A stretch of 64,000 bases of DNA, from positions 2,976,001 through 3,040,000 of the forward strand of contig NZ_CP020772.1 of NCBI RefSeq assembly GCF_002097535.1. The letters are read 5' to 3'. Positions 1-64,000 of the stretch are shown here, piece by piece. Source of the DNA: Halobacillus mangrovi. GTDB taxonomy: Bacteria > Bacillota > Bacilli > Bacillales > Halobacillaceae. The position numbers and the translations under genes were made by a program. Within the stretch, counting starts at the first letter, position 1; each line of letters starts with the position of its first letter. The notes beneath the pieces were generated by a model, which was not told where the DNA came from, ran no database searches, and saw only the letters and a program-made list of their open reading frames with translations.

Positions 1-47
1 CAAGACCAGCCTTTTCAGCTCATACGATACATGAAGGAGGTGCACTC

Positions 48-230
48 ATGGCTAAAAGAAATCGTCCGCCTTTTGAACAGTTTTTCAATAACTTTTCAAA
101 TGAGAATAAAGGAAAACAAGAACAGGAGCCTGCAAGCGTTGATTGGTCCGACTTAATTACCGAAGCTTCGAAAACTTGGAAATCCATTTCTCCGATCGTA
201 AAACCAATGATAGATAAATTTAAAAAATAA
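48..230 (+). CDS. Small hypothetical protein (60 aa)
   Basis: An ATG preceded by a good ribosome site (AAGGAGGTG, about 7 bases upstream) opens a 60-residue basic, polar protein. It has no signal peptide or membrane segment. The N-terminus is rich in Phe and Asn (PPFEQFFNNFSN), the middle is Gln/Glu-rich, and the C-terminus is Lys-rich (MIDKFKK). I do not recognise the family. It faces med tail to tail across a shared terminator. It does not resemble ComZ, which accompanies med in B. subtilis. It is probably a real small soluble protein of unknown role. Confidence 0.7.
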   Translation: MAKRNRPPFEQFFNNFSNENKGKQEQEPASVDWSDLITEASKTWKSISPIVKPMIDKFKK

Positions 231-262
231 AATAGACTTTGCGATAAAGCACAAAGTCTATT
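231..262. terminator. Bidirectional terminator between the small gene and med
   Basis: A perfect 11-bp stem (AATAGACTTTG / CAAAGTCTATT) with a 10-base loop sits between two convergent genes and overlaps the med stop region. Confidence 0.75.
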
Positions 263-1208
263 CGTTGGGAAGCTTTCCAGTTTTCATATACTGTTCGATC
301 AAATCATCCATCTGCTTTTGGAAAGATTCAGGGATTTCGGGGCTGTATTCTCCCAGTTTAATGGCCCCGTCCTGAAAGTCAAACGTTAGCGGCTTACCAG
401 GAAGTTCTCCTTCTACATATCGATCCATGGCCAGATTGTAAACCACATCAACCTTTTGGACAGTGCTCGTCAACACCGTATTTTCTGCCACAGAGGATTG
501 ATCAGATACATACCCGATTGCATAATGTCCATCCTTTTGAACTTCATTGATCACAGGAACATTAAAAATGTCTCCTGCAGGATAAAAGACATCAGCCCCT
601 TCTTCTTCCATCTGTTCATACAGCATCCGTGCTTTATCCGTGTTTTCCCAGCTGTTGGTATAAGCGATATGGACATCTGCTTCAGGATTTTGATACATGA
701 CACCCTCATAAAAACCTTCTACTTCTGGCTGCCATTCAAAAGAAGCAATGATACCGATCAGATCTGCTTCTGTCATTTTCCCTGCAACCATACCTGCGAA
801 GAATCCCATCGCATTGGCACTGAAATTCAAACTCGTCACATTTTCTGCAGTAAACTGACCATTAAAATAAATGAACTGAACATCTGGATATTGTTTATGA
901 AGTTGTTGAAAATGTTTCCCATAAATGTTGCTGTGACCGAATATAATATTGACGCCTTTATTGACTAAATGATCGACAGCTTGAATAGTTTGGGAATAAC
1001 TTTTAATTCCTTCTTTAAAGTAAATATCCACTCCATACTCGTCCTGAATGGATTGTAAGCCTTTATATCCCTGCTGGCCCCAGGCTTGATCGTGAATGGT
1101 CGTTTCGACAAGCATTCCTACTCGATTGGCTTGCCCGTTCCCTGATATTTGATTGCATCCAGTTAGAAGCAATAGTAGAGAGAGGAATAAGACGTATAGT
1201 GTTCTCAC
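258..1208 (-). CDS. med: Med-like lipoprotein, BMP-family substrate-binding fold
   Basis: This 316-residue lipoprotein has a short hydrophobic signal ending in the lipobox LLTGC, followed by a periplasmic-binding fold of the basic membrane protein (BMP/PnrA) family. In B. subtilis, Med is a positive regulator of comK expression of about the same length. The start is a GTG with AGGAG 8 bases upstream; it gives a clean signal peptide, whereas an upstream in-frame ATG has none. A YjaV-like gene lies upstream on the same strand, as in B. subtilis. The comZ gene that normally follows med is missing; a convergent unrelated gene occupies that spot. Assignment to Med rather than another BMP lipoprotein rests on sequence style and synteny. 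Confidence 0.85.
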   Translation of the reverse strand: MRTLYVLFLSLLLLLTGCNQISGNGQANRVGMLVETTIHDQAWGQQGYKGLQSIQDEYGVDIYFKEGIKSYSQTIQAVDHLVNKGVNIIFGHSNIYGKHFQQLHKQYPDVQFIYFNGQFTAENVTSLNFSANAMGFFAGMVAGKMTEADLIGIIASFEWQPEVEGFYEGVMYQNPEADVHIAYTNSWENTDKARMLYEQMEEEGADVFYPAGDIFNVPVINEVQKDGHYAIGYVSDQSSVAENTVLTSTVQKVDVVYNLAMDRYVEGELPGKPLTFDFQDGAIKLGEYSPEIPESFQKQMDDLIEQYMKTGKLPNE

Positions 1209-1287
1209 GTTAAGCACTCCTAATATCGCACTACTTGTATCCTCCCTTATTCTACCTTGCTTTAACACTGAAAGTAAATGTGTTTAT

Positions 1288-1827
1288 TTACATAAGCCCC
1301 AAAGAAAGACTTAATGCGTGGCTTTTCCATACGGAATCTACATTTCTTCTTACTTCGTCCTCTGACTTTTCTTGCTCCACTTGAAAGTCATGGCCTTTTC
1401 CAATAACAAAAAAATGACATACTTTTTTCACAAAATCTGAAATGTACACAGCATCGTTCTTAAAAACCCATTGACATAAATCATCTGAATTGTGGATGTT
1501 CAACGCGGTAAGGTCCATCCATTCTCCATATAGTTCAGGCATCTCTATTCTCTTTGTCAGTGATTCTTCTGCCCCTTGCTTAATAATAAGAAGGCCGTCT
1601 TCTATATTCACTTTCCACTCCTCCGGCCCCGTCTGTAGATGTTTCTCTTTATCAATATGATTATAAAAATGCTGAAAATTACTATTCCGCCCTACGTACA
1701 TATATAAATGATCACAAAGAAGATCATCCATACGATCGATACCGACAACTTCAAAGCCCTCTTGAAGAAGGCCTGTACTGATATGATATCCAATCCAATG
1801 AAAGCATGGGGATACGGTGATCATCAT
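1288..1827 (-). CDS. YjaV-like protein with a Rossmann-type N-terminus
   Basis: A 179-residue protein starting at tandem ATG codons behind GGAGGG. Residues around 10-30 (GYHISTGLLQEGFEVVGIDR) look like the first strand-helix-strand of an NAD(P)-binding epimerase/reductase fold, although the usual GxxGxxG loop is not intact. The rest is polar and not recognised, so enzymatic activity is doubtful. It lies 80 bp upstream of med on the same strand and next to a YjzD-like gene. The B. subtilis yjzD/yjaV/med neighbourhood supports a YjaV-type identity. Function unknown. Confidence 0.65.
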   Translation of the reverse strand: MMITVSPCFHWIGYHISTGLLQEGFEVVGIDRMDDLLCDHLYMYVGRNSNFQHFYNHIDKEKHLQTGPEEWKVNIEDGLLIIKQGAEESLTKRIEMPELYGEWMDLTALNIHNSDDLCQWVFKNDAVYISDFVKKVCHFFVIGKGHDFQVEQEKSEDEVRRNVDSVWKSHALSLSLGLM

Positions 1828-1966
1828 CCATCCTTCCCTCCTTCCTCATCTTTCTCATTTTATTCGCTGTCCTATAGAATGATGTTCCTAAAAGCGATTT
1901 CATATTTCTTTTTATAAAGAGTTCTGATAAGATAGAAACAGAATGTGTAAAATGAGGTGAGTAGTG

Positions 1967-2143
1967 ATGCGGATCATTTGGACTATGATTTGGGCCTTTT
2001 TATTAAGTGCTATGGCTGTATATGTCATCAGTAATATGTCCGGAGGCCACTTTGATTTCCTCCAAGTTATTATTTTGACGGTGCTTTTCACAATAGCTGC
2101 CGTAGTACTTGGAGAAGGTGTCATAAAGGAAGAAGAGGCTTAA
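1967..2143 (+). CDS. YjzD-like small membrane protein (DUF2929 type, 58 aa)
   Basis: A 58-residue protein starts at ATG behind GAGGTGA. It has two predicted membrane helices (residues about 3-23 and 32-50), a short loop containing SGGHFDF, and an acidic tail (IKEEEA). Length, topology and position beside the YjaV-like gene and med match B. subtilis YjzD. No catalytic residues are evident. Function unknown; it should lie in the cytoplasmic membrane. It diverges from the YjaV-like gene and is followed by its own terminator. Confidence 0.75.
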   Translation: MRIIWTMIWAFLLSAMAVYVISNMSGGHFDFLQVIILTVLFTIAAVVLGEGVIKEEEA

Positions 2144-2159
2144 ATAGTAAATTCCTGAA

Positions 2160-2190
2160 GCGTTGCTATCAGAAGATGGCAGCGTTTTTT
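2160..2190 (+). terminator. Terminator after the YjzD-like gene
   Basis: Stem GCGTTGCTATC / GATGGCAGCG with two G-U pairs and an AGAA loop, followed by TTTTTT. Confidence 0.7.
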
Positions 2191-2251
2191 CGTTGGTTTA
2201 AACAAGTCCTATTACATACATGGATCATTTACGAATGAATAACTTGACTTA

Positions 2252-2281
2252 TTGCACATAAAAATCAACTAGCGATATAGT
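2252..2281 (+). promoter_or_regulatory. Probable sigma-A promoter of uppP
   Basis: TTGCAC and TATAGT separated by 18 bases, about 45 bases before the uppP start codon. Proposed from consensus match only. Confidence 0.45.
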
Positions 2282-2327
2282 AAGGTCATGCATTTTCACT
2301 TTCTGCCAATTAGGAGGACAAACATAC

Positions 2328-3143
2328 ATGGAAGAAATATGGATACTTATCAAATACTTATTTCTTGGAATTTTCCAGGGGTTCACAGAACCTATTCCTA
2401 TTTCGTCAAGTGGTCACTTAGTTATCTTACAAGATATCATCGGAATGGAATTTGATGGTTTACAATTCGAAGTACTTGTGAATTTCGGCTCTTTAGTCGC
2501 CGTATTAATCGTTTATCGAGACGACTTACTACGATTAACGAAGAACGGTATTGGTTATATAATTTCAAAGGATGAGCGTCAGAAGGATGAATTTGACTTC
2601 ATTGTCTACTTGATCATCGGTACCATTCCTGCAGGTTTGTTAGGCATATTGCTTGGCGATGCGATTGAAGGATTATCTACAACTCAGACCGTGGGTATTA
2701 CTCTCATTATCACGGGTATTGCCTTGTGGCTGATTCGAAACTTGCAAGGTAGAAAAGGGGAAGGTCAGCTCAACTGGAAGGATGCAATGATTGTTGGTTT
2801 AGGCCAGGCTGTTGCGCTTATTCCTGGCATTAGCCGCTCAGGAGCAACCATTGTAGCTGCCATGTTCCTAGGAATGAAGCGTGAAACGGCGCTGCGATTT
2901 TCTTTTTTACTGTACATTCCAGTCAGCTTGGGAACGATGCTCTTGTCGCTAGAAGAATTAGTTGCCAGCGCGGATTCTGCTGGGATTTGGGCAGGATACA
3001 CGATCGCATTTCTTGGATCTGTGGTAGCCTCCTACTTTTCTTTAAGATGGTTTATGAACATTATGGAAAAAGGAAAGCTTAAATACTTTGCTTACTATTG
3101 TTTCATCGTAGGTGGATTAGTACTATTGGTTGTCTTATTGTAA
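2328..3143 (+). CDS. uppP: Undecaprenyl-diphosphatase
   Basis: A polytopic membrane enzyme of 271 residues, the usual BacA/UppP length. It removes one phosphate from undecaprenyl diphosphate to recycle the lipid carrier for peptidoglycan and teichoic acid, and gives some bacitracin tolerance. Both diagnostic motifs are present: EPIPISSSGHLVI near residues 21-33 and PGISRSGATI near residues 165-174, with the conserved Glu, Ser and Arg. The start is an ATG behind AGGAGG. It is monocistronic, with its own promoter-like sequence and a strong terminator. Elsewhere in the window pbpF and liaFSR also concern the cell wall. Confidence 0.95.
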   Translation: MEEIWILIKYLFLGIFQGFTEPIPISSSGHLVILQDIIGMEFDGLQFEVLVNFGSLVAVLIVYRDDLLRLTKNGIGYIISKDERQKDEFDFIVYLIIGTIPAGLLGILLGDAIEGLSTTQTVGITLIITGIALWLIRNLQGRKGEGQLNWKDAMIVGLGQAVALIPGISRSGATIVAAMFLGMKRETALRFSFLLYIPVSLGTMLLSLEELVASADSAGIWAGYTIAFLGSVVASYFSLRWFMNIMEKGKLKYFAYYCFIVGGLVLLVVLL

Positions 3144-3173
3144 AGATAACTCACTGACCATATAATATTCCTT

Positions 3174-3212
3174 AAGGAAGCTAGTCGCATAAAATTGACT
3201 AGCTTCCTTTTT
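3174..3212 (+). terminator. Terminator of uppP
   Basis: A perfect 13-bp stem (AAGGAAGCTAGTC / GACTAGCTTCCTT), 10-base loop and T-run. Confidence 0.9.
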
Positions 3213-3305
3213 CATTGCAGGTGTGTTTCTTATTACTGTTTATTCGATTAATATCAGCTATCTGGAGGACTAGATTTCAAGTTGTTAGAGGAAGTTAGGG
3301 GCGTT

Positions 3306-3446
3306 GGGAAAGGATTCGCTTTCCTGCGGGGGAACTGGCGAGCTTCCTCGGGCTGCGCTCTGTGGGATGAACAGGCTAGATGAGACCCCGGAAGACGAAG
3401 TCTGAGGAGGCTCACCACATGCCCACGGTAAGCGAGTCGTTTTCCC
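3306..3446. repeat. Dispersed imperfect palindrome, copy A
   Basis: This fills the 430-bp gap between uppP and moaD. The left arm GGGAAAGGATTCGCTTTCC and the right arm GGTAAGCGAGTCGTTTTCCC are imperfect inverted copies. The interior holds GGCGAGCTTCCTCGG and GAGACCCCGGAAGACG. An outer arm pair (left TTTCAAGTT, right CCTCGAAACTTAGACTTC) extends the element to roughly 3255-3510. Similar copies occur near 16.9, 17.2, 34.1, 48.6, 61.4 and 61.7 kb. No convincing protein is encoded. Confidence 0.85.
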
Positions 3447-3546
3447 ATCCATCATCATTTACACAAAAGCCTCGAAACTTAGACTTCAAGAGCAAAAGAC
3501 GTAGTTGGTTGAAGGAAATTAAGAAATTGCAACGATTGAGTTTAGA

Positions 3547-3573
3547 AAAAGTCAGCCGTTTTGGCTGACTTTT
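3547..3573. terminator. Terminator of the mobB-moaE-moaD operon
   Basis: Stem AAAAGTCAGCC / GGCTGACTTTT with a GTTTT loop immediately after the moaD stop. T-runs occur on both strands. Confidence 0.85.
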
Positions 3574-3574
3574 A

Positions 3575-3808
3575 TTATCCCCCGCTTACTGGAGGAATAA
3601 AGGCAATTGTGTCTCCGTCTTTCACTTCTGTTTCATTTTTTGCAAACTCCTCATTCACAGCAACCATTGAATGCTCTACGTTAGAAAGGGAATAAACTTT
3701 TTGAATAATCTCCTTGATCTCTTCAACTTTTTTCCCACTCATATTTAACTCGATGCTATCCTCGCCCATCTTTTCACGGAGCTCTGCAAAGAAAAGGATT
3801 TTGTTCAT
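3575..3808 (-). CDS. moaD: Molybdopterin synthase small subunit
   Basis: A 77-residue ubiquitin-like sulfur carrier ending in the required Gly-Gly (PPVSGG). The terminal glycine is thiocarboxylated and donates sulfur to precursor Z in the MoaD2-MoaE2 complex. Length is typical. Its ATG overlaps the moaE stop by 4 bases, so it is translationally coupled as third gene of a mobB-moaE-moaD operon. Other cofactor genes (moaA, moaC, moeA) are not in this window. Confidence 0.95.
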   Translation of the reverse strand: MNKILFFAELREKMGEDSIELNMSGKKVEEIKEIIQKVYSLSNVEHSMVAVNEEFAKNETEVKDGDTIAFIPPVSGG

Positions 3809-4260
3809 TTCATCGCCTCCTTGGATGGTATACCTGCTTTATTCTCCTTCTGATCACCAATCCACTTCTCACCGTTTTCCCAGTGCTCTTTTTTCCAGAT
3901 CGGTACGATTTCCTTAATACGCTCGATTGCATAACGACTAGCTTCGTAGGAATCTGCTCTATGCGGAGTGGATACAGCGATAATGACTGCAATATCCGTA
4001 ATGTCCAAACGACCAACCCGATGAACGATGGCCGTCTTGGAATCGGGCCATGTATTTTTTATCTCTTCTCCTATTTCAGAGAGTTTCTTTTCAGCCATTG
4101 GTTTATAAGCTTCATACTCTAAATAAAGAGTTCGTTTACCATGCGTAAACTCCCTGACAGTACCTATAAACGTATTGATAGCCCCTGCCTCTCGTCTCGT
4201 TACACGTTCGATTACCACTTGGACATCCAGCGGTTCTTCAGATATCCAAAAATCACTCAT
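3805..4260 (-). CDS. moaE: Molybdopterin synthase catalytic subunit
   Basis: A protein of about 151 residues that converts precursor Z to molybdopterin using sulfur carried by MoaD. Family signs include GAINTFIGTVREFTHGK, the VHRVGRLDITD segment and the C-terminal IPIWKKEHWENGEKWIG with active-site lysines. I chose the ATG at 4260 (MSDFWIS) behind GGGGGAG; it overlaps the end of mobB by 8 bases. A longer frame upstream has no ribosome site and duplicates mobB coding. Confidence 0.95.
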   Translation of the reverse strand: MSDFWISEEPLDVQVVIERVTRREAGAINTFIGTVREFTHGKRTLYLEYEAYKPMAEKKLSEIGEEIKNTWPDSKTAIVHRVGRLDITDIAVIIAVSTPHRADSYEASRYAIERIKEIVPIWKKEHWENGEKWIGDQKENKAGIPSKEAMK

Positions 4261-4780
4261 CAGGTTCTCCCCCTTTTGCCACAGTGTACACATCTGACAT
4301 TCTTCTTCTCCATTCCCTCAATGTGTACACAGGAATAGAAAGATGATCGGTCAGATTTTCATTCCAAGTAATGACGAACTGGATGTTCGTAAGATCCAAC
4401 AATTTTAAATCGTCCGCTCGCTTAATAATCACCGCCTTAGGGTAATGCTCGTATTTGAACCCTTCTACCACAATTAAATCGGGAGAAAAATTACGATATA
4501 ATTCCACAAGATGATCAAGGGTGAATCCTTCAGGGTGGTTAAGTTCGAGTTGAAATCGTCTTGGACTATCAACACCTGTCATAAACGCCCCCGACTCATG
4601 TAAACGATAACTGTCCGTTTCATGATGCATAACTTTCAACGGTTCATCGTGGCCATGGTGTTTGATAGCAGCTACACGCTGCCCTCTAGCCGATCCATAT
4701 GCGATAATTTCTGATAACAACGATGTCTTGCCTGTGTTTTTGTATCCTACGATTTGGAAGACCGGCGATTGTGTAGACAT
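4253..4780 (-). CDS. mobB: Molybdopterin-guanine dinucleotide biosynthesis protein MobB
   Basis: A 175-residue P-loop GTP-binding protein. The Walker A motif GYKNTGKTSL lies at residues about 12-21. MobB assists attachment of GMP to molybdopterin, giving the MGD cofactor used by nitrate reductase, formate dehydrogenase and similar enzymes. ATG behind AAGGAGGGG. It is the first gene of the operon and overlaps moaE. Confidence 0.92.
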   Translation of the reverse strand: MSTQSPVFQIVGYKNTGKTSLLSEIIAYGSARGQRVAAIKHHGHDEPLKVMHHETDSYRLHESGAFMTGVDSPRRFQLELNHPEGFTLDHLVELYRNFSPDLIVVEGFKYEHYPKAVIIKRADDLKLLDLTNIQFVITWNENLTDHLSIPVYTLREWRRRMSDVYTVAKGGEPDE

Positions 4781-4821
4781 TGGCCTCTCCCCTCCTTCTA
4801 TTAAGCTAAGCGTTATGTAAA

Positions 4822-4853
4822 AACCCCTGCCGTACGTCGGTGCGGCAGGGGTT
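4822..4853 (-). terminator. Terminator of yitW
   Basis: A perfect 11-bp GC-rich stem (AACCCCTGCCG / CGGCAGGGGTT), followed on the minus strand by a T-run. Confidence 0.85.
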
Positions 4854-4883
4854 AAAATGCTTATCCATTATTGGTATGCCGGA

Positions 4884-5195
4884 TCAATCAGGTATACCTA
4901 ATGCGATTTTTGCATAACGGCTCATGCGATCCTTCGTCCACGGTGGATTCCAAACGATATTCACCTGGACTTCATTAATTTCTGGTAAATCAGCTAAGCA
5001 GCGTTTCACATCTTGTTCAATATGACCAGCTAACGGGCAGCCCATCGCTGTTAATGTCATTGTAACTGTAGTATTCCCTTCGTCATCTATATCGACGCCG
5101 TAGACAAGGCCCAGGTTGACAATATCAATGCCAAGCTCAGGGTCAATGACATTTTCAAGGGCACCCATAGCATTTTCTTCAAGTGCTGTACTCAC
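4884..5195 (-). CDS. yitW: Fe-S assembly factor of the MIP18/DUF59 family (YitW-like)
   Basis: A 103-residue protein with the MIP18 (DUF59) domain. Signature stretches are NVIDPELGIDIVNLGLVY, the Cys-containing TAMGCPLAGHIE and the C-terminal NPPWTKDRMSRYAKIALG. Relatives (SufT, PaaD, YitW) help insert or repair Fe-S clusters. I chose the GTG start at 5195 because GGGGG lies 7 bases upstream. It is followed by yitV then divergent yitU, as in B. subtilis. Terminator downstream. Confidence 0.9.
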   Translation of the reverse strand: MSTALEENAMGALENVIDPELGIDIVNLGLVYGVDIDDEGNTTVTMTLTAMGCPLAGHIEQDVKRCLADLPEINEVQVNIVWNPPWTKDRMSRYAKIALGIPD

Positions 5196-5269
5196 ATTTG
5201 TTCCCCCTTCACTATTCTTCAAAACCTATTATAAACAAAAATAGAGGTAGAATAAAATATTCTCGGTTA

Positions 5270-6034
5270 TCATAATACTAATTCTAACCAATTCACCATT
5301 TCAAGAACAGCGAATCGACTCACTTTATGATCTCTGCCTACCTCCCGCAAGAATCGAATGTTCTCTGGATTCTTGTAGTAATGGATAGCTTCATTATAAA
5401 AGTCATAAGAATGCTGGAAGGGCACAACCGGATCTACATCGCCATGCCAAAAAAATAGAGGCCTTCCATAAAGCTTCTCCATTTGACCTGATAAATCAAT
5501 GCCTTCAAGCGATTTGTAAAGTTCTTCTAGCTGTTCCTGCTTTAGAGGAAGTGGAATTCCTGTCTGTTCTACATCGTGAACCATTTTCTTAGCGAACTCA
5601 ACAGGTTTAGGTGTACCCATCATAACTGTTGCCGCTTGAATCCATGGATACATCGTCAGTGCAGCACTAGTTGTAATGCCTCCCATTGACGTCCCACCTA
5701 CACCAATTTTCCGGTCTTTAATTAAGCCTTGTCGATCAAGTTCATCTTTTATATCTTGCAGTTCTTTTAAATTTTGATACACAATATCCCAGAATTTGAA
5801 GTTCAATTCTTGCTTGGACAAATCTTCTTCCCTTTCGCCATGAAAAGTACTATCAGGAAGGACGACACGATATCCTTTCTGAGCAAGTAAATAAGCGAGT
5901 GGTAAATTATGTTCTTTGGCTGACGTAAAGCCGTGAAAATATACAATTGCAGGTAATGGTTCTTCTTGTTTTGATGATTCTACAACGGTAAGAACTGGAA
6001 TGTTTTTTAATGTTTGCCGATAAATACCAATCAT
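5270..6034 (-). CDS. yitV: Alpha/beta hydrolase, YitV-like esterase
   Basis: A 254-residue cytoplasmic alpha/beta hydrolase of the dienelactone-hydrolase/prolyl-oligopeptidase style. The oxyanion segment YFHGFTSAKEHN is near residue 33. The nucleophile elbow is GTSMGG near residue 114, the acid is the Asp in HGDVDPVVPF, and the His is in GRDHKVSRF. The natural substrate is unknown. ATG behind AAAGGAA. It lies between yitW and yitU in conserved order; yitU diverges. Confidence 0.88.
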   Translation of the reverse strand: MIGIYRQTLKNIPVLTVVESSKQEEPLPAIVYFHGFTSAKEHNLPLAYLLAQKGYRVVLPDSTFHGEREEDLSKQELNFKFWDIVYQNLKELQDIKDELDRQGLIKDRKIGVGGTSMGGITTSAALTMYPWIQAATVMMGTPKPVEFAKKMVHDVEQTGIPLPLKQEQLEELYKSLEGIDLSGQMEKLYGRPLFFWHGDVDPVVPFQHSYDFYNEAIHYYKNPENIRFLREVGRDHKVSRFAVLEMVNWLELVL

Positions 6035-6210
6035 TCTGTATTTCCTTTCCGATAAACTTTACTGTCTGTTTAAATGATCGTAATAATTCTAAATTATAAT
6101 GTAATCGTAACACTGCCCTTTTCAATTGGAAAGTGTTAGGTTGCGAAGTGGGAATTTCTTTACAATTTACCTAGTTTCCCGCTACACTATAACAAAATGA
6201 GGTGAAAGCA

Positions 6211-7032
6211 ATGAACAAACAACACTTAATTGCATTAGATCTAGATGGGACACTTCTTACTGACGATAAAGTCATCAGTACAGAGACGAAAGAAACAGTT
6301 CTTAAAGCAATGGATCAAGGCCATATCGTTGTGATCGCTACTGGCCGGCCACACCGTGCAAGCATTGATTTCTATCATGAACTTGGACTGGAGACACCAA
6401 TGGTTAACTTCAATGGTGCATTAATTCACCATCCAAAAGACCATCATTGGGACGCAATTCATTCTCCCCTTTCTATCCGAACGGCACACAAAATTATTCA
6501 TACATGCCAAGAACTTGGTGTGAAAAATATTCTTGCTGAAGTAAAAGATAAAGTTTACCTTGATCAACATGACGAAGAAATTATGAGCATTTTTCAAACA
6601 AAGAATGATCCGATTACAGTCGGTCGACTGCAGTCGAACTTGAAAGAAGATCCAACATCGATTTTGATTCACCCTGAAGAGGAAAAAATTAAAAAGCTCC
6701 GTCAAGAATTGGATACGCATGCTTCCTTGATTGATCATAGAAAATGGGGAGCCCCATGGCACGTCATTGAAATTGTCCGCTCCGGAATGAATAAAGCCGT
6801 AGGTCTGGACAAAATCGCTCGTTATTTTCATATTCCCCAAAACAGAATTATCGCCTTTGGTGATGAAGACAATGATTTCGAAATGATCGATTATGCTGGT
6901 GTAGGGGTAGCAATGGGTAACGCGATTAACGAATTGAAGGGCATTGCCAACCATGTAACTCTTACGAATGAAGAGGACGGAATCGGAGAGTTCTTAACTG
7001 AATATTTGAAGTTAAATAAAAAAGCCATGTAA
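6211..7032 (+). CDS. yitU: HAD-family phosphatase, Cof/YitU type
   Basis: A 273-residue haloacid dehalogenase-superfamily hydrolase. Motif I is DLDGTLLTDD, motif II is ATGRP, Lys occurs in NKAVGLDKI, and motif IV is AFGDEDNDFEM. The C2B cap is typical of Cof enzymes that dephosphorylate sugar phosphates or flavin precursors. I prefer the ATG at 6211 over an in-frame GTG 9 bases upstream because GAGGTG is then spaced correctly. B. subtilis YitU has been linked to riboflavin-intermediate dephosphorylation; that role is inferred here. Confidence 0.9.
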   Translation: MNKQHLIALDLDGTLLTDDKVISTETKETVLKAMDQGHIVVIATGRPHRASIDFYHELGLETPMVNFNGALIHHPKDHHWDAIHSPLSIRTAHKIIHTCQELGVKNILAEVKDKVYLDQHDEEIMSIFQTKNDPITVGRLQSNLKEDPTSILIHPEEEKIKKLRQELDTHASLIDHRKWGAPWHVIEIVRSGMNKAVGLDKIARYFHIPQNRIIAFGDEDNDFEMIDYAGVGVAMGNAINELKGIANHVTLTNEEDGIGEFLTEYLKLNKKAM

Positions 7033-7077
7033 GTCAACTTTTTCCTTGATTAAAGATATGGCTTCTTCCCATACTAA

Positions 7078-7111
7078 GCTTGAACGTGAAAGCGTTCAGG
7101 CTTCTTTTTAT
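7078..7111 (+). terminator. Terminator after yitU
   Basis: Stem GCTTGAACG / CGTTCAGGC with one G-U pair, loop TGAAAG and a T-rich tail. It precedes the ribosome site of the next small gene. Confidence 0.75.
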
Positions 7112-7128
7112 GACAGGAGGGTCTTGTC

Positions 7129-7272
7129 ATGGAACCAGAGAAGAAAAATCGCAAGGAAAACCGCTATTCAGAAGTTCGTAAATTCGACGAAAGCGAGATG
7201 GAGCCAAAAAGGCTTTCAGAAGCAGCTCGAAAAGAAATCGAATCTGATCAGCATACGGTAGGAGGGTTTTAA
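7129..7272 (+). CDS. Small charged hypothetical protein (47 aa)
   Basis: ATG behind AGGAGGG opens a 47-residue, very polar protein (starting MEPEKKNRKENRYSEVRKF, ending HTVGGF). It ends 1 base before the ATG of the next small gene, so the pair is surely cotranscribed. No domain is recognised. B. subtilis has small genes (yizB, yizC) in the corresponding interval, but I cannot assign which. It looks genuine because of the strong ribosome site and tight spacing. Confidence 0.65.
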   Translation: MEPEKKNRKENRYSEVRKFDESEMEPKRLSEAARKEIESDQHTVGGF

Positions 7273-7273
7273 A

Positions 7274-7477
7274 ATGGCTAGAAACCTTTTTGAAAATGCA
7301 CGAGAAGCGGTCAACCGTTTCACCCAAAACCGTGATGGACGTCAACCATCCCAAGAGGATATGCAAGCGGCGAAACAAGCGATTCAATCTGCATATAGCG
7401 AATGTTCTCAAGAAGAGAAACAACAGCTACAGCAGTTAGAACAACAGCTTGAAAACCATCACCAAAGCATGCGATAA
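7274..7477 (+). CDS. Small helical protein, DUF3813-like (67 aa)
   Basis: A 67-residue, Gln-rich, all-helical protein. The N-terminus ARNLFENAREAVNRFTQ resembles the DUF3813 family of small Bacillus proteins; the C-terminal half (EEKQQLQQLEQQLENHH) is a probable coiled coil. The ribosome site GGAGGG lies inside the end of the preceding gene. A strong terminator follows. Function unknown. Confidence 0.75.
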   Translation: MARNLFENAREAVNRFTQNRDGRQPSQEDMQAAKQAIQSAYSECSQEEKQQLQQLEQQLENHHQSMR

Positions 7478-7484
7478 CCTTGTG

Positions 7485-7518
7485 AAGACCAGGTCGTTTA
7501 AACGGCCTGGTCTTTTTC
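7485..7518 (+). terminator. Terminator of the small-gene pair
   Basis: Stem AAGACCAGGTCG / CGGCCTGGTCTT with one G-U pair, then TTT. Confidence 0.85.
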
Positions 7519-7622
7519 AACTCCCCTAAATCAAGGAAAAAAAATCAGCCAATAGGCGGAGTTATCTTTTCACAGAAATGGGTACTTAAAGAATAACCCC
7601 CTAAAGATTTTCATAGGTTTCG

Positions 7623-7677
7623 CAGAAACATCCTGAACGCTAGTGCACGTTCAGGGCCGTTTCTGTGTTTTTATTTT
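7623..7677 (+). terminator. Second, two-part hairpin with T-tract
   Basis: Nested stems CAGAAAC/GTTTCTG and CCTGAACG/CGTTCAGG, followed on the plus strand by TGTTTTTATTTT. It lies about 100 bp beyond another terminator, so it may be a backup. Confidence 0.6.
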
Positions 7678-8495
7678 GTACATAGTTCTTCAAGACTTTT
7701 AATGACCTTCAAGTTTGGGTGTGAGAAAGGTAAATCATTCGATTGTATATAGATTCCTTTCATCCCCATTTCTAAAGCTGGAGCAATTTCATTCATGAAA
7801 TTGTCCCCGATAGAAACGATCTCCTCTGGCTTTAATCGATAATTATGTAAGACCTGTTGAAAGATGTCTTCCGTACGAACAGGTTTTTCCGCATTTGATA
7901 CAATTTCTTTGAAAATCCCTTCAAGATCTATAGCTTTTAATATCCGATCTACATCATAACCTTCACTGTTTGTCACCAAAATAAGGGGCTTAGTTTTTTT
8001 CCATAGTAAAAGGGAGGTTTTCAATCCTTTTGTCTCTGTCAACTGAAACTCATCCGACCCCATGTAGTCTTTTGTTGCCACATAACATTCACGTGCGTCC
8101 TCAGAAGTTACTCCATAGTGCATGGCAGCTGAAAAAGGCAGCCACCACCCATCCCCTATAGCAATATGGTCAATAAAATCGTAAATCAATGGGTCTGGAA
8201 AGTGTTTCCATACTTTCCTTTCAGGCCACTGATCTCCGCTCCATGTTTCAACACGAATAGCAAGGTTAGTAAACGGATCAACGGAGATGATTGCATCATG
8301 CGTTCTATTATAGACCTTTCCAATGGCAAGAGGGTGTTCCCTATTACGAATAGATTTATAATCCGTTTCAAACAATGGTCTGTTTTCTTCTTTCAACTTC
8401 TTCTTTAAAAGATTTGCATAATAAACGAAGTGGTTTGTATCTTCATATAACGTCCCGTCTAAATCAAAAATTAACGCTTTCGCCTGATCCAGCAT
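7671..8495 (-). CDS. HAD-superfamily hydrolase
   Basis: A 274-residue HAD hydrolase. Motif I is IFDLDGTLYED near residue 11, motif II is ILVTNSEG, and the C-terminal motif is SIGDNFMNEIAPALEMG. A larger alpha-helical cap than in YitU suggests subfamily I; substrate unknown. I chose the ATG at 8495 because AAGGAGGAG stands 8 bases upstream; a longer frame lacks a ribosome site. It is probably a single-gene unit. Confidence 0.85.
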   Translation of the reverse strand: MLDQAKALIFDLDGTLYEDTNHFVYYANLLKKKLKEENRPLFETDYKSIRNREHPLAIGKVYNRTHDAIISVDPFTNLAIRVETWSGDQWPERKVWKHFPDPLIYDFIDHIAIGDGWWLPFSAAMHYGVTSEDARECYVATKDYMGSDEFQLTETKGLKTSLLLWKKTKPLILVTNSEGYDVDRILKAIDLEGIFKEIVSNAEKPVRTEDIFQQVLHNYRLKPEEIVSIGDNFMNEIAPALEMGMKGIYIQSNDLPFSHPNLKVIKSLEELCTK

Positions 8496-8613
8496 AAGTC
8501 TCTCCTCCTTACTGTTCTTAGTTTCGGCACTTGATCTTTCTCTATACAAAATCCCCTCTATTTCCATTTTGTGTTAACATTAAACCAACATATTGAAAAA
8601 AGGAGTTCAGCCC

Positions 8614-8883
8614 ATGGTCCCGACCTTGATTAACATCACAATACTCGTTTGTCTTTTATTTTCTATCTATTATTTCTTGTTGAAAAGAAAAAAGGCTGGA
8701 GTCACTGGTTTTAAAAGTGCCCTGTCTTCCATTTGCTTTTTCCTAATCGCCAGTACCAATCTTGCAGCGGGGATCTTTAACTTATTAGGTGTCATAAGCT
8801 GGACCCTTACCATCGTATTCCTGCTCCTAGGTGGTTACTTCACTAAATATTTACCTGCAAAAACGGAAGCAAACGCTTATTAA
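8614..8883 (+). CDS. Small three-helix membrane protein (89 aa)
   Basis: An 89-residue hydrophobic protein with three predicted membrane spans (about 3-22, 36-56 and 58-78) and a short basic linker LKRKKAG after the first. ATG at 8614 behind AAAGGAG. It diverges from the HAD gene. I do not recognise the family and no catalytic motif is visible. Confidence 0.7.
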   Translation: MVPTLINITILVCLLFSIYYFLLKRKKAGVTGFKSALSSICFFLIASTNLAAGIFNLLGVISWTLTIVFLLLGGYFTKYLPAKTEANAY

Positions 8884-8984
8884 GTAAGACACAGTTAGAT
8901 AGTTGTACCGAAGAAATCCGTTTACGCCCGGAAAAGAAATATCTTCCCAGACCTTTTTTCTTTTAAGGTCTAGGACTTAATTTG

Positions 8985-9016
8985 AAAAGGCATAGCCGGG
9001 TTCGGCTATGCCTTTT
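8985..9016. terminator. Bidirectional terminator
   Basis: Perfect stem AAAAGGCATAGCC / GGCTATGCCTTTT with loop GGGTTC, between convergent membrane-protein genes. Confidence 0.85.
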
Positions 9017-9018
9017 CA

Positions 9019-9444
9019 TTATGAACGATGGTATGATTTTTTTAATGTAATGGCATAGAGGGCATGACCGACCAGCCAATACAGAATAGCGATCCCATCT
9101 GTTAACGCAGGGGTTTCTTTTATAGCGAGAATGGTAAGCGGCACGTAGGTCGTCGCTGCCACAACCGACAAAATAATAGCCAGCAGCCATTGGTTTCGAT
9201 TCGTCGGCTTCAGACGTTTTCGCATAAACACATAAGCAAATAGAATTCCTATTACCCAGGAAATGACCATGTGGAACAGCCATTCCATCACAACCGGCCA
9301 ATCAATGCTCCCGATCACAGGAATGAAATCAACATTCATCAACAGCGTATAGATCTTTTTTCCAGTGACTAATTCGACATACCACATATACATCCCTAAA
9401 ACGATTCCGGATGTGCTCCCAATCCATATGCCCCATCGAATCAT
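9019..9444 (-). CDS. Four-helix membrane protein of unknown function
   Basis: A 141-residue integral membrane protein with about four hydrophobic helices and a basic cytoplasmic loop MRKRLKPTNRNQ. ATG behind GGAGG. It starts 18 bp after the DUF2785-like gene on the same strand, so the two form an operon. No family recognised. Confidence 0.7.
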   Translation of the reverse strand: MIRWGIWIGSTSGIVLGMYMWYVELVTGKKIYTLLMNVDFIPVIGSIDWPVVMEWLFHMVISWVIGILFAYVFMRKRLKPTNRNQWLLAIILSVVAATTYVPLTILAIKETPALTDGIAILYWLVGHALYAITLKKSYHRS

Positions 9445-9462
9445 AAGCGACCTCCACGTCTG

Positions 9463-10290
9463 TTAATAGGCTTCTTGTTTTCTAAGTTCCCTCAGCAAAT
9501 TTTCTAAAACCTGACGAAGCTCTCTATGGTCACCTTCTAACATTCTGAAATAAAGCGCTCTTAAAAAGTGCTTACTGTTATTGATGATAATATCCTCTTT
9601 AGGGTCATTCCAGCTTTCTCGGTAATAAAGTAAAGTCTCAAGCCATTCAATTCGATCAGCCGGACTGATTTTTTTGAACATCATCATGACCGCTGTCACC
9701 ATGCGCTCTTCTTCATCAAACAAATAAGGGTGATCAATCAAAAACTGATCTTTAATGATCGGCAGTATTTCCTTAATCTGACTTTCAGTAATCTCCTCAC
9801 AAGCTGCTACATGGTATAACGCATCTGCAGCGTGAGCCATGGCATGAGCCCAACCTTTTCCTTCCACATACCCTCTGTGGTCAGACTCCTGTTTCATATA
9901 CTTTTTCAAGTTTTCCCAAACCCTGTGGATCTCCTCTTCTTTTAAAAATGGGGATTTTCGATGTTTTACTATAATAGGCGGAATCAACAATACAGAGAAG
10001 CTGCGTTTAAATACTGCATCCTCTTCCCTTTTAGAAGTTCCGATCCGATAAAATAAGTAGTTTTTATTTAAAATGGATTGTAATATATTTTTAAGCTGCT
10101 CGTGGCTATAATGGCCTCGCTCTATGAAAGTTGTGAAAATCGAGTGGATCAAATCATCTCTTAATATAGGATGCACCGACCCGATTCTCTGTAGCATCAT
10201 TGTTGTTAATTCTTGTAAACTTTGATTCTCGGGCAACTGATAGTCGTTGTCCTTAATCGGTTGTAACACGTCGATTAGTCGAGACTCCAT
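9463..10290 (-). CDS. DUF2785-like helical protein
   Basis: A 275-residue soluble, alpha-helical protein. The segment GYVEGKGWAHAMAHAADAL near residues 147-165 is the hallmark I associate with DUF2785. HEAT-like helical organisation is likely. I chose the ATG at 10290 behind AGGAGGTG over an upstream in-frame ATG without a ribosome site. The molecular role is unknown. Cotranscribed with the downstream membrane protein. Confidence 0.8.
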   Translation of the reverse strand: MESRLIDVLQPIKDNDYQLPENQSLQELTTMMLQRIGSVHPILRDDLIHSIFTTFIERGHYSHEQLKNILQSILNKNYLFYRIGTSKREEDAVFKRSFSVLLIPPIIVKHRKSPFLKEEEIHRVWENLKKYMKQESDHRGYVEGKGWAHAMAHAADALYHVAACEEITESQIKEILPIIKDQFLIDHPYLFDEEERMVTAVMMMFKKISPADRIEWLETLLYYRESWNDPKEDIIINNSKHFLRALYFRMLEGDHRELRQVLENLLRELRKQEAY

Positions 10291-10420
10291 ACCACACCTC
10301 CTAAAAATTGCTTTCATTGTAACACAATAATTGGGAAGTACCGTAAGATTATGATCAATTGTTTTGACTTTGGTGTTTTTTTGGTAGAATAGGAGGAGAT
10401 GTTATGGAGGAGGATGCAAA

Positions 10421-10684
10421 ATGGCAATTCAAGTACAAGAAACCCCAAACCCGAATGCACGTAAGTTTACTACAGACTCTATGATCTTTGAAGGTGACGG
10501 CAGTGTATCAGTCATGCCAGGCCAAACGAGTGAACATAAAATCATGAACGATCTTATGGAATTAGATGAAGTCGATAATGTTTTTGGTTTTCAAAACTTT
10601 ATCACTGTCAACAAACTTCCTAATGCTGATTGGGACACGCTGACACCAAAAGTAGAAGGCGTACTTACTGAATACGGTTATTAA
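10421..10684 (+). CDS. Nfu/NifU N-terminal-domain protein
   Basis: An 87-residue stand-alone scaffold Nfu/NifU N-terminal domain. The signature ETPNPNARKF opens the protein and FGFQNFITVNK lies in the middle. In larger Nfu proteins this domain precedes the CxxC Fe-S scaffold domain, which is absent here. Function is uncertain; a link to Fe-S metabolism is inferred from the family only. ATG behind GGAGGA and a terminator follow. Confidence 0.85.
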   Translation: MAIQVQETPNPNARKFTTDSMIFEGDGSVSVMPGQTSEHKIMNDLMELDEVDNVFGFQNFITVNKLPNADWDTLTPKVEGVLTEYGY

Positions 10685-10693
10685 TTATTAAAC

Positions 10694-10720
10694 AAGCCGC
10701 CACATTCGATGTGGCGGCTT
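10694..10720. terminator. Bidirectional terminator
   Basis: Perfect 12-bp stem AAGCCGCCACAT / ATGTGGCGGCTT with loop TCG, between convergent genes. Confidence 0.85.
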
Positions 10721-10725
10721 CCTTC

Positions 10726-11604
10726 TTATTCACTAGGAAATTGCTCTAATGGAATATTGTTTACATGTGTTGGCTTGCCATCATTTGCGCTTTCTTCAAA
10801 CAATACAAGCGTCAATGTTCCATAATCAGGTAATAGATCTTCAGGAACATTGATTTCCAGTTCAAATTCAGACCATTCTGGCGCCCCTTTTTCCACTTGT
10901 ACTGACGTAGGCTCAACTTGAACCATGTGGCCGTCTTCAACGCTATACATAAAAGTACCTTCAAACACTCGAGCTTCGCCTTTGACCATGTAGGAGCCAT
11001 TTTCACCGGAGACCTTCACATTCCTAAATGCTTCACCATTTCCATATGTTTTACTCTTATCATTTGTATCCTCTTTCTCAGGACGGTCTTCGATCGTAAA
11101 TGACTGGGTCACTTGGTAAGGTGTCGCTTCTAATGATTGATCGTTAATGGAATCGACCAAAAAAGTAATCGTTGCCTCGTAATTACCTTTCGCTTCAATG
11201 CCTGTCCACGTTTCCGTTGCGGATAAGGATTCACCTGCTGGGATTTCTTCCGTCGTCAACTCCTGCGTGAACATTTTATCAGCAGAGAACGTGTACACAC
11301 TTTCCCCTTCTGCGTTCTTAACTTTCACTTCATATTGCTGACTTGAGGTAAAGCCTATAATTAAAGGCTCCTCCCCAGTATTTTCTAAGGAAAAATCAAA
11401 CTTCGCCGTATCCTCTGTCGTCTCAACCGTTGCGTCCATTTTCAGCTGGCTGATCAATGATTCCATATCGATTTCCGGCTCCTCTGCAGCTTCATTTTGT
11501 TCCGTATTTTCTTCTCCGTTCGCTTCCTTCGTTTCTGAATTTGATCCACAAGCCGCTAAAGCCAGGATCATGATTCCCACCATAATGATCCACAGGTTCT
11601 TCAT
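10726..11604 (-). CDS. Lipoprotein with BsuPI and Gmad2-like domains
   Basis: A 292-residue lipoprotein: signal peptide with lipobox LAACG at residues about 16-20, then a long acidic linker (residues 25-45). A BsuPI proteinase-inhibitor-like beta domain follows (about 55-170), then a Gmad2-type immunoglobulin-like domain (about 190-290, with KGEARVFEGTFMYSVEDG). B. subtilis ipi, at the equivalent place between yitT and yitU, is a short intracellular inhibitor. This protein should be anchored outside the membrane, so its role must differ. Proteinase inhibition is inferred from the fold only. Confidence 0.8.
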   Translation of the reverse strand: MKNLWIIMVGIMILALAACGSNSETKEANGEENTEQNEAAEEPEIDMESLISQLKMDATVETTEDTAKFDFSLENTGEEPLIIGFTSSQQYEVKVKNAEGESVYTFSADKMFTQELTTEEIPAGESLSATETWTGIEAKGNYEATITFLVDSINDQSLEATPYQVTQSFTIEDRPEKEDTNDKSKTYGNGEAFRNVKVSGENGSYMVKGEARVFEGTFMYSVEDGHMVQVEPTSVQVEKGAPEWSEFELEINVPEDLLPDYGTLTLVLFEESANDGKPTHVNNIPLEQFPSE

Positions 11605-11665
11605 AAGTCCACTCCTCTAAGTTCTATTCATACCATTAGTCGATTTTATTACAAAAAGGTTACAA

Positions 11666-12517
11666 CTATTGGTCATCTTTTCTGAAGAAACCGAAAATTC
11701 CTGTGGTTTGAACGATATTTGTAAAGGCATGTGGATCGACTTCATGAATGATATGCTGCAGATCATACAATTCATATCGAGTAATAACCATCACAAGCAT
11801 ATTCTTATCCTGCTGCGTGAACGCTCCCCTGGCTGGAAGTGTTGTAATTCCACGAACCATCTGGGCATGGATCGCTTTTTCCAAGTCCGCCGCTTTTGTT
11901 GTAATGATCATGGCTGTCAGTTTCTCATGACGCGTATGAATAGCATCAATGACGCGTGTTGTTACGTAAAGCGTCAACAATGTATAAAGGGCGTTCTCTG
12001 GTTCGTATAAAAATCCGGCAATGGCGATGATCGCACTATTGATGAACAAGAAATAGATTCCGATTGGGCGGTCCTTCATCCGTGACAGGATCATCGCTAT
12101 GATATCCAGTCCGCCTGTTGAAGCACCCCACTTCAGTGTGATCCCGACCCCTAATCCGCCAAGCACACCGCCAAAGACAGCGTTTAAGATGATATCAGAA
12201 GATAGCTGCTCTACAGGAATAAGCTCTAGAAAAAGGGTTGTGAATGCAACCGATACAGCACTGTATATCGTGAACCCTTTCCCAACTTTATACCATCCTA
12301 AAATGGCTACGGGTATATTAAGTATAAATAAAATCAGACCTGTACTTATGCCAGGTACACCTAAAAAATCTGTAAAAATACTAGTAAGTAACTGTGCAGT
12401 CCCTGTGAACCCACTCGCATAGACGTTTGCTTCTATGAGGAATAGATTCAAGGACATTGCATTTAAAACGGCTCCTAAAAGCACGATGAATATTCGTTTC
12501 ATTTCAAATGTAAACAC
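11666..12517 (-). CDS. yitT: YitT-family membrane protein
   Basis: A 283-residue protein with five or six N-terminal membrane helices (to about residue 170) and a C-terminal cytoplasmic domain (from about residue 195: KLTAMIITTKAADLEKAIHAQM...). This is the architecture of the DUF161/DUF2179 YitT family. The start is GTG behind AGGGAGG. Physiological role unknown. It diverges from degV, as yitT and yitS adjoin in B. subtilis. Confidence 0.9.
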   Translation of the reverse strand: MFTFEMKRIFIVLLGAVLNAMSLNLFLIEANVYASGFTGTAQLLTSIFTDFLGVPGISTGLILFILNIPVAILGWYKVGKGFTIYSAVSVAFTTLFLELIPVEQLSSDIILNAVFGGVLGGLGVGITLKWGASTGGLDIIAMILSRMKDRPIGIYFLFINSAIIAIAGFLYEPENALYTLLTLYVTTRVIDAIHTRHEKLTAMIITTKAADLEKAIHAQMVRGITTLPARGAFTQQDKNMLVMVITRYELYDLQHIIHEVDPHAFTNIVQTTGIFGFFRKDDQ

Positions 12518-12617
12518 GGAACAACCTCCCTAACCAAGTTTCTATTCTTTTTTATCACCGTGCACGTGCAAAATCAAGTACATATTTGTTTATATTGTCA
12601 CAATTTGTCGTCCTTTT

Positions 12618-12632
12618 AAACCTACAAGGTTT
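12618..12632. promoter_or_regulatory. Small palindrome abutting the degV promoter region
   Basis: AAACCTACAAGGTTT is a 6+3+6 palindrome, followed 5 bases later by TTGACT, a possible -35 element for degV. It may be an operator of unknown factor. Confidence 0.3.
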
Positions 12633-12699
12633 TATTTTGACTAGTTATAGGCATTGAGGCTAAACTGAAGACAAAATAAAAAGTTAGAAGGTGACTATA

Positions 12700-13560
12700 A
12701 TGAATGTACAAATTTTGTGTGATTCTGGTTGTGACCTATCGAAGGAAACGTTGGAAGCCTTGTCCCTTGAAATGCTTCCTCTAAAAGTAACGATCAATAA
12801 TGAAGAATATGAAGATGGAAAAACCATTTCCCCTCTTCAAGTTTATGAAAGTATGCGGAGCGGTGAAGCACCCAAAACATCTCAAGTATCACCTCAGGCC
12901 TTTCGTGAAACCTTCATCAAGTATGTAGAGAAAGACCAGCCCTTCCTCTATTTCGCTTTGTCTTCAAAATTATCCGGTACGTATCAAACAGCCAAAATGG
13001 TTGAACAGGAAATAAAAGAAGAATACGAGAACGCTAAATTTGAAGTCATCGACACGAAAGCGGCTTCTTTAGGTTATGGACTTGTTATTATGAGAATCGC
13101 TGAACTTGCCAAAGAAGGCAGCAGCTACGAAGACATTCTAGAAATCGGTGAGTATCATGCCGATCACATGGAGCACATTTTCACCGTGGATGATTTAGAA
13201 TATCTTTATCGTGGTGGACGCGTGAGCCGGACAGCAGCTTTTGTCGGTAGCCTGCTTAAGATAAAACCTCTACTACATATGGAAGATGGAAAGCTGGTTC
13301 CACTTGAAAAAATCAGAGGCTCAAAAAAACTTTGGAAGCGTATGGTTGAAATTATAGGTGAACGCGGCAAGGACTTCGAGAATCAACGGATAGCTATCAG
13401 TCACGGTGATGCGTTGGAAACTGCTGAACACCTCGCCGATATGATAAAGCAAGAGTACAATGTGAAAGATATTCACATTGATATGATCGGGTCATCGATC
13501 GGGGCTCACGCCGGACCCGGGACGATCGCTCTTTTCTTTTTAAATGACATCTATCAATAA
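12700..13560 (+). CDS. DegV-family fatty-acid-binding protein
   Basis: A 286-residue DegV protein. The N-terminal ILCDSGCDLSKE and the TSQVSPQAF segment near residue 65 place it in the family that binds a fatty acid and hands it to fatty acid kinase (FakB role). The C-terminal GSSIGAHAGPGTIALFF is also conserved. I chose the ATG at 12700 over an in-frame GTG 9 bases upstream, since the GAAGGTG site is then well spaced. Positionally it equals B. subtilis yitS. Confidence 0.92.
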   Translation: MNVQILCDSGCDLSKETLEALSLEMLPLKVTINNEEYEDGKTISPLQVYESMRSGEAPKTSQVSPQAFRETFIKYVEKDQPFLYFALSSKLSGTYQTAKMVEQEIKEEYENAKFEVIDTKAASLGYGLVIMRIAELAKEGSSYEDILEIGEYHADHMEHIFTVDDLEYLYRGGRVSRTAAFVGSLLKIKPLLHMEDGKLVPLEKIRGSKKLWKRMVEIIGERGKDFENQRIAISHGDALETAEHLADMIKQEYNVKDIHIDMIGSSIGAHAGPGTIALFFLNDIYQ

Positions 13561-13653
13561 CTATACCCCAAAAACTGTAACGAAATCCCCCTCAAGACGT
13601 CTAATCCCTAAAGAACTGTTGTCATGGGATAAGACTTATAAGGGGGTCTTTTC

Positions 13654-14556
13654 GTGTTTAAAAAAACAAAATGGTTTCTAATCGTGTTACTTAGCTTAAC
13701 CCTCATCGGCTGTAGCAGCGGTGAGGACCAATCCGCCGAAGAATCCACGGCAGACACTAGTGAACCTTCAGAAGGAGCGACGTCTGAAGAAGTCGCGACA
13801 AACGGTTTGTCTGAAACACCTGAGTCAAAAGATTCGTCTAAGGTGATCCCAGATAATACGGAAGATAAAATGATGGTCTACGAAGCTCATATAGAGCTTG
13901 AAACAGAAGATTATGATCAGTTTTACCAGAGCTTACAGGAAAAAATGAACGAAACGGAAGCGTATATTGTTGAAACGAATATCCATAAAACAGAGCAAGG
14001 AAATCGTGAAGGTCACATTCGGCTGAGGGTGCCTCAAAATCATTTTGAAACACTCCTGACTGGTTTTGAAGACATCAGCGATACCATTCAATCTAGAAAT
14101 GTTTCCGGCCGCGACGTAACAAAAGAGTATGTGGACTTGGAGTCCCGTTTAGAAGCGAAAAACAAAGTAGAATCGCGTTTACTTACTTTCTTAGAACAGG
14201 CGGAAAAGACAGAAGATTTAATTAAGATTTCACAAGACCTTGAACGTGTTCAGGCTGAAATCGAGACGTTAAAAGGACAGATGAATTACTTAGAGAACCA
14301 GAGCGACTTTTCCACCATTACCGTCAGCCTGACGGAAACAAAAGTCGTTGTCCCTAAAGTTGATAGTCAGGAATTGAACACGTGGGAAAAAACAAAACAA
14401 GCTTTCTTTAGTTCCGTAAACGGACTCGTAAGCTTTTTCTCTTGGCTGTTTATTTTTATCATCGGTTATTCTCCAGTCATTGTCTTATTTGCGGCAATCG
14501 CGCTGCTTGGATGGCTCTGGATTCGTAGTCGAAAAAAGCGAGCGGATGAGAATTAA
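13654..14556 (+). CDS. DUF4349 lipoprotein with coiled coil and C-terminal membrane helix
   Basis: A 300-residue envelope protein. GTG start behind AAGGGGG, then a lipoprotein signal with lipobox LIGC. An acidic Ser/Thr linker (residues 24-65) leads into a DUF4349 domain containing TKEYVDLESRLEAK and a long coiled coil (about 165-215). One membrane helix lies near residues 265-288 with a basic tail. Possibly a mechanosensing or envelope-stress component; function unknown. Confidence 0.85.
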   Translation: MFKKTKWFLIVLLSLTLIGCSSGEDQSAEESTADTSEPSEGATSEEVATNGLSETPESKDSSKVIPDNTEDKMMVYEAHIELETEDYDQFYQSLQEKMNETEAYIVETNIHKTEQGNREGHIRLRVPQNHFETLLTGFEDISDTIQSRNVSGRDVTKEYVDLESRLEAKNKVESRLLTFLEQAEKTEDLIKISQDLERVQAEIETLKGQMNYLENQSDFSTITVSLTETKVVVPKVDSQELNTWEKTKQAFFSSVNGLVSFFSWLFIFIIGYSPVIVLFAAIALLGWLWIRSRKKRADEN

Positions 14557-14564
14557 CCATACTC

Positions 14565-14601
14565 CTTGCAGAAGAACCCTCCGTTTTTCTGCAAGTTTTT
14601 T
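14565..14601 (+). terminator. Terminator of the DUF4349 gene
   Basis: Stem CTTGCAGAA / TTCTGCAAG followed by TTTTTT. Confidence 0.85.
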
Positions 14602-14759
14602 ATGGATTAACCTTTACACACTATGATCTGAGTCCGTGCCTTTCCACCCATATATTGAACTCCACACTTTTATTAGTAGATTCGCCCTCTACAATCTATG
14701 AAAATTTCATAGAATATAGTGCTGGACCAGCTAGCCAAGGGTAGAAAGGGGGATGGATT

Positions 14760-15131
14760 ATGGTTCAATGTCTATCTTGCAATATCCCTCAGACTATGAA
14801 AGTTAATGAACAATATGCCTTTCAAGTGTGCGCACTTACAGCAGATTTAGTTTGTGTAGATGCCAAAATTGTTGCCACGTTAGGAAATCCTTCTCAGAAA
14901 GATGCCTTTGAACTGTATATGTACACCGAAGACCAGTTTGTTCCTGTATCTTTTAATGATATCGGTGTTTTCATTTACGAAGAGCCAACAATTAATAGCT
15001 GCGCTCTCCTGTTCATTACATTTAAAGCAACAGGGAAATACAGATTTCAATTGGATTTGGTTTCCGAAAGCGGCAACTTGCCTCTTGCTGATCTTTCATT
15101 TGAAGTCAATGTCATAAACGAGCTGGAATAG
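14760..15131 (+). CDS. Hypothetical beta-rich protein (123 aa)
   Basis: ATG behind GAAAGGGGG. The 123-residue protein begins with a Cys pair (CLSCNIPQ). It is composed of alternating hydrophobic strands (FQVCALTADLVCVDAKIVATL; KYRFQLDLVSE) suggesting an immunoglobulin-like or spore-coat-like beta sandwich, and has five cysteines. No signal peptide. I do not recognise the family. A CATAGAATA string about 50 bases upstream resembles a sigma-K -10 box, but no good -35 is seen, so sporulation control is only a guess. Confidence 0.65.
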   Translation: MVQCLSCNIPQTMKVNEQYAFQVCALTADLVCVDAKIVATLGNPSQKDAFELYMYTEDQFVPVSFNDIGVFIYEEPTINSCALLFITFKATGKYRFQLDLVSESGNLPLADLSFEVNVINELE

Positions 15132-15134
15132 CAA

Positions 15135-15172
15135 AAAAGAAGCGAGCCCGGGAATTCGGACTTGCTTCTTTT
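15135..15172. terminator. Bidirectional terminator
   Basis: Stem AAAAGAAGC...GCTTCTTTT with an inner GAGCCC/GGACTT extension, between convergent genes. Confidence 0.75.
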
Positions 15173-15176
15173 ATGA

Positions 15177-16652
15177 TTAAGAATGATTCGCTTTTCTATT
15201 TTTTAAGCCTATAGCCACAACGGCGATTACGAAAAGGGACAGAACTCCCCCAACAAAACCGATAAACAACCAATTGTAGCCCCGGTCCGGCTCTACGAGA
15301 AAGACATCTGCTGTTTCTCGCTCCATACCTAACCGGTAAACGCCATCTTTTTGCTGCCGTATAATTCCATCTTGAATTAAACCGGTTAATTGCTGGTCAT
15401 CCTTCAAGTTCGTTAGCTCCGTGGATTTCGTTTCTTCGGCATTATTTATAGCGATGATCATCGTCTGATCTTGATACGTACGCTTGAAAACAGCAAGTCC
15501 ATCATTATTGTACATTTCCTTAAAATCGCCTCGGGTAAGAGCTGGAAATTGGTCTCTCATCGACGTAAGCTTCTCGATCCGGCGCTTCAGTTCTTCATCT
15601 TCTGCCTTGAAGTTCATCATAGAGATGCTTGAAGGATCTCCTCCATCATCTAATGGAACCTCAGATCCAAAATAAAGCACTGGAATTCCAGGGGATGTGA
15701 ACAGGTAAGTGAGAGCCAGTTCCCATCGCGTGATCGGGTTCAGACCTTCTTCTACAGCTAGATGAGTAAAGCGGGAGACATTCGGGCTATCCATATAATG
15801 TAAGAGCTGATTGGGATTTGTGTATTTTTTCCGATTTTCTTCCCATATGTTATATAAACCATCAAGTGATCGTCCTGAAGAGGCAAAGACTTCCCGAATA
15901 TTTTCATTCAATGCCGTATCGATCCTTCCACTCCCAGCTGCTGAGATATTCGATGCAATGAAAAAGTTTTCGTTCTCAGCCATGACTTCGTCCCTAAATG
16001 TTTGAATGAATTCAGATGAGGTCGATGTTGCGTCAACGATCTTGAATCCATCTACTCCTGTTTGATCTATCCAAAATTGTGCTGTTTTGATTAAGTATTG
16101 TTGGACTTCAGGGTTGCTTGTATTCAAAGGACGCGCTTCTGCTAGCCAAGGATTATGGCTTTCCGTTGCTCCATCCTTAAACCAATCTGTCTTAGATTGA
16201 TCCTCCAACCAAGGGTGTTCAGGACTGGTGTGTCCAATCACCAAATCAAGCATAACCTTCATATCCCGTTTATGTGCTTCTTCTATAAGCCGTCTGACAT
16301 CTTTTACATTTCCAAAATGTTCTTCCACTTTGCGGAAGTCCTCAATCCAATATCCATGATATCCATTCTTACTGTTCGCCATTATCGGAGACAGTTCAAT
16401 AGTTGTAAATCCAAGTTCTTTTATGTGATCTAATTGATCGATCACTCCCTGAATGTCACCTCCATGGTAAGCATCAGGGTTACTTGTGTCGACATTGTCA
16501 TTATTTTTGACACTACCGTTCATGAATCGGTCGACCATTAAATAATAAATGCTTTCATCCTGCCATTTTCGTCCTTCTTTTTCAACGGCTCCTACCGGGA
16601 GGGCGTATAAAAAAAGTAACGGGACCATGAGAACGATTATTGATTTTCTCAT
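15177..16652 (-). CDS. Membrane-anchored GH13 alpha-amylase-like protein, predicted inactive
   Basis: A 491-residue extracytoplasmic protein: signal peptide (residues 1-22), GH13 barrel (about 30-390), beta domain, and a C-terminal membrane helix (about 463-485) with basic tail. Barrel region I is LDLVIGHTSPEHPW (Asp136 and His141 kept, Asn lost). Region II is GVDGFKIVDATS: Arg is Lys204 and the nucleophile Asp position is Val206. Region III is FFIASN: the acid Glu is Ser234. Region IV is YMDSPNVSRF: the transition-state Asp is Asn291. All three catalytic carboxylates are therefore gone in an intact frame. It probably binds glycans or partners. ATG at 16652 behind AAGGAGGAG. Confidence 0.9.
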   Translation of the reverse strand: MRKSIIVLMVPLLFLYALPVGAVEKEGRKWQDESIYYLMVDRFMNGSVKNNDNVDTSNPDAYHGGDIQGVIDQLDHIKELGFTTIELSPIMANSKNGYHGYWIEDFRKVEEHFGNVKDVRRLIEEAHKRDMKVMLDLVIGHTSPEHPWLEDQSKTDWFKDGATESHNPWLAEARPLNTSNPEVQQYLIKTAQFWIDQTGVDGFKIVDATSTSSEFIQTFRDEVMAENENFFIASNISAAGSGRIDTALNENIREVFASSGRSLDGLYNIWEENRKKYTNPNQLLHYMDSPNVSRFTHLAVEEGLNPITRWELALTYLFTSPGIPVLYFGSEVPLDDGGDPSSISMMNFKAEDEELKRRIEKLTSMRDQFPALTRGDFKEMYNNDGLAVFKRTYQDQTMIIAINNAEETKSTELTNLKDDQQLTGLIQDGIIRQQKDGVYRLGMERETADVFLVEPDRGYNWLFIGFVGGVLSLFVIAVVAIGLKNRKANHS

Positions 16653-16891
16653 TACCGCTCCTCCTTCGAACATTAATGCTAACCCTTCTAGAGTATCCCT
16701 TTTGACGGTCTATCGTCAATTGAATCTCGCCGTTTTGGTAGCGAATACATAAATTAGTCACATTTGATAAATCAATCTACTTTTAACATGTTAATATTCA
16801 TAAATTTGATTTATTCAACGTACTAGCGTATCTTAAAACACTTGATTTGAAGATATTGTAGGTCCGTTGCTTTAAAAAGGGGTGGCATGGC

Positions 16892-17001
16892 GGGAAAATA
16901 ACTCGCTTTCCTGCGGGGGAACTGGCTAGCCTCCTCCGTCAGTGCGCTCCCTGCGGGGTCTCGCCTAGCTCCTTCTCCCGCGGGAGTCTCGTCATTTTCC
17001 C
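16892..17001. repeat. Dispersed imperfect palindrome, copy B
   Basis: Lies in the 770-bp gene-free stretch between the GH13 gene and asnO. Left arm GGGAAAATAACTCGCTTTCC, right arm GGGAGTCTCGTCATTTTCCC. The left outer flank GGTCCGTTGC (16861-16870) is shared with the 48.6 kb copy. Interior as in copy A (GGGGGAACTGGC, CCTCCTCCG). Confidence 0.85.
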
Positions 17002-17215
17002 ACCACACCCTCTTTCATAAAATTACCGTCCCCTATCCATAAACCATATAGAAAATCAAATTAAACCGTTATATTGTAAACCCACTAGAAATGTAATTTT
17101 TCATTAGTACCACACTTGTAGAAAAACCATTGCAATTCTGGATTCACCCTATTACGAGCCGCATAAACTCCATACTATAAAAGGTAGTTCAAGCTTCTCA
17201 TATCGTATGGCGGAT

Positions 17216-17307
17216 GGGAGAACGGTGAGACTCCTCTGGGATGCTCATGGTAGTTGAGACCCCGAAGGAGTCTCAGCACATGCCCACGGAAAGCGAGCCG
17301 TTTTCCC
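17216..17307. repeat. Dispersed imperfect palindrome, copy C
   Basis: Second copy in the same gap. Left arm GGGAGAACGGTGAGACTCC, right arm GGAAAGCGAGCCGTTTTCCC, interior GAGACCCCGAAGGAGTCTC. The right outer flank ACACAAAAACCTCGAAGCTT matches that of copy A. Confidence 0.85.
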
Positions 17308-17384
17308 ATTCACCATTACTCACACAAAAACCTCGAAGCTTAATACTTCAGATTAGCAGGCAATTATGGAGTAGAAAGCATAAC

Positions 17385-17413
17385 CAAAAAAATACCGCCC
17401 TTGTGAGGACGGT
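17385..17413 (-). terminator. Terminator of asnO
   Basis: Minus-strand stem ACCGTCC / GGGCGGT with loop TCACAA, followed by ATTTTTTTGG. Confidence 0.85.
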
Positions 17414-17424
17414 AGAGAGGTCTT

Positions 17425-19260
17425 CTATAATCGAATGCTGTATGTCTTGAGCCAATAGTTGATCTGGCACAGGTGAGCGATTAATTGTGGGCCAGTCATG
17501 AGCTGACCGAACCAAGGGGTATCGATTGATTTTCCTTCTGAATCATTCAACTTCCGGATTCGGTCACGATCAAACAAATCAAAAATTGGAGCATTCGCAT
17601 CTGCTAAAATATCATTCATCCACGTGCACACGGCTTTTGTATAATCTGGATGAAAGGTCTTTGGATAAGGGTTCTTTTTCCTGAACAATACTTTATCCGG
17701 TAAAACTCCTCTTAAAGCCTGGCGAAGCAACCCTTTCTCCTGATTATTGTAATGTTTCATGCTCCACGGGATATTCCATGCATACTCGACAATCCTATGG
17801 TCACTGAAAGGCACACGTACTTCAAGGCTTGCGCCCATACTCATCCGGTCTTTCCTTTCTAAAAGGGTTTGCATGAACCAGTTCATATTAAGATAAAGCA
17901 TTTGCCTATGCTTTTGAGCTGCTTCGTCTTCCCCTTTAAGTAGCGGCGCTTCATCCACCGTTTCCTGATAGCGACGTAGCATATAAGCTTCAATATCTAC
18001 GTTCAAGTCACTTCTAACAAGCGAAACACGCTCATCCAACGACCTGATCCATGGAAAGCCTTTTCGCTCCTGGTCCTCTTTACGATAGTACCAGGGATAG
18101 CCTCCGAAGATTTCATCTGCACACTCTCCTGAGAGTGCCACTGTCACGTGATTCTTGATTTTCTCACAGAACCACAAGAGCGAGGAATCTACATCTGCCA
18201 TACCTGGCAAATCTCTAAGCTCCACAGCACGTTTTAGACGATCAACTAAATCACTAGTTTCTGCACGCATAACCGTATGAGCGGTCTGGTTTTCTCTACT
18301 GACAAGATTGATGTAAGACTCATCACGATCTGGCTGGAAAGCATTCTTCTTAAAATATTTTTCCTGATCTTTATAATCAATCGAAAAAGTTTGCAGACTC
18401 CCTTTTCTTTCTTTTTTATATTTTTCTGCAGCTACCGCAGTAATTGCACTCGAATCTACTCCTCCAGATAAAAAGGTACCTAACTTCACGTCCGACACCA
18501 GCTGTCTTTCCGAGGCATCAATAAATAGTTCCCGCACCTTTTCAACGGTCTGATCAAAGTTATGCTCATGAGGCTCACTGACGACATTCCAGTATCGATC
18601 AATCAAAAGCTTCCCTTTTTCCCAAACTGCCCGATGACCAGGACGTACCTCATGGATTTGATCAAAGATCCCATGCCCCGGCGTTCGAGACGGTCCTAAA
18701 GAAAGAATCTCGTGGATCCCTTCCTCTCCTACTTTCGCTTCAACTTCTGGATGTGCGAGGATGGCTTTCATCTCTGAGGCGAACATGACTCCTGACTTGT
18801 GATCACTGTAAAATAGGGGCTTAACACCGAGGCGGTCTCTAGCCAAAAACAGACGTTTTCGCTTCGTCTCCCAAACGCTGAAAGCAAAGATCCCATTCAA
18901 ATGATTTACGCAATCAACGCCCCACTCCATATAGCTGACCAGCACGACTTCCGTATCAGAATGGGAGGTGAAGCTCCATCCTTTCGCTTTTAATTTATCT
19001 CTTACGTCATCTGTATTATAAAGCTCTCCATTGTAGCATAAGACATATTTTTCATCCCTTGCTTCTCTTACCATTGGCTGCTTTCCTCCGGCTGGATCAA
19101 CGACGATCAACCGCTGATGGCCGAAAGCAGCTGGACCTTCCAGCCATTTTTGATAATCATCCGGGCCACGATGACGCAGTGTATCAGCCATTCGGTCTAA
19201 TATCGGTGCTTTTTCATTGATCTTATGTTGATAATCGATCCAACCAACAATGCCACACAT
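17425..19260 (-). CDS. asnO: Asparagine synthase (glutamine-hydrolysing)
   Basis: A 611-residue class II glutamine amidotransferase. The N-terminus MCGIVGWIDY supplies the catalytic Cys, with RHRGPDD in the glutaminase domain (1-200). The synthetase domain carries the pyrophosphatase loop FLSGGVDSSAITAVAAEKY near residue 263. It transfers amide nitrogen from glutamine to aspartate with ATP. It neighbours yisL, as in B. subtilis, where this paralogue (yisO/asnO) is sporulation-linked. A minus-strand terminator lies about 50 bases upstream of the start, so its leader may be attenuated. Confidence 0.93.
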   Translation of the reverse strand: MCGIVGWIDYQHKINEKAPILDRMADTLRHRGPDDYQKWLEGPAAFGHQRLIVVDPAGGKQPMVREARDEKYVLCYNGELYNTDDVRDKLKAKGWSFTSHSDTEVVLVSYMEWGVDCVNHLNGIFAFSVWETKRKRLFLARDRLGVKPLFYSDHKSGVMFASEMKAILAHPEVEAKVGEEGIHEILSLGPSRTPGHGIFDQIHEVRPGHRAVWEKGKLLIDRYWNVVSEPHEHNFDQTVEKVRELFIDASERQLVSDVKLGTFLSGGVDSSAITAVAAEKYKKERKGSLQTFSIDYKDQEKYFKKNAFQPDRDESYINLVSRENQTAHTVMRAETSDLVDRLKRAVELRDLPGMADVDSSLLWFCEKIKNHVTVALSGECADEIFGGYPWYYRKEDQERKGFPWIRSLDERVSLVRSDLNVDIEAYMLRRYQETVDEAPLLKGEDEAAQKHRQMLYLNMNWFMQTLLERKDRMSMGASLEVRVPFSDHRIVEYAWNIPWSMKHYNNQEKGLLRQALRGVLPDKVLFRKKNPYPKTFHPDYTKAVCTWMNDILADANAPIFDLFDRDRIRKLNDSEGKSIDTPWFGQLMTGPQLIAHLCQINYWLKTYSIRL

Positions 19261-19308
19261 CTAGCCTCACCATCCTTTATTTACAAAAGATAAATCTCTT
19301 TAGCACAT

Positions 19309-19339
19309 AAAAAAACCATCATAACTCAGTTTATGATGG
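19309..19339 (-). terminator. Terminator-like hairpin in the asnO leader
   Basis: Minus strand: perfect 9-bp stem CCATCATAA / TTATGATGG, then TTTTTTT. It lies between asnO and the Fur-box region; no minus-strand gene upstream needs it, so it may attenuate asnO. Confidence 0.65.
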
Positions 19340-19374
19340 ACGTTATCCCCCTATGAATTTTTTCAATAAAAGGC

Positions 19375-19424
19375 TTGACTTTTTAAGTGAGAATGATTAT
19401 CATTTTAATTGATAATAGTTATCA
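19375..19424 (+). promoter_or_regulatory. Sigma-A promoter bracketed by two Fur boxes
   Basis: TTGACT (19375-19380), 17 bases, TATCAT (19398-19403). Fur box 1, TGAGAATGATTATCA (19388-19402), covers the -10. Fur box 2, TGATAATAGTTATCA (19410-19424), covers the likely start site. Each matches the 7-1-7 core TGATAATNATTATCA at 13 of 14 defined positions. Iron-replete repression is expected. Confidence 0.88.
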
Positions 19425-19497
19425 TCCCGTTATCCCCCAAATAACGGATCAGTTCGAAACATAGACATAATAGCTGTAATCTACAGCCCCCCTTTTT
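19410..19497 (+). ncRNA. Candidate Fur-repressed C-rich small RNA (FsrA-like)
   Basis: No reading frame follows the Fur promoter. The predicted RNA of about 88 nt folds as three hairpins. The first is TGATAA/TTATCA. The second is CCGTTAT/ATAACGG, displaying CCCCCAA in its loop. The third is GCTGTA/TACAGC, followed by CCCCC and TTTTT. Exposed C-runs are the pairing elements of B. subtilis FsrA, a Fur-repressed sRNA of similar size that represses iron-rich enzymes by covering ribosome sites. The locus differs from that of B. subtilis fsrA, and no sequence identity is claimed. The 3' end could instead be the next terminator (19538), giving about 130 nt. Confidence 0.65.
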
Positions 19498-19500
19498 ACT

Positions 19501-19538
19501 AAAAACGCTGCATGCCGAATCGCATGCAGCGTTTATTT
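19501..19538. terminator. Strong bidirectional terminator
   Basis: Perfect 13-bp stem AAACGCTGCATGC / GCATGCAGCGTTT. It serves yisL on the minus strand and the small RNA on the plus strand. Confidence 0.88.
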
Positions 19539-19897
19539 TATACAGGCAGAATACCTGCTGGTAAGAAGCCAAATCCTAAGATAAGCGCAAGAACAGCTGC
19601 GATGAACAATTGTCCCCACCACGCACCAGCCGGCTTTTTCTTCTTGTATTTCACTGTCACCATTTCCATTGCGGCAATTGTCCATAAACCAACAAGCAGT
19701 TTGATGATAACAAGTGCCCCGTAACTTGAATAGCTCGCAAATAAGGAGCCTCCAGAATAAAGAATCAACAAATAGTCCAAGCGTAAAATCATGTGAGATA
19801 TTTTTGCTGCTTTTTCATTACCAGCTCGCGTAAACGTTGTTGCGAGTGCCACTAATACGAAAGCGATTACCCATGAGGTAATATGTAAGTGTGCCAC
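19538..19897 (-). CDS. yisL: YisL-family (UPF0344) membrane protein
   Basis: A 119-residue protein with four membrane helices. HLHITSW at the N-terminus and AAKISHMILRLDYLLILYSGG near residues 30-50 are characteristic of UPF0344/YisL. Function unknown. Adjacent to asnO, as in B. subtilis. ATG behind AGGAGG; its stop abuts the strong terminator. Confidence 0.88.
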   Translation of the reverse strand: MAHLHITSWVIAFVLVALATTFTRAGNEKAAKISHMILRLDYLLILYSGGSLFASYSSYGALVIIKLLVGLWTIAAMEMVTVKYKKKKPAGAWWGQLFIAAVLALILGFGFLPAGILPV

Positions 19898-20018
19898 GAA
19901 TTTTCCTCCTTTACTTAAATCATCTACGGATATAATAATACCATGACAGGAGGAGCGATTCCTAACTAAAAGTCCATTTGGATTATTTTTTGAGTCGTAA
20001 GAAAATTAAAATTAAACC

Positions 20019-20027
20019 TGTTATAAT
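20019..20027 (+). promoter_or_regulatory. Extended -10 promoter of rocD
   Basis: TGTTATAAT lies 32 bases before the rocD ATG; no good -35 is seen. No sigma-54 (-24/-12) element was noticed, unlike B. subtilis roc operons. Confidence 0.5.
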
Positions 20028-20059
20028 GGATGGAGATTTAATGAAATTGGAGGGATACC

Positions 20060-21253
20060 ATGGTTGTTTCAAGTCAACAAATTATTGATCAAACGCAAGA
20101 GTATGGTGCAAAAAACTACCACCCGCTTCCAATCGTCATCGCTAAAGCGGATGGTGTATGGGTAGAGGATCCTGAGGGTAATCGTTATATGGATATGTTA
20201 AGCGCTTACTCCGCAGTGAACCAGGGGCACCGTCATCCACGTATCATTGAAGCCTTGACGGAACAGGCCAGCCGAGTCACATTGACTTCAAGAGCTTTTC
20301 ATAATGATCAGCTCGGTCCTTGGTATGAAAAGATTTGTAAGATCACAAACAAAGAAATGGCTCTGCCAATGAATACTGGTGCGGAAGCGGTCGAAACAGC
20401 CATTAAAGCAGCAAGACGCTGGGCATATGATGTAAAAAAAGTGGAAGAGGATCAAGCTGAAATCATCGCTTGTACGGGAAATTTCCACGGCCGTACTATG
20501 ACCGCGGTGTCTCTTTCTTCAGAAAAAGAGTATAAACGCGGATTCGGTCCGATGCTTCCTGGGATTAAGCTCGTACCTTATGGAGACGTGGAAGCATTAA
20601 AAGAAGCCATTACAGAAAACACCGCAGGGTTCATTCTAGAACCGATCCAAGGAGAAGCTGGAATTGTCATGCCTCCAGAAGGTTTCTTGAAAGAAGCATA
20701 TAATGTCTGCCAGGAAAATAACGTGCTATTCATCGCTGATGAGATCCAGGCAGGTCTCGGACGAAGTGGTAAAATGTTCGCCTGTGATTGGGAAGATGTA
20801 AGCCCTGATGTACTGATCTTAGGAAAAGCGCTTGGCGGAGGCGTATTCCCAATTTCTTGCGTGGTCGCTAATAAAGAAGTGCTTGGCGTTTTCAATCCTG
20901 GATCGCACGGCTCTACTTTTGGCGGAAACCCACTCGCATGTGCCGTATCTGTAGCTTCCCTGGAAGTGATCGAAGAAGAAAATCTCGTCGACCGCTCCCT
21001 GGAGCTTGGGAATTATATGATGGAAGAATTGAAATCCATTGATAATCCGAAAATTAAAGAAGTGCGAGGCAAAGGTCTTTTTATCGGAGTCGAGATGACA
21101 GAACCGGCTCGCAAGTATTGTGAACAGTTGAAAGAAAAAGGGCTTCTATGTAAAGAAACCCATCAGAACGTCATCCGTTTCGCTCCTCCACTCGTGATCG
21201 AAAAAGAAGATCTCAAATGGGCAATCGATCAAATAAAAGCTGTATTAAGCTAA
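20060..21253 (+). CDS. rocD: Ornithine aminotransferase
   Basis: A 397-residue class III PLP aminotransferase converting ornithine and 2-oxoglutarate to glutamate semialdehyde and glutamate, in arginine catabolism or proline formation. Key segments are [16 protein letters not shown], the cofactor Asp in [16 protein letters not shown], and the Schiff-base Lys in [13 protein letters not shown] near residue 255. ATG behind GGAGGG. It stands alone with its own terminator rather than in a rocDEF operon, which could suit a role in proline (osmolyte) supply; that is inference. Confidence 0.95.
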
Positions 21254-21265
21254 TATAAATAATAC

Positions 21266-21298
21266 GGTGTCACCTCATTAGAGGTGACACCTTTTATT
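21266..21298 (+). terminator. Terminator of rocD
   Basis: Perfect 11-bp stem GGTGTCACCTC / GAGGTGACACC, loop ATTA, then TTTTATT. Confidence 0.92.
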
Positions 21299-21300
21299 CT

Positions 21301-21819
21301 CTATTCGGTTCCTTCTTCCAACGAAGCAATTTTTTTATGTCCCCACGGGGCGATGACGATTTCAACAACCGATTCTCCAATACGCTCTTCGTAAAATTCT
21401 CCTGTATTTTCTTCGATAAAATATCGGTTGAGGCCAATATCGACCTGATACGTTTTATTGATTTCATCGTACCACTGATAACGCGCACGCAGAACAGTCT
21501 GGTTTTCTTCTGCTTCCTTCCAAATTTTTGAGGCTTCCACAAGTTCGTAAATGCCTTTACTATTTGATTCCAGCAAAAGAAATACACGCTCTCCTCGATC
21601 TAACTCTTTTTCAACAGCCCATTGATCTTCAGGGATTTGTTCAATTTCATAAGATAAAGCTACATAATCTCCATAAAATGGATCCCGAGGATCTACGGGA
21701 GCCGTTTCCAGCTTAATTGTCTCCCCCATGGCATCCATGACGTAAAAAGAAATGGACATCAACGAAAGGAAAAGAATTTGTAAAAAGACGATAAGATAAA
21801 AAATCCACCGTTTCATCAT
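21301..21819 (-). CDS. GDYXXLXY-domain membrane-anchored protein
   Basis: A 172-residue protein with one N-terminal membrane helix and an extracytoplasmic domain. The segment RDPFYGDYVALSYEI (residues about 44-58) contains the exact GDYXXLXY signature. These proteins usually accompany DUF2157 proteins, as here. Its ATG overlaps the stop of the DUF2157 gene by 4 bases. Last gene of a three-gene operon. Function unknown. Confidence 0.88.
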   Translation of the reverse strand: MMKRWIFYLIVFLQILFLSLMSISFYVMDAMGETIKLETAPVDPRDPFYGDYVALSYEIEQIPEDQWAVEKELDRGERVFLLLESNSKGIYELVEASKIWKEAEENQTVLRARYQWYDEINKTYQVDIGLNRYFIEENTGEFYEERIGESVVEIVIAPWGHKKIASLEEGTE

Positions 21820-23012
21820 GCTTCTCCTCCTTTATGAAACTGTCTTCGTTTTCGTTCAAGGAAGAAGCTAAGTGCAAAGAGCAGAAGCCCACCGATAAAG
21901 AAAAACAAAGAACGGTTCATGAAATCCCATGCCAGTTGGAAGTAGGCGAGCAGTGTAGTGACCAAAAAGGCTACCGTCCCTTTATTGACCCAACGTACAA
22001 CCTCCTGCTGGTATCCTGAAATCAACCAGAGAAGAGCATATCCAAACAACAACACAAGTGACAAAACGTCTCCAAACCCGAATCTGAAGACTGGAACGAA
22101 TAAAATGAGATCGATCCAATAGTAGTTGTTTGTACTGATTGCCGAGCGAATTACAGCGAACACAAACAACACCGCCCACACAATGAAGAAATAAAAGGAG
22201 GATTCATTCTGGTCGAACCAGTAATCGTAACCAAGGAAAAATACTTGAAAGGTGTTGAGTACTAGTATAGACAGAATTGCCGATGATTTGAAAATCCGAA
22301 TCTGTCCTTTTCGAACAACCAGATCATCCAGTAAATACAAGGCTAAAAATAATACAATTAACCAGTAATAAGGAAAACCCTCACTGAACACGAGTACGAG
22401 GCTGTGAATGATATAACCAATGGAGAAAACAAGGGAAGCCATAGTCACCTTATTCTTATACACGACCCAACCTAGCCCGAATAAAAATAATACGCCCAGC
22501 CATAAGTGATAAGACTGAAAAACAATCCCACTATAAACTTGGCCTACCGTCGTGATAACGACAGTCGCTATGAAAAAAGTCCAATTCTGATATAAAAAAT
22601 ACAGACTGCCTCCGGCTAACGCCCATACAAAAAACGGAAAGGCACTGAACGACGTATAGTGGTACATCTGCCCCGTTAAGAAAATGCCAGCACCAAAAAT
22701 CAGTAATGCGGTTAAGAGCAGGCTTGTGCCTAAACGATCGGCATGTTTTCGACAGGCATACTCTCCTCCCAAATAAAACAGAAGCAGGGAGCCTATAATG
22801 ATTCCCATGCGTGATAAGTCGTGCATCTCAGACCAGTTCGAAGCAATAAAAGTTAAGAACCCTAATCCTATAAAAATAGCCGCAAATGTAAGCAATACCG
22901 GTTTATTTTGTTTTTTTGGATATTGTTCAATTAATTGATCGCGCTGGGTTTCAGAAATGATATGTGCCTCCACCCATTTTTTGCTTTCTTTTACGATCTG
23001 GTCGCGATTCAT
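21816..23012 (-). CDS. DUF2157 polytopic membrane protein
   Basis: A 398-residue protein: a soluble N-terminal segment (1-55, MNRDQIVKESKKWVEAHIIS) typical of DUF2157, then about 12 hydrophobic helices. I chose the ATG at 23012, since GAGGGGG is correctly spaced; the longer frame starts inside the upstream gene. It lies 17 bp after the DUF418 gene and is coupled to the GDYXXLXY gene. No enzymatic motif seen. Confidence 0.87.
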   Translation of the reverse strand: MNRDQIVKESKKWVEAHIISETQRDQLIEQYPKKQNKPVLLTFAAIFIGLGFLTFIASNWSEMHDLSRMGIIIGSLLLFYLGGEYACRKHADRLGTSLLLTALLIFGAGIFLTGQMYHYTSFSAFPFFVWALAGGSLYFLYQNWTFFIATVVITTVGQVYSGIVFQSYHLWLGVLFLFGLGWVVYKNKVTMASLVFSIGYIIHSLVLVFSEGFPYYWLIVLFLALYLLDDLVVRKGQIRIFKSSAILSILVLNTFQVFFLGYDYWFDQNESSFYFFIVWAVLFVFAVIRSAISTNNYYWIDLILFVPVFRFGFGDVLSLVLLFGYALLWLISGYQQEVVRWVNKGTVAFLVTTLLAYFQLAWDFMNRSLFFFIGGLLLFALSFFLERKRRQFHKGGEA

Positions 23013-23029
23013 TTCGCTGACCCCCTCTG

Positions 23030-24220
23030 TTATGAAACTGCTTTTTGTTTCCGTCTTAACGGCTGTCTTGTATTGTACGTCAACGAACGCCAAACCCATT
23101 CAAGTGGTCCGTACCGATACTTGGTCAGCCAGGCTTTACTCGCATATACTTGTAGAGGAAAGACGATGATCACAATGATCATACTCCAAATAGGCGGAAC
23201 CTGTGCATACAATCCGAAACCTACGGAATAAAAGAGTATAAAACTGATCAATGATTGGAAGATGTAGTTAGACAGAGACATCCGCCCCACCCACGTTAAG
23301 GGATGCACAATTTTGGAACCCCTTTCAGTCCTGAACAATAGAGTAATAGATAGAACATAAAATATGGCCGAAGCTGTTCCTCCTACATTATCCTGCATAA
23401 GGTCAAACCATTCTGGATTCCCGAAGAAATATGGCCCCGCTTTGAAAACGAAAAAAAGTAAACCAGTCAAAAGCCAGACTTTTTTAATGGAAGAAAGATG
23501 CTTTTCTGGTTCATGCAGCCAGCGCTTCTTACAGACATAGAGGCCGAACAAGAACATGGGAATTAAGCTTAAAGCGAGAAAAGGAAGATTAGCAAACTGA
23601 TTCGCATAATACCAGTCGTCTGCATTTTGCTGCCAAATATCGAGTAAACTACCCTGCCCGTAATTCGTGATCGCCTCTTGAATCAATGGTCGGTTGACCA
23701 TTCCTTGTAATTGATCTCTAAACATATATAAAGAGAACGTCAATGGAAGGACTAGTGTAGCAAGCATAAAGTAAGCCCATACTAATATCCACTTCTTTGA
23801 AACATTGAAAAAGGCGAACAATATCATCCCGAGCACTCCGTAGGAAAGCAATATGTCTCCGTGCCAAATGAGAAATGCGTGTATCAAACCGAATCCGGTC
23901 AAAATCAATAGTCTTCTAAAAATTACTGGGCGATAATTTATATCTTTTTCATCCAGGCGTTCCTTCATCATTTGCATCCCGAAGCCAAACATGAAGGAAA
24001 ACAAGGTATAGAAACTTGCCTGGAAGAAAATATCCACGATCGCTTGAACCGTATGGCTCAATGGAGAGGACCAATATTCGCCAGCTCCTCCATATAAAAA
24101 ATATGGAGCATTGAACGCTGGAACGTTGACCATAAAAATGCCTAAAATCGCAAGGCCGCGTGCGGCGTCAACCCAGCTCAACCGCTCCGATTCACGTAAT
24201 GGTGAAGCTGATGTTTTCAT
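23030..24220 (-). CDS. DUF418 polytopic membrane protein (YeiB type)
   Basis: A 396-residue membrane protein. The N-terminus WVDAARGLAILGIFMVNVP and the C-terminal DUF418 region (VGRMSLSNYIFQSLI; YRYGPLEWVWRSLTY) match the YeiB/DUF418 family, related to acyltransferase-3 membrane proteins. About ten helices. First gene of the operon, divergent from gerPA. Substrate unknown. Confidence 0.88.
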   Translation of the reverse strand: MKTSASPLRESERLSWVDAARGLAILGIFMVNVPAFNAPYFLYGGAGEYWSSPLSHTVQAIVDIFFQASFYTLFSFMFGFGMQMMKERLDEKDINYRPVIFRRLLILTGFGLIHAFLIWHGDILLSYGVLGMILFAFFNVSKKWILVWAYFMLATLVLPLTFSLYMFRDQLQGMVNRPLIQEAITNYGQGSLLDIWQQNADDWYYANQFANLPFLALSLIPMFLFGLYVCKKRWLHEPEKHLSSIKKVWLLTGLLFFVFKAGPYFFGNPEWFDLMQDNVGGTASAIFYVLSITLLFRTERGSKIVHPLTWVGRMSLSNYIFQSLISFILFYSVGFGLYAQVPPIWSMIIVIIVFPLQVYASKAWLTKYRYGPLEWVWRSLTYNTRQPLRRKQKAVS

Positions 24221-24305
24221 TTCTATTCCCCCTATAGTTCCATTTTACTTTGATTACGTAATGAAGACAATTGCGTTTCATAAAATGAAGAAAGGAGTTT
24301 TTCTT

Positions 24306-24527
24306 ATGCCAGCGAAAGTCGGAGCCGTTAAAGTGATATCGCTATCTTCATCGAGCATCTTTAACATTGGCGATGTGTATAACATGGCTCCGCAAGCATG
24401 GGCTAAAACCTTTGCGGGAGGCGGTTCATTCAACACGGGTAACGGAATTAGGATTAACATTAACAACTCTAATACGAATGTCAATGATAAAGATGTTATA
24501 GACCAGTCGCTTTTCAACAATGGATAA
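24306..24527 (+). CDS. gerPA: Spore germination protein GerPA
   Basis: A 73-residue GerPA/GerPF-family protein: MPAKVGAVKV start, NIGDVYNMAPQAWAKTFAGG middle, SFNTGNG motif. GerP proteins sit in the inner coat and allow germinants to permeate. ATG behind AAAGGAG. First gene of a complete gerPABCDEF set, which in B. subtilis is transcribed by sigma-K in the mother cell. The long frame open upstream of this ATG overlaps the divergent operon and is not coding. Confidence 0.92.
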   Translation: MPAKVGAVKVISLSSSSIFNIGDVYNMAPQAWAKTFAGGGSFNTGNGIRININNSNTNVNDKDVIDQSLFNNG

Positions 24528-24538
24528 GGGGGATAAAC

Positions 24539-24766
24539 ATGAATATTACGGTTCATCAATCCATCTGTATACATGTTTTGAGAATTGGCTCTGTCGCCAA
24601 CTCCTCTGTCGTGCAAATCGGAAGCTCAGGTGTCATTCAGGCAAAATCCGACTTATACAATACAGGAGGCTACACAGAAGCTGCTCCATTAGCGCAGCCA
24701 CTTGAAGGCATAGTCTCCGTCCCGGAAGCCGAAGCCGCTCCTCTTGTCCCTCTTTCCATAACATAG
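24539..24766 (+). CDS. gerPB: Spore germination protein GerPB
   Basis: 75 residues. The pattern NITVHQSICIHVLRIGSVAN, SSVVQIGSSGVIQ, and the NTGGYTEAAP stretch matches GerPB. Proline/alanine-rich C-terminus. It begins 11 bp after gerPA; ribosome site AAGGGGG. Confidence 0.9.
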   Translation: MNITVHQSICIHVLRIGSVANSSVVQIGSSGVIQAKSDLYNTGGYTEAAPLAQPLEGIVSVPEAEAAPLVPLSIT

Positions 24767-24812
24767 ACCGTTTTTCTTGTGCATAGAAATGGAATAAAGG
24801 GGGTGAGCCGAA

Positions 24813-25352
24813 TTGAATAACTATTACTATTGGCAAAACTGGATTCAGCAAATGATGCAGCAAATGGAACAACAAAAGCAAATGATCGACCAGCTTCAGA
24901 AGAAAATCGAGGAAATGAATTCTAATGAAAAGCCGACCACTGTGATTGAAAGAATTGAATATCATTTTGATCAGTTAAAAATAGAAACTCTTGAAGGCAC
25001 CCTTCAAATCGGACTAACACCCAATGGCTCGGATATCTCTGAACTTGGAGAGCTTTATGCTAATCAAGGCACTCCTCCTCAAGATCCTGTTCTCCACTCC
25101 TTGCAAGATTATATGACAAAAGACATCCCGCCATGGATGAATCAGTATGTACGGGACCATGATGTCCCGATTAGTGATGAACATAAACAGCATATGATCG
25201 CTGATGTCAGAAAACAACTTCCTCAGCGGATTGAATTTTACAAAAACCAGGACCCGGAAATCGATGAAACGACTCTTCTTCACCAAATACAAACAGAAAT
25301 CCGCCAATCGATGGCTCAGTATTTTGAAAACTATAAAGGAGATGGTGAGTGA
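24813..25352 (+). CDS. gerPC: Spore germination protein GerPC
   Basis: 179 residues; the largest GerP protein. TTG start behind GGGGGTGA, as no in-frame ATG precedes the conserved NNYYYWQNWIQQMMQQ. The N-terminal third is a Gln/Met-rich coiled coil. The C-terminal half (HHQ, QSMAQYFENY) is soluble. Located 46 bp after gerPB in the operon. Confidence 0.88.
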   Translation: MNNYYYWQNWIQQMMQQMEQQKQMIDQLQKKIEEMNSNEKPTTVIERIEYHFDQLKIETLEGTLQIGLTPNGSDISELGELYANQGTPPQDPVLHSLQDYMTKDIPPWMNQYVRDHDVPISDEHKQHMIADVRKQLPQRIEFYKNQDPEIDETTLLHQIQTEIRQSMAQYFENYKGDGE

Positions 25353-25564
25353 TGAATCACATTGTCCATAACTATGAGCTGCACGTCGGACGAATTCGGG
25401 TGACCGGTGTATCAGGTTCCTCGGTTTTGTTAATCGGAGATAACAAAACCATCCGGACCCAATCCTTCTTTGACACTCCTCCTGAATCACTAATTATCGG
25501 CCCATACGTCCCTATAGAGGAAGAAGGTATAGTGGAAGTCGAGGAGGAAGAGCCTATTGGGTGA
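25352..25564 (+). CDS. gerPD: Spore germination protein GerPD
   Basis: About 70 residues, MNHIVHNYELHVGRIRVTGVSGSS then VLLIGDNKTI, matching GerPD, with an acidic C-terminus (EEEGIVEVEEEEPIG). The ATG at 25352 overlaps the gerPC stop (TGATG); a GTG one codon earlier is a possible alternative. Confidence 0.88.
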   Translation: MNHIVHNYELHVGRIRVTGVSGSSVLLIGDNKTIRTQSFFDTPPESLIIGPYVPIEEEGIVEVEEEEPIG

Positions 25565-25568
25565 GCGG

Positions 25569-25931
25569 ATGGTTTATGTAGACAATGTAGACGTTACCTC
25601 GATACTCATCAGTTCCATTTTCACCATCGGTGACGTTTATAGGGCCGCGCCTACTTCGAATATTTTAGCTGTGCAAAAAGAAGGTTCTGAATACATCCCA
25701 GGTACGTTCAAATTCAAAGATTATGACATCTTTAATCTGGAACCCTCCCCTCCCCTCCCACCAATCACCATCACCACCTTTACCTATCAAAATAATCCCA
25801 TTGTTGTTGATGACATTGAAATAAAAGGGGTGTCTACTGCAGGGGTATTTCAAATTGGAGGAATAGACCATATCATCTCGAAGAACCGAACGAAACACTT
25901 CCGGTTGCTACAGGAAGACGAACAAATGTAA
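25569..25931 (+). CDS. gerPE: Spore germination protein GerPE
   Basis: About 120 residues: VYVDNVDVTSILISSIFTIGD, a proline-rich midsection (EPSPPLPPITITTF), then a second repeat-like VFQIGGIDHI. I prefer the ATG at 25569, just after the gerPD stop, over a TTG 12 bases upstream; the start is uncertain. Confidence 0.85.
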   Translation: MVYVDNVDVTSILISSIFTIGDVYRAAPTSNILAVQKEGSEYIPGTFKFKDYDIFNLEPSPPLPPITITTFTYQNNPIVVDDIEIKGVSTAGVFQIGGIDHIISKNRTKHFRLLQEDEQM

Positions 25932-25996
25932 CTTCGTGCGCATATGTTGTAACTATATCAACGAATCGCACGAACCCTTTAAAGGAGGCGATTGTT

Positions 25997-26215
25997 ATGC
26001 CGGCCATCGTCGGTCCCATCAGTATCAACAGTGTTGGCGGAGGTGTCGTCAACTTCGGAGACTCTTTTTACCTATCTCCAAAAAGCACCTCAAAAACAAA
26101 CTCAGGCTCTGGAGCTTTGAATACTGGTAATTGGATTATCACGAACAATGGACTGAGCTCTACCAATCCATTCGATCCGGATGGCGCTGACCAGAACATT
26201 ACAGCTAATGCTTAG
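25997..26215 (+). CDS. gerPF: Spore germination protein GerPF
   Basis: 72 residues, MPAIVGPISINSVGGGVVNF then GDSFYLSPKSTSKTNSGSGA, a near-canonical GerPF. Own strong ribosome site AAAGGAGG; last gene of the operon. A 21-bp tandem repeat region follows. Confidence 0.93.
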   Translation: MPAIVGPISINSVGGGVVNFGDSFYLSPKSTSKTNSGSGALNTGNWIITNNGLSSTNPFDPDGADQNITANA

Positions 26216-26236
26216 TTTTTGACATTAGTCATTTCC

Positions 26237-26343
26237 GTTAGGGCATTACTAGTAGGAGTTAGGGTGCTATTAAGATCAGTAAGGACGTTACTTTATTGAG
26301 TTAGGACGCTATTGTTATCTGTTAAGGCACTTCTCTCACCAAT
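26237..26343 (+). repeat. Degenerate 21-bp tandem repeat after gerPF
   Basis: Four in-register 21-base units starting at 26237, 26258, 26279 and 26300, and a looser fifth from 26321, all beginning GTTAGG or a variant (GTAAGG, GTTAAGG). Consensus near GTTAGGACGCTATTATTATCA. Read in the gerPF frame the units give VR(A/V/T)LLxx heptads interrupted by a TGA. Confidence 0.85.
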
Positions 26344-26380
26344 GAGTGTGTTATCTTAAATTAACCCCCTCGCGTTAAAA

Positions 26381-26426
26381 AAAGCAAAGAACCCCGGCAC
26401 CAACCAAGCCAGGTGTTCTTTGCTTT
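26381..26426. terminator. Bidirectional terminator between gerPF and the HNH gene
   Basis: Stem AAAGCAAAGAAC / GTTCTTTGCTTT with an inner CACC/GGTG pairing. A-run and T-rich flanks on either side. Confidence 0.8.
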
Positions 26427-26712
26427 ACTTCCTTTTTCTTCGATTCGATTTTCGTGTCGTAATTCTTTTTTCAGGGTCCTGCTTTTTCACCCATTTGATA
26501 TATTTCCGCATATCAGGATGATCTTTCAAACGTTCCAATGTGTGGTAAAATGCCGCCAGCTCTTGATTTGTGAAAAGAGCATGAATTTGCCGGTGACAGG
26601 CGCTGCACACCATGACTGTCGGTCCTTCTACTCCCCCGTATTGTCTTGGGACGAGATGGTGTTCCGTCGTTTTTACCGGGGAACGCTCACAGAGATCACA
26701 CTTGTCTCCCAT
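26425..26712 (-). CDS. HNH-type zinc protein (YisB-like)
   Basis: 95 residues with two CxxC pairs (CDLCERSP near residue 5; CSACHRQIHALF near residue 36) and EHHLVPRQYGG between them, the beta-beta-alpha metal HNH fold. A basic tail (TTRKSNRRKRK) suggests nucleic-acid binding. It overlaps the 3' end of addA by 17 bases, so it is coupled to addBA. B. subtilis yisB has the same place, but sbcD and sbcC, which lie between addA and yisB there, are absent here. Confidence 0.85.
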   Translation of the reverse strand: MGDKCDLCERSPVKTTEHHLVPRQYGGVEGPTVMVCSACHRQIHALFTNQELAAFYHTLERLKDHPDMRKYIKWVKKQDPEKRITTRKSNRRKRK

Positions 26713-29700
26713 TGTTCTCTACCTCCACCGATAAACCTCCGTTAAAGAAGTAAAGACTGCTTCTTCGGACAGGTTGCTTCCAGATCTTTTCAAGAGCGGT
26801 TCGATATAGTTGGACTTGCGTTTGGTACCGCTCGCGTAAAACACGCTCGATTGATTCTTCTCCTTCAGGAAGCTGATCGGATTTATAGTCAAGGATCATC
26901 CAGCCGTCTTCATAAGGAATCATCGCATCAATGACCCCCTGGATAAAGACTTGCTCATCTGTTGGTTCATTCCAGTGGCTGTATACTTCATTCGCGGGCA
27001 GTGTCAAACTGAACGGAACTTCACGCTCTACTTGTTCTGCTTCCATGACTAGTTTTCCAATAGGCGTGTAGAAAAACTTAGTGATAGAATCGACATCAAT
27101 CACATCAGCTTCATCTCTATTAAGAATTTCTTTCAATACTAAATGTTCCACGAACTCTTCTACTTCAGAGGTTGACATTTCTCTTGTAAAAGAAATGTGC
27201 TGCATAACCGTATGCATCGCACTCCCTTTTTCTGCTGCCGTAAGCTGTTTATCTTGCTGCATAAACCGCGGACGACGTACAATTGGTGCACGATAAGGGA
27301 CAAGCAGCTGGTCACTAGAGTATTCATCCTTTGTTTCCCTTTGCCGCTTAATTTCCGTAACGGTCTGCTTCGCCCTTGATTTAGCCGCCTTCGAGTGGGG
27401 ATAGACAAAATTCAGACGATCAACAATGCTTGCATCATGCTCTTCCTCAATAGGTAAAGGTGTCCACTCTTTAACCGCTTGCTGCAGCTCTTCATCCCGC
27501 TTTTCTTTCAGCTCATCAATAACCGCAAACTCACTGCCATGGGCAATTTCCACTTGCCACTCCGATTCATCCTTATGAATTTCATCGGCTGTTTCCACCT
27601 GGATTTCTCCGCGCAGATCTTCCATGTGATGATGACGAATTAACGCCGGTCCAACCCAATCTAAATAAGATTTGGCATCTAACCGGTCATGCGGCGGAAG
27701 CACCCAACTCTTTGTATCAACAAACGCTTGCCATTTCTCCTGTTTTTTTTCAAAAGAAGGAACATTTCCAACCATGACCAGTTTTTCCTTTGCTCTTGTC
27801 AACGCCACATACAAGACTCGCATTTCTTCTGCAAGTAATTCTCTTTTCTTCGCTTGTTTCAAGGCATGGTAAGCAAGCGTTGGATACATGAGACGTTTTT
27901 CTGGGTTGATGTAACGCGAACCGAACCCATAGTCTTTGTGAAGTAAATACCGGTTTCGCAAATCCATCATATTAAACTGTTTGTCCATCGCTCCTAAGAG
28001 AACGACAGGAAACTCAAGCCCTTTACTTTTATGGATCGTCATAATGCGAACGACATCTTCCTGTTCCCCGAGCGCACGAGCGGCACCGAGATCATCTCCT
28101 CGCTCTTCGATTCTCTCAATGAAACGAAGGAATCGGAACAATCCGCGGAAGGATGTCGACTCATAGGATCTTGCCCTGTCGTAAAGAGCTCTTAAGTTCG
28201 CCTGTCGCTGCCTTCCTCCTGGCATCCCGCCGACGAAGTCATAGTATCCGGTCTCTCTGTAAATATCCCAAATCAGCTCCGATAAAGCTCCCTGTCTCGC
28301 ACGTTCTCGAAAGCTTTGAATCATCTTTAAAAAGGCTCCCACTTTCCGACCAAGCTCATTTGCAGCCCGATACTTCTGAATGGCTTCATAATAACTAGTC
28401 CGTTTGTTGGCCAACCTTAGTGTTGCCAACTCGTCTTCATTCAGTCCGACGATCGGCGATTTTAATACAGAGGCAAGCGGAATGTCCTGCATGGGGTTGT
28501 CAATCACCTTAAGAAGACTGAGCATGACTTTGATCTCAATCGCTTCAAAGTAACCCGTAGACAGCTCAGCATAGACAGGTATTCCTTGTTGTTTTAATTC
28601 ATCAACAATCGTTGGAGCCCAAGTCATTGACCGCATTAAGATGACAATATCCCGGTACTGGATCGGTCTCTTCGTTCCTGTCTCTTTGTCCACCACCTGC
28701 ATCGGAGGTTCTCCTTCATGACCTAGCCATTTACGGATTTTCTTTCCATAGGCTCTTGCTTCAAGCTGTGCTTTTTCAAGATCCTTATACTCTTCATTTT
28801 CCTCTGTGTCGGTTTCTCTTGCTTCTCGATCAATAAGATAAAGCTCGGCTTTAGCATCCTCCGCAGTCAATTCATCGTAAATTTTATTACTATAAATTAA
28901 CTCGGCTTCTTTTTCATACTCCATTTCCCCGACTTCTTCGTCGAGGACCTGACGAAAAATATAGTTCGTGGCATCAAGCACCTGCTTACGGCTTCTAAAA
29001 TTACGGGCAAGGTCAATCCGTTCACCGGGCTGACCATCCAATCCATAGGCTTTATATTTATTCAAAAATAGAGAAGGCTCTGCGTGACGGAAGCGGTAGA
29101 TGCTCTGTTTTACGTCTCCTACCATAAATAAGTGTCCCGCCTCCTGCCCGTCGGTCAACAGGCGCAGCAGTGTTTCCTGGACAAGGTTCGTATCTTGATA
29201 CTCGTCAATAAGCACTTCAGAGAATTGCTTATGAAACCCTTCCGCAACTTGTGAAGGCAAGGGCTGATCTGGTGTAGACGCGTCATCCAGCAGAATCTGC
29301 AAGCAGTAATGCTCCAGATCCGAGAAGTCGACGATTGCTTTTTCCTTTTTCAACTGTTCGTACCGTTGTTTGAAGTCTTTAACAATAATGGCCAGTTGTT
29401 CCATGACAGGGTAGAGCTCGTGCATATCTTTCAGATAGCTCTCAAGCGAGCGGGAAAACCATTCATCACGAAGCTCATTCCAACGTTTCTTATAACTATC
29501 ACGAATCTTTTTCGCTTTGTCTTTCTTCGCTTCATCACAATCCATCTTTTTTCGTGATAAGGAGGCGAATTTACTTTCACCCATGTACGATTGCAGCTCT
29601 TCCCAAGAATGCTCTAAGGCACCTTTGGCTTGTTGGATCATTTCGAGATCCTGATCAACGGTCTCCCCGTAGCTGTAAGGACCATCAGGTTCTCGGGTTA

Positions 29701-30415
29701 ATTGTAAAAATTGGTTTGCTTCTGCTTCCATCGCCTTCAATTGGCTGTGGACCTCTTGCTTCAAAAGATTGAGCCATGGAAGGTCCTCTTCCCCTGTTCC
29801 TTCCTTCACTTCATACATTTCAACCATCTGATCAAGCCATGCCTCAGGCCATGGGTTTTGTGTTGCAAACGTGTAAAGCTCCAACACAAGCTTTTCCACA
29901 TCTAAGTCACTTCTGTCACTGGAAAAGCGTTCGACCACATCAAAGAAGCGTTCCTGCTCAGTCCCCTCTTTTCCGTACCAATCCTCAAACAGGTCCTCCA
30001 AGACTTCCTGCTGAATCAAATCGGATTCAATCGTATCCGCAATTCTAAAACCTGGATCTAAATCAAGCATGTATGCATATCGTCTCACGACGTCCATACA
30101 AAAAGAGTGCAAGGTCGAAATGGAAGCATTCTGCAATAAGGACAGCTGTTTCTTCAAATGGTGCGACCCTGGGTTTTCTTCAAGGGCTTGAGCTAGTGCC
30201 TGCCCTACCCGATTCCTCATCTCCTGGGCAGCAGCGTTCGTAAACGTCACGACCAACAGTGAATCGATATTGACCGGAGCTTCTTTATGCAGCAGTTTCT
30301 GGATAATACGTTCAACTAGTACAGCTGTTTTTCCAGATCCGGCTGCGGCAGCTACTAAAATATTTGAACCGTGGGAATAAATCGCCCGCTCTTGCTCTTC
30401 TGTCCAGCTTACCAT
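26696..30415 (-). CDS. addA: ATP-dependent helicase/nuclease subunit A
   Basis: A 1239-residue UvrD-like helicase plus RecB-family nuclease; with AddB it processes double-strand ends to Chi for recombination. Walker A AAAGSGKTAVLVERII lies at residues 20-35. Walker B LIDEYQDTN and the MVGDVKQSIYRFRHAEP helicase motif follow. TIHKSKGLEFPVV (motif V) and VALTRAKEKL (VI) are also present. The C-terminal nuclease motif is MILDYKSDQ. ATG behind GAGGAGG; it overlaps addB by 7 bases. Length is normal. Confidence 0.97.
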   Translation of the reverse strand: MVSWTEEQERAIYSHGSNILVAAAAGSGKTAVLVERIIQKLLHKEAPVNIDSLLVVTFTNAAAQEMRNRVGQALAQALEENPGSHHLKKQLSLLQNASISTLHSFCMDVVRRYAYMLDLDPGFRIADTIESDLIQQEVLEDLFEDWYGKEGTEQERFFDVVERFSSDRSDLDVEKLVLELYTFATQNPWPEAWLDQMVEMYEVKEGTGEEDLPWLNLLKQEVHSQLKAMEAEANQFLQLTREPDGPYSYGETVDQDLEMIQQAKGALEHSWEELQSYMGESKFASLSRKKMDCDEAKKDKAKKIRDSYKKRWNELRDEWFSRSLESYLKDMHELYPVMEQLAIIVKDFKQRYEQLKKEKAIVDFSDLEHYCLQILLDDASTPDQPLPSQVAEGFHKQFSEVLIDEYQDTNLVQETLLRLLTDGQEAGHLFMVGDVKQSIYRFRHAEPSLFLNKYKAYGLDGQPGERIDLARNFRSRKQVLDATNYIFRQVLDEEVGEMEYEKEAELIYSNKIYDELTAEDAKAELYLIDREARETDTEENEEYKDLEKAQLEARAYGKKIRKWLGHEGEPPMQVVDKETGTKRPIQYRDIVILMRSMTWAPTIVDELKQQGIPVYAELSTGYFEAIEIKVMLSLLKVIDNPMQDIPLASVLKSPIVGLNEDELATLRLANKRTSYYEAIQKYRAANELGRKVGAFLKMIQSFRERARQGALSELIWDIYRETGYYDFVGGMPGGRQRQANLRALYDRARSYESTSFRGLFRFLRFIERIEERGDDLGAARALGEQEDVVRIMTIHKSKGLEFPVVLLGAMDKQFNMMDLRNRYLLHKDYGFGSRYINPEKRLMYPTLAYHALKQAKKRELLAEEMRVLYVALTRAKEKLVMVGNVPSFEKKQEKWQAFVDTKSWVLPPHDRLDAKSYLDWVGPALIRHHHMEDLRGEIQVETADEIHKDESEWQVEIAHGSEFAVIDELKEKRDEELQQAVKEWTPLPIEEEHDASIVDRLNFVYPHSKAAKSRAKQTVTEIKRQRETKDEYSSDQLLVPYRAPIVRRPRFMQQDKQLTAAEKGSAMHTVMQHISFTREMSTSEVEEFVEHLVLKEILNRDEADVIDVDSITKFFYTPIGKLVMEAEQVEREVPFSLTLPANEVYSHWNEPTDEQVFIQGVIDAMIPYEDGWMILDYKSDQLPEGEESIERVLRERYQTQVQLYRTALEKIWKQPVRRSSLYFFNGGLSVEVENNGRQV

Positions 30416-33400
30416 GAGGAATCCTCCTCTCTTCTAGCTATTTTCTCTAACACTTCTTCATCTTTCATTTCTTGAAGTTTACGATATTCATTTTCTTCTA
30501 AACTCGGATCGAACTGACAAACCGAGCGATACGGACAGAAACTGCAGGCAACCTGCTGTTTCTGCTGATAAGGATTCAAGTTTACTTTTCCATCCGTAAT
30601 GCTTGTACCTGCATTACTCATCAGTTGGCGGATATACTGGTTTAGTTCTTGGAATCGCTCGGCACCTGCGGTTTGCGACCCTTTATAAAAACCGCCCTTT
30701 GCTTTTAATCCTGCCGGAATGATTGGGCTGTGCCCTTTCTCAAGTCCTGTGTCCATCATTTGAACGATGCGCTCATTTTCAAGGAGCAGCCCTTGCATTT
30801 TAAACTTCTTAAAAATTTCCTCTTCTATTTGGGCATCATCCAGCATCTGCTTGCCTGAGATCATTGGATTATGCACATGGAAGTAAAGCACTCCAGCTGG
30901 AGAAGCCGAAGATCCAAGCCAGAGCTCGGCATTAGTTAGTACCACATCAAGATAAGCAAGCATTTGTAAGGACAATCCATAGTACACATCAACAAGGCTC
31001 AGTCCTTTGGCACTGGACTTGTAATCGATGATTCTCAGAAACAGATCATCTTCTGTTAACGCCTTGTCCACCCTGTCAATTCGCCCTCGAAGCATCAATT
31101 CATATCCGTTAGGGAGGTCAAGGGATAATGGAGGCAGCTTCTCGTCTTTTCCTGTACCAAAACCGAGTTCCAAACCAACGGGAGAGAACTGACTCTTTCT
31201 TGCCTGTTCACTCAAGACAAACGCTGCTCGTGCAATAACGCTCTGAAGTTTCTTCTGAATGTATTGATAACGATTGGAGCTGTGCAAAATCTGGTTTTGC
31301 AAAATAGGGGCCAGTTGATAAGTTGCCCGCTCTGCATAACGATTTGCTTCCCCATGATTCAATTGAGCAAAATCTCGGCCTTCAGCCTGAACCCACTCCG
31401 TAATTTGCTTTAAGGCTTCGTGGAAGAGCTGACCGATATCTGGTGCATCAAGCTTATACGTTCGTCGCTCCTCTAAATTCAAGCTGTGCCTTGCAAAGTA
31501 TTGATAGGAACAGCGATGATAGGTTTCAAGTCTTGAGACACTTGTTTTATGCTGCTTTTGGAATAATTGCTCCGTCGTTTCTTTCGACAAATCCACGGGC
31601 TTATTTTGGTAGAACAAGCTTTGCAGGACACGATTAGTCAGCCCAAAAGGCTCTTCATCTTCAATGTACCAGTTCAGCACACTCCACCATACCGGCTCCA
31701 TTCGATACCCCTTCAAATATCTTGCCAGCTGAGATGTAAGCGCAGATCTTGTTTTTACCGGATTAGTAATAAAACGTGTCGCCTCATGTAAATCATCAGG
31801 ATCTTGCAGCAAAACATGCTCTTTGCAATGAGGAAAAAGCTCTTCTATCCGCTGGATGAGTGTTGCAGGAACTTTAGACTTTCCTTCCTCATTACTAAGT
31901 GGATAGCTGACCCACAATCGATTTTTTGCCATAGTTAACGCTAAATAGACATAAAAACGGTCATCGAGCAGCTGCCGACTGCTTCCATCAGCGAGCAGGA
32001 GACCCTGTTCGGCAAGCAGCGTACGCTCTTGTTCAGAAATCATTCCATCACTTGGTGGTTTCATCGGCCACATGCCGTCGGTTACTCCTAACAGAAAGGC
32101 AGCTTTAATTCCTGTAATTCTTGAGCGATCGACGCTTCCAACAATGACATGGTCCATACTCGGAGGCACGTGAGCGAATGTGAGCGACTCCAGACCACTT
32201 TCAATGGTATTGCGAAACAGCTGTAACGACATTTTTTCTTCTCCAGCCATTTCTACGATTTCATCCAACAGTTGAAGAAAAGCATCCCACACTTGTTCCT
32301 GCTCTCGGCCGCGCTCAATTTCGCCTGCTTCATCATAGTATTCACGCCACTGTTCCAAACGCTGAGGCACGCGCAAGTGTTCTAGCCAAACATACATCAC
32401 TTCGGCACGTTCAGTGATTGTTTTTGCTTCACGTATATTCTTATCGAACTCTTCCAGCGCATTACGCACTTGGTTTCGATAAGCGTTGATTCTCTCTTGC
32501 TTTCCTTTTTCATCATCGGTTTGAGAAGCCTGATCGAATCCTCGGAAACGCTGGTAGATCCAATCGTTATCCGAAAACCACTGGCCCCTCGAACGAATAC
32601 CATATTCAAGCACATAATTCTCCAGTTCATCTATCGCATCTTCCGTCAACGGATAATTGGCATCCGTTGCTGGAATAAAGCCTGTCTTCAATAATCGGAA
32701 AACCGCATCATATCTGAAATTACCGTCTATGACATCAAGAGCAGAACGGATCAACTCAACCATAGGGTGGTTGAGCATCGTTCGTTTCTCATCAATAAAA
32801 ACAGGGATATTGTAATCATCAAACAAAGTTTCAATCAGACTATGATAGACCTCCGGCTCTCGCATTAAAATCGCCATATCCTTGAAACGGTAGCCTTCAT
32901 CGCGGACAAGTCTCAGGATTTCCTGAGCGACCCCCTCAATTTCAGCCCGAGGGTGGACCGCCTCTGCCACTTTGATCGGGACTTCTCCTTCATAGGAAGG
33001 GGCAGGACGTTCTTCAAAGTACTTTTCTAAATGTAAAAAAGCTGAGCGTCCCTTTAGACGTCCTTGTGTATGATCAAGAACTTCTACCTCGTCAATCTTT
33101 TCCCCAGCCTCATAGGTAAGTTCCTGCAGCTTCAAGTATGTTTCCTTCGTTTCATGAAACAAATCAAGCTCAGGGTTGATACCATTCTCCGGTTTTTCTG
33201 TTGTCAAAGTCACATGAACATTCTTTACTTTTCTTAACAAAGCTTCAATAACTTCATATTCCTGAGGAGTAAAGCTATGAAAGCCATCAATATAAATATC
33301 GGCTCCTTCCAAAAATGAAGCTTCCGGTATTTTACTGGCGAGCAGCTGCAGCTGATCTTCGCTATCTATGTACTGCTCTCTAAGCGCATCGACAAGTCGG

Positions 33401-33915
33401 TCATAAATATAAGATAAATCATCCAGCTTATCTCTTAATCCTTGTTCTTGGCTAGTCGTATGAACAAACTGGTCAAGGGTATTCATTTGAACATGAAGAT
33501 CTTCCGGAGTGATGCGGTATCGTTTAAATTCCGTAATCATCCCTTCCAGCTGTTCTATGAACCCTTGCTTTTCTACCGCTTTTTGAAACACTCTCCAGTC
33601 TGAAGTCCGCTCTTCGACTATTTTTCTTAGCATCATTTGGACCCCTGTGGAGGTAATAAACTTCTTTGTGCCGCCGCCCGTTTCTTGAAGTACCCTCCAA
33701 GCTAAACGGGAAAAACTGAACACCTGGGCACGAATCGACCCTTCTACTCCCTCCCGCTTCAATAGGGCATATTCCTGTTGAAAAGTCATTTGGTCAGGGA
33801 CGATATAAACAATCGAATTCCCCTTAGGATCCGCTTTCAGTTCCGACTCTATTTCTTCTAAACAGCGTGTACTCTTTCCTGCTCCGGAACGTCCGAGCAA
33901 CAAACGCATCCCCAT
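30409..33915 (-). CDS. addB: ATP-dependent helicase/nuclease subunit B
   Basis: A 1168-residue partner of AddA. N-terminal P-loop GRSGAGKSTRC at residues 8-18; central degenerate helicase; C-terminal RecB-type nuclease with IIDYKSSAKG. The four Fe-S cysteines are visible: one in YHRCSYQYF and three in ACSFCPYRSVC. ATG behind AAAGGAG. First gene of addB-addA-HNH. Together with ComK and Med this window carries much of the machinery for DNA uptake regulation and recombination. Confidence 0.97.
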   Translation of the reverse strand: MGMRLLLGRSGAGKSTRCLEEIESELKADPKGNSIVYIVPDQMTFQQEYALLKREGVEGSIRAQVFSFSRLAWRVLQETGGGTKKFITSTGVQMMLRKIVEERTSDWRVFQKAVEKQGFIEQLEGMITEFKRYRITPEDLHVQMNTLDQFVHTTSQEQGLRDKLDDLSYIYDRLVDALREQYIDSEDQLQLLASKIPEASFLEGADIYIDGFHSFTPQEYEVIEALLRKVKNVHVTLTTEKPENGINPELDLFHETKETYLKLQELTYEAGEKIDEVEVLDHTQGRLKGRSAFLHLEKYFEERPAPSYEGEVPIKVAEAVHPRAEIEGVAQEILRLVRDEGYRFKDMAILMREPEVYHSLIETLFDDYNIPVFIDEKRTMLNHPMVELIRSALDVIDGNFRYDAVFRLLKTGFIPATDANYPLTEDAIDELENYVLEYGIRSRGQWFSDNDWIYQRFRGFDQASQTDDEKGKQERINAYRNQVRNALEEFDKNIREAKTITERAEVMYVWLEHLRVPQRLEQWREYYDEAGEIERGREQEQVWDAFLQLLDEIVEMAGEEKMSLQLFRNTIESGLESLTFAHVPPSMDHVIVGSVDRSRITGIKAAFLLGVTDGMWPMKPPSDGMISEQERTLLAEQGLLLADGSSRQLLDDRFYVYLALTMAKNRLWVSYPLSNEEGKSKVPATLIQRIEELFPHCKEHVLLQDPDDLHEATRFITNPVKTRSALTSQLARYLKGYRMEPVWWSVLNWYIEDEEPFGLTNRVLQSLFYQNKPVDLSKETTEQLFQKQHKTSVSRLETYHRCSYQYFARHSLNLEERRTYKLDAPDIGQLFHEALKQITEWVQAEGRDFAQLNHGEANRYAERATYQLAPILQNQILHSSNRYQYIQKKLQSVIARAAFVLSEQARKSQFSPVGLELGFGTGKDEKLPPLSLDLPNGYELMLRGRIDRVDKALTEDDLFLRIIDYKSSAKGLSLVDVYYGLSLQMLAYLDVVLTNAELWLGSSASPAGVLYFHVHNPMISGKQMLDDAQIEEEIFKKFKMQGLLLENERIVQMMDTGLEKGHSPIIPAGLKAKGGFYKGSQTAGAERFQELNQYIRQLMSNAGTSITDGKVNLNPYQQKQQVACSFCPYRSVCQFDPSLEENEYRKLQEMKDEEVLEKIARREEDSSW

Positions 33916-34100
33916 ATTCTTCCGCTCCTTTTTATTGAATCATATCTTTTATTTTATCATTTTTCAGAAGGTGCGTCGGTTACCAAGTCTTACAATTTTT
34001 AAGTCCTACTATGTGTGATTTAGAGTGCAAACTACCAGTTTAAGAACAAGAGACTGTAAGCTACTAATCCTTCCTACGCTGAATTCAGTGGAAGGGTTCA

Positions 34101-34122
34101 GGGAAACGGCTCACTTTCCGCT
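34101..34122. repeat. Fragment of the dispersed palindrome, copy D
   Basis: GGGAAACGGCTCACTTTCCG is a single left arm, without the interior or right arm, in the 257-bp gap between addB and lepB. Nothing else recognisable is in that gap. Confidence 0.65.
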
Positions 34123-34138
34123 CAGGTTTGCCTTCAAT

Positions 34139-34162
34139 AAAAAAAACCGCCCATAGGACGGT
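34139..34162 (-). terminator. Terminator of lepB
   Basis: Minus-strand stem ACCGTCC / GGGCGGT, loop TAT, then TTTTTTT. Confidence 0.85.
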
Positions 34163-34172
34163 CACATGTTCT

Positions 34173-34715
34173 TTAATTAAACTGTAAAGCTACTTGGGAG
34201 AATGGCCAGTAACGGACATCTACTTTTCCGACGACAGTCTCGATGTTTACAAAACCGAAGTAACGGCTGTCCAGACTATCTCTGCGGTTATCTCCCATGA
34301 CAAACAGCTGTCCTTCAGGAACTTTTTTCTTTCCAGTCACTTCTTCCAATGAAAAATCATGTGTGAAAGGCAGTCCATCGTTCGGACGCAATGAATCTAG
34401 GTAGTGTTCCTCCACCAGTTCCCCGTTCACATAGAGCTGATCATGCTTCACTTCTATTTCATCGCCACCGACTCCGATAACTCGTTTCACATAATCTTCT
34501 TTTTCGTTTGCGTGGAAAACAATAACATCCTGTCTCCTTATGTCTTTCCAATCGTAGACAACTTTATTGACCATTAGTAAATTGCCGTCATAAAGGGTCG
34601 GCTCCATCGATTCACCATCGACGATATAGCTGGCGAACATAAAGGATCGGAATACAAAAGCCAGCAGCAAAGCGAACAAAATGGTTCGTATGGCTTTTTG
34701 ATATTTTTTTTTCAT
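34173..34715 (-). CDS. lepB: Type I signal peptidase
   Basis: A 180-residue enzyme that cleaves signal peptides of secreted proteins outside the membrane. One N-terminal membrane helix (about 8-29), catalytic Ser in DGESMEPTL near residue 36, general-base Lys in YVKRVIGVGGD near residue 77, and the box MGDNRRDSLDSRYFG. The position beside the YhjE-like gene corresponds to B. subtilis sipV. ATG behind AGGA; terminator downstream. Confidence 0.95.
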   Translation of the reverse strand: MKKKYQKAIRTILFALLLAFVFRSFMFASYIVDGESMEPTLYDGNLLMVNKVVYDWKDIRRQDVIVFHANEKEDYVKRVIGVGGDEIEVKHDQLYVNGELVEEHYLDSLRPNDGLPFTHDFSLEEVTGKKKVPEGQLFVMGDNRRDSLDSRYFGFVNIETVVGKVDVRYWPFSQVALQFN

Positions 34716-34769
34716 CGTTTAATCCTCCAGGTCTTGTTCTACCAACATTTTACCCGTCCTGGACTAAAC

Positions 34770-35417
34770 TTAATCACTCGTGTACGCTTGACGTTTCGCT
34801 TTATTATGGATTCGTCTCTCTATATATTTACCGAGAATCCAAAACAGAAGGATACATATACCTACTACAATCGCTTTTACCGGGTTTTGGGCAAAAGAGG
34901 CTATGCTGCTTCCGACATAAGCTATTGTGAAAATCATGACCGATTTCCCTAATAAAACAGCGAGGATGAACTGTTGTTTGCTGACCTTTGATAACCCTGA
35001 TACGACGTTAATGATTGAAGAAGGGGAAAACGGAAAACACATAAGGATAAACAAAGGACCGAACCCATGCTCCTCTACCCAGGTTATGACCCGCTGAACC
35101 TGGCGGTGTTTTGTGATAAACCGGAAAAACTTTTTGTCACCAAGGCTTCTTATGACTAGAAAAACTATAATTGCTCCGACGACTGCCCCAATCCAAGAGT
35201 ACAGAAACCCTTTAAAAAGTCCATAGACGACTGAGTTTGCCAGCACAAATGCAACTAGAGGCAAGAGTGGTAAAAAAGCCTCCAGCATCGGGAACAATAT
35301 TCCGGGCAGCGGCCCGAAACTTTCCAGCTTTTCTAACTGATTAATAATGTATTCAAATAATTGATCGTTTTCAGCCATTCTCTTCCAACGATCGATAGAT
35401 ACGGATAATAAGTACAT
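34770..35417 (-). CDS. TVP38/TMEM64-family (SNARE-associated) membrane protein
   Basis: A protein of about 215 residues with five or six helices. The SNARE_assoc motif region runs GFLYSWIGAVVGAIIVFLV and FILMCFPFSPSSIINVVSG. Equivalent to B. subtilis YhjE by position next to signal peptidase. The start is uncertain: I chose ATG 35417, with AAGGAG 12 bases upstream; a GTG 27 bases upstream and an ATG 42 bases downstream are alternatives. A transport or scramblase role is inferred from the family. Confidence 0.85.
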   Translation of the reverse strand: MYLLSVSIDRWKRMAENDQLFEYIINQLEKLESFGPLPGILFPMLEAFLPLLPLVAFVLANSVVYGLFKGFLYSWIGAVVGAIIVFLVIRSLGDKKFFRFITKHRQVQRVITWVEEHGFGPLFILMCFPFSPSSIINVVSGLSKVSKQQFILAVLLGKSVMIFTIAYVGSSIASFAQNPVKAIVVGICILLFWILGKYIERRIHNKAKRQAYTSD

Positions 35418-35634
35418 AAGGCGAGACTGCTCCTTGTCCCACACCGATAACCAGTGTATGCTTTTCCTTTATTTTAAACGAAACCCGTGCATCTGCCTAC
35501 CAAGACATTGTCCTAATAACTATCCTTTCCCAATTTGCCATTTTTAGCCTTTCACCAAATTCTCTTGCATAATCACCCGTTTAGCGTGGTATAATACAAA
35601 CAAGAACACACGTTCGTATATGGAGGAGAATAGC

Positions 35635-36051
35635 ATGAGGTACTTAAAACAGAAAGAACTTGATCTCGCTTCCCGCTATTTATTTTTATCCATGGCTATC
35701 GCTGTCATCCGTCAGGACAGAAAACATTTTGAACAGGGGAAGTTTAAAATAAAAGAACCATACATGGAACTGTTAGGAAAAATGGAGCTAGAGGCAAGAG
35801 AAGAGCGGAAACATCTACGCTTACAAATGGATCGCCAGAAGCTGCAGGTAGTGGAATCAGGGAGGAACGACTCGTTTACCTCTTTCTTGTTCTTGGCTCA
35901 TGGCTATGAAGAGAAGCGGAACTATTTCAATCCGGCCATCAGAAAAAAGGTGGAACTGATCTTGTTCGAGCTTATGAGAAAGTCTCAGCAATCCTCTCAC
36001 TCGAAGTCTCCTGAACCCCAGGCCGATCATTCAAACGATCTTCAAGGATAA
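35635..36051 (+). CDS. YhjD-like protein
   Basis: A 138-residue soluble, charged, helical protein (YLKQKELDLASRYLFLSMAIA...; KMELEAREERKHLRLQMDRQ). Position between a YhjE-like gene and comK and the overall style match B. subtilis YhjD, of unknown role. ATG at 35635 behind GGAGGAG. Its last 80 bases run antisense to the 3' end of comK. Confidence 0.75.
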   Translation: MRYLKQKELDLASRYLFLSMAIAVIRQDRKHFEQGKFKIKEPYMELLGKMELEAREERKHLRLQMDRQKLQVVESGRNDSFTSFLFLAHGYEEKRNYFNPAIRKKVELILFELMRKSQQSSHSKSPEPQADHSNDLQG

Positions 36052-36499
36052 CCCGGAAGTGTGCGGTACGCTGCACTTGATTGGCAAACATTCCTACAGA
36101 CACGGGGAGATTCAAATTAACTCCATTGGAAAATTGAATGGTCGTGGTATGGTCAGATTCGCCTTGATAAGAGCGGATATACTTGTGGGCGACCCAGGAG
36201 CATTCTTTACGTTTCGGGGAGATGATAGGAAAGAAATAGATACCCATTGCTTCAGAAATGACAATCGGGGGTTTGTGTGTATAGCTTGTCACTTGCTTTG
36301 TACCTAAGATACGTCCTTCAAGACTGCTGGCAAAATAACGACATGAATCATCGACAACCTGGCTTGGACATTTAGTTATTTCAAAACGGTTTCCTCGTTC
36401 GACCACTTGAGTGATGACTTGTCCACAATCATCGTACTTTGCAATCAAAGCCATCGTTTGAGGATTAATTTCATATTCTTTTCTTTGAGCATATTCCAT
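35972..36499 (-). CDS. comK: Competence transcription factor ComK
   Basis: A 175-residue ComK. Diagnostic segments are DDSCRYFASSLEGRILGTKQ, SYTHKPPIVIS, PKRKECSWVAH and QFSNGVNLNLPVS then FANQVQRTAHFR. ComK tetramers bind A/T boxes and activate DNA-uptake genes and comK itself. It is shorter at the C-terminus than the 192-residue B. subtilis protein, where the MecA/ClpC degradation signal lies. The ATG has only a distant ribosome site (GGAAGGG about 14 bases upstream), suggesting weak translation. Its 3' end overlaps yhjD convergently. Confidence 0.92.
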   Translation of the reverse strand: MEYAQRKEYEINPQTMALIAKYDDCGQVITQVVERGNRFEITKCPSQVVDDSCRYFASSLEGRILGTKQVTSYTHKPPIVISEAMGIYFFPIISPKRKECSWVAHKYIRSYQGESDHTTTIQFSNGVNLNLPVSVGMFANQVQRTAHFRVILEDRLNDRPGVQETSSERIAETFS

Positions 36500-36591
36500 C
36501 CAATATCAACATCCCTTCCACTTAATTGGCGGCAGCCCTTCCTTTAGGCAGAACGTGCCGCTTATCTTCTTAAATTTACCAAAAGATGAAC

Positions 36592-36627
36592 AAAAAGTCT
36601 AAACTTTTTAAAAATGTGCAATTTTTT
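36592..36627 (-). promoter_or_regulatory. Tandem A/T dyads upstream of comK (candidate ComK box)
   Basis: Two abutting 18-base units, AAAAAGTCTAAACTTTTT and AAAAATGTGCAATTTTTT, each with A-run, 8 bases and T-run, centred about 100 bases before the comK ATG. B. subtilis ComK boxes are paired AAAAN5TTTT; spacing here differs. Confidence 0.45.
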
Positions 36628-36659
36628 CAACTCTGATATACTACAATTAAGCTAGTTTA

Positions 36660-36761
36660 TTACCATTTTGATAATAGTTCTTCCGTATCTTTCCTTTCCT
36701 CTCGACCGAAGTCCGGATTCAGAAGCGTAAAAAACTCGAGTTCGGGTTGAATATCTTTCAA
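36660..36761 (-). CDS. Putative 33-residue peptide upstream of comK
   Basis: A TTG start with AGGGGGTG 6 bases upstream (near-ideal ribosome site) opens a 33-codon frame on the comK strand. It ends at 36660, about 160 bases before comK. The peptide begins MKDIQPELEFFTLLNPDF and ends EELLSKW; it is acidic and amphipathic without low complexity. The frame is closed by a stop just upstream, so it cannot be the tail of a longer gene; a GTG 9 bases earlier is an alternative start. No family recognised. It could be chance. Confidence 0.4.
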   Translation of the reverse strand: MKDIQPELEFFTLLNPDFGREERKDTEELLSKW

Positions 36762-36811
36762 ATCGAACACCCCCTGTAAATTTCACTCATGCTTAAAAGG
36801 AGGAAAAAATC

Positions 36812-37276
36812 GTGTGGAAACGTAAGAAAAAACAACAGCATAAAAACAAAGAGCAATCTTTGGAAGTCCGTGATTTATCCATTCATGAAGTCCGCAAAGC
36901 CGTGCATGCTTATGCCGACGATAAACCCTCCGAAGTACCTCTCAGTGTGCTAATCAAAGAGGATTTGACGTTGGATTATGAACTGCTCTCCCCTTACCTT
37001 CATGCCATACCTGAGAAAAATTACTACATGTCACGGGAGACTTATGAATTGTTTGAAGAAGAAGACCGAGGTCTCGCCCATGAAATCGATCTAGTCCAGA
37101 GGGCCGTTGATCACTACATGAAAGAGACGAAGGAGCTGCCTGTCATTGATCATGATCCTTTTAAGCGGATAAATTATTATAAGCTTGAGAAGCTTGGATT
37201 GTTACCAGATCGCCCAAACCGGGACTATTATATGACAAGAGAAGAATTCATGGTCACATACCAAAAACCTGATTAA
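36812..37276 (+). CDS. Hypothetical soluble protein, DUF3939-like
   Basis: A 154-residue protein beginning with a very basic stretch (WKRKKKQQHKNKEQ). Two internally similar tyrosine motifs, EKNYYMSRETYELFEEED (about residue 69) and NRDYYMTREEFMVTYQ (about residue 136), suggest a duplicated unit. GTG start behind AGGAGG. I think it is DUF3939-like but am not certain. Function unknown; divergent from comK. Confidence 0.7.
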   Translation: MWKRKKKQQHKNKEQSLEVRDLSIHEVRKAVHAYADDKPSEVPLSVLIKEDLTLDYELLSPYLHAIPEKNYYMSRETYELFEEEDRGLAHEIDLVQRAVDHYMKETKELPVIDHDPFKRINYYKLEKLGLLPDRPNRDYYMTREEFMVTYQKPD

Positions 37277-37296
37277 TCAGCGGGAAAATTTAGAGG

Positions 37297-37331
37297 AAAA
37301 AAAAGTGCCAATGCTCACGAAGAGCATTGGC
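37297..37331 (-). terminator. Minus-strand terminator without an obvious gene
   Basis: Stem GCCAATGCTC / GAGCATTGGC followed on the minus strand by CACTTTTTTTT. It lies about 240 bases past the terminator of the coiled-coil gene. Confidence 0.75.
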
Positions 37332-37533
37332 CAAAAGAGACGACTGGTTAACTTTTGAGTGAGGGAATTAATTTTGAAAAAGCTCTCCGAGACGAGAAGA
37401 AGCTTTTTCATACACTCATCAGCAATTTTCATTACTGACCTATTTATGACAACCAGATCATAAATAGTAATGAGATCAATAAGCATCACCGCTTATCTAT
37501 TTCTATTTTAATATATAGATGTTCGACCTTCAC

Positions 37534-37562
37534 CGAAAAACTTTTGCGGAAGACCGCAAGAG
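37534..37562 (-). terminator. Terminator of the coiled-coil gene
   Basis: Minus strand CTCTTGCGG, TCTT, CCGCAAAAG, then TTTTTC. Between this and 37331 lies a further palindrome, CTATTTATGA / TCATAAATAG (about 37440-37467); nothing else is recognised in the 324-bp gap. Confidence 0.75.
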
Positions 37563-37600
37563 GTTGCGAAATTTCTAGTTTATGACATCATACCTCCTTC

Positions 37601-38539
37601 TTATATGGAGGGTTCTAAGATCCTCCTTTGTTCATCCTCCAGTTTCTTTTGTTCTCCTACAAATTGCTCTCTCAATGACTCTAAGTCCATAATAACGGCA
37701 TGAGTCTTACTTCTTATTTTTCTAACCTCATCCTGTGAAGTTTGGATACGATTTTGCACAAACCAGTCCACGATCAATCCGTCCAAAAAATAGTCAGCAA
37801 TCGTCAATCCTCCCGAGATTTCCACCCGATGATTATAATAGGTACCTAAATCATCTATCTCTCTTGCGAACTTCCGCAAATGTCGTTGTGCAGAATGAAC
37901 GGCAGAATTTGCGTCATCCACACGAGAATGTTTTACGGCGGTAGTGAGCATCCCTCCTCCGAGCATATCAAGAGTTCCCCAATTTTCCGCACTGTCAAGG
38001 GATATTGAAGCTTCGCCCAAGGCGGTCACCGCTCGTTTTCCCGCAGATAAAGCTTCATTGATTTCTTCAATTTCTGCCAAAACCTCGGAGCGGTTTTCTG
38101 ACAGCTCAAGTAATCGCTGGCCTTGTGCTTCCCCCTGTTCAATCAAAAATGTTTTCTTTTGTTGAAGCAGACGCTCATAATCCTTATCTGGGTCACCTAA
38201 ACGATTCAACTGCTCTCTTAACCTTTGGAGTTCCTGTTCCACCTCCTGAACAGAATGATGAGCTTCTCTCCATTTTAGCCGCGCCTCCACTACTTCACGT
38301 TCCTCTTCTTCCACTCGTTCTACCTTATTCCCAGATAAGGTGGCAAATAAATTAGTGAAGCTGACTCTTTCAAGCTTTTCTACGTCTTCCTCTTCTTGGT
38401 CTAAGATATGTAAAAATTGCTGCTCCTGCTCTTTTAAGTTTTCTAGCTCTTTGATTAGCTGAGTAATCTCACGTTTAAGTCGGTCATGGTAAAACGTACG
38501 CTTTCTCACTTCTGTCAACTGTTGATGGAATCTTTTCAT
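37601..38539 (-). CDS. Coiled-coil protein of unknown function
   Basis: A 312-residue soluble protein. Residues 1-165 and 270-312 are heptad-rich coiled coil (KREITQLIKELENLKEQEQQ; EVEQELQRLREQLNRLG). They flank a less charged centre with a glycine motif (WGTLDMLGGGMLTTAVKHSR, near residues 187-206). ATG behind GGAGGG. The layout suggests an antiparallel hairpin dimer, but no family is recognised. Confidence 0.7.
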   Translation of the reverse strand: MKRFHQQLTEVRKRTFYHDRLKREITQLIKELENLKEQEQQFLHILDQEEEDVEKLERVSFTNLFATLSGNKVERVEEEEREVVEARLKWREAHHSVQEVEQELQRLREQLNRLGDPDKDYERLLQQKKTFLIEQGEAQGQRLLELSENRSEVLAEIEEINEALSAGKRAVTALGEASISLDSAENWGTLDMLGGGMLTTAVKHSRVDDANSAVHSAQRHLRKFAREIDDLGTYYNHRVEISGGLTIADYFLDGLIVDWFVQNRIQTSQDEVRKIRSKTHAVIMDLESLREQFVGEQKKLEDEQRRILEPSI

Positions 38540-38645
38540 AATTTCAACCCTCCTTGATTACATGTACGGTCATTCCCGCTATGATGTTTCAAAAAAATAA
38601 GCAACTCCATGTTACCGGAATTGCTCGAAGACTAGCCTATTCTTT

Positions 38646-40184
38646 TTATGACTGCGCCAACTGCTCGCGTAAATTTTTTCTCAAAATCTTTCCTGTTGTA
38701 TTTTTAGGTAATTCCCTCATAAATTCAACACGAGATGGAAGTTTATATTTGGCTAAATGCTCACGGCAGTACTCCATCAATTCTGCTTCTGTCAACGTGG
38801 GGTTATTTGAGACAACAAAGCTGATAACCGTTTCGCCAAGCTCTGGGTCCGGGGCACCGACTACAGCTACTTCCGTTACATCCGGATGATTATAGAGGAC
38901 TTCCTCCACTTCACGAGGATAAACGTTGTACCCACCTACCAGAATCATATCTTTCTTACGATCTACGATATAGAAATATCCTTCCTCATCCATGCGAGCC
39001 ATGTCTCCTGTGTATAGCCAACTATCACGGATCGTTACAGCGGTTTCTTCTGGAAGCTTATAATACCCTTTCATCACGTTAGGTCCCTTAACGATCAGTT
39101 CACCGACTTCACCGGTGGGAACTTCTTCTCCTAATTCATCGACGACTTTATTTTCAACGTTACTAATGTTTGTACCGATCGATCCCGCTTTTCGAGGGCG
39201 GTCCAGAGGATTGAAGGCTGTGACCGGCGAAGCTTCTGATAACCCATAGCCTTCCGATACGCGGACATTAAACTGTTCTTCAAAAGAATTTAATAAGGCG
39301 ACTGGCATCGAGGATCCGCCAGATACGCAAATTCTCATATTGTTGAACGTGTCAGTTTGCTCTTTTCCAGTTTGAAGTAAATAATTGTACATGGTTGGAA
39401 CCCCAGCAAATACAGTAGCTTTATATTTTTCAGCGATGGCAAATACATCCTGAGGAGAGAATTTAGGGACAACCAGGACTGTCCCCCCGCTCATGAGCGG
39501 AGCATTCAAGGCTACGGTCAAACAAAAAACATGGAACATAGGCAGCGTAGCAATGACTCGATCCTCTGAGTTAAACCTCAAGTAATCAGCAACATCTACT
39601 GCGTTTGAATACAGGTTGTTGTGGGTCAGCATCGCTCCTTTTGGCTTTCCAGTCGTACCTGAAGTATAAAGAATGACTGCCACCTCTTCCCCATCCAGCG
39701 ATGGACGGTCATAAGTCAAACTTCCTTCTTCCACCGCTTCTGTAAACGGTTTCAATTTTAAGGATAAAGGAGATTTGGACAAATCGATACCTACTCCTGT
39801 TTCGGCTACAAAATAGTGATAGACTTCGAGCTGCTCATCCATATGCTCAAATTTCTCAAGCAGGACATCCATCGTGATCACAACTTTAACATCACCATTT
39901 TTCAAAATATAGCTCATCTCATCAGCGGTATAAGTCGGATTAATTGGAATGACTGTAAGACCTGCACGTAAAGCACCATACAGACCAATCATGAATAATG
40001 GACTGTTTCCACTGACTAAGGCTAAATGATCGCCCTTGCCGTATCCTAATTCTGTGAGTCTAGAAGCAAACTTAGTTACAGAAGCATCAAAACTTCGATA
40101 GCTTACACGATCATCTTGAAATATGTAAGCTTCCTTATCAGGATGCAATTCTGCTGTTTTGGACAGCTGTTCACTTAGATTCAA
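38646..40184 (-). CDS. lcfB: Long-chain fatty-acid-CoA ligase
   Basis: A 512-residue ANL-superfamily enzyme activating fatty acids with ATP and CoA. AMP-binding loop LYTSGTTGKPKGAMLTHNN near residue 173, GYGLSEASPVTA, SWLYTGDMARMDEEGYFYIV, and C-terminal catalytic Lys in NTTGKILRKNLRE. TTG start behind AGGGGGAG. B. subtilis yhfL (lcfB) has the same neighbours (lplJ, yhfI). A FadR-type operator and sigma-A promoter lie directly upstream. Confidence 0.95.
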   Translation of the reverse strand: MNLSEQLSKTAELHPDKEAYIFQDDRVSYRSFDASVTKFASRLTELGYGKGDHLALVSGNSPLFMIGLYGALRAGLTVIPINPTYTADEMSYILKNGDVKVVITMDVLLEKFEHMDEQLEVYHYFVAETGVGIDLSKSPLSLKLKPFTEAVEEGSLTYDRPSLDGEEVAVILYTSGTTGKPKGAMLTHNNLYSNAVDVADYLRFNSEDRVIATLPMFHVFCLTVALNAPLMSGGTVLVVPKFSPQDVFAIAEKYKATVFAGVPTMYNYLLQTGKEQTDTFNNMRICVSGGSSMPVALLNSFEEQFNVRVSEGYGLSEASPVTAFNPLDRPRKAGSIGTNISNVENKVVDELGEEVPTGEVGELIVKGPNVMKGYYKLPEETAVTIRDSWLYTGDMARMDEEGYFYIVDRKKDMILVGGYNVYPREVEEVLYNHPDVTEVAVVGAPDPELGETVISFVVSNNPTLTEAELMEYCREHLAKYKLPSRVEFMRELPKNTTGKILRKNLREQLAQS

Positions 40185-40206
40185 ATCTTGCTCCCCCTTC
40201 GCTTAA

Positions 40207-40224
40207 TGAATGAATGGTCATTCA
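40207..40224. promoter_or_regulatory. FadR operator of lcfB
   Basis: TGAATGA-ATGG-TCATTCA, an exact half-site match to the B. subtilis FadR (YsiA) operator pattern with the 4-base spacer. It lies just downstream of the predicted start site; repression relieved by long-chain acyl-CoA is expected. Confidence 0.88.
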
Positions 40225-40250
40225 TTATGTGCTAATAAATTTTCACTCTA

Positions 40251-40279
40251 ATTATAATATACTGAAAATTAACATTCAA
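40251..40279 (-). promoter_or_regulatory. Sigma-A promoter of lcfB
   Basis: Minus strand TTGAAT, 17 bases, TATAAT. The predicted start site falls immediately before the FadR box. Confidence 0.85.
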
Positions 40280-40366
40280 GAAAGTTCATAGATCGATATT
40301 GTTTTACAAAAAGCTTCACTGTACATTTCATTTATTCAACTATTTAACAGATGTAGAAGACTAGAA

Positions 40367-40394
40367 AAGGCAGGCTTTTTAAAAAGCCTGCCTT
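40367..40394. terminator. Terminator of lplJ
   Basis: Perfect palindrome: AAGGCAGGCTTTTT and its complement, directly beyond the lplJ stop. Confidence 0.88.
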
Positions 40395-40398
40395 CTAA

Positions 40399-41400
40399 CT
40401 AATAAACCATATCCAAAAAGTCTTCTTTTGTGATTTTTCCTAAGTAATGAGAAATATCCATATCTCCAAGGGCTTCTGATATAGCTTGTCGGTTATACGG
40501 TGTACCAATCAAGGTTTCCTCAATCTCGCTGATATCTCCGACTCCGAAGAAGTCACCGAAAATCTTTGCGTTTTGAATATATCCTTTTGTTACATCAAGA
40601 CGAATATCGTAACTTCCTGCTCCTTCAATTCGTTTTGTATGCTGGATGTTGAATTTCGGTGATTTTCCATAGTTCCAATCCCAGTTTTTGTAGCGTTCTT
40701 CTGCCAGCTGATAGATTTTTTCCCAATCTTCTTCTGTCAGCTTGTACTGAGGGACATCTTTTACATCTTCCACATCGAATATATAACGAAGGATGAGGTT
40801 CTTAAACTCCTCCATCGTTATTTTTTCCTCAAGGAATTCGGAAATGTTTGCCACACGACTGCGGATTGATTTAATTCCTTTTGATTTTATTTTTTCTGTT
40901 TTCACATTTAATGCGGATACAACATTCTCAATCTCAGAATCAAACATCAGAGTTCCATGACTGAACATTCGGCCTCTTGTGGAAAACTGCGCATTTCCTG
41001 AGATTTTTCTGCCATCTTCAGCGACGATGTCATTGCGTCCGGATAATTCTGCATTGACACCGAGTTTCTTCAGTGCCTCTGTAACAGGCTTAGTGAATTT
41101 CGCAAAATCGTGGAAGCTATCTCCATCATCTTTCGTAATAAAGCTGAAGTTCAAGTTACCTAGGTCATGATACACTGCTCCACCACCAGAAAGGCGTCGA
41201 ACAACATGTATGTTGTGATCCTCGACGTAATTCGTGTTAATTTCCTCAACTGTGTTCTGGTTCTTCCCAATGATAATCGAAGGTTCATTGATATAGAAGA
41301 GCAGATACGTGTCATTAATATCGAGATTCTTTAACGCATATTCTTCAATAGCTAAATTGATCCTAGGGTCGTTGATTCCCTCATGGTCGATAAAAAGCAT
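40399..41400 (-). CDS. lplJ: Lipoate-protein ligase
   Basis: A 333-residue enzyme that activates lipoate as lipoyl-AMP and attaches it to E2 and GcvH lysines. Conserved segments are FYINEPSIIIGKNQNTVEEI, VVRRLSGGGAVYHDLGNLNF, SGNAQFSTRGRMFSHGTLMF, and the C-terminal accessory domain ending YLGKITKEDFLDMVY. I chose the ATG at 41400 behind AAAGGATGAG. Order yhfI, lplJ, lcfB as in B. subtilis. Confidence 0.96.
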   Translation of the reverse strand: MLFIDHEGINDPRINLAIEEYALKNLDINDTYLLFYINEPSIIIGKNQNTVEEINTNYVEDHNIHVVRRLSGGGAVYHDLGNLNFSFITKDDGDSFHDFAKFTKPVTEALKKLGVNAELSGRNDIVAEDGRKISGNAQFSTRGRMFSHGTLMFDSEIENVVSALNVKTEKIKSKGIKSIRSRVANISEFLEEKITMEEFKNLILRYIFDVEDVKDVPQYKLTEEDWEKIYQLAEERYKNWDWNYGKSPKFNIQHTKRIEGAGSYDIRLDVTKGYIQNAKIFGDFFGVGDISEIEETLIGTPYNRQAISEALGDMDISHYLGKITKEDFLDMVY

Positions 41401-41481
41401 ACATCTCATCCTTTCTCATTCCCTGTCTCTACCTACATATTGTAATAGTTTCGACAGAATAAGACAATTTATCTATCCCCA

Positions 41482-42213
41482 TTAATGCGACCAGGACAAC
41501 CCTTCTTCTGCCAATTGGATTGTACCATTAAATTTATCTTCTGCTTCCTGTCTTAAGCGCACCAGCTGACCAAAATGAGGTAAATGACTGAGCCACAATG
41601 TCCCAACCTCTGCTTTAGATGCTATTGTGGCCGCTTCGACACTTGTCATATGTCCAGGGCCTTGTCCGTCCATTCCTTTGTAAAAGTTTGTGTCTGTAAT
41701 TAACAAATCCGCGTCTTTGGCAAAATCCGCCCACTCAGAAAAATAGCTTGTATCCGCTGTGTAAACAACCGTTCCTTTTCCGTCCGTAATTCGCATACCA
41801 TAACAAGAAACGGGATGCACCGTTTTTTGAAAATCAATGGTAAAAGGACCAATCTGTAAAGAACCTTCAGGATCGTAAGCAACTCCTTCTGTATATTGAT
41901 GAGTCAATAGTTGAAATTTCTCGTAGTCTTCTTCATGTCCATAAATCGGAAGAATTTCATCTGTTTCATTCAGCGTGTTTTGTACTAGACATGCATATTG
42001 AAGAGGACCGATGTCAGCAATATGATCATGATGATAATGAGAGAGTAACACGGCATCAAGATCTGTTACTTTTTTGAACTGCTGTAATCGGGAAAGCACC
42101 CCGCTTCCGCAATCCACAAGCATAGTAAATCCATCTGACTCAAACAAATAGCCTGAGGTGGCACTTCCAGTTGCAGGATAAGCGCCCCAATAGCCTATAA
42201 CTGTCACTTTCAT
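41482..42213 (-). CDS. Metallo-beta-lactamase-fold hydrolase (YhfI-like)
   Basis: A 243-residue MBL-fold enzyme close to RNase Z in style. Metal motif HYHHDHIAD near residue 57, HPVSCYGMRI, YTADTSYFSEW and LSHLPHFG supply the remaining ligands. Substrate unknown. ATG at 42213 behind GGGAG. Synteny with lplJ identifies it as YhfI. Confidence 0.9.
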   Translation of the reverse strand: MKVTVIGYWGAYPATGSATSGYLFESDGFTMLVDCGSGVLSRLQQFKKVTDLDAVLLSHYHHDHIADIGPLQYACLVQNTLNETDEILPIYGHEEDYEKFQLLTHQYTEGVAYDPEGSLQIGPFTIDFQKTVHPVSCYGMRITDGKGTVVYTADTSYFSEWADFAKDADLLITDTNFYKGMDGQGPGHMTSVEAATIASKAEVGTLWLSHLPHFGQLVRLRQEAEDKFNGTIQLAEEGLSWSH

Positions 42214-42341
42214 ATCCAACACTCCCTGGTTCTTTTTTACTAATTGCACATTGTTTTATAACAGGTGGTTGATTTCTGCATATTGTTATAATACAATGAC
42301 TTTACATTCAAAATATTAAAATAATTTGGAGGGGATTCCTT

Positions 42342-42470
42342 ATGATGAACGTTATTGAATTTTTCCGTAACCTGCCTAAAAAACACTGCACAAGCTGCGG
42401 TAATGTAATAGAAGAAAAGGCTGACTGCTACGGTAATGTGTGTGATGAATGCGACCACCCTGCTCGATAA
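42342..42470 (+). CDS. YhfH-like zinc-ribbon microprotein (42 aa)
   Basis: Tandem ATG codons behind GGAGGGG. The 42-residue protein has CTSC and CDEC pairs plus a Cys between them, a probable zinc ribbon, after an amphipathic helix NVIEFFRNLPKKH. Length, motif and position beside yhfI match B. subtilis YhfH. An extended -10 (TGTTATAAT, about 42282-42290) precedes it and a terminator follows. Function unknown. Confidence 0.82.
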   Translation: MMNVIEFFRNLPKKHCTSCGNVIEEKADCYGNVCDECDHPAR

Positions 42471-42515
42471 TTCTAGTATTCCACAAAAGAATAAAATTGG
42501 AACATAAGAATATGG

Positions 42516-42545
42516 AGCAGCTGACATCAGCTGCTTATTTTTTTG
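42516..42545 (+). terminator. Terminator of the YhfH-like gene
   Basis: AGCAGCT / AGCTGCT stem with a 6-base loop, then TATTTTTTTG. Confidence 0.85.
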
Positions 42546-42558
42546 TTCTATAACAGAA

Positions 42559-42572
42559 TGTAAACGTTTACA
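42559..42572. promoter_or_regulatory. Perfect cre (CcpA) site
   Basis: TGTAAACGTTTACA fits the cre consensus TGWAANCGNTNWCA at every position and is a perfect palindrome. It is centred about 60 bases before the predicted RNA start site, a placement typical of CcpA activation rather than roadblock. Confidence 0.8.
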
Positions 42573-42590
42573 AAGTTGTCACAACTCAGC

Positions 42591-42619
42591 ATGACTACTA
42601 AGAGAAAAGGTGGTATAAT
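42591..42619 (+). promoter_or_regulatory. Extended -10 promoter of the large RNA
   Basis: ATGACT, 17 bases, TATAAT within TGGTATAAT. Predicted start near 42626; no protein gene follows. Confidence 0.78.
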
Positions 42620-42625
42620 AAAAGT

Positions 42626-43105
42626 GTAAAGAAGATAACAAAAAAACTTAAACAACTTAGGTGACTCAACCATCGCGAGTTCGTTTCCAAACGAACGAAG
42701 GCGCCGGCCAAATGAAGGAACACTAATCCTGTGGAAAGGATGGAAAATCAGCCTTGGAATGGTCAGGCGGCCAACAGGTCTACAGTTACAAAGTAGACAA
42801 TGGGTGTCTCTAATGAAGGGCGATGACCCCTTTAGACAGAAAACCGATAGTCAGCACCATGATGTGAGGTAGTCTAACAAAGAGAACCACCTAGTACGAT
42901 CATTTCTTTTGAAAGAGTGTAAACCGAAGGAAAATGATTTAAATTGGACTTAACCAAAACGAAGGAAAGAAGGAAACGGATTCCCTAAAGAATTGTCCTT
43001 CAAGAAAAGATAATGTTCAAACAGATGTAGAATCACGGATGATTCTTACATGGTTGGGTCACCTAAGTTGTTTATCCCTTCCCCCTGGCTTATGCCAGGG
43101 TTTTT
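42626..43105 (+). ncRNA. Large structured noncoding RNA, class not recognised
   Basis: A 480-nt transcription unit without a plausible protein. A 24-bp stem closes it: 42650-42673 (AAACAACTTAGGTGACTCAA...) pairs with 43050-43073, with one G-U and no mismatch. Inside are several hairpins: GTTCGTTT/AAACGAAC, ATCCT/AGGAT, GTCTAC/GTAGAC, AAGGG/CCCTT nested within TGTCT/AGACA, ATCATTT/AAATGAT, GAAGGA/TCCTTC enclosing GGATTC/GAATT, and ATGTAGAATCA/TGATTCTTACAT. It is not RNase P, tmRNA, SRP RNA or 6S by any conserved element I can find, and no group I or II intron core is seen. It has its own promoter, cre site and terminator. Confidence 0.8.
43083..43105 (+). terminator. Terminator of the large RNA
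   Basis: CCCTGGC / GCCAGGG, loop TTAT, then TTTTT. Confidence 0.92.
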
Positions 43106-43121
43106 ATTTGCAATGGCATAT

Positions 43122-43167
43122 AGGTAAACTATTTTTAGCTCAATGTAAAAAATAGTTTACCTTTTTT
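43122..43167 (+). terminator. Second plus-strand terminator
   Basis: Perfect 15-bp stem AGGTAAACTATTTTT / AAAAATAGTTTACCT followed by TTTTT, directly upstream of the truncated regulator. Confidence 0.8.
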
Positions 43168-43176
43168 GTTCTAGGA

Positions 43177-43302
43177 GTGAAAAAAGCTGGCGTAAGCAGA
43201 CAAACCATTTTCTATCTGGAAAATAACGGGTATAACCCATCTCTAATATTGGCGTTTGAAATTGCACGCTTATTTGAAAGAGATATCAATGAAAGCACAT
43301 AG
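43177..43302 (+). pseudogene. 3' remnant of an Xre-family HTH regulator
   Basis: The frame reads KKAGVSRQTIFYLENNGY then NPSLILAFEIARLFERDI, the recognition helix and downstream helices of small Xre/Cro regulators. The first two helices (about 25 residues) are missing; the sequence upstream is a terminator. A GTG behind AGGAG at 43177 could start a 41-residue peptide, but it would lack a complete HTH. Most likely a decayed gene. Confidence 0.75.
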
Positions 43303-43309
43303 CCCACTA

Positions 43310-44563
43310 TTAAGCAAACGCATTTTCTGTATTCCCTTGCCCCTTTTCAGATTTCGAACTCTCGATAAATTTCAAGACTAACCACAGTAATAAGAGCCCG
43401 ACTCCACCCGCTATAAAAAAGCTTATATTCAAAAATTTATCCATTACAAGCGACATACCAGGGGGCCCAAAAGCAACTCCAACGAACCTTGCTGAGCTGT
43501 AAAAAGAAGAAATGGTTCCTCTTTCTTCTTTTTCAATCCCCTCAGTTATTAGAGCATCCAGTACAGGCAGGGTAGCTCCCATAGCGATGCCGAACAAACT
43601 TGTGACTCCAAGGAGCAGTATCAACTTTTCGCTCGTGTACCCGACGAAAACGACACTGCCTGAAATTACAATCAAGCTGATCATTAAAACTCTCTTCATT
43701 GTTTTAAGGTTATCTTTAATTTTCTTTCCAGCTATATAGGAGGCTCCACATAATCCGAGGAGTGGAACTGCAAGAATTAATCCTTTCTTAACTCCATAAA
43801 TATCGTGGATTTTCTCAAGAATATCCGATAAAAAGAACAAGACAGCAAATAACAGAAACATTAAATAAACACCGACTAAAAATACGGTATAAATCCATCT
43901 GCCCTCTTTTTTAAAAATGTCTTTTGTTTTACGTGCAAAAGCTTTAAATTTCACAGGTTCGTCTTTTTTCTTCGGAACTTTAATAAAAAAGAAGACAAGT
44001 ACTATAGATATCAAACTGAAAAAGGATATTGAAAAAAACGGAAGAAACCATAAAAACGCAGCAAAAGCTGCTCCTAAAATTGGACTTAATACTTTTCCAA
44101 AGGTATTCGAGGTTTCGATCAATCCAAGGCAAGAACTTGTTTTTTCATCATTTCCTTTATAAAGGTCCCCTACTAAAGGGAGAATGATAGGCGTCGCTCC
44201 AGCTGCTCCGATACCTTGAAGAATACGTCCAATCAGAATCCATGTATAAGGGTCATTCCCTTTCCAAGAAGCAAATCCTGCGATGATTCCTCCTATCAAA
44301 GCAAGAATTAAACTAGGCAGAATGACTATCTTTCTACCAAAACGGTCGGACAAATATCCCGCGACAGGTATTAAAAAAATGGCAGCTAACGAATAGCTCG
44401 TAATGATCATACTGGACTGAAAAGAAGTAATGTCCACTTTCTTTTCAAATATCGGTAGTACAGGGATTAACATAGAGTTCCCTAGAGTCATGACTAAAGG
44501 AATGGATGCCATGCTGACTAAGCACCATCTCCCTACTTTTTGTTCATTTTCCGAATGTTCCAT
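43310..44563 (-). CDS. MFS efflux transporter
   Basis: A 417-residue, 12-helix major facilitator. Motif A GYLSDRFGRKIVIL lies between helices 2 and 3. RILQGIGAAGATPIILPLVG resembles the drug:H+ antiporter motif near helix 4. A long central loop (KVPKKKDEPVKFKAFARKTK) separates the halves. Substrate unknown; multidrug or metabolite export is inferred. ATG about 8 bases after a weak AGGTAG. It is convergent with the Xre remnant, which may have been its regulator. Confidence 0.88.
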   Translation of the reverse strand: MEHSENEQKVGRWCLVSMASIPLVMTLGNSMLIPVLPIFEKKVDITSFQSSMIITSYSLAAIFLIPVAGYLSDRFGRKIVILPSLILALIGGIIAGFASWKGNDPYTWILIGRILQGIGAAGATPIILPLVGDLYKGNDEKTSSCLGLIETSNTFGKVLSPILGAAFAAFLWFLPFFSISFFSLISIVLVFFFIKVPKKKDEPVKFKAFARKTKDIFKKEGRWIYTVFLVGVYLMFLLFAVLFFLSDILEKIHDIYGVKKGLILAVPLLGLCGASYIAGKKIKDNLKTMKRVLMISLIVISGSVVFVGYTSEKLILLLGVTSLFGIAMGATLPVLDALITEGIEKEERGTISSFYSSARFVGVAFGPPGMSLVMDKFLNISFFIAGGVGLLLLWLVLKFIESSKSEKGQGNTENAFA

Positions 44564-44659
44564 CTTCCAATCTCTACCTCCTCAATTTTACCTTTGCAGA
44601 GTTCCATTTCCGCTCATTCCTGTGAAGAACAAAAAGGCTTTAGAAATTAATCTACCAAC

Positions 44660-44866
44660 CTATACACGGATAACCATATAATCTCCATTGTTCAACTGAA
44701 CAACATCAGCTTTCATTGCTTTGGCAATATCCACTGTCATTTCCTTAGAAGCTTCCATACTTTCAGCAAATAATGTGAGACAACTGCTCGCAAGAACTCG
44801 CTCCTTCTTAATCGTTACATAGGCTAAAACTTCATATTGCGGCTTCATAGTTGACTCTCTGCCCAT
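44660..44866 (-). CDS. Capping-complex subunit for YIEGIA
   Basis: A 68-residue protein (EVLAYVTIKKERVLASSCLT; ADVVQLNNGDYMVIRV), matching the small partner encoded with YIEGIA membrane proteins. It starts directly after the YIEGIA stop, with AAAGGAGG inside that gene's end, so the two are coupled. Role in sporulation is inferred from the family. Confidence 0.8.
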   Translation of the reverse strand: MGRESTMKPQYEVLAYVTIKKERVLASSCLTLFAESMEASKEMTVDIAKAMKADVVQLNNGDYMVIRV

Positions 44867-45778
44867 TTACTTTTCCTCCTTTACATCTGTCTTCATTACG
44901 CGATGTGATTTTTTTGTGCTTTCAAGAAGTGGACACTTCTTGACCACCTCAATCAGGGCATCAATATCCTGCTTGATCGGCACAAGCGTAATTACAACCC
45001 GGCCCTTTTCATAGTCTTTCCTTGTAAAATGGTAACGTTTATTTCCTAATGCTCTAGTTGCTTCAAACAACGCAGCCTGTCTTTGCCCGAAATTATCAAG
45101 ATTGATTCGGTAGTGGTTTTCGTTTGGATAAATAACCACTGTTAATCCTTCTTCTTTAAATAGAGTGGCAGCATTGTCCGTGCCTAGGAGATTACTGACG
45201 AAGATTCCATCAACAAACAGACTTGAGTCCTTAACTTCTACCCTTCCTTCCTCGACTTGAGCAATATCACCAATACTTTTACCTTTGGTGAAATGCTTAA
45301 GGAAAAAAAGCACAACGAGACCGATCAAAACACCAACAGCTGTAGCAAAAGCGAGTTGAAAGGACAAGGAAGATATAGTTAAAGACACGACAAACGAAGT
45401 AATGAATGCAATATAGTTTCTTGCTTCAAACGTTTTAGCGATCCCATCAATATAAGCATCCCCTCGATAGGTGTACTCTGTATTTTCTAATTCACTCAAG
45501 CTTTCTTTCTCCATTTTCCTAACGTCTCTAAATTGTTGTAATGCGAGAGTTAAAAATGTGACGGCCACAAAGTTTTTACTCATTAAGGCAGGAATAGCTA
45601 CAGCCCCTAGAGCCGAAGCGACAAAACCTGTAATTAAATGGATCAAGTACCCATTTGGATAACTCGGGTATTGACGATAATCTTCTTTTAGTAACCATAC
45701 TCTTCCAAGCGTCCCGATAATAACAGCCGTAATGATAATACTTAATTGATCTGCAGGTAAACTGAGTTGATCTTCCAT
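44867..45778 (-). CDS. YIEGIA-domain membrane protein
   Basis: About 303 residues with roughly five helices in the first 180 residues, and a cytoplasmic C-terminal domain (VEVKDSSLFVDGIFVSNLLG). The diagnostic YIDGIAKTFEARNYIAF lies between helices. I prefer the ATG at 45778 with AGGAG 8 bases upstream; a TTG 42 bases earlier lacks a ribosome site. Related B. subtilis YphB is sporulation-associated; function here is inferred. Confidence 0.85.
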   Translation of the reverse strand: MEDQLSLPADQLSIIITAVIIGTLGRVWLLKEDYRQYPSYPNGYLIHLITGFVASALGAVAIPALMSKNFVAVTFLTLALQQFRDVRKMEKESLSELENTEYTYRGDAYIDGIAKTFEARNYIAFITSFVVSLTISSLSFQLAFATAVGVLIGLVVLFFLKHFTKGKSIGDIAQVEEGRVEVKDSSLFVDGIFVSNLLGTDNAATLFKEEGLTVVIYPNENHYRINLDNFGQRQAALFEATRALGNKRYHFTRKDYEKGRVVITLVPIKQDIDALIEVVKKCPLLESTKKSHRVMKTDVKEEK

Positions 45779-45848
45779 CCAGTTCACTCCTAACCAAAGA
45801 GTTGCCTTTATTCTTTCCAATAAAAATAGGATAACTCCCTTTACTTCA

Positions 45849-45888
45849 TAAAAAAGCAGGCTGCCGGGTCAAAAACTCGGCAGCCTGC
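45849..45888 (-). terminator. Terminator of the alcohol dehydrogenase gene
   Basis: Perfect 11-bp stem GCAGGCTGCCG / CGGCAGCCTGC, followed on the minus strand by TTTTTTAT. Confidence 0.9.
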
Positions 45889-45927
45889 GCATGAAACTTA
45901 TACAAGGATAATTGCTTATATTAGGTT

Positions 45928-47091
45928 TTATAGAGAGCTCTTCAAGATCTCCTTCACGTTCTCACTATTTAGCTCCTTATAGGTGCCTACCCCTGGTTTA
46001 ATAAAGGTTTTCTCTACAATGGAGTCAAAATCCTGATCGGTAATATCATAATCCTTGAAGGTGCTTGGTGCGCCTAATGATGTCCAGAACTTCCTCAGTG
46101 CTGCAGCACCTTCAAGAGCGACCTGTTTATCTTCTTTACCTGCAGGATCGACACCAAAAACATTAACCGCCAACTGTTTCACACGGCTGGGATCTTCTTC
46201 TAAAACATGCTCAAGCCAGTTAGGGAAAAGAATCGCCAGTCCGCCACCGTGTGGAATATCATAGATGGCAGAAACAGCGTGCTCAATCCTATGAGTAGCC
46301 CAGTCTCCTCCATCTGTACCATTCATTAGAGTACCATTGAAAGCTGTGGTACTTAAGTACATCATCGTTTCCCGATATTCGAAGGACTGCAGGTTCTTCA
46401 TGAGCTTTGGTCCCGTTTCAATGGCAGTACGAAGTAACGATTCGATAAACCCGTCAATCATTGGGGTGTTGAACGTACGGTGGAAATAATGCTCAAGGGC
46501 ATGGGACATGCTGTCTACTATGCCGTAAACCGTCTGATCCTCAGGTACAGTAAATGTGTACTCAGGATTTAAGATAGAGAATGTGGGATATACGTGTGGA
46601 GAGCCCCATCCGAGCTTATCATTTGTTTCCCAATTCGTAATTACAGACACGTCATTCATTTCTGAGCCTGTTGCTGCTAAAGTTAACACCGTGCCAATGG
46701 GAAGCGCACGTTCTATCGGAGCTTTTTGTGTAATTAAGTCCCATACATCTCCATCGTAAACTGCTCCAGCGGCAATAGCCTTCGTACAATCAATGACGCT
46801 CCCGCCGCCAACAGCCAAAAGAAAATCAATTCCTTCTTGTTTGCACAGCTTTACACCTTTCCTCACTGTCTTTAACCGAGGATTAGGCTCGACACCTGAC
46901 AGTTCATGGATCTCTGCGTCAACCTCTTTCAACTTATCCATGACGTCATTGTAGACCCCATTACGCTTAATGCTTCCTCCACCATATATAATTAAAACTT
47001 TCAAACCTTTTTTTAATTCATTTGAAATCTGTTCAATTTGTCCTCTACCAAAGTAAAGCTTTGTCGGATTATATTGTAAAAAATTATTCAT
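45928..47091 (-). CDS. Iron-containing alcohol dehydrogenase (YugJ/BDH type)
   Basis: A 387-residue group III dehydrogenase. NAD(P)-binding [16 protein letters not shown] near residue 95. Metal ligands are Asp and His in [15 protein letters not shown] and His in [14 protein letters not shown]. Similar to B. subtilis YugJ, annotated as NADH-dependent butanol dehydrogenase; real substrates are probably aldehydes. ATG behind GAGGTGA. Next to a LacI regulator on the same strand, possibly its controller. Confidence 0.92.
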
Positions 47092-47301
47092 GATGTCACC
47101 TCATTGATTGTTTATAATATACACTATCAAAAAGTACGATATCCTCTGACTAGTTAGAAAAGAAGAGATCAATAGCTAGAATGTGAGGGCAAAAATAACT
47201 TCGATCCGAATCTTTCTAATTGAAAGTCATATATGAATTGTGTAAATGAATGAAAGTTAGTCAGTCCCTAGCACAAGGTCTGGGCTTGGAACTTTTTTAA
47301 T

Positions 47302-47330
47302 AACAAAAAAATCCACACGAAGTGGATTTT
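47302..47330 (-). terminator. Terminator of the LacI gene
   Basis: AAAATCCAC / GTGGATTTT stem overlapping the stop codon, followed on the minus strand by TTTTTTTG. Confidence 0.82.
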
Positions 47331-48342
47331 AGTGTACAGATAATTTTCTTCTTTTAGTTGAATTACGAATAAGCAGTTCATGATCAAACACATATTCTCT
47401 TGGATAATGGGTCCCCGGATGCAACAACTGCTGCAGTAATATTTCTACTGCTTTGTTGGCCATCTGCTTAACAGGCTGTTCCACTGTTGTAACTGAAGGA
47501 ACCATTAACAGTGAGATCATTTGATTATCAAACCCGACCACAGCCAGGTCGTGAGGGATTTCCCAATCATTTTGGCTTGCTTCATATATAATTCCTGCCG
47601 CTACTTCATCTGATCCTGTAAAAACCCCATCAATATATGGATGATTTTCTTTAATGAAATGAAAGACCTTCTGCCCATCTTTGACATCAAGGGCCCAATC
47701 AATATTCAAGTCCTCTATCTTGGTTGTACCCTTATCTTTTAGTGCTTCCTCGAACCCTTTTCTACGCTGGGATGTCAAATGACTATTAGGCCCGCCGCTA
47801 ACATACGCAATATGATTACATCCTTGCTCCATCAAGTGTAAAGTGGCTTCATAGGACGCCTTTTTATGATCCATATGCACAGTTGGAACAGGTGTGCCTT
47901 CCATGTACTCGTTGCAAACAACGATTGGTCCTGATTCTAAATATGGTTCAACATCGTCCCAATTATTTATGATGGAGGCCATAATGACTCCATCTACTTG
48001 TTTTGTTTTTAACAGCTGTAAATAATCCATCTCTTTTTTCTCGGAATCATGAGTTTGACAAACAATAACTTGATAACCCCATTCAGAGGCCTTCTCTTCC
48101 ATTGATTCAATTAAATTTCCAAAGAACGGGTTTGTTATTCTTGGTAAGAGTACGGCGATGGTTTCTGTACGTTGACTTCTGAGTCTGCGGGCTGATGAAT
48201 TGGGGACGTAACCAAGATCATTCATGGCTTGGATGATTCGCTGTTTTTTCTCTTCTGTGACATAAGGCTGGTCGTTGATCACGCGGGATACGGTTGTTCT
48301 GGATAACCCAGCCAATTTTGCTACATCTTCAATCGTAGCCAT
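47329..48342 (-). CDS. LacI/GalR-family transcription regulator
   Basis: 337 residues. N-terminal HTH and hinge ATIEDVAKLAGLSRTTVSRV, followed by a periplasmic-binding-type effector domain (TNPFFGNLIESMEEKASEWG; VSGGPNSHLTSQRRKGFEEA; GFDNQMISLLMVPSVTTVEQ). I chose the ATG at 48342 behind AGGGGG. Effector unknown. A LacI-type operator overlaps its promoter start region, suggesting autoregulation. Confidence 0.92.
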   Translation of the reverse strand: MATIEDVAKLAGLSRTTVSRVINDQPYVTEEKKQRIIQAMNDLGYVPNSSARRLRSQRTETIAVLLPRITNPFFGNLIESMEEKASEWGYQVIVCQTHDSEKKEMDYLQLLKTKQVDGVIMASIINNWDDVEPYLESGPIVVCNEYMEGTPVPTVHMDHKKASYEATLHLMEQGCNHIAYVSGGPNSHLTSQRRKGFEEALKDKGTTKIEDLNIDWALDVKDGQKVFHFIKENHPYIDGVFTGSDEVAAGIIYEASQNDWEIPHDLAVVGFDNQMISLLMVPSVTTVEQPVKQMANKAVEILLQQLLHPGTHYPREYVFDHELLIRNSTKRRKLSVH

Positions 48343-48375
48343 ACTTATTCCCCCTACTGATAATCTAGCAAACAT

Positions 48376-48389
48376 TGAAAACGCTTCCA
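48376..48389 (-). promoter_or_regulatory. LacI-family operator / cre-like site
   Basis: TGGAAGCGTTTTCA on the minus strand, one mismatch from the cre consensus. It covers the likely start site of the LacI gene. Confidence 0.7.
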
Positions 48390-48395
48390 TATAAA

Positions 48396-48424
48396 ATCAT
48401 ACTAATCCTTCCAATTTGTTGCAA
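48396..48424 (-). promoter_or_regulatory. Sigma-A promoter of the LacI gene
   Basis: Minus strand TTGCAA, 17 bases, TATGAT. Confidence 0.7.
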
Positions 48425-48536
48425 GTCTTTTCACAAAATAAAGAACTTAAAATTCAGTTGATTCCTATCTATGTAGCTCAAGTGGACCTTAACACGACTT
48501 CGATCTCTAACTAAATCCTCCTATTCCCTGAAGACT

Positions 48537-48605
48537 CACTGTCTAGGCTTTCTAAGGTCCGTTGCGTGATAAGTGTTAGGGTTGGCTGGAAAATCTCGAA
48601 GCAAG
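48537..48605. repeat. Degenerate left end of the dispersed palindrome, copy E
   Basis: TAAGGTCCGTTGCGTGATAA then TTAGGGTTGGCTGGAAAATC parallel the left outer flank of copies B and F. The interior and right arm are missing. Apart from this, 48425-48681 shows nothing recognisable. Confidence 0.6.
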
Positions 48606-48681
48606 TTCTTCAATAACATTGCTATTTTATGTATTATCTCCTAATGCAAAGAAATCAAGCACTGACAAGTTCAAAAACAAT

Positions 48682-48709
48682 AAAACTGCTGTGATCCCAC
48701 AGCAGTTTT
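48682..48709 (-). terminator. Terminator of hemY
   Basis: Perfect 12-bp stem AAAACTGCTGTG / CACAGCAGTTTT. Confidence 0.9.
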
Positions 48710-48717
48710 TAGAATAA

Positions 48718-50121
48718 TTATTGAAGATAGTCTAGTACTTGTTGTACAGCTGCTTCTCCCTGATCGATACAATCTGGAAGTCCGATACCTCGATAGGAAC
48801 CACCAGCGAGATAAACACCTGGGAGGTGCTCTTTCATTTCACCGGTAATGGTCTCTAACCGTTCGTTATGACCGACTTTGTATTGAGGCATCGCATCATG
48901 CCAGCGTGTTACGATCGAAAAGTCAGGACGCTCCGTAATGTCCATCGTCTGGTTCAAATCTCGAAGACAGATTTCAACAATTTCTTCATCCGATAAGTCG
49001 ACCACTTCTTGGTCATCTGGTTTTCCGACGTAGCAGCGCAGCAACACTTTACCTTCTGGTGTGGAATGCGGCCACTTTTTATGCGTCCATGTACATGCTG
49101 TTATTCGAAAATCACTGTTTCGAGATACGACAAATCCTGTACCATCGATATCTTTTTTAATAGCTGAAGCATCAAACGCCATAGCAACGTTGGCTACAGA
49201 GGTGGCATTCTTTTCTTTAAAAGGAGCCATGAATTCATATTGAGTCAACATTCGTTGTGCCGCAAAGTGAGGGACAGCAAGAATAACCGCATCTGCTTCT
49301 TGGACAGTTCCATTACTAAGCAATAAGTGATAACCTTCTTTATGTTTCTCTATGTGGTTCACTTGGATGTTCTTTTGAACAACTCCAGGATCAAGGGCGT
49401 CCTCAATTGCATTAACAAGCGAGCCAAGACCATTTTCAAGGGTACGGAACATACTTGGTTTCTTCTCACCTTTTTTCGGCTTTTTCATAGGATATTTCTT
49501 TCTTAATCCCTTGATCAGGCTTCCATAATGTTGTTCAAAGTCATAAAACATCGGGAAAGTCGACTGCAGACTTAACTCATCGATATCGCCTGCATAAATC
49601 CCTGATAAAAGAGGCTCGATCAAATTCTCTACCACTTCATTTCCCAGCCTGCGGCGGAAAAACAACCCAAGAGATTGATCTCCATCTATTTGTTTCTTTT
49701 GCTTTACAAGGTCCTGGGCGGCTCTAATTTTGCCCGTAGGACTGAATAAGCCTGAGAAAAGGAATGGACGGATTCTTGTCGGGATTCCCATAAAGGACCC
49801 ACTCGGCATTGGGTGAAGCTTCCCGTTGACAAGAATGTATGACTGACCCGTACCATTAGGCACGAGCTGATCTCCTAAACCAACCGCCTGAGCTAATCTT
49901 GCTGCACTTTCTTTACGAGCCAGGAAAGAGTCAGGCCCCCGTTCAATAGTGAACCCATCTCTTTGTACCGTGTCGATTTTACCGCCTAGGTGGTCGCTTG
50001 CCTCTAACAATTGAATATCAATCGGTAGATTTCCATTTTGCTTTTCTTTTTGTAAGTAGTAAGCGGCCGTCAGTCCGGAGATCCCACCGCCGATAATGAC
50101 GACCTGTTTTGGTTCAGACAT
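48718..50121 (-). CDS. hemY: Coproporphyrinogen III oxidase (HemY/CgoX)
   Basis: A 467-residue FAD protein. Dinucleotide-binding VVIIGGGISGLTAAYYLQ at the N-terminus; C-terminal YLAGGSYRGIGLPDCIDQGE. In Gram-positive bacteria it oxidises coproporphyrinogen III to coproporphyrin III in the coproporphyrin-dependent heme route. Third gene of hemE-hemH-hemY; it begins 1 base after the hemH stop. Confidence 0.96.
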   Translation of the reverse strand: MSEPKQVVIIGGGISGLTAAYYLQKEKQNGNLPIDIQLLEASDHLGGKIDTVQRDGFTIERGPDSFLARKESAARLAQAVGLGDQLVPNGTGQSYILVNGKLHPMPSGSFMGIPTRIRPFLFSGLFSPTGKIRAAQDLVKQKKQIDGDQSLGLFFRRRLGNEVVENLIEPLLSGIYAGDIDELSLQSTFPMFYDFEQHYGSLIKGLRKKYPMKKPKKGEKKPSMFRTLENGLGSLVNAIEDALDPGVVQKNIQVNHIEKHKEGYHLLLSNGTVQEADAVILAVPHFAAQRMLTQYEFMAPFKEKNATSVANVAMAFDASAIKKDIDGTGFVVSRNSDFRITACTWTHKKWPHSTPEGKVLLRCYVGKPDDQEVVDLSDEEIVEICLRDLNQTMDITERPDFSIVTRWHDAMPQYKVGHNERLETITGEMKEHLPGVYLAGGSYRGIGLPDCIDQGEAAVQQVLDYLQ

Positions 50122-50122
50122 A

Positions 50123-51061
50123 TTATCCCTGCTCTTTCACTTTGTCTAATACAACGTTTGCCAGTGTACGGATAAACTTTGGATGAGTGTTAGGCATTTC
50201 AGGACGGTAATAATTCGCACCAATTTCATCACAGACAACCTTACATTCATAATCATTGTCGTATAGAACTTCAAGATGATCAGATACGAATCCGACTGGA
50301 GCATATACAAAAGATGTATATCCTTTTTCATTGTAAAGCTCACTTGTCAAGTCTTGAACATCCGGCCCAATCCACGGATCAGGCGTATTGCCTTCACTTT
50401 GCCAACCGATTTCATACTGAGTAATCCCAGTGGCATCAGAAATTAGTTCAGCCGTTTTTTTCAGCTGATCAGGGTAAGGGTCTCCCCCTTCGAGAATTTT
50501 CATTGGCAAGCTATGAGCAGAAACGATCAGACAGGCTTTCTGTTTTTCTTCTTCACTCATTTTTGCGTATTCTTCATTGATTTTTTCTTTCCAATAATCG
50601 ATGAATCCAGGAGCATCATACCAGCTTTCAACTGAACGAATGGTGATTCCATGCTTGTCAGCTTCTTCCTGTGCACGTCCATTGTAGGATTTAACACTGT
50701 ACGTAGAATAGTGAGGGGCAAGAACAATGGATACAGCTTCTATAATGCCGTCTTTTTCCATCGCTTCAACTGCATCCTCCACGAATGGTTCAATATGCTT
50801 TAAACCTAAGTATAGTTTGAATTCTACTTCATTCTGAAGCTTATTCAATTCCTTTTCCAATGCTTTTCCTTGATCTTCTGTAATACGCGCTAAAGGAGAA
50901 ATGCCTCCGATTGCATCATAACGATCTCTCAAGTCTTGTAACATTTCATCGGAAGGCTTGCGACCTCTGCGGATGTGGGTATAATATCTTTCAAGATCTT
51001 CTTCCTTATAAGGTGTTCCATAAGCCATGACCAATAGGCCCATTTGTTTTTTTGCCATCAT
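50123..51061 (-). CDS. hemH: Coproporphyrin ferrochelatase (HemH/CpfC)
   Basis: 312 residues; inserts Fe2+ into coproporphyrin [23 protein letters not shown] start, active-site His in [14 protein letters not shown], and [16 protein letters not shown] with the conserved Glu in the C-terminal part. ATG behind GAGGTGA. Lies 10 bp after hemE; soluble monomer expected. Confidence 0.96.
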
Positions 51062-51071
51062 TGTTCACCTC

Positions 51072-52109
51072 TTATCTAGTTTTAGAATAATCATGAATCA
51101 AGTTTGTCAACCGTTTCAGTGTTTCAGGCTGAATATCCGGAGTAACCCCATGACCAAGATTGAAAATATGAGCAGGATGTTGTCTTCCTTCATCTATAAT
51201 ACTCTTCGCACGTTCTTCGATCACGTTCCAATCGGCCAATAATGTGGAGGGATCAAGATTTCCTTGAAGAGGTTTAGTAATTCCCTGTTCACGGGCTTCT
51301 GTAATTGACATTCTCCAGTCCAGTCCAAGTACGTCAATTGGAAGCTCATTCCATTCCAAAGCTAGATGGCGAGCACCCACTCCGAATAAAATCAAAGGGA
51401 CGCCTTCTTCTTGAAGCTCACGGAAGATCCGCTCCATAACAGGCTTAATGTACGTTCGGTAATCTGCTGCATTCAAAGCCCCTACCCATGAGTCAAAAAT
51501 TTGGATAGCACTTGCGCCTGCTGCCACCTGGGCACGTACATAAGTAATAACCATATCGGCTAATTTTTCCATTAAGGAGAACCAAGCCATCGGCTCGCTA
51601 TACATAAGAGCTTTTGTTTTATTGTAATTCTTAGAAGGTCCTCCCTCAATCATATAGCTCGCAAGCGTAAATGGAGCTCCACTGAACCCAATCAACGGAA
51701 CATTCAACTGCTCCTTTGTCAAAAGACGAATCGTATCCAGCACATATGGAACATCAGATTCGGGATCAATGGTTCCCAGCTTTTCAATATCCGCTTTTGT
51801 ACGAGTAGGATTATGAATCACTGGTCCGATTCCTTTTTTAATTTCCACATCCACTCCGATCGCTGGAAGCGGAGACATAATGTCTTTATAGAGAATAGCA
51901 GCATCGACTCCATATTGTTCAACAGGCAGACGTGTGACATAAGCGCACAGCTCGGGCTGATGAGTAATCTCAAATAAAGAATACTTTTCCTTTAATTTAC
52001 GGTATTCAGGCTGCGACCTTCCCGCCTGACGCATGAACCACACGGGTGTATGGTCTGTTTTTTCTCCACGAAAGGCTCTGAGAATCGTATCGTTTTCAAT
52101 TTTTTTCAT
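51072..52109 (-). CDS. hemE: Uroporphyrinogen decarboxylase
   Basis: A 345-residue enzyme forming coproporphyrinogen III from uroporphyrinogen [19 protein letters not shown] near residue 22 and [15 protein letters not shown] near residue 74 are the family signatures. First gene of hemEHY, downstream of pbpF as in B. subtilis. Confidence 0.97.
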
Positions 52110-52221
52110 GGTTATATGCTCCTTTATTCACGTTCAAATCAATCATCCGTTATCCACTATACCGATTTATGACCATTCTGTATAGAACGATCGCGTATTT
52201 GTCACGATATTGTTCATTTTT

Positions 52222-54444
52222 TCACAGGTCCCAACGAAGTGTTACAGAATTGGAAGGTTTGCCTTCAGCTCCAGTTAAGGGGTCGTAGGGAACAACGTAG
52301 TAAGTCGTTTGATCAAAAATGCCGAACGCACTTACTTTGTAACTTCCTTTTCCAGTCACTTCTCCAACATTAACATCTTCTCCTTCTTCTTCACGGTAGA
52401 TACGGTATACTACTCGTTGATCGCTCGAAGGCGTCCATTCTAACGTTCCTCTTAGAAGAGCAAGTCCTGAAAGAGTGAGTTTTCCTTCCAGATCATTTAC
52501 TACTGGCAAATCGATAGGCTCAGGCAAACTTTCCACCCCTTCTGGTTTGGAGAAGGAAGCGGTCAAGTTCTTCTGCTGATCAACTTTAGACAAGATGTCC
52601 TTCATCATGCGAGTAGGATAAGAACTGCCTCCTTCTAACCATTGCTCCTCCTCAGCGCGATCATATCCCATCCATACAACACCAACGTATTCGGGGGTGT
52701 AGCCGGCAAACCAAACATTCGAATTTCCTTTTCCTGAGGCAAGCTGGCTTGTCCCCGTCTTGCCTGCTAGTGCTTTCGGATAATTTCCCGCGCTCGCAGT
52801 TCCTTCTTCTACCGTAGTTTGAAGCATTTCCGTCATGTACCAGGCTGTCTGTTTATTAAAAACCTCTTTTTCCTCAAGCTTGTGCTCGTGGATGATTTCA
52901 CCGTCTCTGTTTTCAATCTGACGAATTGTGTAACCCTCTACCCTTTTTCCTTGCTGAGCAAAACTACGGTAAGCTTCTGTCAACTGAAGAGGTGAATATC
53001 CTTTGGACAAGCCGCCTAATGCAATCGCCAGTCCTTTATCTTCTGTAGGCAGACCCAATTTGCTCAAGTACTCTTTGGAATAGTTAATTCCAATTTTATC
53101 AAGAAGCCATACGGCTGAGACATTTTTCGATTCCACCAAAGCTTCATACAAGGAAACTTCACCTTCATATTCATCGTTATAATTAGATGGGTTGAAGTTT
53201 CCAGCGAACGATTGGCGACTATCGGAAAGCAGAGTGAAGGGATCATAGTTATCATTCATTAAGGCAGGACCGTAAACAGCGAGAGGTTTGATGACAGAAG
53301 CAGGCTGATGTTTGGTCTTCACCCTGTTCACATCGCCGTGTTTAAAATCACGCCCACCGACAGCAGCTACTAAGGCTCCTGATTTATGATCCATGAGTGT
53401 AAAGGCGCCTTCTGCTTGTCCTTGAGAAGCTGGGACGAACTCTCCATTTTTCATTTGGTCTGCAGCAATGCGCTGGATAGCAGGATCCATTTCTACAACG
53501 ATTCTGTATCCGCCACGTTTCAACTCTTCTCTTGAAATATGATATTTTTCCGCTGCCTCATCAATCACGAGATCAACATAGCTGTTCGACCATGTTTCCT
53601 CAGATTCATCTTTCCTCTCCGTTCCTAGCGTTGAACCCTGAAAGCTGATCATTTCATCCGTATCCAGCACACCAGTGGCAGCCATTCTAGCGAGGACCAC
53701 ATTTCTGCGCTGCTTCGATTCCTCAGGGTGATCAAAAGGAGAGTAGGAATTCGGTGCCTTTGGCAGTCCTGCAAGTAAAGCCGCCTGAGGAACTGTTAAG
53801 TCAGAAACCGAAACGTTGAAATAATGTTGGGAAGCTGCTTCGATTCCGTATGCGCCTTCTCCGAAATAAATACGATTTAAATATAATTCCAAGATTTCTT
53901 CTTTCGTGTATTTCCGTTCTAAATACTTCGCAGCCATCACTTCTTTTGTTTTCCTCATCCACGTTTTGTCATTCGATAAGAAAAGGTTTTTGGCAAGCTG
54001 TTGTGTGATTGTACTGCCGCCCTCTACCTTCTCCATGGCAATAATGTCTTTGTACACGGCTCGGGCAATTGATTTGAGATCGACTCCAGAATGGTCATAA
54101 AAGCGGGAATCTTCGATAGCAATAAAAGCATTTCTTACGTGTTCTGGAATTTGATCGATAGGTACGATCTTCCTGTTTTTCGTATAAATTCGTTCTACAA
54201 CTTCCCCATCTTTAGTTTCTACAGTCGTCATTTCATCCAAAACCAAATCTTTCTGTTCAACAACAAATCGCCCACCAAATACAATCGTTGCATAGCCGAT
54301 AATCGTTAATAGCATTAGGGCTCCAACAATAATCCCGGGCCATTTCAAATGCTTTGTCCACGAGGGTAGTCGTTTTATATACTCTTTGATGTTCAACTCT
54401 TGTGCATCCTTTCTGAACGATTCCTTTAAACTTGCTCCTTCCAT
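52222..54444 (-). CDS. pbpF: Class A penicillin-binding protein (PbpF/PBP2C type)
   Basis: 740 residues: cytoplasmic N-terminus, one membrane helix (about 33-58), GT51 glycosyltransferase, transpeptidase, and a C-terminal fibronectin-like domain (about 650-740). The GT51 motifs are AIEDSRFYDHSGVD, GGSTITQQLAKN and RKTKEVMAAKYLERKYTKEE. The transpeptidase has SVIK, SKN and KTGTS. It polymerises and cross-links peptidoglycan. B. subtilis pbpF, at the same place beside hemE, is a sporulation/outgrowth PBP. The start is uncertain: the ATG has no clear ribosome site, and a TTG about 54 bases inside is possible. Confidence 0.95.
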   Translation of the reverse strand: MEGASLKESFRKDAQELNIKEYIKRLPSWTKHLKWPGIIVGALMLLTIIGYATIVFGGRFVVEQKDLVLDEMTTVETKDGEVVERIYTKNRKIVPIDQIPEHVRNAFIAIEDSRFYDHSGVDLKSIARAVYKDIIAMEKVEGGSTITQQLAKNLFLSNDKTWMRKTKEVMAAKYLERKYTKEEILELYLNRIYFGEGAYGIEAASQHYFNVSVSDLTVPQAALLAGLPKAPNSYSPFDHPEESKQRRNVVLARMAATGVLDTDEMISFQGSTLGTERKDESEETWSNSYVDLVIDEAAEKYHISREELKRGGYRIVVEMDPAIQRIAADQMKNGEFVPASQGQAEGAFTLMDHKSGALVAAVGGRDFKHGDVNRVKTKHQPASVIKPLAVYGPALMNDNYDPFTLLSDSRQSFAGNFNPSNYNDEYEGEVSLYEALVESKNVSAVWLLDKIGINYSKEYLSKLGLPTEDKGLAIALGGLSKGYSPLQLTEAYRSFAQQGKRVEGYTIRQIENRDGEIIHEHKLEEKEVFNKQTAWYMTEMLQTTVEEGTASAGNYPKALAGKTGTSQLASGKGNSNVWFAGYTPEYVGVVWMGYDRAEEEQWLEGGSSYPTRMMKDILSKVDQQKNLTASFSKPEGVESLPEPIDLPVVNDLEGKLTLSGLALLRGTLEWTPSSDQRVVYRIYREEEGEDVNVGEVTGKGSYKVSAFGIFDQTTYYVVPYDPLTGAEGKPSNSVTLRWDL

Positions 54445-54490
54445 GCATCAATTGCTACACTGAACATAACGCAGGAAAGGGGACATCGCT

Positions 54491-54997
54491 ATGAAGGTTT
54501 CGATGACAAATGGTACATTGAATTACTTAGCTAAGCTAAACCAAAAACATCCAGATGCTCACTTACTTTTCATGCAAGACCAGGATAAAACCGTCGCCTA
54601 TTATGAAGGGGGGCAAACGTCCATCTTTGAAGAAGGCCGAGACTACGAAGTTGTAGATTCTGTCGGTGATATGAAGTCCAAAGGCTTTGTCGTTATGAAC
54701 AACATCCCTGTAAGTGACGAAGGACGCCCCGTATTTGAAGATCGTTTCAAGCAAAGAGCAGGAAACGTGGAGAACATGGAAGGATTTCAAGCCATTCGTA
54801 TTCTCCGTCCAACTAGAGGCAATACTTATGTGGTTCTTACACAATGGAGGAATGCTCAAGACTTTGAAGATTGGAAGAACTCCAAATCCTTTGAACAAGC
54901 TCACAAAAATTCTGGCCCAAAACACCAGAAAAAACCTTCTTTCATTGATGGAGACGCTTATATTACAAAATATCATATGGTACAAATGGAAGAATAA
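54491..54997 (+). CDS. hmoB: Heme-degrading monooxygenase HmoB
   Basis: A 168-residue protein with a C-terminal ABM (antibiotic-biosynthesis monooxygenase) domain. RPTRGNTYVVLTQWRNAQDF then EDWKNSKSFEQAHK contains the usual NxxxF-W-S-F-H signature. B. subtilis HmoB (YhgC) sits next to hemEHY and opens heme to release iron. Located divergent from pbpF. ATG behind AAAGGGG; terminator follows. Confidence 0.9.
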   Translation: MKVSMTNGTLNYLAKLNQKHPDAHLLFMQDQDKTVAYYEGGQTSIFEEGRDYEVVDSVGDMKSKGFVVMNNIPVSDEGRPVFEDRFKQRAGNVENMEGFQAIRILRPTRGNTYVVLTQWRNAQDFEDWKNSKSFEQAHKNSGPKHQKKPSFIDGDAYITKYHMVQMEE

Positions 54998-55000
54998 AGG

Positions 55001-55032
55001 AAAAGTGAGCGGTTTTCAGCCGCTCACTTTTT
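55001..55032. terminator. Bidirectional terminator after hmoB
   Basis: AAAAGTGAGCGG / CCGCTCACTTTT, 7-base loop, T-run. Confidence 0.9.
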
Positions 55033-55033
55033 C

Positions 55034-55531
55034 TTATTCCGCGGATTTCTCAGGAGCGTCCTTCAGTACTTCCTGATGAAAGAACTCATCGAAAGCATCA
55101 ACGTTTTGCTCACCTTTAATGCGTGCGGCTTCTTCTCCGTCCTCAAAATGGATGATAGTCGGTGTTCCCTCAATATTGTACTCATTCCACATTTTATCAA
55201 ATTCAAGAACGTTCATCTTTTTTAAATCTATGCCAAGCTCTTGAACCATTGGAACAACAACAGGGGTTGTGCGCTGGCAGTGGCTACAAGTTGGGCTATA
55301 AAAATAAACCGTAGTTGGTTCACCTGAATTTATTTGTTCTTCTAATTCATCCGGTGTAATCTGATTCTGGTACATCGGGTCATCCAGTTGATCAATAGTC
55401 GCTTGATCTAACGTCTCTTTCCCATAAGGATTATCCGCTGTCTTTTGGTTATTTTGATAATTTACAACAAAGATTAATACGGCAATAAGAACGGCAAGGA
55501 CCGCTCCAAATATAGCCATCTTCTTTTTCAT
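55034..55531 (-). CDS. Membrane-anchored thioredoxin-like protein (BdbA type)
   Basis: 165 residues: one N-terminal helix (about 6-24), a spacer, then a thioredoxin domain with CSHC in YSPTCSHCQRTTP and the cis-Pro in IEGTPTIIHFEDGEE. Extracytoplasmic disulfide exchange is expected. ATG at 55531 behind GAAGGAG. It follows the bdbC-like gene by 2 bp, so it is probably that quinone reductase's thiol partner. Confidence 0.88.
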   Translation of the reverse strand: MKKKMAIFGAVLAVLIAVLIFVVNYQNNQKTADNPYGKETLDQATIDQLDDPMYQNQITPDELEEQINSGEPTTVYFYSPTCSHCQRTTPVVVPMVQELGIDLKKMNVLEFDKMWNEYNIEGTPTIIHFEDGEEAARIKGEQNVDAFDEFFHQEVLKDAPEKSAE

Positions 55532-55533
55532 GT

Positions 55534-55953
55534 TTACGATCTCCTTCTCTTCATGAGCAGAATGCCATGGGTAATAAAGATAATGATAAATGCCAGTCCA
55601 GCTAAAAACGGAATGGTTACAAAGCCGAAGTAATTTACATACTGAGCATTGCAAGGAACGAGCCCACATGCGCCTCCGTCTGATAACCCCGGCACTTTTT
55701 GAATGGAATAATGATAGATAGAAACTAGCATTCCAATTCCGCTAAGGATCATACCAGGTATAGCAATCTCCAAGTTTCTCTTCACCAATGCAGCCCCATA
55801 AATGAAGACAAGTGGATACATAAGGATACGCTGGTACCAGCAAAGCTCACACGGTTCATACTTTAGTACTTCAGAAAAGAACAAGCTCCCTGCAGTGGCT
55901 ACAAGTGCTGTAGCCCAGGTTAAAAACAAATAAGTTTCGTGATTTGATTTCAT
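55534..55953 (-). CDS. bdbC: DsbB-family disulfide oxidoreductase (BdbC type)
   Basis: A 139-residue four-helix protein with CELC (residue about 35) after the first helices, and the second cysteine pair in GGACGLVPCNAQYVNYFG. It re-oxidises its thioredoxin partner by passing electrons to menaquinone. I chose the ATG at 55953; a longer frame begins on top of a TATAAT. In B. subtilis, BdbC/BdbD are needed for pseudopilin ComGC and so for competence. Confidence 0.9.
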   Translation of the reverse strand: MKSNHETYLFLTWATALVATAGSLFFSEVLKYEPCELCWYQRILMYPLVFIYGAALVKRNLEIAIPGMILSGIGMLVSIYHYSIQKVPGLSDGGACGLVPCNAQYVNYFGFVTIPFLAGLAFIIIFITHGILLMKRRRS

Positions 55954-56053
55954 AAGTGCACTAATCCTTTCTACCTCTCCCATGTGTATTATACTAGGTA
56001 TTAATTTGAATACAAAATACTTTCCCTGCTAAAGTTTTCTGTTTTGGTCATAA

Positions 56054-56084
56054 AAAAACAAAAAGCCACGCAATGGTGGCTTTT
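56054..56084 (-). terminator. Terminator of liaR
   Basis: Minus strand AAAAGCCACC...GTGGCTTTTTG with a T-rich tail. Confidence 0.82.
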
Positions 56085-56090
56085 GGGGAA

Positions 56091-56720
56091 TTATGATTTT
56101 TTAAGCAACTGATTTCTGTGGGCATATACAGCTGCCTGAGTACGATCCTGGACGCCAAGTTTACTCAATACATTACTTACATGAGTCTTAACCGTCTTTA
56201 TCCCTATATAGAGATGTTCACCGATTTCCTGATTCGTCATCCCTTCTCCTATGCACATTAATACTTCTAGTTCTCTTCTTGTCAATTCCTCATGAGGTTT
56301 TTTCTCTTTTCGAAGACGAGTCATCATTTTGGTAGCTACTTTTGGCTCAATCACATTTTCACCCTGGTAGGCTTTTCGAATGGCCTCAGCGATTTCATCC
56401 GCAGAAGAAGTCTTCAGCATATAACTGAAAGCCCCCGCCTCAAGAGCAGGAAAGACCTTTTCGTCATCATAAAAGCTTGTGAGAATGATAATTTTACAAT
56501 CCTCTGTTTTCATGATTTCCTCGGTTGCATCAATTCCTGTCCCCTGTTCCATGATCAAATCCATCAAAACCACATCAGGTTTCAGTTCCTTGACTAAGTC
56601 CGCTCCTTTGAATCCACTTGACGCTTCTCCAACGACTTCTAAATCATCCTCCGTATCTAAATAAGCGATGATCCCTTTTCTTACTACATCATGATCATCA
56701 ATAACGGCTACACGTATCAT
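56091..56720 (-). CDS. liaR: Response regulator LiaR
   Basis: A 209-residue NarL/LuxR-type regulator. Receiver domain with DDHDVVRKGI and phospho-acceptor Asp in DVVLMDLIMEQG (about 54), and Lys in SYMLKTSSADE. HTH region LTRRELEVLMCIGEGMTNQE, then KTVKTHVSNVLSKL. With LiaS it controls the cell-envelope stress response. It overlaps liaS by 4 bases. No liaIH target operon is seen nearby. Confidence 0.93.
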   Translation of the reverse strand: MIRVAVIDDHDVVRKGIIAYLDTEDDLEVVGEASSGFKGADLVKELKPDVVLMDLIMEQGTGIDATEEIMKTEDCKIIILTSFYDDEKVFPALEAGAFSYMLKTSSADEIAEAIRKAYQGENVIEPKVATKMMTRLRKEKKPHEELTRRELEVLMCIGEGMTNQEIGEHLYIGIKTVKTHVSNVLSKLGVQDRTQAAVYAHRNQLLKKS

Positions 56721-57781
56721 TTTGACTCCTCCTTACTTTGAACAGCTATTGGCACTCTTATATCGATATGCGTTCCTTCTCCTTCTCTAGAACGAATCGT
56801 AAACACGCCTCCAATTTCTTCACAGCGCTCTTTCATAGACTTCAACCCGTAAGACGCCTTGTTGCTTTTCTTTTCATCCGGATCAAAACCAGCACCGTCA
56901 TCCGATATATGTAGGAACATCTCATCCTTTGAATGAGTCAAATTGACTTTTACTTCCGTTGCATTCGCATGACGTAAAATATTGGATAGTGCTTCTTGTA
57001 CCACTCGGAAGAGCTGTTCCTCTGTCGTTCTCGATATTTCATCCATCTCCTCCATTTGGACATCAAAATGAAGCGGACATTTTTGTTTTAATTCTTCAAT
57101 GAGAGAAGAAACCCCTTCGGTCAATGGCTCGCCTGACAAATGAACAGGTCTTAAATGGAGAAGGAGAGCCCTCATTTCTGTCTGGGCTTGTAGTGCCATC
57201 TGCGTGATTTCTTCAAGCTGCTTCTTCGCTTTATCGGGATTTTTATCAAATACTTTTCCCGTAGCTTGAGCCATCATAGTCAAAGCGAACAATTGCTGGC
57301 TGACCGCATCATGCAGATCCCTGGCTAATCTTTGTCTCTCCTCTATGGTAGCTGCCTTATGAGCAGAGCGTGCTAGTTCTGCTTTTTCATCGGCAAGCTT
57401 TAATAAAGACTCTTTTTGCTGCTGTAGCTTTTCTCCCAGCTCATTAAGTTCATCCCCTAAGCTGGCGACCTCATCATTTTCATTAAAGTAAATCCTTGAA
57501 GAAAATTCTCCTCTCGACAGCTGGGTGATCATCGTTGAAATATAATCAAACCGCTGTTTCATATCGCCACTCGATTTAAAGCCAGCATAGATAGACATAA
57601 AGAAACCTACGATCAAATACGAGAGGATAAAAAATAAAATGGCACCCGGGCTTAGCCATGATGGTTCAAACCAGACGTGAATGGAAAGAAGTACAGCCAA
57701 CAATATAAATATATTCAAAATGAGCCCGTACAAATGTGATCGAATATACATATATCGGATACTATTCAACTGTTTTAACAT
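56717..57781 (-). CDS. liaS: Sensor histidine kinase LiaS
   Basis: A 354-residue kinase with two membrane helices and a very short extracytoplasmic loop (residues about 12-70), typical of intramembrane-sensing kinases. HAMP-like linker, HisKA_3 box ERQRLARDLHDAVSQQLFAL (His near 155), then ATPase domain with NILRHANATEVKVNLTH and DDGAGFD. Responds to lipid-II-cycle antibiotics with LiaF as inhibitor. Second gene of liaFSR. Confidence 0.93.
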   Translation of the reverse strand: MLKQLNSIRYMYIRSHLYGLILNIFILLAVLLSIHVWFEPSWLSPGAILFFILSYLIVGFFMSIYAGFKSSGDMKQRFDYISTMITQLSRGEFSSRIYFNENDEVASLGDELNELGEKLQQQKESLLKLADEKAELARSAHKAATIEERQRLARDLHDAVSQQLFALTMMAQATGKVFDKNPDKAKKQLEEITQMALQAQTEMRALLLHLRPVHLSGEPLTEGVSSLIEELKQKCPLHFDVQMEEMDEISRTTEEQLFRVVQEALSNILRHANATEVKVNLTHSKDEMFLHISDDGAGFDPDEKKSNKASYGLKSMKERCEEIGGVFTIRSREGEGTHIDIRVPIAVQSKEESK

Positions 57782-57796
57782 GACCGTCTTCCCCTC

Positions 57797-58579
57797 CTAT
57801 ACATGGTCAACCTTTATGGAACCTACTCTAAAATCAATATAGAGGGATAACCTTCTGGTAGCAGTGTGATAATCCTCGGTCTCGTATACAAGTTCTCGTT
57901 TAAATCCACTTGCATTCTGATTATTGACCTGAATATCCCCCGTCTTAATACTTGCTTCAACTCTGAATGGGACATTCTTCGGAATGACCATTTTCACATC
58001 ACCTATCCAGCCTCTTACATGGATAGGAGTATCCCCATCAGGTATGAAGGCTCTTGTGAAATCGAACTTATAATCTCCGATTCCATTCCAAAGATCCATC
58101 GGTTCCACTTTCCAGTTATCCTTTTTAAACTCCTGACTTCCGATTGCCATCCGACTTGGTTTTGGGTCTTTCCTAGAGAACGTTGCTGTGTTCTGAGGAT
58201 CTGCTTTTGAATCATAGTGGAACTCAAAATTCCTCTTTCGCTTATTTCCACCCAAAAATATAGCGAATCCTATATAAATAAATAGAAGAGGCCATAGCCG
58301 CAGCACATCACCCAGTTCAAATACAATCACTTCAAAACGATCTAGTAGAAGTAGAGCCCCTAATATAGTAAGAAACGACCCAAGAATCCATGAGCCTCCT
58401 GATTTTAAAAGGGCATCCAGCCACATTTTCAATCCAATACCAAGGAGTAAGACTGGATAGATGTTCTCCCATGAGAGACTCATTTCCAGGGAAATAACGT
58501 CTAGATTAGACAAAAGTAATAGAACTCCGATCGAGACGAGTGCTATAGCCAATAAAACATTCAAAAACCCTTTTTTCAT
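57797..58579 (-). CDS. liaF: LiaF, inhibitor of LiaS
   Basis: 260 residues: four short membrane helices in the first 115 residues, then a cytoplasmic C-terminal beta domain (VEPMDLWNGIGDYKFDFTRA; VRGWIGDVKMVIPKNVPFRV). This arrangement is the LiaF/VraT family, which keeps LiaS off without envelope stress. It is first in the operon. The upstream 258-bp region holds the ferritin-gene promoter on the other strand. Confidence 0.9.
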   Translation of the reverse strand: MKKGFLNVLLAIALVSIGVLLLLSNLDVISLEMSLSWENIYPVLLLGIGLKMWLDALLKSGGSWILGSFLTILGALLLLDRFEVIVFELGDVLRLWPLLFIYIGFAIFLGGNKRKRNFEFHYDSKADPQNTATFSRKDPKPSRMAIGSQEFKKDNWKVEPMDLWNGIGDYKFDFTRAFIPDGDTPIHVRGWIGDVKMVIPKNVPFRVEASIKTGDIQVNNQNASGFKRELVYETEDYHTATRRLSLYIDFRVGSIKVDHV

Positions 58580-58734
58580 TACTAATCACCCTTTTCTTTC
58601 CTAAGACTATTTATTCTATACGAGGTGGAAGATTCCTTTAATTCAGCTTAATTTCAGTGTAGAACCCCTTCCTGCTTACTCTTACTTTACTTGAATCACT
58701 TTGTAATTAAAACGAGCCTCAGACTGTTTCCCTC

Positions 58735-58759
58735 TCCGTCTCAGGACGGACTATTTTTT
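58735..58759 (+). terminator. Terminator-like hairpin upstream of the ferritin-like gene
   Basis: TCCGTC-TCAG-GACGGA followed by CTATTTTTTG. It could end a short plus-strand RNA or act in a leader. Confidence 0.55.
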
Positions 58760-58771
58760 GTAGAGAAGCAT

Positions 58772-58796
58772 GTTTAAAGAGTGGACTTCAGGGAAT
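58772..58796 (+). promoter_or_regulatory. Sigma-B-type promoter
   Basis: GTTTAA, 13 bases, GGGAAT: an excellent match to the general-stress sigma-B consensus, 41 bases before the ATG. Confidence 0.78.
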
Positions 58797-58837
58797 ATCT
58801 ATATTGTGTCAATTTTTTATAAGGAGGATGTTAGGGT

Positions 58838-59275
58838 ATGGATGAAAAAATGAAAGCACTAATCGATGGACTAAACGAAGACTTGGCTCATGAATATGCC
58901 GCTTCGATTATGTACACATATAATGCGGCAGTCGTCACAGGTTTGTATCGCTCCGTATTAAAGCCATTCTTTGAGAGTGAGGTCACAGACGAACAAGGCC
59001 ACGCCCTTTACTTAGCAGAAAAGATTAGTACTCTTGGAGGTACTCCAACTACAACTCCTGCTGAAGTCAAGCAGTTGGCTGAAGTTAAACCTATGCTTGA
59101 AGAAGCTATGGAAGCAGAACGTCAAACAATTGTGCGCTATGAAGAGCGCAAAGCTCAGGCTGAAGAATTAGGGTTAACCGAGCTTTCAGTAAAACTGGAT
59201 GATTTAATTTCTGATGAAACTGGTCATATGGAAGAGATTGGCCGTCTTCTGAAGGATTCCCGTTTATACGATTAA
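58838..59275 (+). CDS. Ferritin-like domain protein
   Basis: A 145-residue four-helix-bundle protein. Helix motifs GLNEDLAHEYAASIMYTYNA, ESEVTDEQGHALYLAEKI, AMEAERQTIVRYEERK and LISDETGHMEEIGRLL carry the E / ExxH / E / ExxH di-iron ligand pattern of bacterioferritin-like proteins. An iron-storage or oxidative-protection role is likely. ATG behind AAGGAGG. The sigma-B-type promoter suggests stress induction. Strong terminator after. Confidence 0.9.
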   Translation: MDEKMKALIDGLNEDLAHEYAASIMYTYNAAVVTGLYRSVLKPFFESEVTDEQGHALYLAEKISTLGGTPTTTPAEVKQLAEVKPMLEEAMEAERQTIVRYEERKAQAEELGLTELSVKLDDLISDETGHMEEIGRLLKDSRLYD

Positions 59276-59283
59276 TACTTACT

Positions 59284-59310
59284 AGCCGCTATGTTGATAG
59301 CGGCTTTTTT
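59284..59310 (+). terminator. Terminator of the ferritin-like gene
   Basis: AGCCGCTAT / ATAGCGGCT, loop GTTG, then TTTTT. Confidence 0.92.
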
Positions 59311-59418
59311 ACATTTCTTTTGAATTTTTTACATTCCAGTAAATAGTCAGATTAGTTTGAGAATCCTACAGACATGTATTACACTTTATTCAATCATTCT
59401 CAAGGAGGAAGAACATAC

Positions 59419-60591
59419 ATGTGGGACACAATTTTCCAAGCGATTGATGACCAGTATGAGCAGATGGTTGAAACACGAAGACACTTACACCGGCACCCTG
59501 AGGTGTCTTTCAAAGAAGAAAAAACGGCTCAGTTCATTATAGGTACATACAAAAGACTGGGGTTACCTTATCAATGCAAAGTTGGCGGCAATGGTGTGAT
59601 TGCTACCCTTGAAGGAGGAAAACCGGGGAAAACAGTAGCTTTAAGGGCAGATTTTGATGCCCTTCCGATTCAAGAAGAAAATGAAGTCAGCTATAAATCG
59701 AAGAACGATGGAGCTATGCATGCTTGTGGTCATGATGGGCACACAGCTGCCCTACTAGGATTGGCTGAAGCCTTACTCCCATTTAAAGAAGACCTCCCCG
59801 GTACAATTGTTTTTCTTCATCAGCATGCCGAGGAATACGCCCCAGGCGGAGCCAAACCAATTCTTGAAACAGGAGCTTTGGAACACGTCGATGCTGTATT
59901 TGGTACGCACATTTGGGTGAATACCCCTGTTGGTGTCATCCAAGCTTCTAAAGGTCCATTCATGGCAGGTGCCGATCGTTTTGAAATTAAGATTCAAGGG
60001 AAAGGCGGTCATGGAGCTCAACCCCACCAAACTAAAGACGCTATTGTAATCGCTTCTCAGCTTGTCACCTCTCTACAACAAGTGGTAAGTCGTAGGGTAG
60101 ATCCTTTAAAAACTGCCGTTCTATCCGTGGGAACATTCGAAGCTGGGCATACATTTAACATCATAGCTGATTCAGCTGAATTGACAGGTACAGTCCGGAC
60201 CTTTGATCATGAGGTCCAAGAACTGATCATTGATGAGATGGAAAAAATTATTAAAGGCACTTGCGAAAGCAATAGTGCGGACTATGAATTCAATTATCAT
60301 AAAGGGTATCCTCCTGTCGTCAACCATGAAACAGAAGCTGAGCTGATTTTACAACGATCACACGAAGCAGACCCATCACTGCAGACGGAGGAAATTGAAC
60401 CCGTAATGGCTGGAGAGGATTTTGCTTATTATTTACTAGATAAACCAGGTGCTTTTTATTTCACTGGCGGGCAAATTCCGGATCATTATTATCCACACCA
60501 TCATCCTAAATTTGACTTTGATGAGAAAGCTTTAAATTATGCCGCAAAAACACTTCTGCAAGCTTACAGAAGCTACCAGGAGCAAGTATAA
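59419..60591 (+). CDS. M20-family amidohydrolase (YhaA-like)
   Basis: A 390-residue metallopeptidase-fold enzyme of the N-acyl-amino-acid/IAA-amino-acid amidohydrolase type. Metal-binding MHACGHDGHTAALLG near residue 96, LHQHAEEYAPGG near residue 133, dimerisation domain, and VMAGEDFAYYL near the C-terminus. ATG at 59419 behind AAGGAGG. Beside ecsC, as in B. subtilis yhaA. Substrate not known. It converges on ecsC with only 7 bp between stops. Confidence 0.93.
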   Translation: MWDTIFQAIDDQYEQMVETRRHLHRHPEVSFKEEKTAQFIIGTYKRLGLPYQCKVGGNGVIATLEGGKPGKTVALRADFDALPIQEENEVSYKSKNDGAMHACGHDGHTAALLGLAEALLPFKEDLPGTIVFLHQHAEEYAPGGAKPILETGALEHVDAVFGTHIWVNTPVGVIQASKGPFMAGADRFEIKIQGKGGHGAQPHQTKDAIVIASQLVTSLQQVVSRRVDPLKTAVLSVGTFEAGHTFNIIADSAELTGTVRTFDHEVQELIIDEMEKIIKGTCESNSADYEFNYHKGYPPVVNHETEAELILQRSHEADPSLQTEEIEPVMAGEDFAYYLLDKPGAFYFTGGQIPDHYYPHHHPKFDFDEKALNYAAKTLLQAYRSYQEQV

Positions 60592-60598
60592 AAAACAT

Positions 60599-61300
60599 TC
60601 ATAATAAACGGAGGCGGCAAGCGTTCATTGTCGTCTCCCCTAAATGTTCCAGCATTCTGCCATTAGCTACGTAACCAACAACAGCTCCAAAACCTGGAAT
60701 CAATTGAAATAACTTCACAAAATCAAGCGTATCTCTATACTCGATTTGGAGAGTTCTCCAATCCATGTGCTTCTGTTTCCTATCTAGATGATTCCAATTC
60801 AACACCTTCCCCCTTACATTCTCCCTAGCCTCATCACTTGAGAAGGCAAGCATGAATAGGTGAAGCAAGAAGACACGTTCCTCATACTTACGAACATCCA
60901 GTCCATAAATCTGCCCGGCATCAAATATAAATTTCATTTTAATACTTAATAATAATGGGAAGTCCGCTGCCCCTAACCAGAATCCCCCGAAGCCGGTACC
61001 TGCCCCTTCGAAAGCAGCTGTCTTTTTATATTGGTCCAGTCTTTCTGTCACTAGCTGTTCTCTTTCTTGAAATGACATTGATGTATTTAAATCGACAGGA
61101 CGTATATATTCAGAAGTCGTCAGTGACACTTCAATCATTTTTCTAATGCTTTCTGTGACAACGTTGTGAATTTGGTCAGGTATCTTTTGGTTGATTGAGG
61201 ATTGAAATCGTTTAGATGTCCGCTGCAACACGGACGACCTTTTTTCTAAGGAACGACTCCAGCGTTCTGCCTCTTTTTTCACCTTTGTTTCGTAATCCAT
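60599..61300 (-). CDS. ecsC: EcsC-family protein
   Basis: A 233-residue EcsC homologue. Conserved centre GAGTGFGGFWLGAADFPLLL then SIKMKFIFDAGQIYGLDV, and the C-terminal LIPGFGAVVGYVANGRMLEH. ATG at 61300 behind GGAGGG. In B. subtilis it follows ecsAB directly; here 584 bp containing repeat copies separates them, and ecsB has a terminator, so ecsC probably needs its own promoter. Function unknown. Confidence 0.9.
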   Translation of the reverse strand: MDYETKVKKEAERWSRSLEKRSSVLQRTSKRFQSSINQKIPDQIHNVVTESIRKMIEVSLTTSEYIRPVDLNTSMSFQEREQLVTERLDQYKKTAAFEGAGTGFGGFWLGAADFPLLLSIKMKFIFDAGQIYGLDVRKYEERVFLLHLFMLAFSSDEARENVRGKVLNWNHLDRKQKHMDWRTLQIEYRDTLDFVKLFQLIPGFGAVVGYVANGRMLEHLGETTMNACRLRLL

Positions 61301-61384
61301 AGTTCTTCCCTCCATATTATTTACATGATATTACTCACCAGTAATTATAAAAAAAGAGCTTTCTTTTATTAATGGCTCCTGATC

Positions 61385-61485
61385 CTCAAGGCTCAGTTTC
61401 GAGATTTTCTTGGGTCCGTCAGGTTATAAGGAGTAGGGTTGGCGTGGAAACGACTTGCTTTCCTGCGTGGGAATCTGCCGGGTTT
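61385..61485. repeat. Dispersed palindrome, copy F (left end)
   Basis: Outer flank CTCAGTTTCGAGATTTTCTT and GGTCCGTC, then inner arm GGAAACGACTTGCTTTCCTG. The right half is missing. 61486-61640 shows nothing recognisable. Confidence 0.75.
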
Positions 61486-61649
61486 TATATCAATTACAAG
61501 GATGGGGTTTCTATCCATATGAGTGCTCTGTAGATAACCGTAATAAAGCCTATCAAAAGACTTTCTACGTCCGGTCCAAATATAATGAAGGTAAGGACAT
61601 CGGTCAATTTTAACTAATAAGGTATTTCCGTTATTCTAATTAATCGGAA

Positions 61650-61768
61650 GGAGGTCCGGGAAATGGCGAGACTCCTGTGGGATTAGAGTTCATGGTGAGA
61701 TCCCGCAAGGCGAAGCCTAAGGAACCTCACCGGACTCTCACGGAAAGCGAGTTATTTCCCGGACCTCC
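61650..61768. repeat. Dispersed palindrome, copy G
   Basis: Closed by a perfect 15-bp inverted repeat, GGAGGTCCGGGAAAT and its complement. Interior GGCGAGACTCCTGTGGG, GAGATCCCGCAAGGCG and CACGGAAAGCGAG matches other copies. Confidence 0.88.
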
Positions 61769-61845
61769 TACTTCTTTCTATGGCAACGGAAACCTCCCGA
61801 GTCTCCAAGAATACTACTATATAACTGAATAAACCAAAAATTATG

Positions 61846-61875
61846 CAAAAAGAGAGCGGCAACCCGCTCTCTTTT
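61846..61875 (-). terminator. Terminator of ecsAB
   Basis: AAAAGAGAGCGG / CCGCTCTCTTTT with T-runs; it lies between ecsB and the repeat block. Confidence 0.88.
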
Positions 61876-61884
61876 TGTTAATCA

Positions 61885-63099
61885 TTAACTTAATCTAGGC
61901 TTCACATAAGCGTTAATAAAGGCAAAGCTGAACAAACTGCCTCCTGCCCAAACGATAGCAAGCCCCAGTGGATTCCATTGCAGCAAAAATAATAAGCCGA
62001 ATAGGAAAGTCTGAAACAACATCAGTTGCCTTAGCCATTGAAGCAAAGCCTGCTGTTTCCACTCCTGCCGTACTGGATACAAGTCTAGCCATACAATTGT
62101 ACGGTGGTGATTCCATAAGGTCATCATCTGAAATGCGCTTAAGTATAAGAAGAGAATCGCAAATGCGATTTTTACCCACACATTTGGCACAAACCATATA
62201 GCTAGACCACCAATGATCACCAAGCGAAAATACATCCCTAAATAGTCACTGCTTCGTGTAAAAGTGATTCTAAACAGGTACGTATAGGTTCGGTCCTGTC
62301 GATAAGGAATTTGAGAGACTAAAGCCCGCACCAATGTATGGCGCTTCTTTACCGTGTTTTTCAGATGAGGTACATTGGTAAACATATTTGCGATCCGATA
62401 AAATGTCCTCATGCGCTGTTGATCTTTTTCCACAAGCAAGTCCCACGCTAGGCCAGCTTTTTGACGGGCAAGTGTGTACGTATAAAGTACTACCACTACT
62501 AAGAGGACGGTGACAATACTTGCAAAAACCCATTCGCCCTTTGATAGAAAATAAAAGATCACAACATTTAAGACAGCTTTTACTATTTGATCGGTCCATC
62601 TTATTCTGGGATTACGTTCCTTTAACATCCACCAGTTGGAAAGCATGTTCCATCCTTTTATGATTAAGACGACGCCAATCATCATTAAATAATACTCTGT
62701 CCCCAATTCGGGAAAAGTGGCAAAATACAATGGACCTAAAGCTGCCGCAATAAGAAAAACAACATAGAGTTGGACAATAAAACTATAATACAAACACCTT
62801 TTGAAGTAATCATTTAATTGAAATTCAGCCGGCAAAAGGAAAACTAAGTCCGGCTCTTTGAGCAACGTTCGTACAGGGCTATAGCTCGCAAAGAGACCGA
62901 ATGCGAATCCAGTAATCACTGCTGTCGGGAAGTTTTCCGGCAAATCCAAAAGCCATTGCTGATAATAATAGGCCAAAGCTGAGATGAAAAAGAGCATCGC
63001 AAACGCTATGTGACCATTGAAGATATATTTCAAGTAACGGCTTGTCTCTTTCATATGCTCTGAAAACCGACGGGTCCAAAGCTCTTTTGCGTTAATCAT
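61885..63099 (-). CDS. ecsB: ABC transporter permease EcsB
   Basis: A 404-residue membrane protein with about ten helices in pairs and a basic N-terminus (LWTRRFSEHMKETSRYLKYI). It starts 8 bases inside the end of ecsA. EcsAB of B. subtilis affects secretion, competence and the intramembrane protease RasP, possibly by peptide export. Typical length. Confidence 0.93.
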   Translation of the reverse strand: MINAKELWTRRFSEHMKETSRYLKYIFNGHIAFAMLFFISALAYYYQQWLLDLPENFPTAVITGFAFGLFASYSPVRTLLKEPDLVFLLPAEFQLNDYFKRCLYYSFIVQLYVVFLIAAALGPLYFATFPELGTEYYLMMIGVVLIIKGWNMLSNWWMLKERNPRIRWTDQIVKAVLNVVIFYFLSKGEWVFASIVTVLLVVVVLYTYTLARQKAGLAWDLLVEKDQQRMRTFYRIANMFTNVPHLKNTVKKRHTLVRALVSQIPYRQDRTYTYLFRITFTRSSDYLGMYFRLVIIGGLAIWFVPNVWVKIAFAILFLYLSAFQMMTLWNHHRTIVWLDLYPVRQEWKQQALLQWLRQLMLFQTFLFGLLFLLQWNPLGLAIVWAGGSLFSFAFINAYVKPRLS

Positions 63100-63835
63100 C
63101 GTTCTCTTCCTTTGTCAATTGGACGTATATATCATCCAATGAAGCTCCGGACATTCTAAAGGACTCTTGTAATTCTTTTAGAGTCCCCATGGCTCTGATT
63201 TTTCCGTCATGAAGGATGATGAATCGATCACAATATTTTTCTGCGGTTGCAAGGATATGTGTAGACATCAAAATCCCTGCCCCATTCTCTTTCATCTCTT
63301 CCATCATTTGAAGGTAAGACTGAATTCCTAATGGATCCAAGCCTACAAATGGTTCATCTACTATATAGAGATCAGGCTGAATGAGAAAAGCGCACATGAT
63401 CATGACTTTCTGACGCATACCTTTTGAAAAATGAACCGGAAACCATTTCAGTTTCTTTTCCAATCTGAATTCTTTTAACAGGGGATCTAACCGTTTCTTA
63501 AAGATATCCTCAGGAACATTGTAAGCCATCGCCGTTAGATGAAGGTGCTCATATAAAGTCAGTTCATCATATAATATCGGCATTTCAGGTATGTAACCGA
63601 TTTGCTGGCGATATTCTTCAGGATTTTCTTCAAAAGAAGTTCCTTTGATGGATACTTTTCCTTTTTTTGCTTGCATCATACCAATGATATGTTTAATCGT
63701 TGTACTTTTTCCTGCTCCATTTAGACCGATCAGTCCAACAATTTCGCGCGGATTTACATCAAACGAAATTCCGTGCAAAACATTTTTATGTGTATATCCA
63801 CCATAAAGGTCGTTAACTTGTAATAACGATTGCAA
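63092..63835 (-). CDS. ecsA: ABC transporter ATPase EcsA
   Basis: A 247-residue nucleotide-binding subunit. Walker A GLNGAGKSTTI near residue 37, signature FSKGMRQKV, Walker B DLYIVDEPFVGLDP, and switch His in STHILATAEK. First gene of ecsAB. Divergent from hit, as in B. subtilis. Confidence 0.95.
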   Translation of the reverse strand: MQSLLQVNDLYGGYTHKNVLHGISFDVNPREIVGLIGLNGAGKSTTIKHIIGMMQAKKGKVSIKGTSFEENPEEYRQQIGYIPEMPILYDELTLYEHLHLTAMAYNVPEDIFKKRLDPLLKEFRLEKKLKWFPVHFSKGMRQKVMIMCAFLIQPDLYIVDEPFVGLDPLGIQSYLQMMEEMKENGAGILMSTHILATAEKYCDRFIILHDGKIRAMGTLKELQESFRMSGASLDDIYVQLTKEENDD

Positions 63836-63982
63836 ACTTCATCCCTCTTTTCATTAACATCCATTCTTCACAAATTTTATCACAATTGAGGAGCCACTTG
63901 CACTTTTTGCATAGAGTCTCCATTTTCGATTGTGTCACTTACAATATGATACAATAATACAAAAGATTAAGGAGTGAGATTG

Positions 63983-64000
63983 ATGAGTCAGGATTGTATT
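63983..64000 (+). CDS. hit: HIT-family protein, first six codons
   Basis: ATG behind AAGGAGTG opens MSQDCI at the window edge. This fits the start of Hit proteins (M-x-x-C-I-F-C-K), and hit is divergent from ecsA in B. subtilis. Partial; identity rests mainly on synteny. Confidence 0.65.

What the first reader, a model, noticed from the sequence alone, without database searches (positions are those of the whole stretch)
42559..43105. Large free-standing structured RNA with perfect cre site
The sequence shows a complete noncoding transcription unit: perfect cre palindrome, extended -10 promoter, about 480 nt with no plausible protein, and a rho-independent terminator. A 24-bp closing stem (42650-42673 with 43050-43073, one G-U) encloses at least seven hairpins, some nested. 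I cannot match it to RNase P, tmRNA, SRP, 6S, introns or known riboswitches. It is in the size range of 'ornate' RNAs (OLE, GOLLD, ROOL), whose partner genes are not present here. The cre position about 60 bases upstream suggests CcpA activation. That an RNA of this size is carbon-regulated is inference.
Basis: partly seen in the sequence, partly recalled or inferred. Interest (0 to 1): 0.9.

Follow-up and report, generated by a model that had tools for sequence, protein, structure and literature searches.

The report
New carbon-regulated structured RNA family
Salt-loving bacilli carry what looks like an uncatalogued family of large folded RNAs, often in several copies per genome, whose gene switches look wired to sugar supply or redox state; it encodes no evident protein and its job is still unknown.

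Summary
Window 42559-43108 looks like a complete non-coding gene: perfect cre, extended -10, about 480 nt closed by a 25-bp stem, terminator. It folds far better than shuffles (z -6.0) and matches no Rfam family. It is one of 42 copies collected from 31 genomes: four here, others in relatives (named hits are Halobacillus and Thalassobacillus) and in a second, unnamed family. Core lengths: 250-995 nt. Compensatory changes support the closing stem (17 cells in 8 pairs; shuffles 1.3) and a long-range helix (4; 0.6), though no single pair passes a tree-based test. A cre with at most one mismatch occurs in 34 of 42 copies, in 31 centred 46-50 nt before TATAAT; four others carry a perfect TTGTGAA-N4-TTCACAA palindrome in that slot. 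Neighbours differ, so it probably acts in trans. A CsrA sponge and a RoxS sponge do not fit this genome. Best reading: a new class of large, CcpA-activated, trans-acting RNA, probably in a protein complex, possibly two-state. Transcription, regulation and function are untested.

The parts
42559..42572 (+). cre palindrome TGTAAACGTTTACA, centre about 49 nt before TATAAT (about -61 from the inferred start)
   Evidence: sequence; consensus match with 0 mismatches; cre with at most 1 mismatch in 34 of 42 copies
42611..42619 (+). extended -10 promoter element TGGTATAAT; RNA start inferred near 42626
   Evidence: TGNTATAAT with at most 2 mismatches found in 34 of 36 copies, 28 perfect; the start site is inferred
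42626..43108 (+). inferred transcript, about 480 nt
   Evidence: promoter and terminator positions; not observed as RNA
42649..42673 (+). P1 closing stem, 5' strand
   Evidence: 17 both-side-changed cells in 8 of 25 pairs over 42 copies, shuffles 1.3
43050..43074 (+). P1 closing stem, 3' strand
42677..42688 (+). element A (GAGUUCGUUUCC): long-range helix with B, or local hairpin with A'
   Evidence: A:B 98.8% of cells paired, 4 both-side-changed cells in 3 of 12 pairs, 0 of 300 shuffles as many;
42689..42696 (+). element A' (AAACGAAC), alternative local partner of A
   Evidence: 4 both-side-changed cells, all at one pair
42972..42983 (+). element B (GGAAACGGAUUC), long-range partner of A
42989..42998 (+). 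element B' (AGAAUUGUCC), can pair with C'
   Evidence: 95.9% of cells paired, but covariation not clearly above shuffles (31 of 300 as high)
43027..43049 (+). hairpin C:C' with GGAU loop (GGAU in 35 of 36 copies of A1); its segment 43037-43046 is the alternative partner of B'
   Evidence: 88.4% of cells paired, 7 both-side-changed cells in 3 pairs, 1 of 300 shuffles as many
42947..42955 (+). GACUUAACC; can pair with 43052-43060 in most copies of the first family, but is absent from L068, L123, L124 and L125
   Evidence: 8 or 9 pairs in 30 of 36 copies; L068 and L123-L125 lack it
42820..42874 (+). internal motif GNNAUGACC - variable stretch - GGUAGUC in the middle domain (kink-turn-like by eye; recalled, not tested)
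   Evidence: stricter pattern ACNAUGACC...GGUAG in 12 of 42 copies, 0 of 8400 letter shuffles; the window copy is only a near match, was not counted, and its enclosed stem is just 4 bp
43083..43108 (+). rho-independent terminator and U-tract
   Evidence: terminator-like site within 75 nt after 42 of 42 copies, against 108 of 600 random stretches of the fetched loci

Best explanation
Window 42559-43108 is one gene of a new family of free-standing, structured, trans-acting RNAs of halophilic bacilli. SHOWN by sequence comparison: a discrete non-coding unit with conserved promoter, conserved P1 and A:B helices, and a terminator, present in several diverged copies at unrelated places. INFERRED, about 0.75: CcpA with HPr-Ser-P binds the cre about 61 bp upstream and activates transcription when preferred sugar is present, while some paralogues answer to another factor in the same slot (Rex, or an FNR-type activator). 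INFERRED, about 0.5: the RNA works in trans as the core of a ribonucleoprotein, with P1 and the junction as the common recognition part and the variable middle domain as a paralogue-specific arm, adjusting metabolism under sugar excess or redox stress. INFERRED, about 0.35: it is a two-state RNA in which A pairs with B in one state and with A' in the other. No target or partner was found.
For: Structure: z -6.0; P1 17 both-side-changed cells against 1.3, A:B 4 against 0.6; the named folds beat slid controls and, on nearly all measures, shuffles. Family: four copies in this genome, 26 of 44 genomes of its taxonomic family, 5 of 9 of a second one; in the order sample all 17 positive genomes of 397 belong to these two. 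Promoter: cre with at most 1 mismatch in 29 of 34 copies with a located extended -10, centre at -46 to -50 in 28 of them; about 1% expected per shuffled 50-nt stretch. Two more copies have it about 12 nt closer and three of the second family at -49. Perfect TTGTGAA-N4-TTCACAA in the same slot in L038, L053, L126, L127; this genome has a Rex-type protein. Terminators 42 of 42. Trans action: 28 distinct neighbour pairs among 36 copies, downstream frame on the opposite strand in 25 of 35 (mechanical reading frames of 90 aa or more).
Against: No transcript data. A tree-based null on 36 copies gave no single column pair with E at or below 2, and the RNAalifold covariation term is small (-1.7 of -56.2 kcal/mol), so covariation is convincing per helix only; the shuffles ignore relatedness. 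B:B' has no covariation support (217 of 300 shuffles as high) and B':C' little (31 of 300). Four copies, two of them in this genome (L037, L039), have neither cre nor the palindrome. 18 of 44 genomes of the family have no DNA match, so the RNA is dispensable there or has diverged. CcpA and HPr were not looked up in this genome. No partner or target was found.
Confidence: 0.72

Rival explanations
1. It works like RosA or RsaI: a CcpA-controlled sponge that base-pairs with and removes other small RNAs.
For: RosA is a stand-alone CcpA-controlled RNA that sponges RoxS and FsrA (PMC8216469, passages). The RNA here is multicopy and CcpA-linked.
Against: RosA is repressed, with a predicted CcpA site at -1 to +12; here the cre is upstream. 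This genome has no RsaE/RoxS by RF01820, although the control genome Bacillus subtilis rings. Other partner sRNAs are not excluded.
Confidence: 0.1
2. It is an RNA-only assembly working like OLE, ROOL or GOLLD, held together by copy-to-copy pairing of A with B.
For: Size class and complementary segments in nearly all copies. PMC12286853 (passages) shows that such RNAs form homo-oligomers.
Against: No Rfam match to those families. Intermolecular and intramolecular pairing cannot be told apart here. No match in phage records or, by exact motif, in viral contigs.
Confidence: 0.15
3. A decoy for the RNA-binding protein CsrA (CsrB-like).
For: GGAU in the loop of hairpin C in 35 of 36 copies. By predicted fold, unpaired GGA triplets exceed the shuffle mean in 28 of 37 copies (my count), and two of 37 copies have more GGA than 95% of shuffles.
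Against: GGA is only slightly above expectation overall (mean 9.6 against 8.5). This genome, complete and with four copies, has no CsrA match; nor do G019 (a fragmented draft) and G033, both bearing the RNA, while 41 of 44 genomes of the family have CsrA.
Confidence: 0.01
4. A mobile element of the MITE type whose terminal inverted repeats are the closing stem.
For: 25-bp inverted arms and several copies per genome.
Against: Promoter, cre and terminator outside the arms recur too; copies in this genome are only 69-77% identical where they align; changes in the arms are compensatory. Target-site duplications were not tested.
Confidence: 0.03
5. A leader or attenuator of a downstream gene, or part of the yhfH-type dual-function RNA encoded just upstream.
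For: A 42-codon CxxC frame that I read as YhfH-like lies at 42343-42471. In Bacillus thuringiensis YhfH RNA is about 500 nt and encodes a 42-residue peptide (PMC10989752, passages).
Against: A separate terminator-like site at 42515-42536, the RNA's own promoter and terminator, downstream frame on the opposite strand in 25 of 35 copies, and differing neighbours elsewhere.
Confidence: 0.03

Closest known systems
OLE RNA
   Same: Large structured RNA of extremophilic Bacillota; disruption of the OLE complex impairs growth on alternative carbon sources (PMC10898510, title and abstract start in listing).
   Different: No Rfam match; core 250-995 nt instead of about 600 (listing); multicopy; cre-type promoter; scattered genomic places.
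ROOL and GOLLD RNAs
   Same: Size class and complex fold.
   Different: Those are encoded in phages and prophages, often near tRNA islands (PMC12286853, passages). This RNA was found in bacterial genomes, with no match in phage records, plasmids or an exact-motif scan of viral contigs, and no Rfam match.
RosA (Bacillus subtilis) and RsaI (Staphylococcus)
   Same: Stand-alone RNA wired to CcpA.
   Different: RosA is CcpA-repressed with a predicted site at the start of transcription and sponges RoxS (PMC8216469, passages); RoxS/RsaE is not found in this genome.
RoxS/RsaE
   Same: Redox input through Rex (PMC8216469, passages), as four copies here may have (palindrome only).
   Different: Far smaller RNA (RF01820 model 112 positions) and no match in this genome.

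Membership tests
OLE, ROOL, GOLLD, raiA (Rfam large RNAs) | Match to the family covariance model at gathering score | tested here: not met
   0 matches in the window; over the RNA at E up to 10 only a 29-nt match to another family; no match over the RNA copies of eight further loci
OLE | Partner protein OapA encoded near by | not tested
   No OapA model was run; the 30 neighbour proteins scanned with Pfam were not checked for it specifically
ROOL / GOLLD | Phage or prophage location | tested here: not met
   No match in 50,697 phage records and no exact-motif match in viral contigs; prophages in the host genomes were not searched for
CsrB-type CsrA decoy | Many GGA motifs in loops | tested here: inconclusive
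   GGA total barely above shuffles (9.6 against 8.5), but unpaired GGA above the shuffle mean in 28 of 37 copies
CsrB-type CsrA decoy | CsrA present in the host | tested here: not met
   0 matches in this complete genome; 41 of 44 genomes of the family have it
RosA-type sponge of RoxS | RoxS/RsaE in the same genome | tested here: not met
CcpA-activated gene | cre upstream of the -35 region at a fixed, helix-face-dependent distance | tested here: met
   rule from PMC3463425 (passages); helix-face dependence itself is only suggested by the spacing
CcpA-activated gene | Expression falls in a ccpA mutant | not testable with these tools
   needs RNA measurements
Structured RNA family | Compensatory base changes in homologues | tested here: met
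   P1 and A:B; single-pair tree-based test not significant

The most novel reading that the evidence does not exclude
A new class of large bacterial RNA that works as a two-state molecular switch: closing stem plus long-range A:B helix in one state, local hairpins in the other. Paralogous copies in one cell are driven by different sensors (CcpA for sugar, Rex or an FNR-type factor for redox) through one interchangeable operator slot about 61 bp upstream, so that one RNA machine integrates carbon and redox state. In two genomes of the second family the RNA is about 1 kb.
Probability: 0.3. Interest if true: 0.88.

Novelty: new variant of a known kind. Interest (0 to 1): 0.76.

Why it matters
Large structured bacterial RNAs are few and their functions mostly unknown. 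This family adds one with a built-in clue: its promoters point to carbon catabolite activation, and in some paralogues perhaps to redox control, so that RNA-seq under defined carbon sources and gene removals are direct tests. A carbon-activated structured RNA of this size, with several differently wired copies per cell, would make the question of what large bacterial RNAs do experimentally approachable. The apparent swap between two operator types in one fixed promoter slot is also of interest for promoter evolution.

Tried and rejected
CsrA sponge: rejected because CsrA is missing here; the GGA test alone is equivocal. RoxS sponge: RsaE absent. Pairing with 16S rRNA: GGACUUAACC of a typed consensus has a 10-nt complement in 16S (1 of 100 letter shuffles had a run of 10 or longer), but GACUUAAC is exact in only 27 of 36 copies and absent in L068 and L123-L125; dropped. 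H-type pseudoknot in the middle domain: a formal one exists in 35 of 36 copies against 141 of 216 shuffles, mean score 21.9 against 12.8, so there is some signal, but different copies use different strands; not claimed. Alternative pairing of GACUUAACC with the P1 3' strand: 27 of 36 copies hold a perfect 9-mer complement against 17% of shuffles, but not the four copies above; kept only as a lead. Tree-based covariation null: no single pair significant. Consensus fold of the internal motif: none predicted; the hairpins were then looked at one by one (stem of 6 or more in 8 of 12, shuffles 16%; the window copy only 4). Protein coding: the frame VAQPSRVRFQTN from the conserved P1/A segment recurs in several copies but ends at different places. 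Papers: seven searches; in the 10 to 15 papers listed by each I saw no description of this RNA; several searches matched far more papers than were listed.

Rows dropped: the match at G019:C372 (L009/L043) was not paired into a complete copy and was left out. L068 was left out of A1, R1 and the promoter table and included in the 42-copy counts. L052 and L067 were not located by the filter (their -10 lies closer to the stem); their cre is. Some -10 assignments are wrong and are superseded. L064 matched the pattern but was not among the 12 fragments.

Full report
WHAT IS IN THE SEQUENCE. The window holds a cre palindrome (42559-42572), an extended -10 (42611-42619), a 25-bp inverted arm pair (42649-42673 / 43050-43074, 96% complementary) and a terminator (43083-43100). 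The inferred transcript, about 42626-43108, is highly structured: the stretch 42620-43110 folds at -154 kcal/mol, z -6.0 against 100 shuffles. No Rfam family matches at gathering score in the window. With relaxed limits only matches far under their cut-offs appear: 18 in the 1201-base surroundings, best E 0.065 on the other strand over the promoter, and one of 29 nt at E 1.1 in the RNA itself. The longest internal sense frame is 37 aa.

FAMILY. In its own complete genome (4.14 Mb, one contig) the RNA has four copies, 69-77% alike where they align. By DNA similarity 26 of 44 genomes of the taxonomic family match, in 3 of 6 genera, some with two or three copies. An exact motif scan of the GTDB collection (84,980 species genomes by the tool's description) found 23 stretches, named Halobacillus (19) or Thalassobacillus (4). 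A covariance model of the 3' domain (R1) found 1 of 398 genomes spread over the class (only this one). In the order it found 17 of 397, 12 of the window's family and five of a second, unnamed one, which is 5 of 9 genomes of that family. The two large searches scored only the best 8 candidates per genome with stricter filters, so weak relatives may be missed. Of 20 relatives searched more sensitively, the 18 without a DNA match gave nothing below E 0.4, and the two with weak DNA matches (G016, G020) were confirmed. I assembled 42 copies from 31 genomes: 36 in alignment A1 (25 genomes), L068 from G020, and five from the second family. Core lengths run from 250 to 995 nt.

STRUCTURE. On the 42 copies, P1 has 98.4% of cells paired and 17 both-side-changed cells in 8 of 25 pairs (shuffles 1.3). 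The long-range helix A:B has 98.8% paired and 4 such cells in 3 of 12 pairs (shuffles 0.6; 0 of 300 as many). Hairpin C:C' has 7 cells in 3 pairs (1 of 300). The local hairpin A:A' has 4 cells at one pair (0 of 300). B:B' shows nothing above shuffles (217 of 300) and B':C' little (31 of 300). The L068 copy alone changes both sides of three P1 pairs. On A1 the long-range fold has 98.7% of cells paired and the local fold 95.4%. Both exceed slid controls, and shuffles on all five measures for the first and on four for the second, the fifth being reached by 17 of 500 shuffles; related sequences can exceed such shuffles without structure. The two folds are close in energy in many copies: mean 1.5 kcal/mol above the optimum for the long-range fold (largest 6.9) and 7.3 for the forced local one (largest 22.4), the long-range fold being lower in 35 of 36. 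A tree-based single-pair null found nothing at E of 2 or less. I therefore hold P1 and A:B as well supported, C:C' as likely, and bistability as a hypothesis.

A recurrent internal motif, ACNAUGACC - hairpin - GGUAG, is in 12 of 42 copies including three of the second family (0 of 8400 shuffles). In 12 fragments (11 of these copies plus the window) 8 have an enclosed stem of 6 or more pairs, of differing sequence, against 16% of shuffles; the window copy has only 4. I read the motif as kink-turn-like from memory; not tested.

PROMOTER. Aligned on the extended -10 (found in 34 of 36 copies of A1, 28 perfect), a cre with at most one mismatch lies upstream in 29 of 34. Its centre is at -49 from TATAAT in 18, at -46 to -50 in 28, and at -37 in one. 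L052 and L067 have it at -36.5. In the second family L123, L124 and L125 have it at -49. That is 34 of 42 copies, 31 of them at -46 to -50; about 1% is expected per shuffled 50-nt stretch. Four copies (L038 in this genome, L053, L126, L127) have a perfect TTGTGAA-N4-TTCACAA palindrome in the same place; L126 and L127 are also one mismatch from cre. Four (L037, L039, L045, L068) have neither. The palindrome is the Rex consensus as I recall it and also fits an FNR-type site. This genome has a Rex-type protein (PF06971, 76 bits), and its best CRP/FNR-type match is just over the cut-off (28 bits, a profile that rings in all 14 control genomes). The cre consensus is recalled too. Upstream, helix-face-dependent cre sites are the activating kind (PMC3463425, passages). 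The near-constant spacing, with three copies about 12 nt closer, argues for contact with RNA polymerase, that is activation. This is inference; CcpA was not looked up.

CONTEXT. Pfam scans of 30 neighbour proteins, chosen as family representatives, found among others PPK2, a peroxidase, pyruvate formate-lyase with a radical-SAM protein (activase by inference) and an alcohol dehydrogenase, PhoD, carbonic anhydrase, an EAL protein, UPF0182, a queuosine-synthesis protein, an aminotransferase and an S-layer-domain protein; five had no match. There are 28 distinct neighbour pairs among 36 copies, and the downstream frame is on the opposite strand in 25 of 35; these are mechanical reading frames of 90 aa or more, not annotated genes. 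A terminator-like site follows 42 of 42 copies, against 108 of 600 random stretches. The RNA thus looks autonomous and trans-acting. A tree of the core, printed without support values, puts this genome's copies on different branches, so the paralogues look old.

WHAT IT IS PROBABLY NOT. Not a CsrA decoy here, not a RoxS sponge here, not evidently coding, not a leader. It has no match in the phage and plasmid records and no exact-motif match in viral contigs. It is unlikely to be a MITE, because promoter and terminator outside the arms recur. rRNA pairing did not hold up, and a middle-domain pseudoknot stays open.

MECHANISM. Most likely: sugar excess activates the promoter through CcpA; the RNA folds around P1 and A:B and works in trans, probably as the core of an RNP; paralogues give the same core different inputs. 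Rival working modes are an RNA-only multimer like OLE/ROOL/GOLLD (PMC12286853, passages) or a sponge for another sRNA. Nothing here identifies a partner or target.

NOVELTY. Rfam 15 has no matching family. Seven paper searches listed no paper that describes it, but only the top 10 to 15 of each were seen, several matched thousands, and subscription papers are mostly not held.

Noticed in passing
L126:96-1102 and L127:7538-8495: Two copies in the second family are 995 and 946 nt long in the core, more than twice the usual size, with the same 5' and 3' elements and promoter.
   Followed up: partly
G000, G019, G033 (whole genomes): No CsrA match although 41 of 44 genomes of the family have one; this complete genome may have lost CsrA.
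   Followed up: no
window 43122-43303: A 15-bp perfect inverted repeat (43122-43136 / 43148-43162) precedes a short reading frame that looks by eye like the tail of an XRE-type helix-turn-helix protein; perhaps a remnant.
   Followed up: no
window 42343-42471: A 42-codon frame with CxxC pairs, YhfH-like by eye, directly upstream. YhfH RNA in Bacillus thuringiensis is reported as a dual-function sRNA (PMC10989752, passages).
   Followed up: partly
L054, L055, L064: In three genomes a cre-bearing copy lies beside genes for a pyruvate formate-lyase-like protein, a radical-SAM protein and an alcohol dehydrogenase, which would fit a fermentation or overflow role.
   Followed up: no
L039:1910-2295: Two SAM riboswitches in opposite orientation about 170 bases apart.
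   Followed up: no
L123:2740-2806, L127:4314-4380 and 15402-15467: Bacillaceae-1 RNA (Rfam RF01690, over its cut-off) some kilobases from the copies of the second family.
   Followed up: no
L063, L044 and L125 upstream regions: Operator sequences intermediate between cre and the TTGTGAA-N4-TTCACAA palindrome, as if one site type turns into the other by a few mutations.
   Followed up: partly
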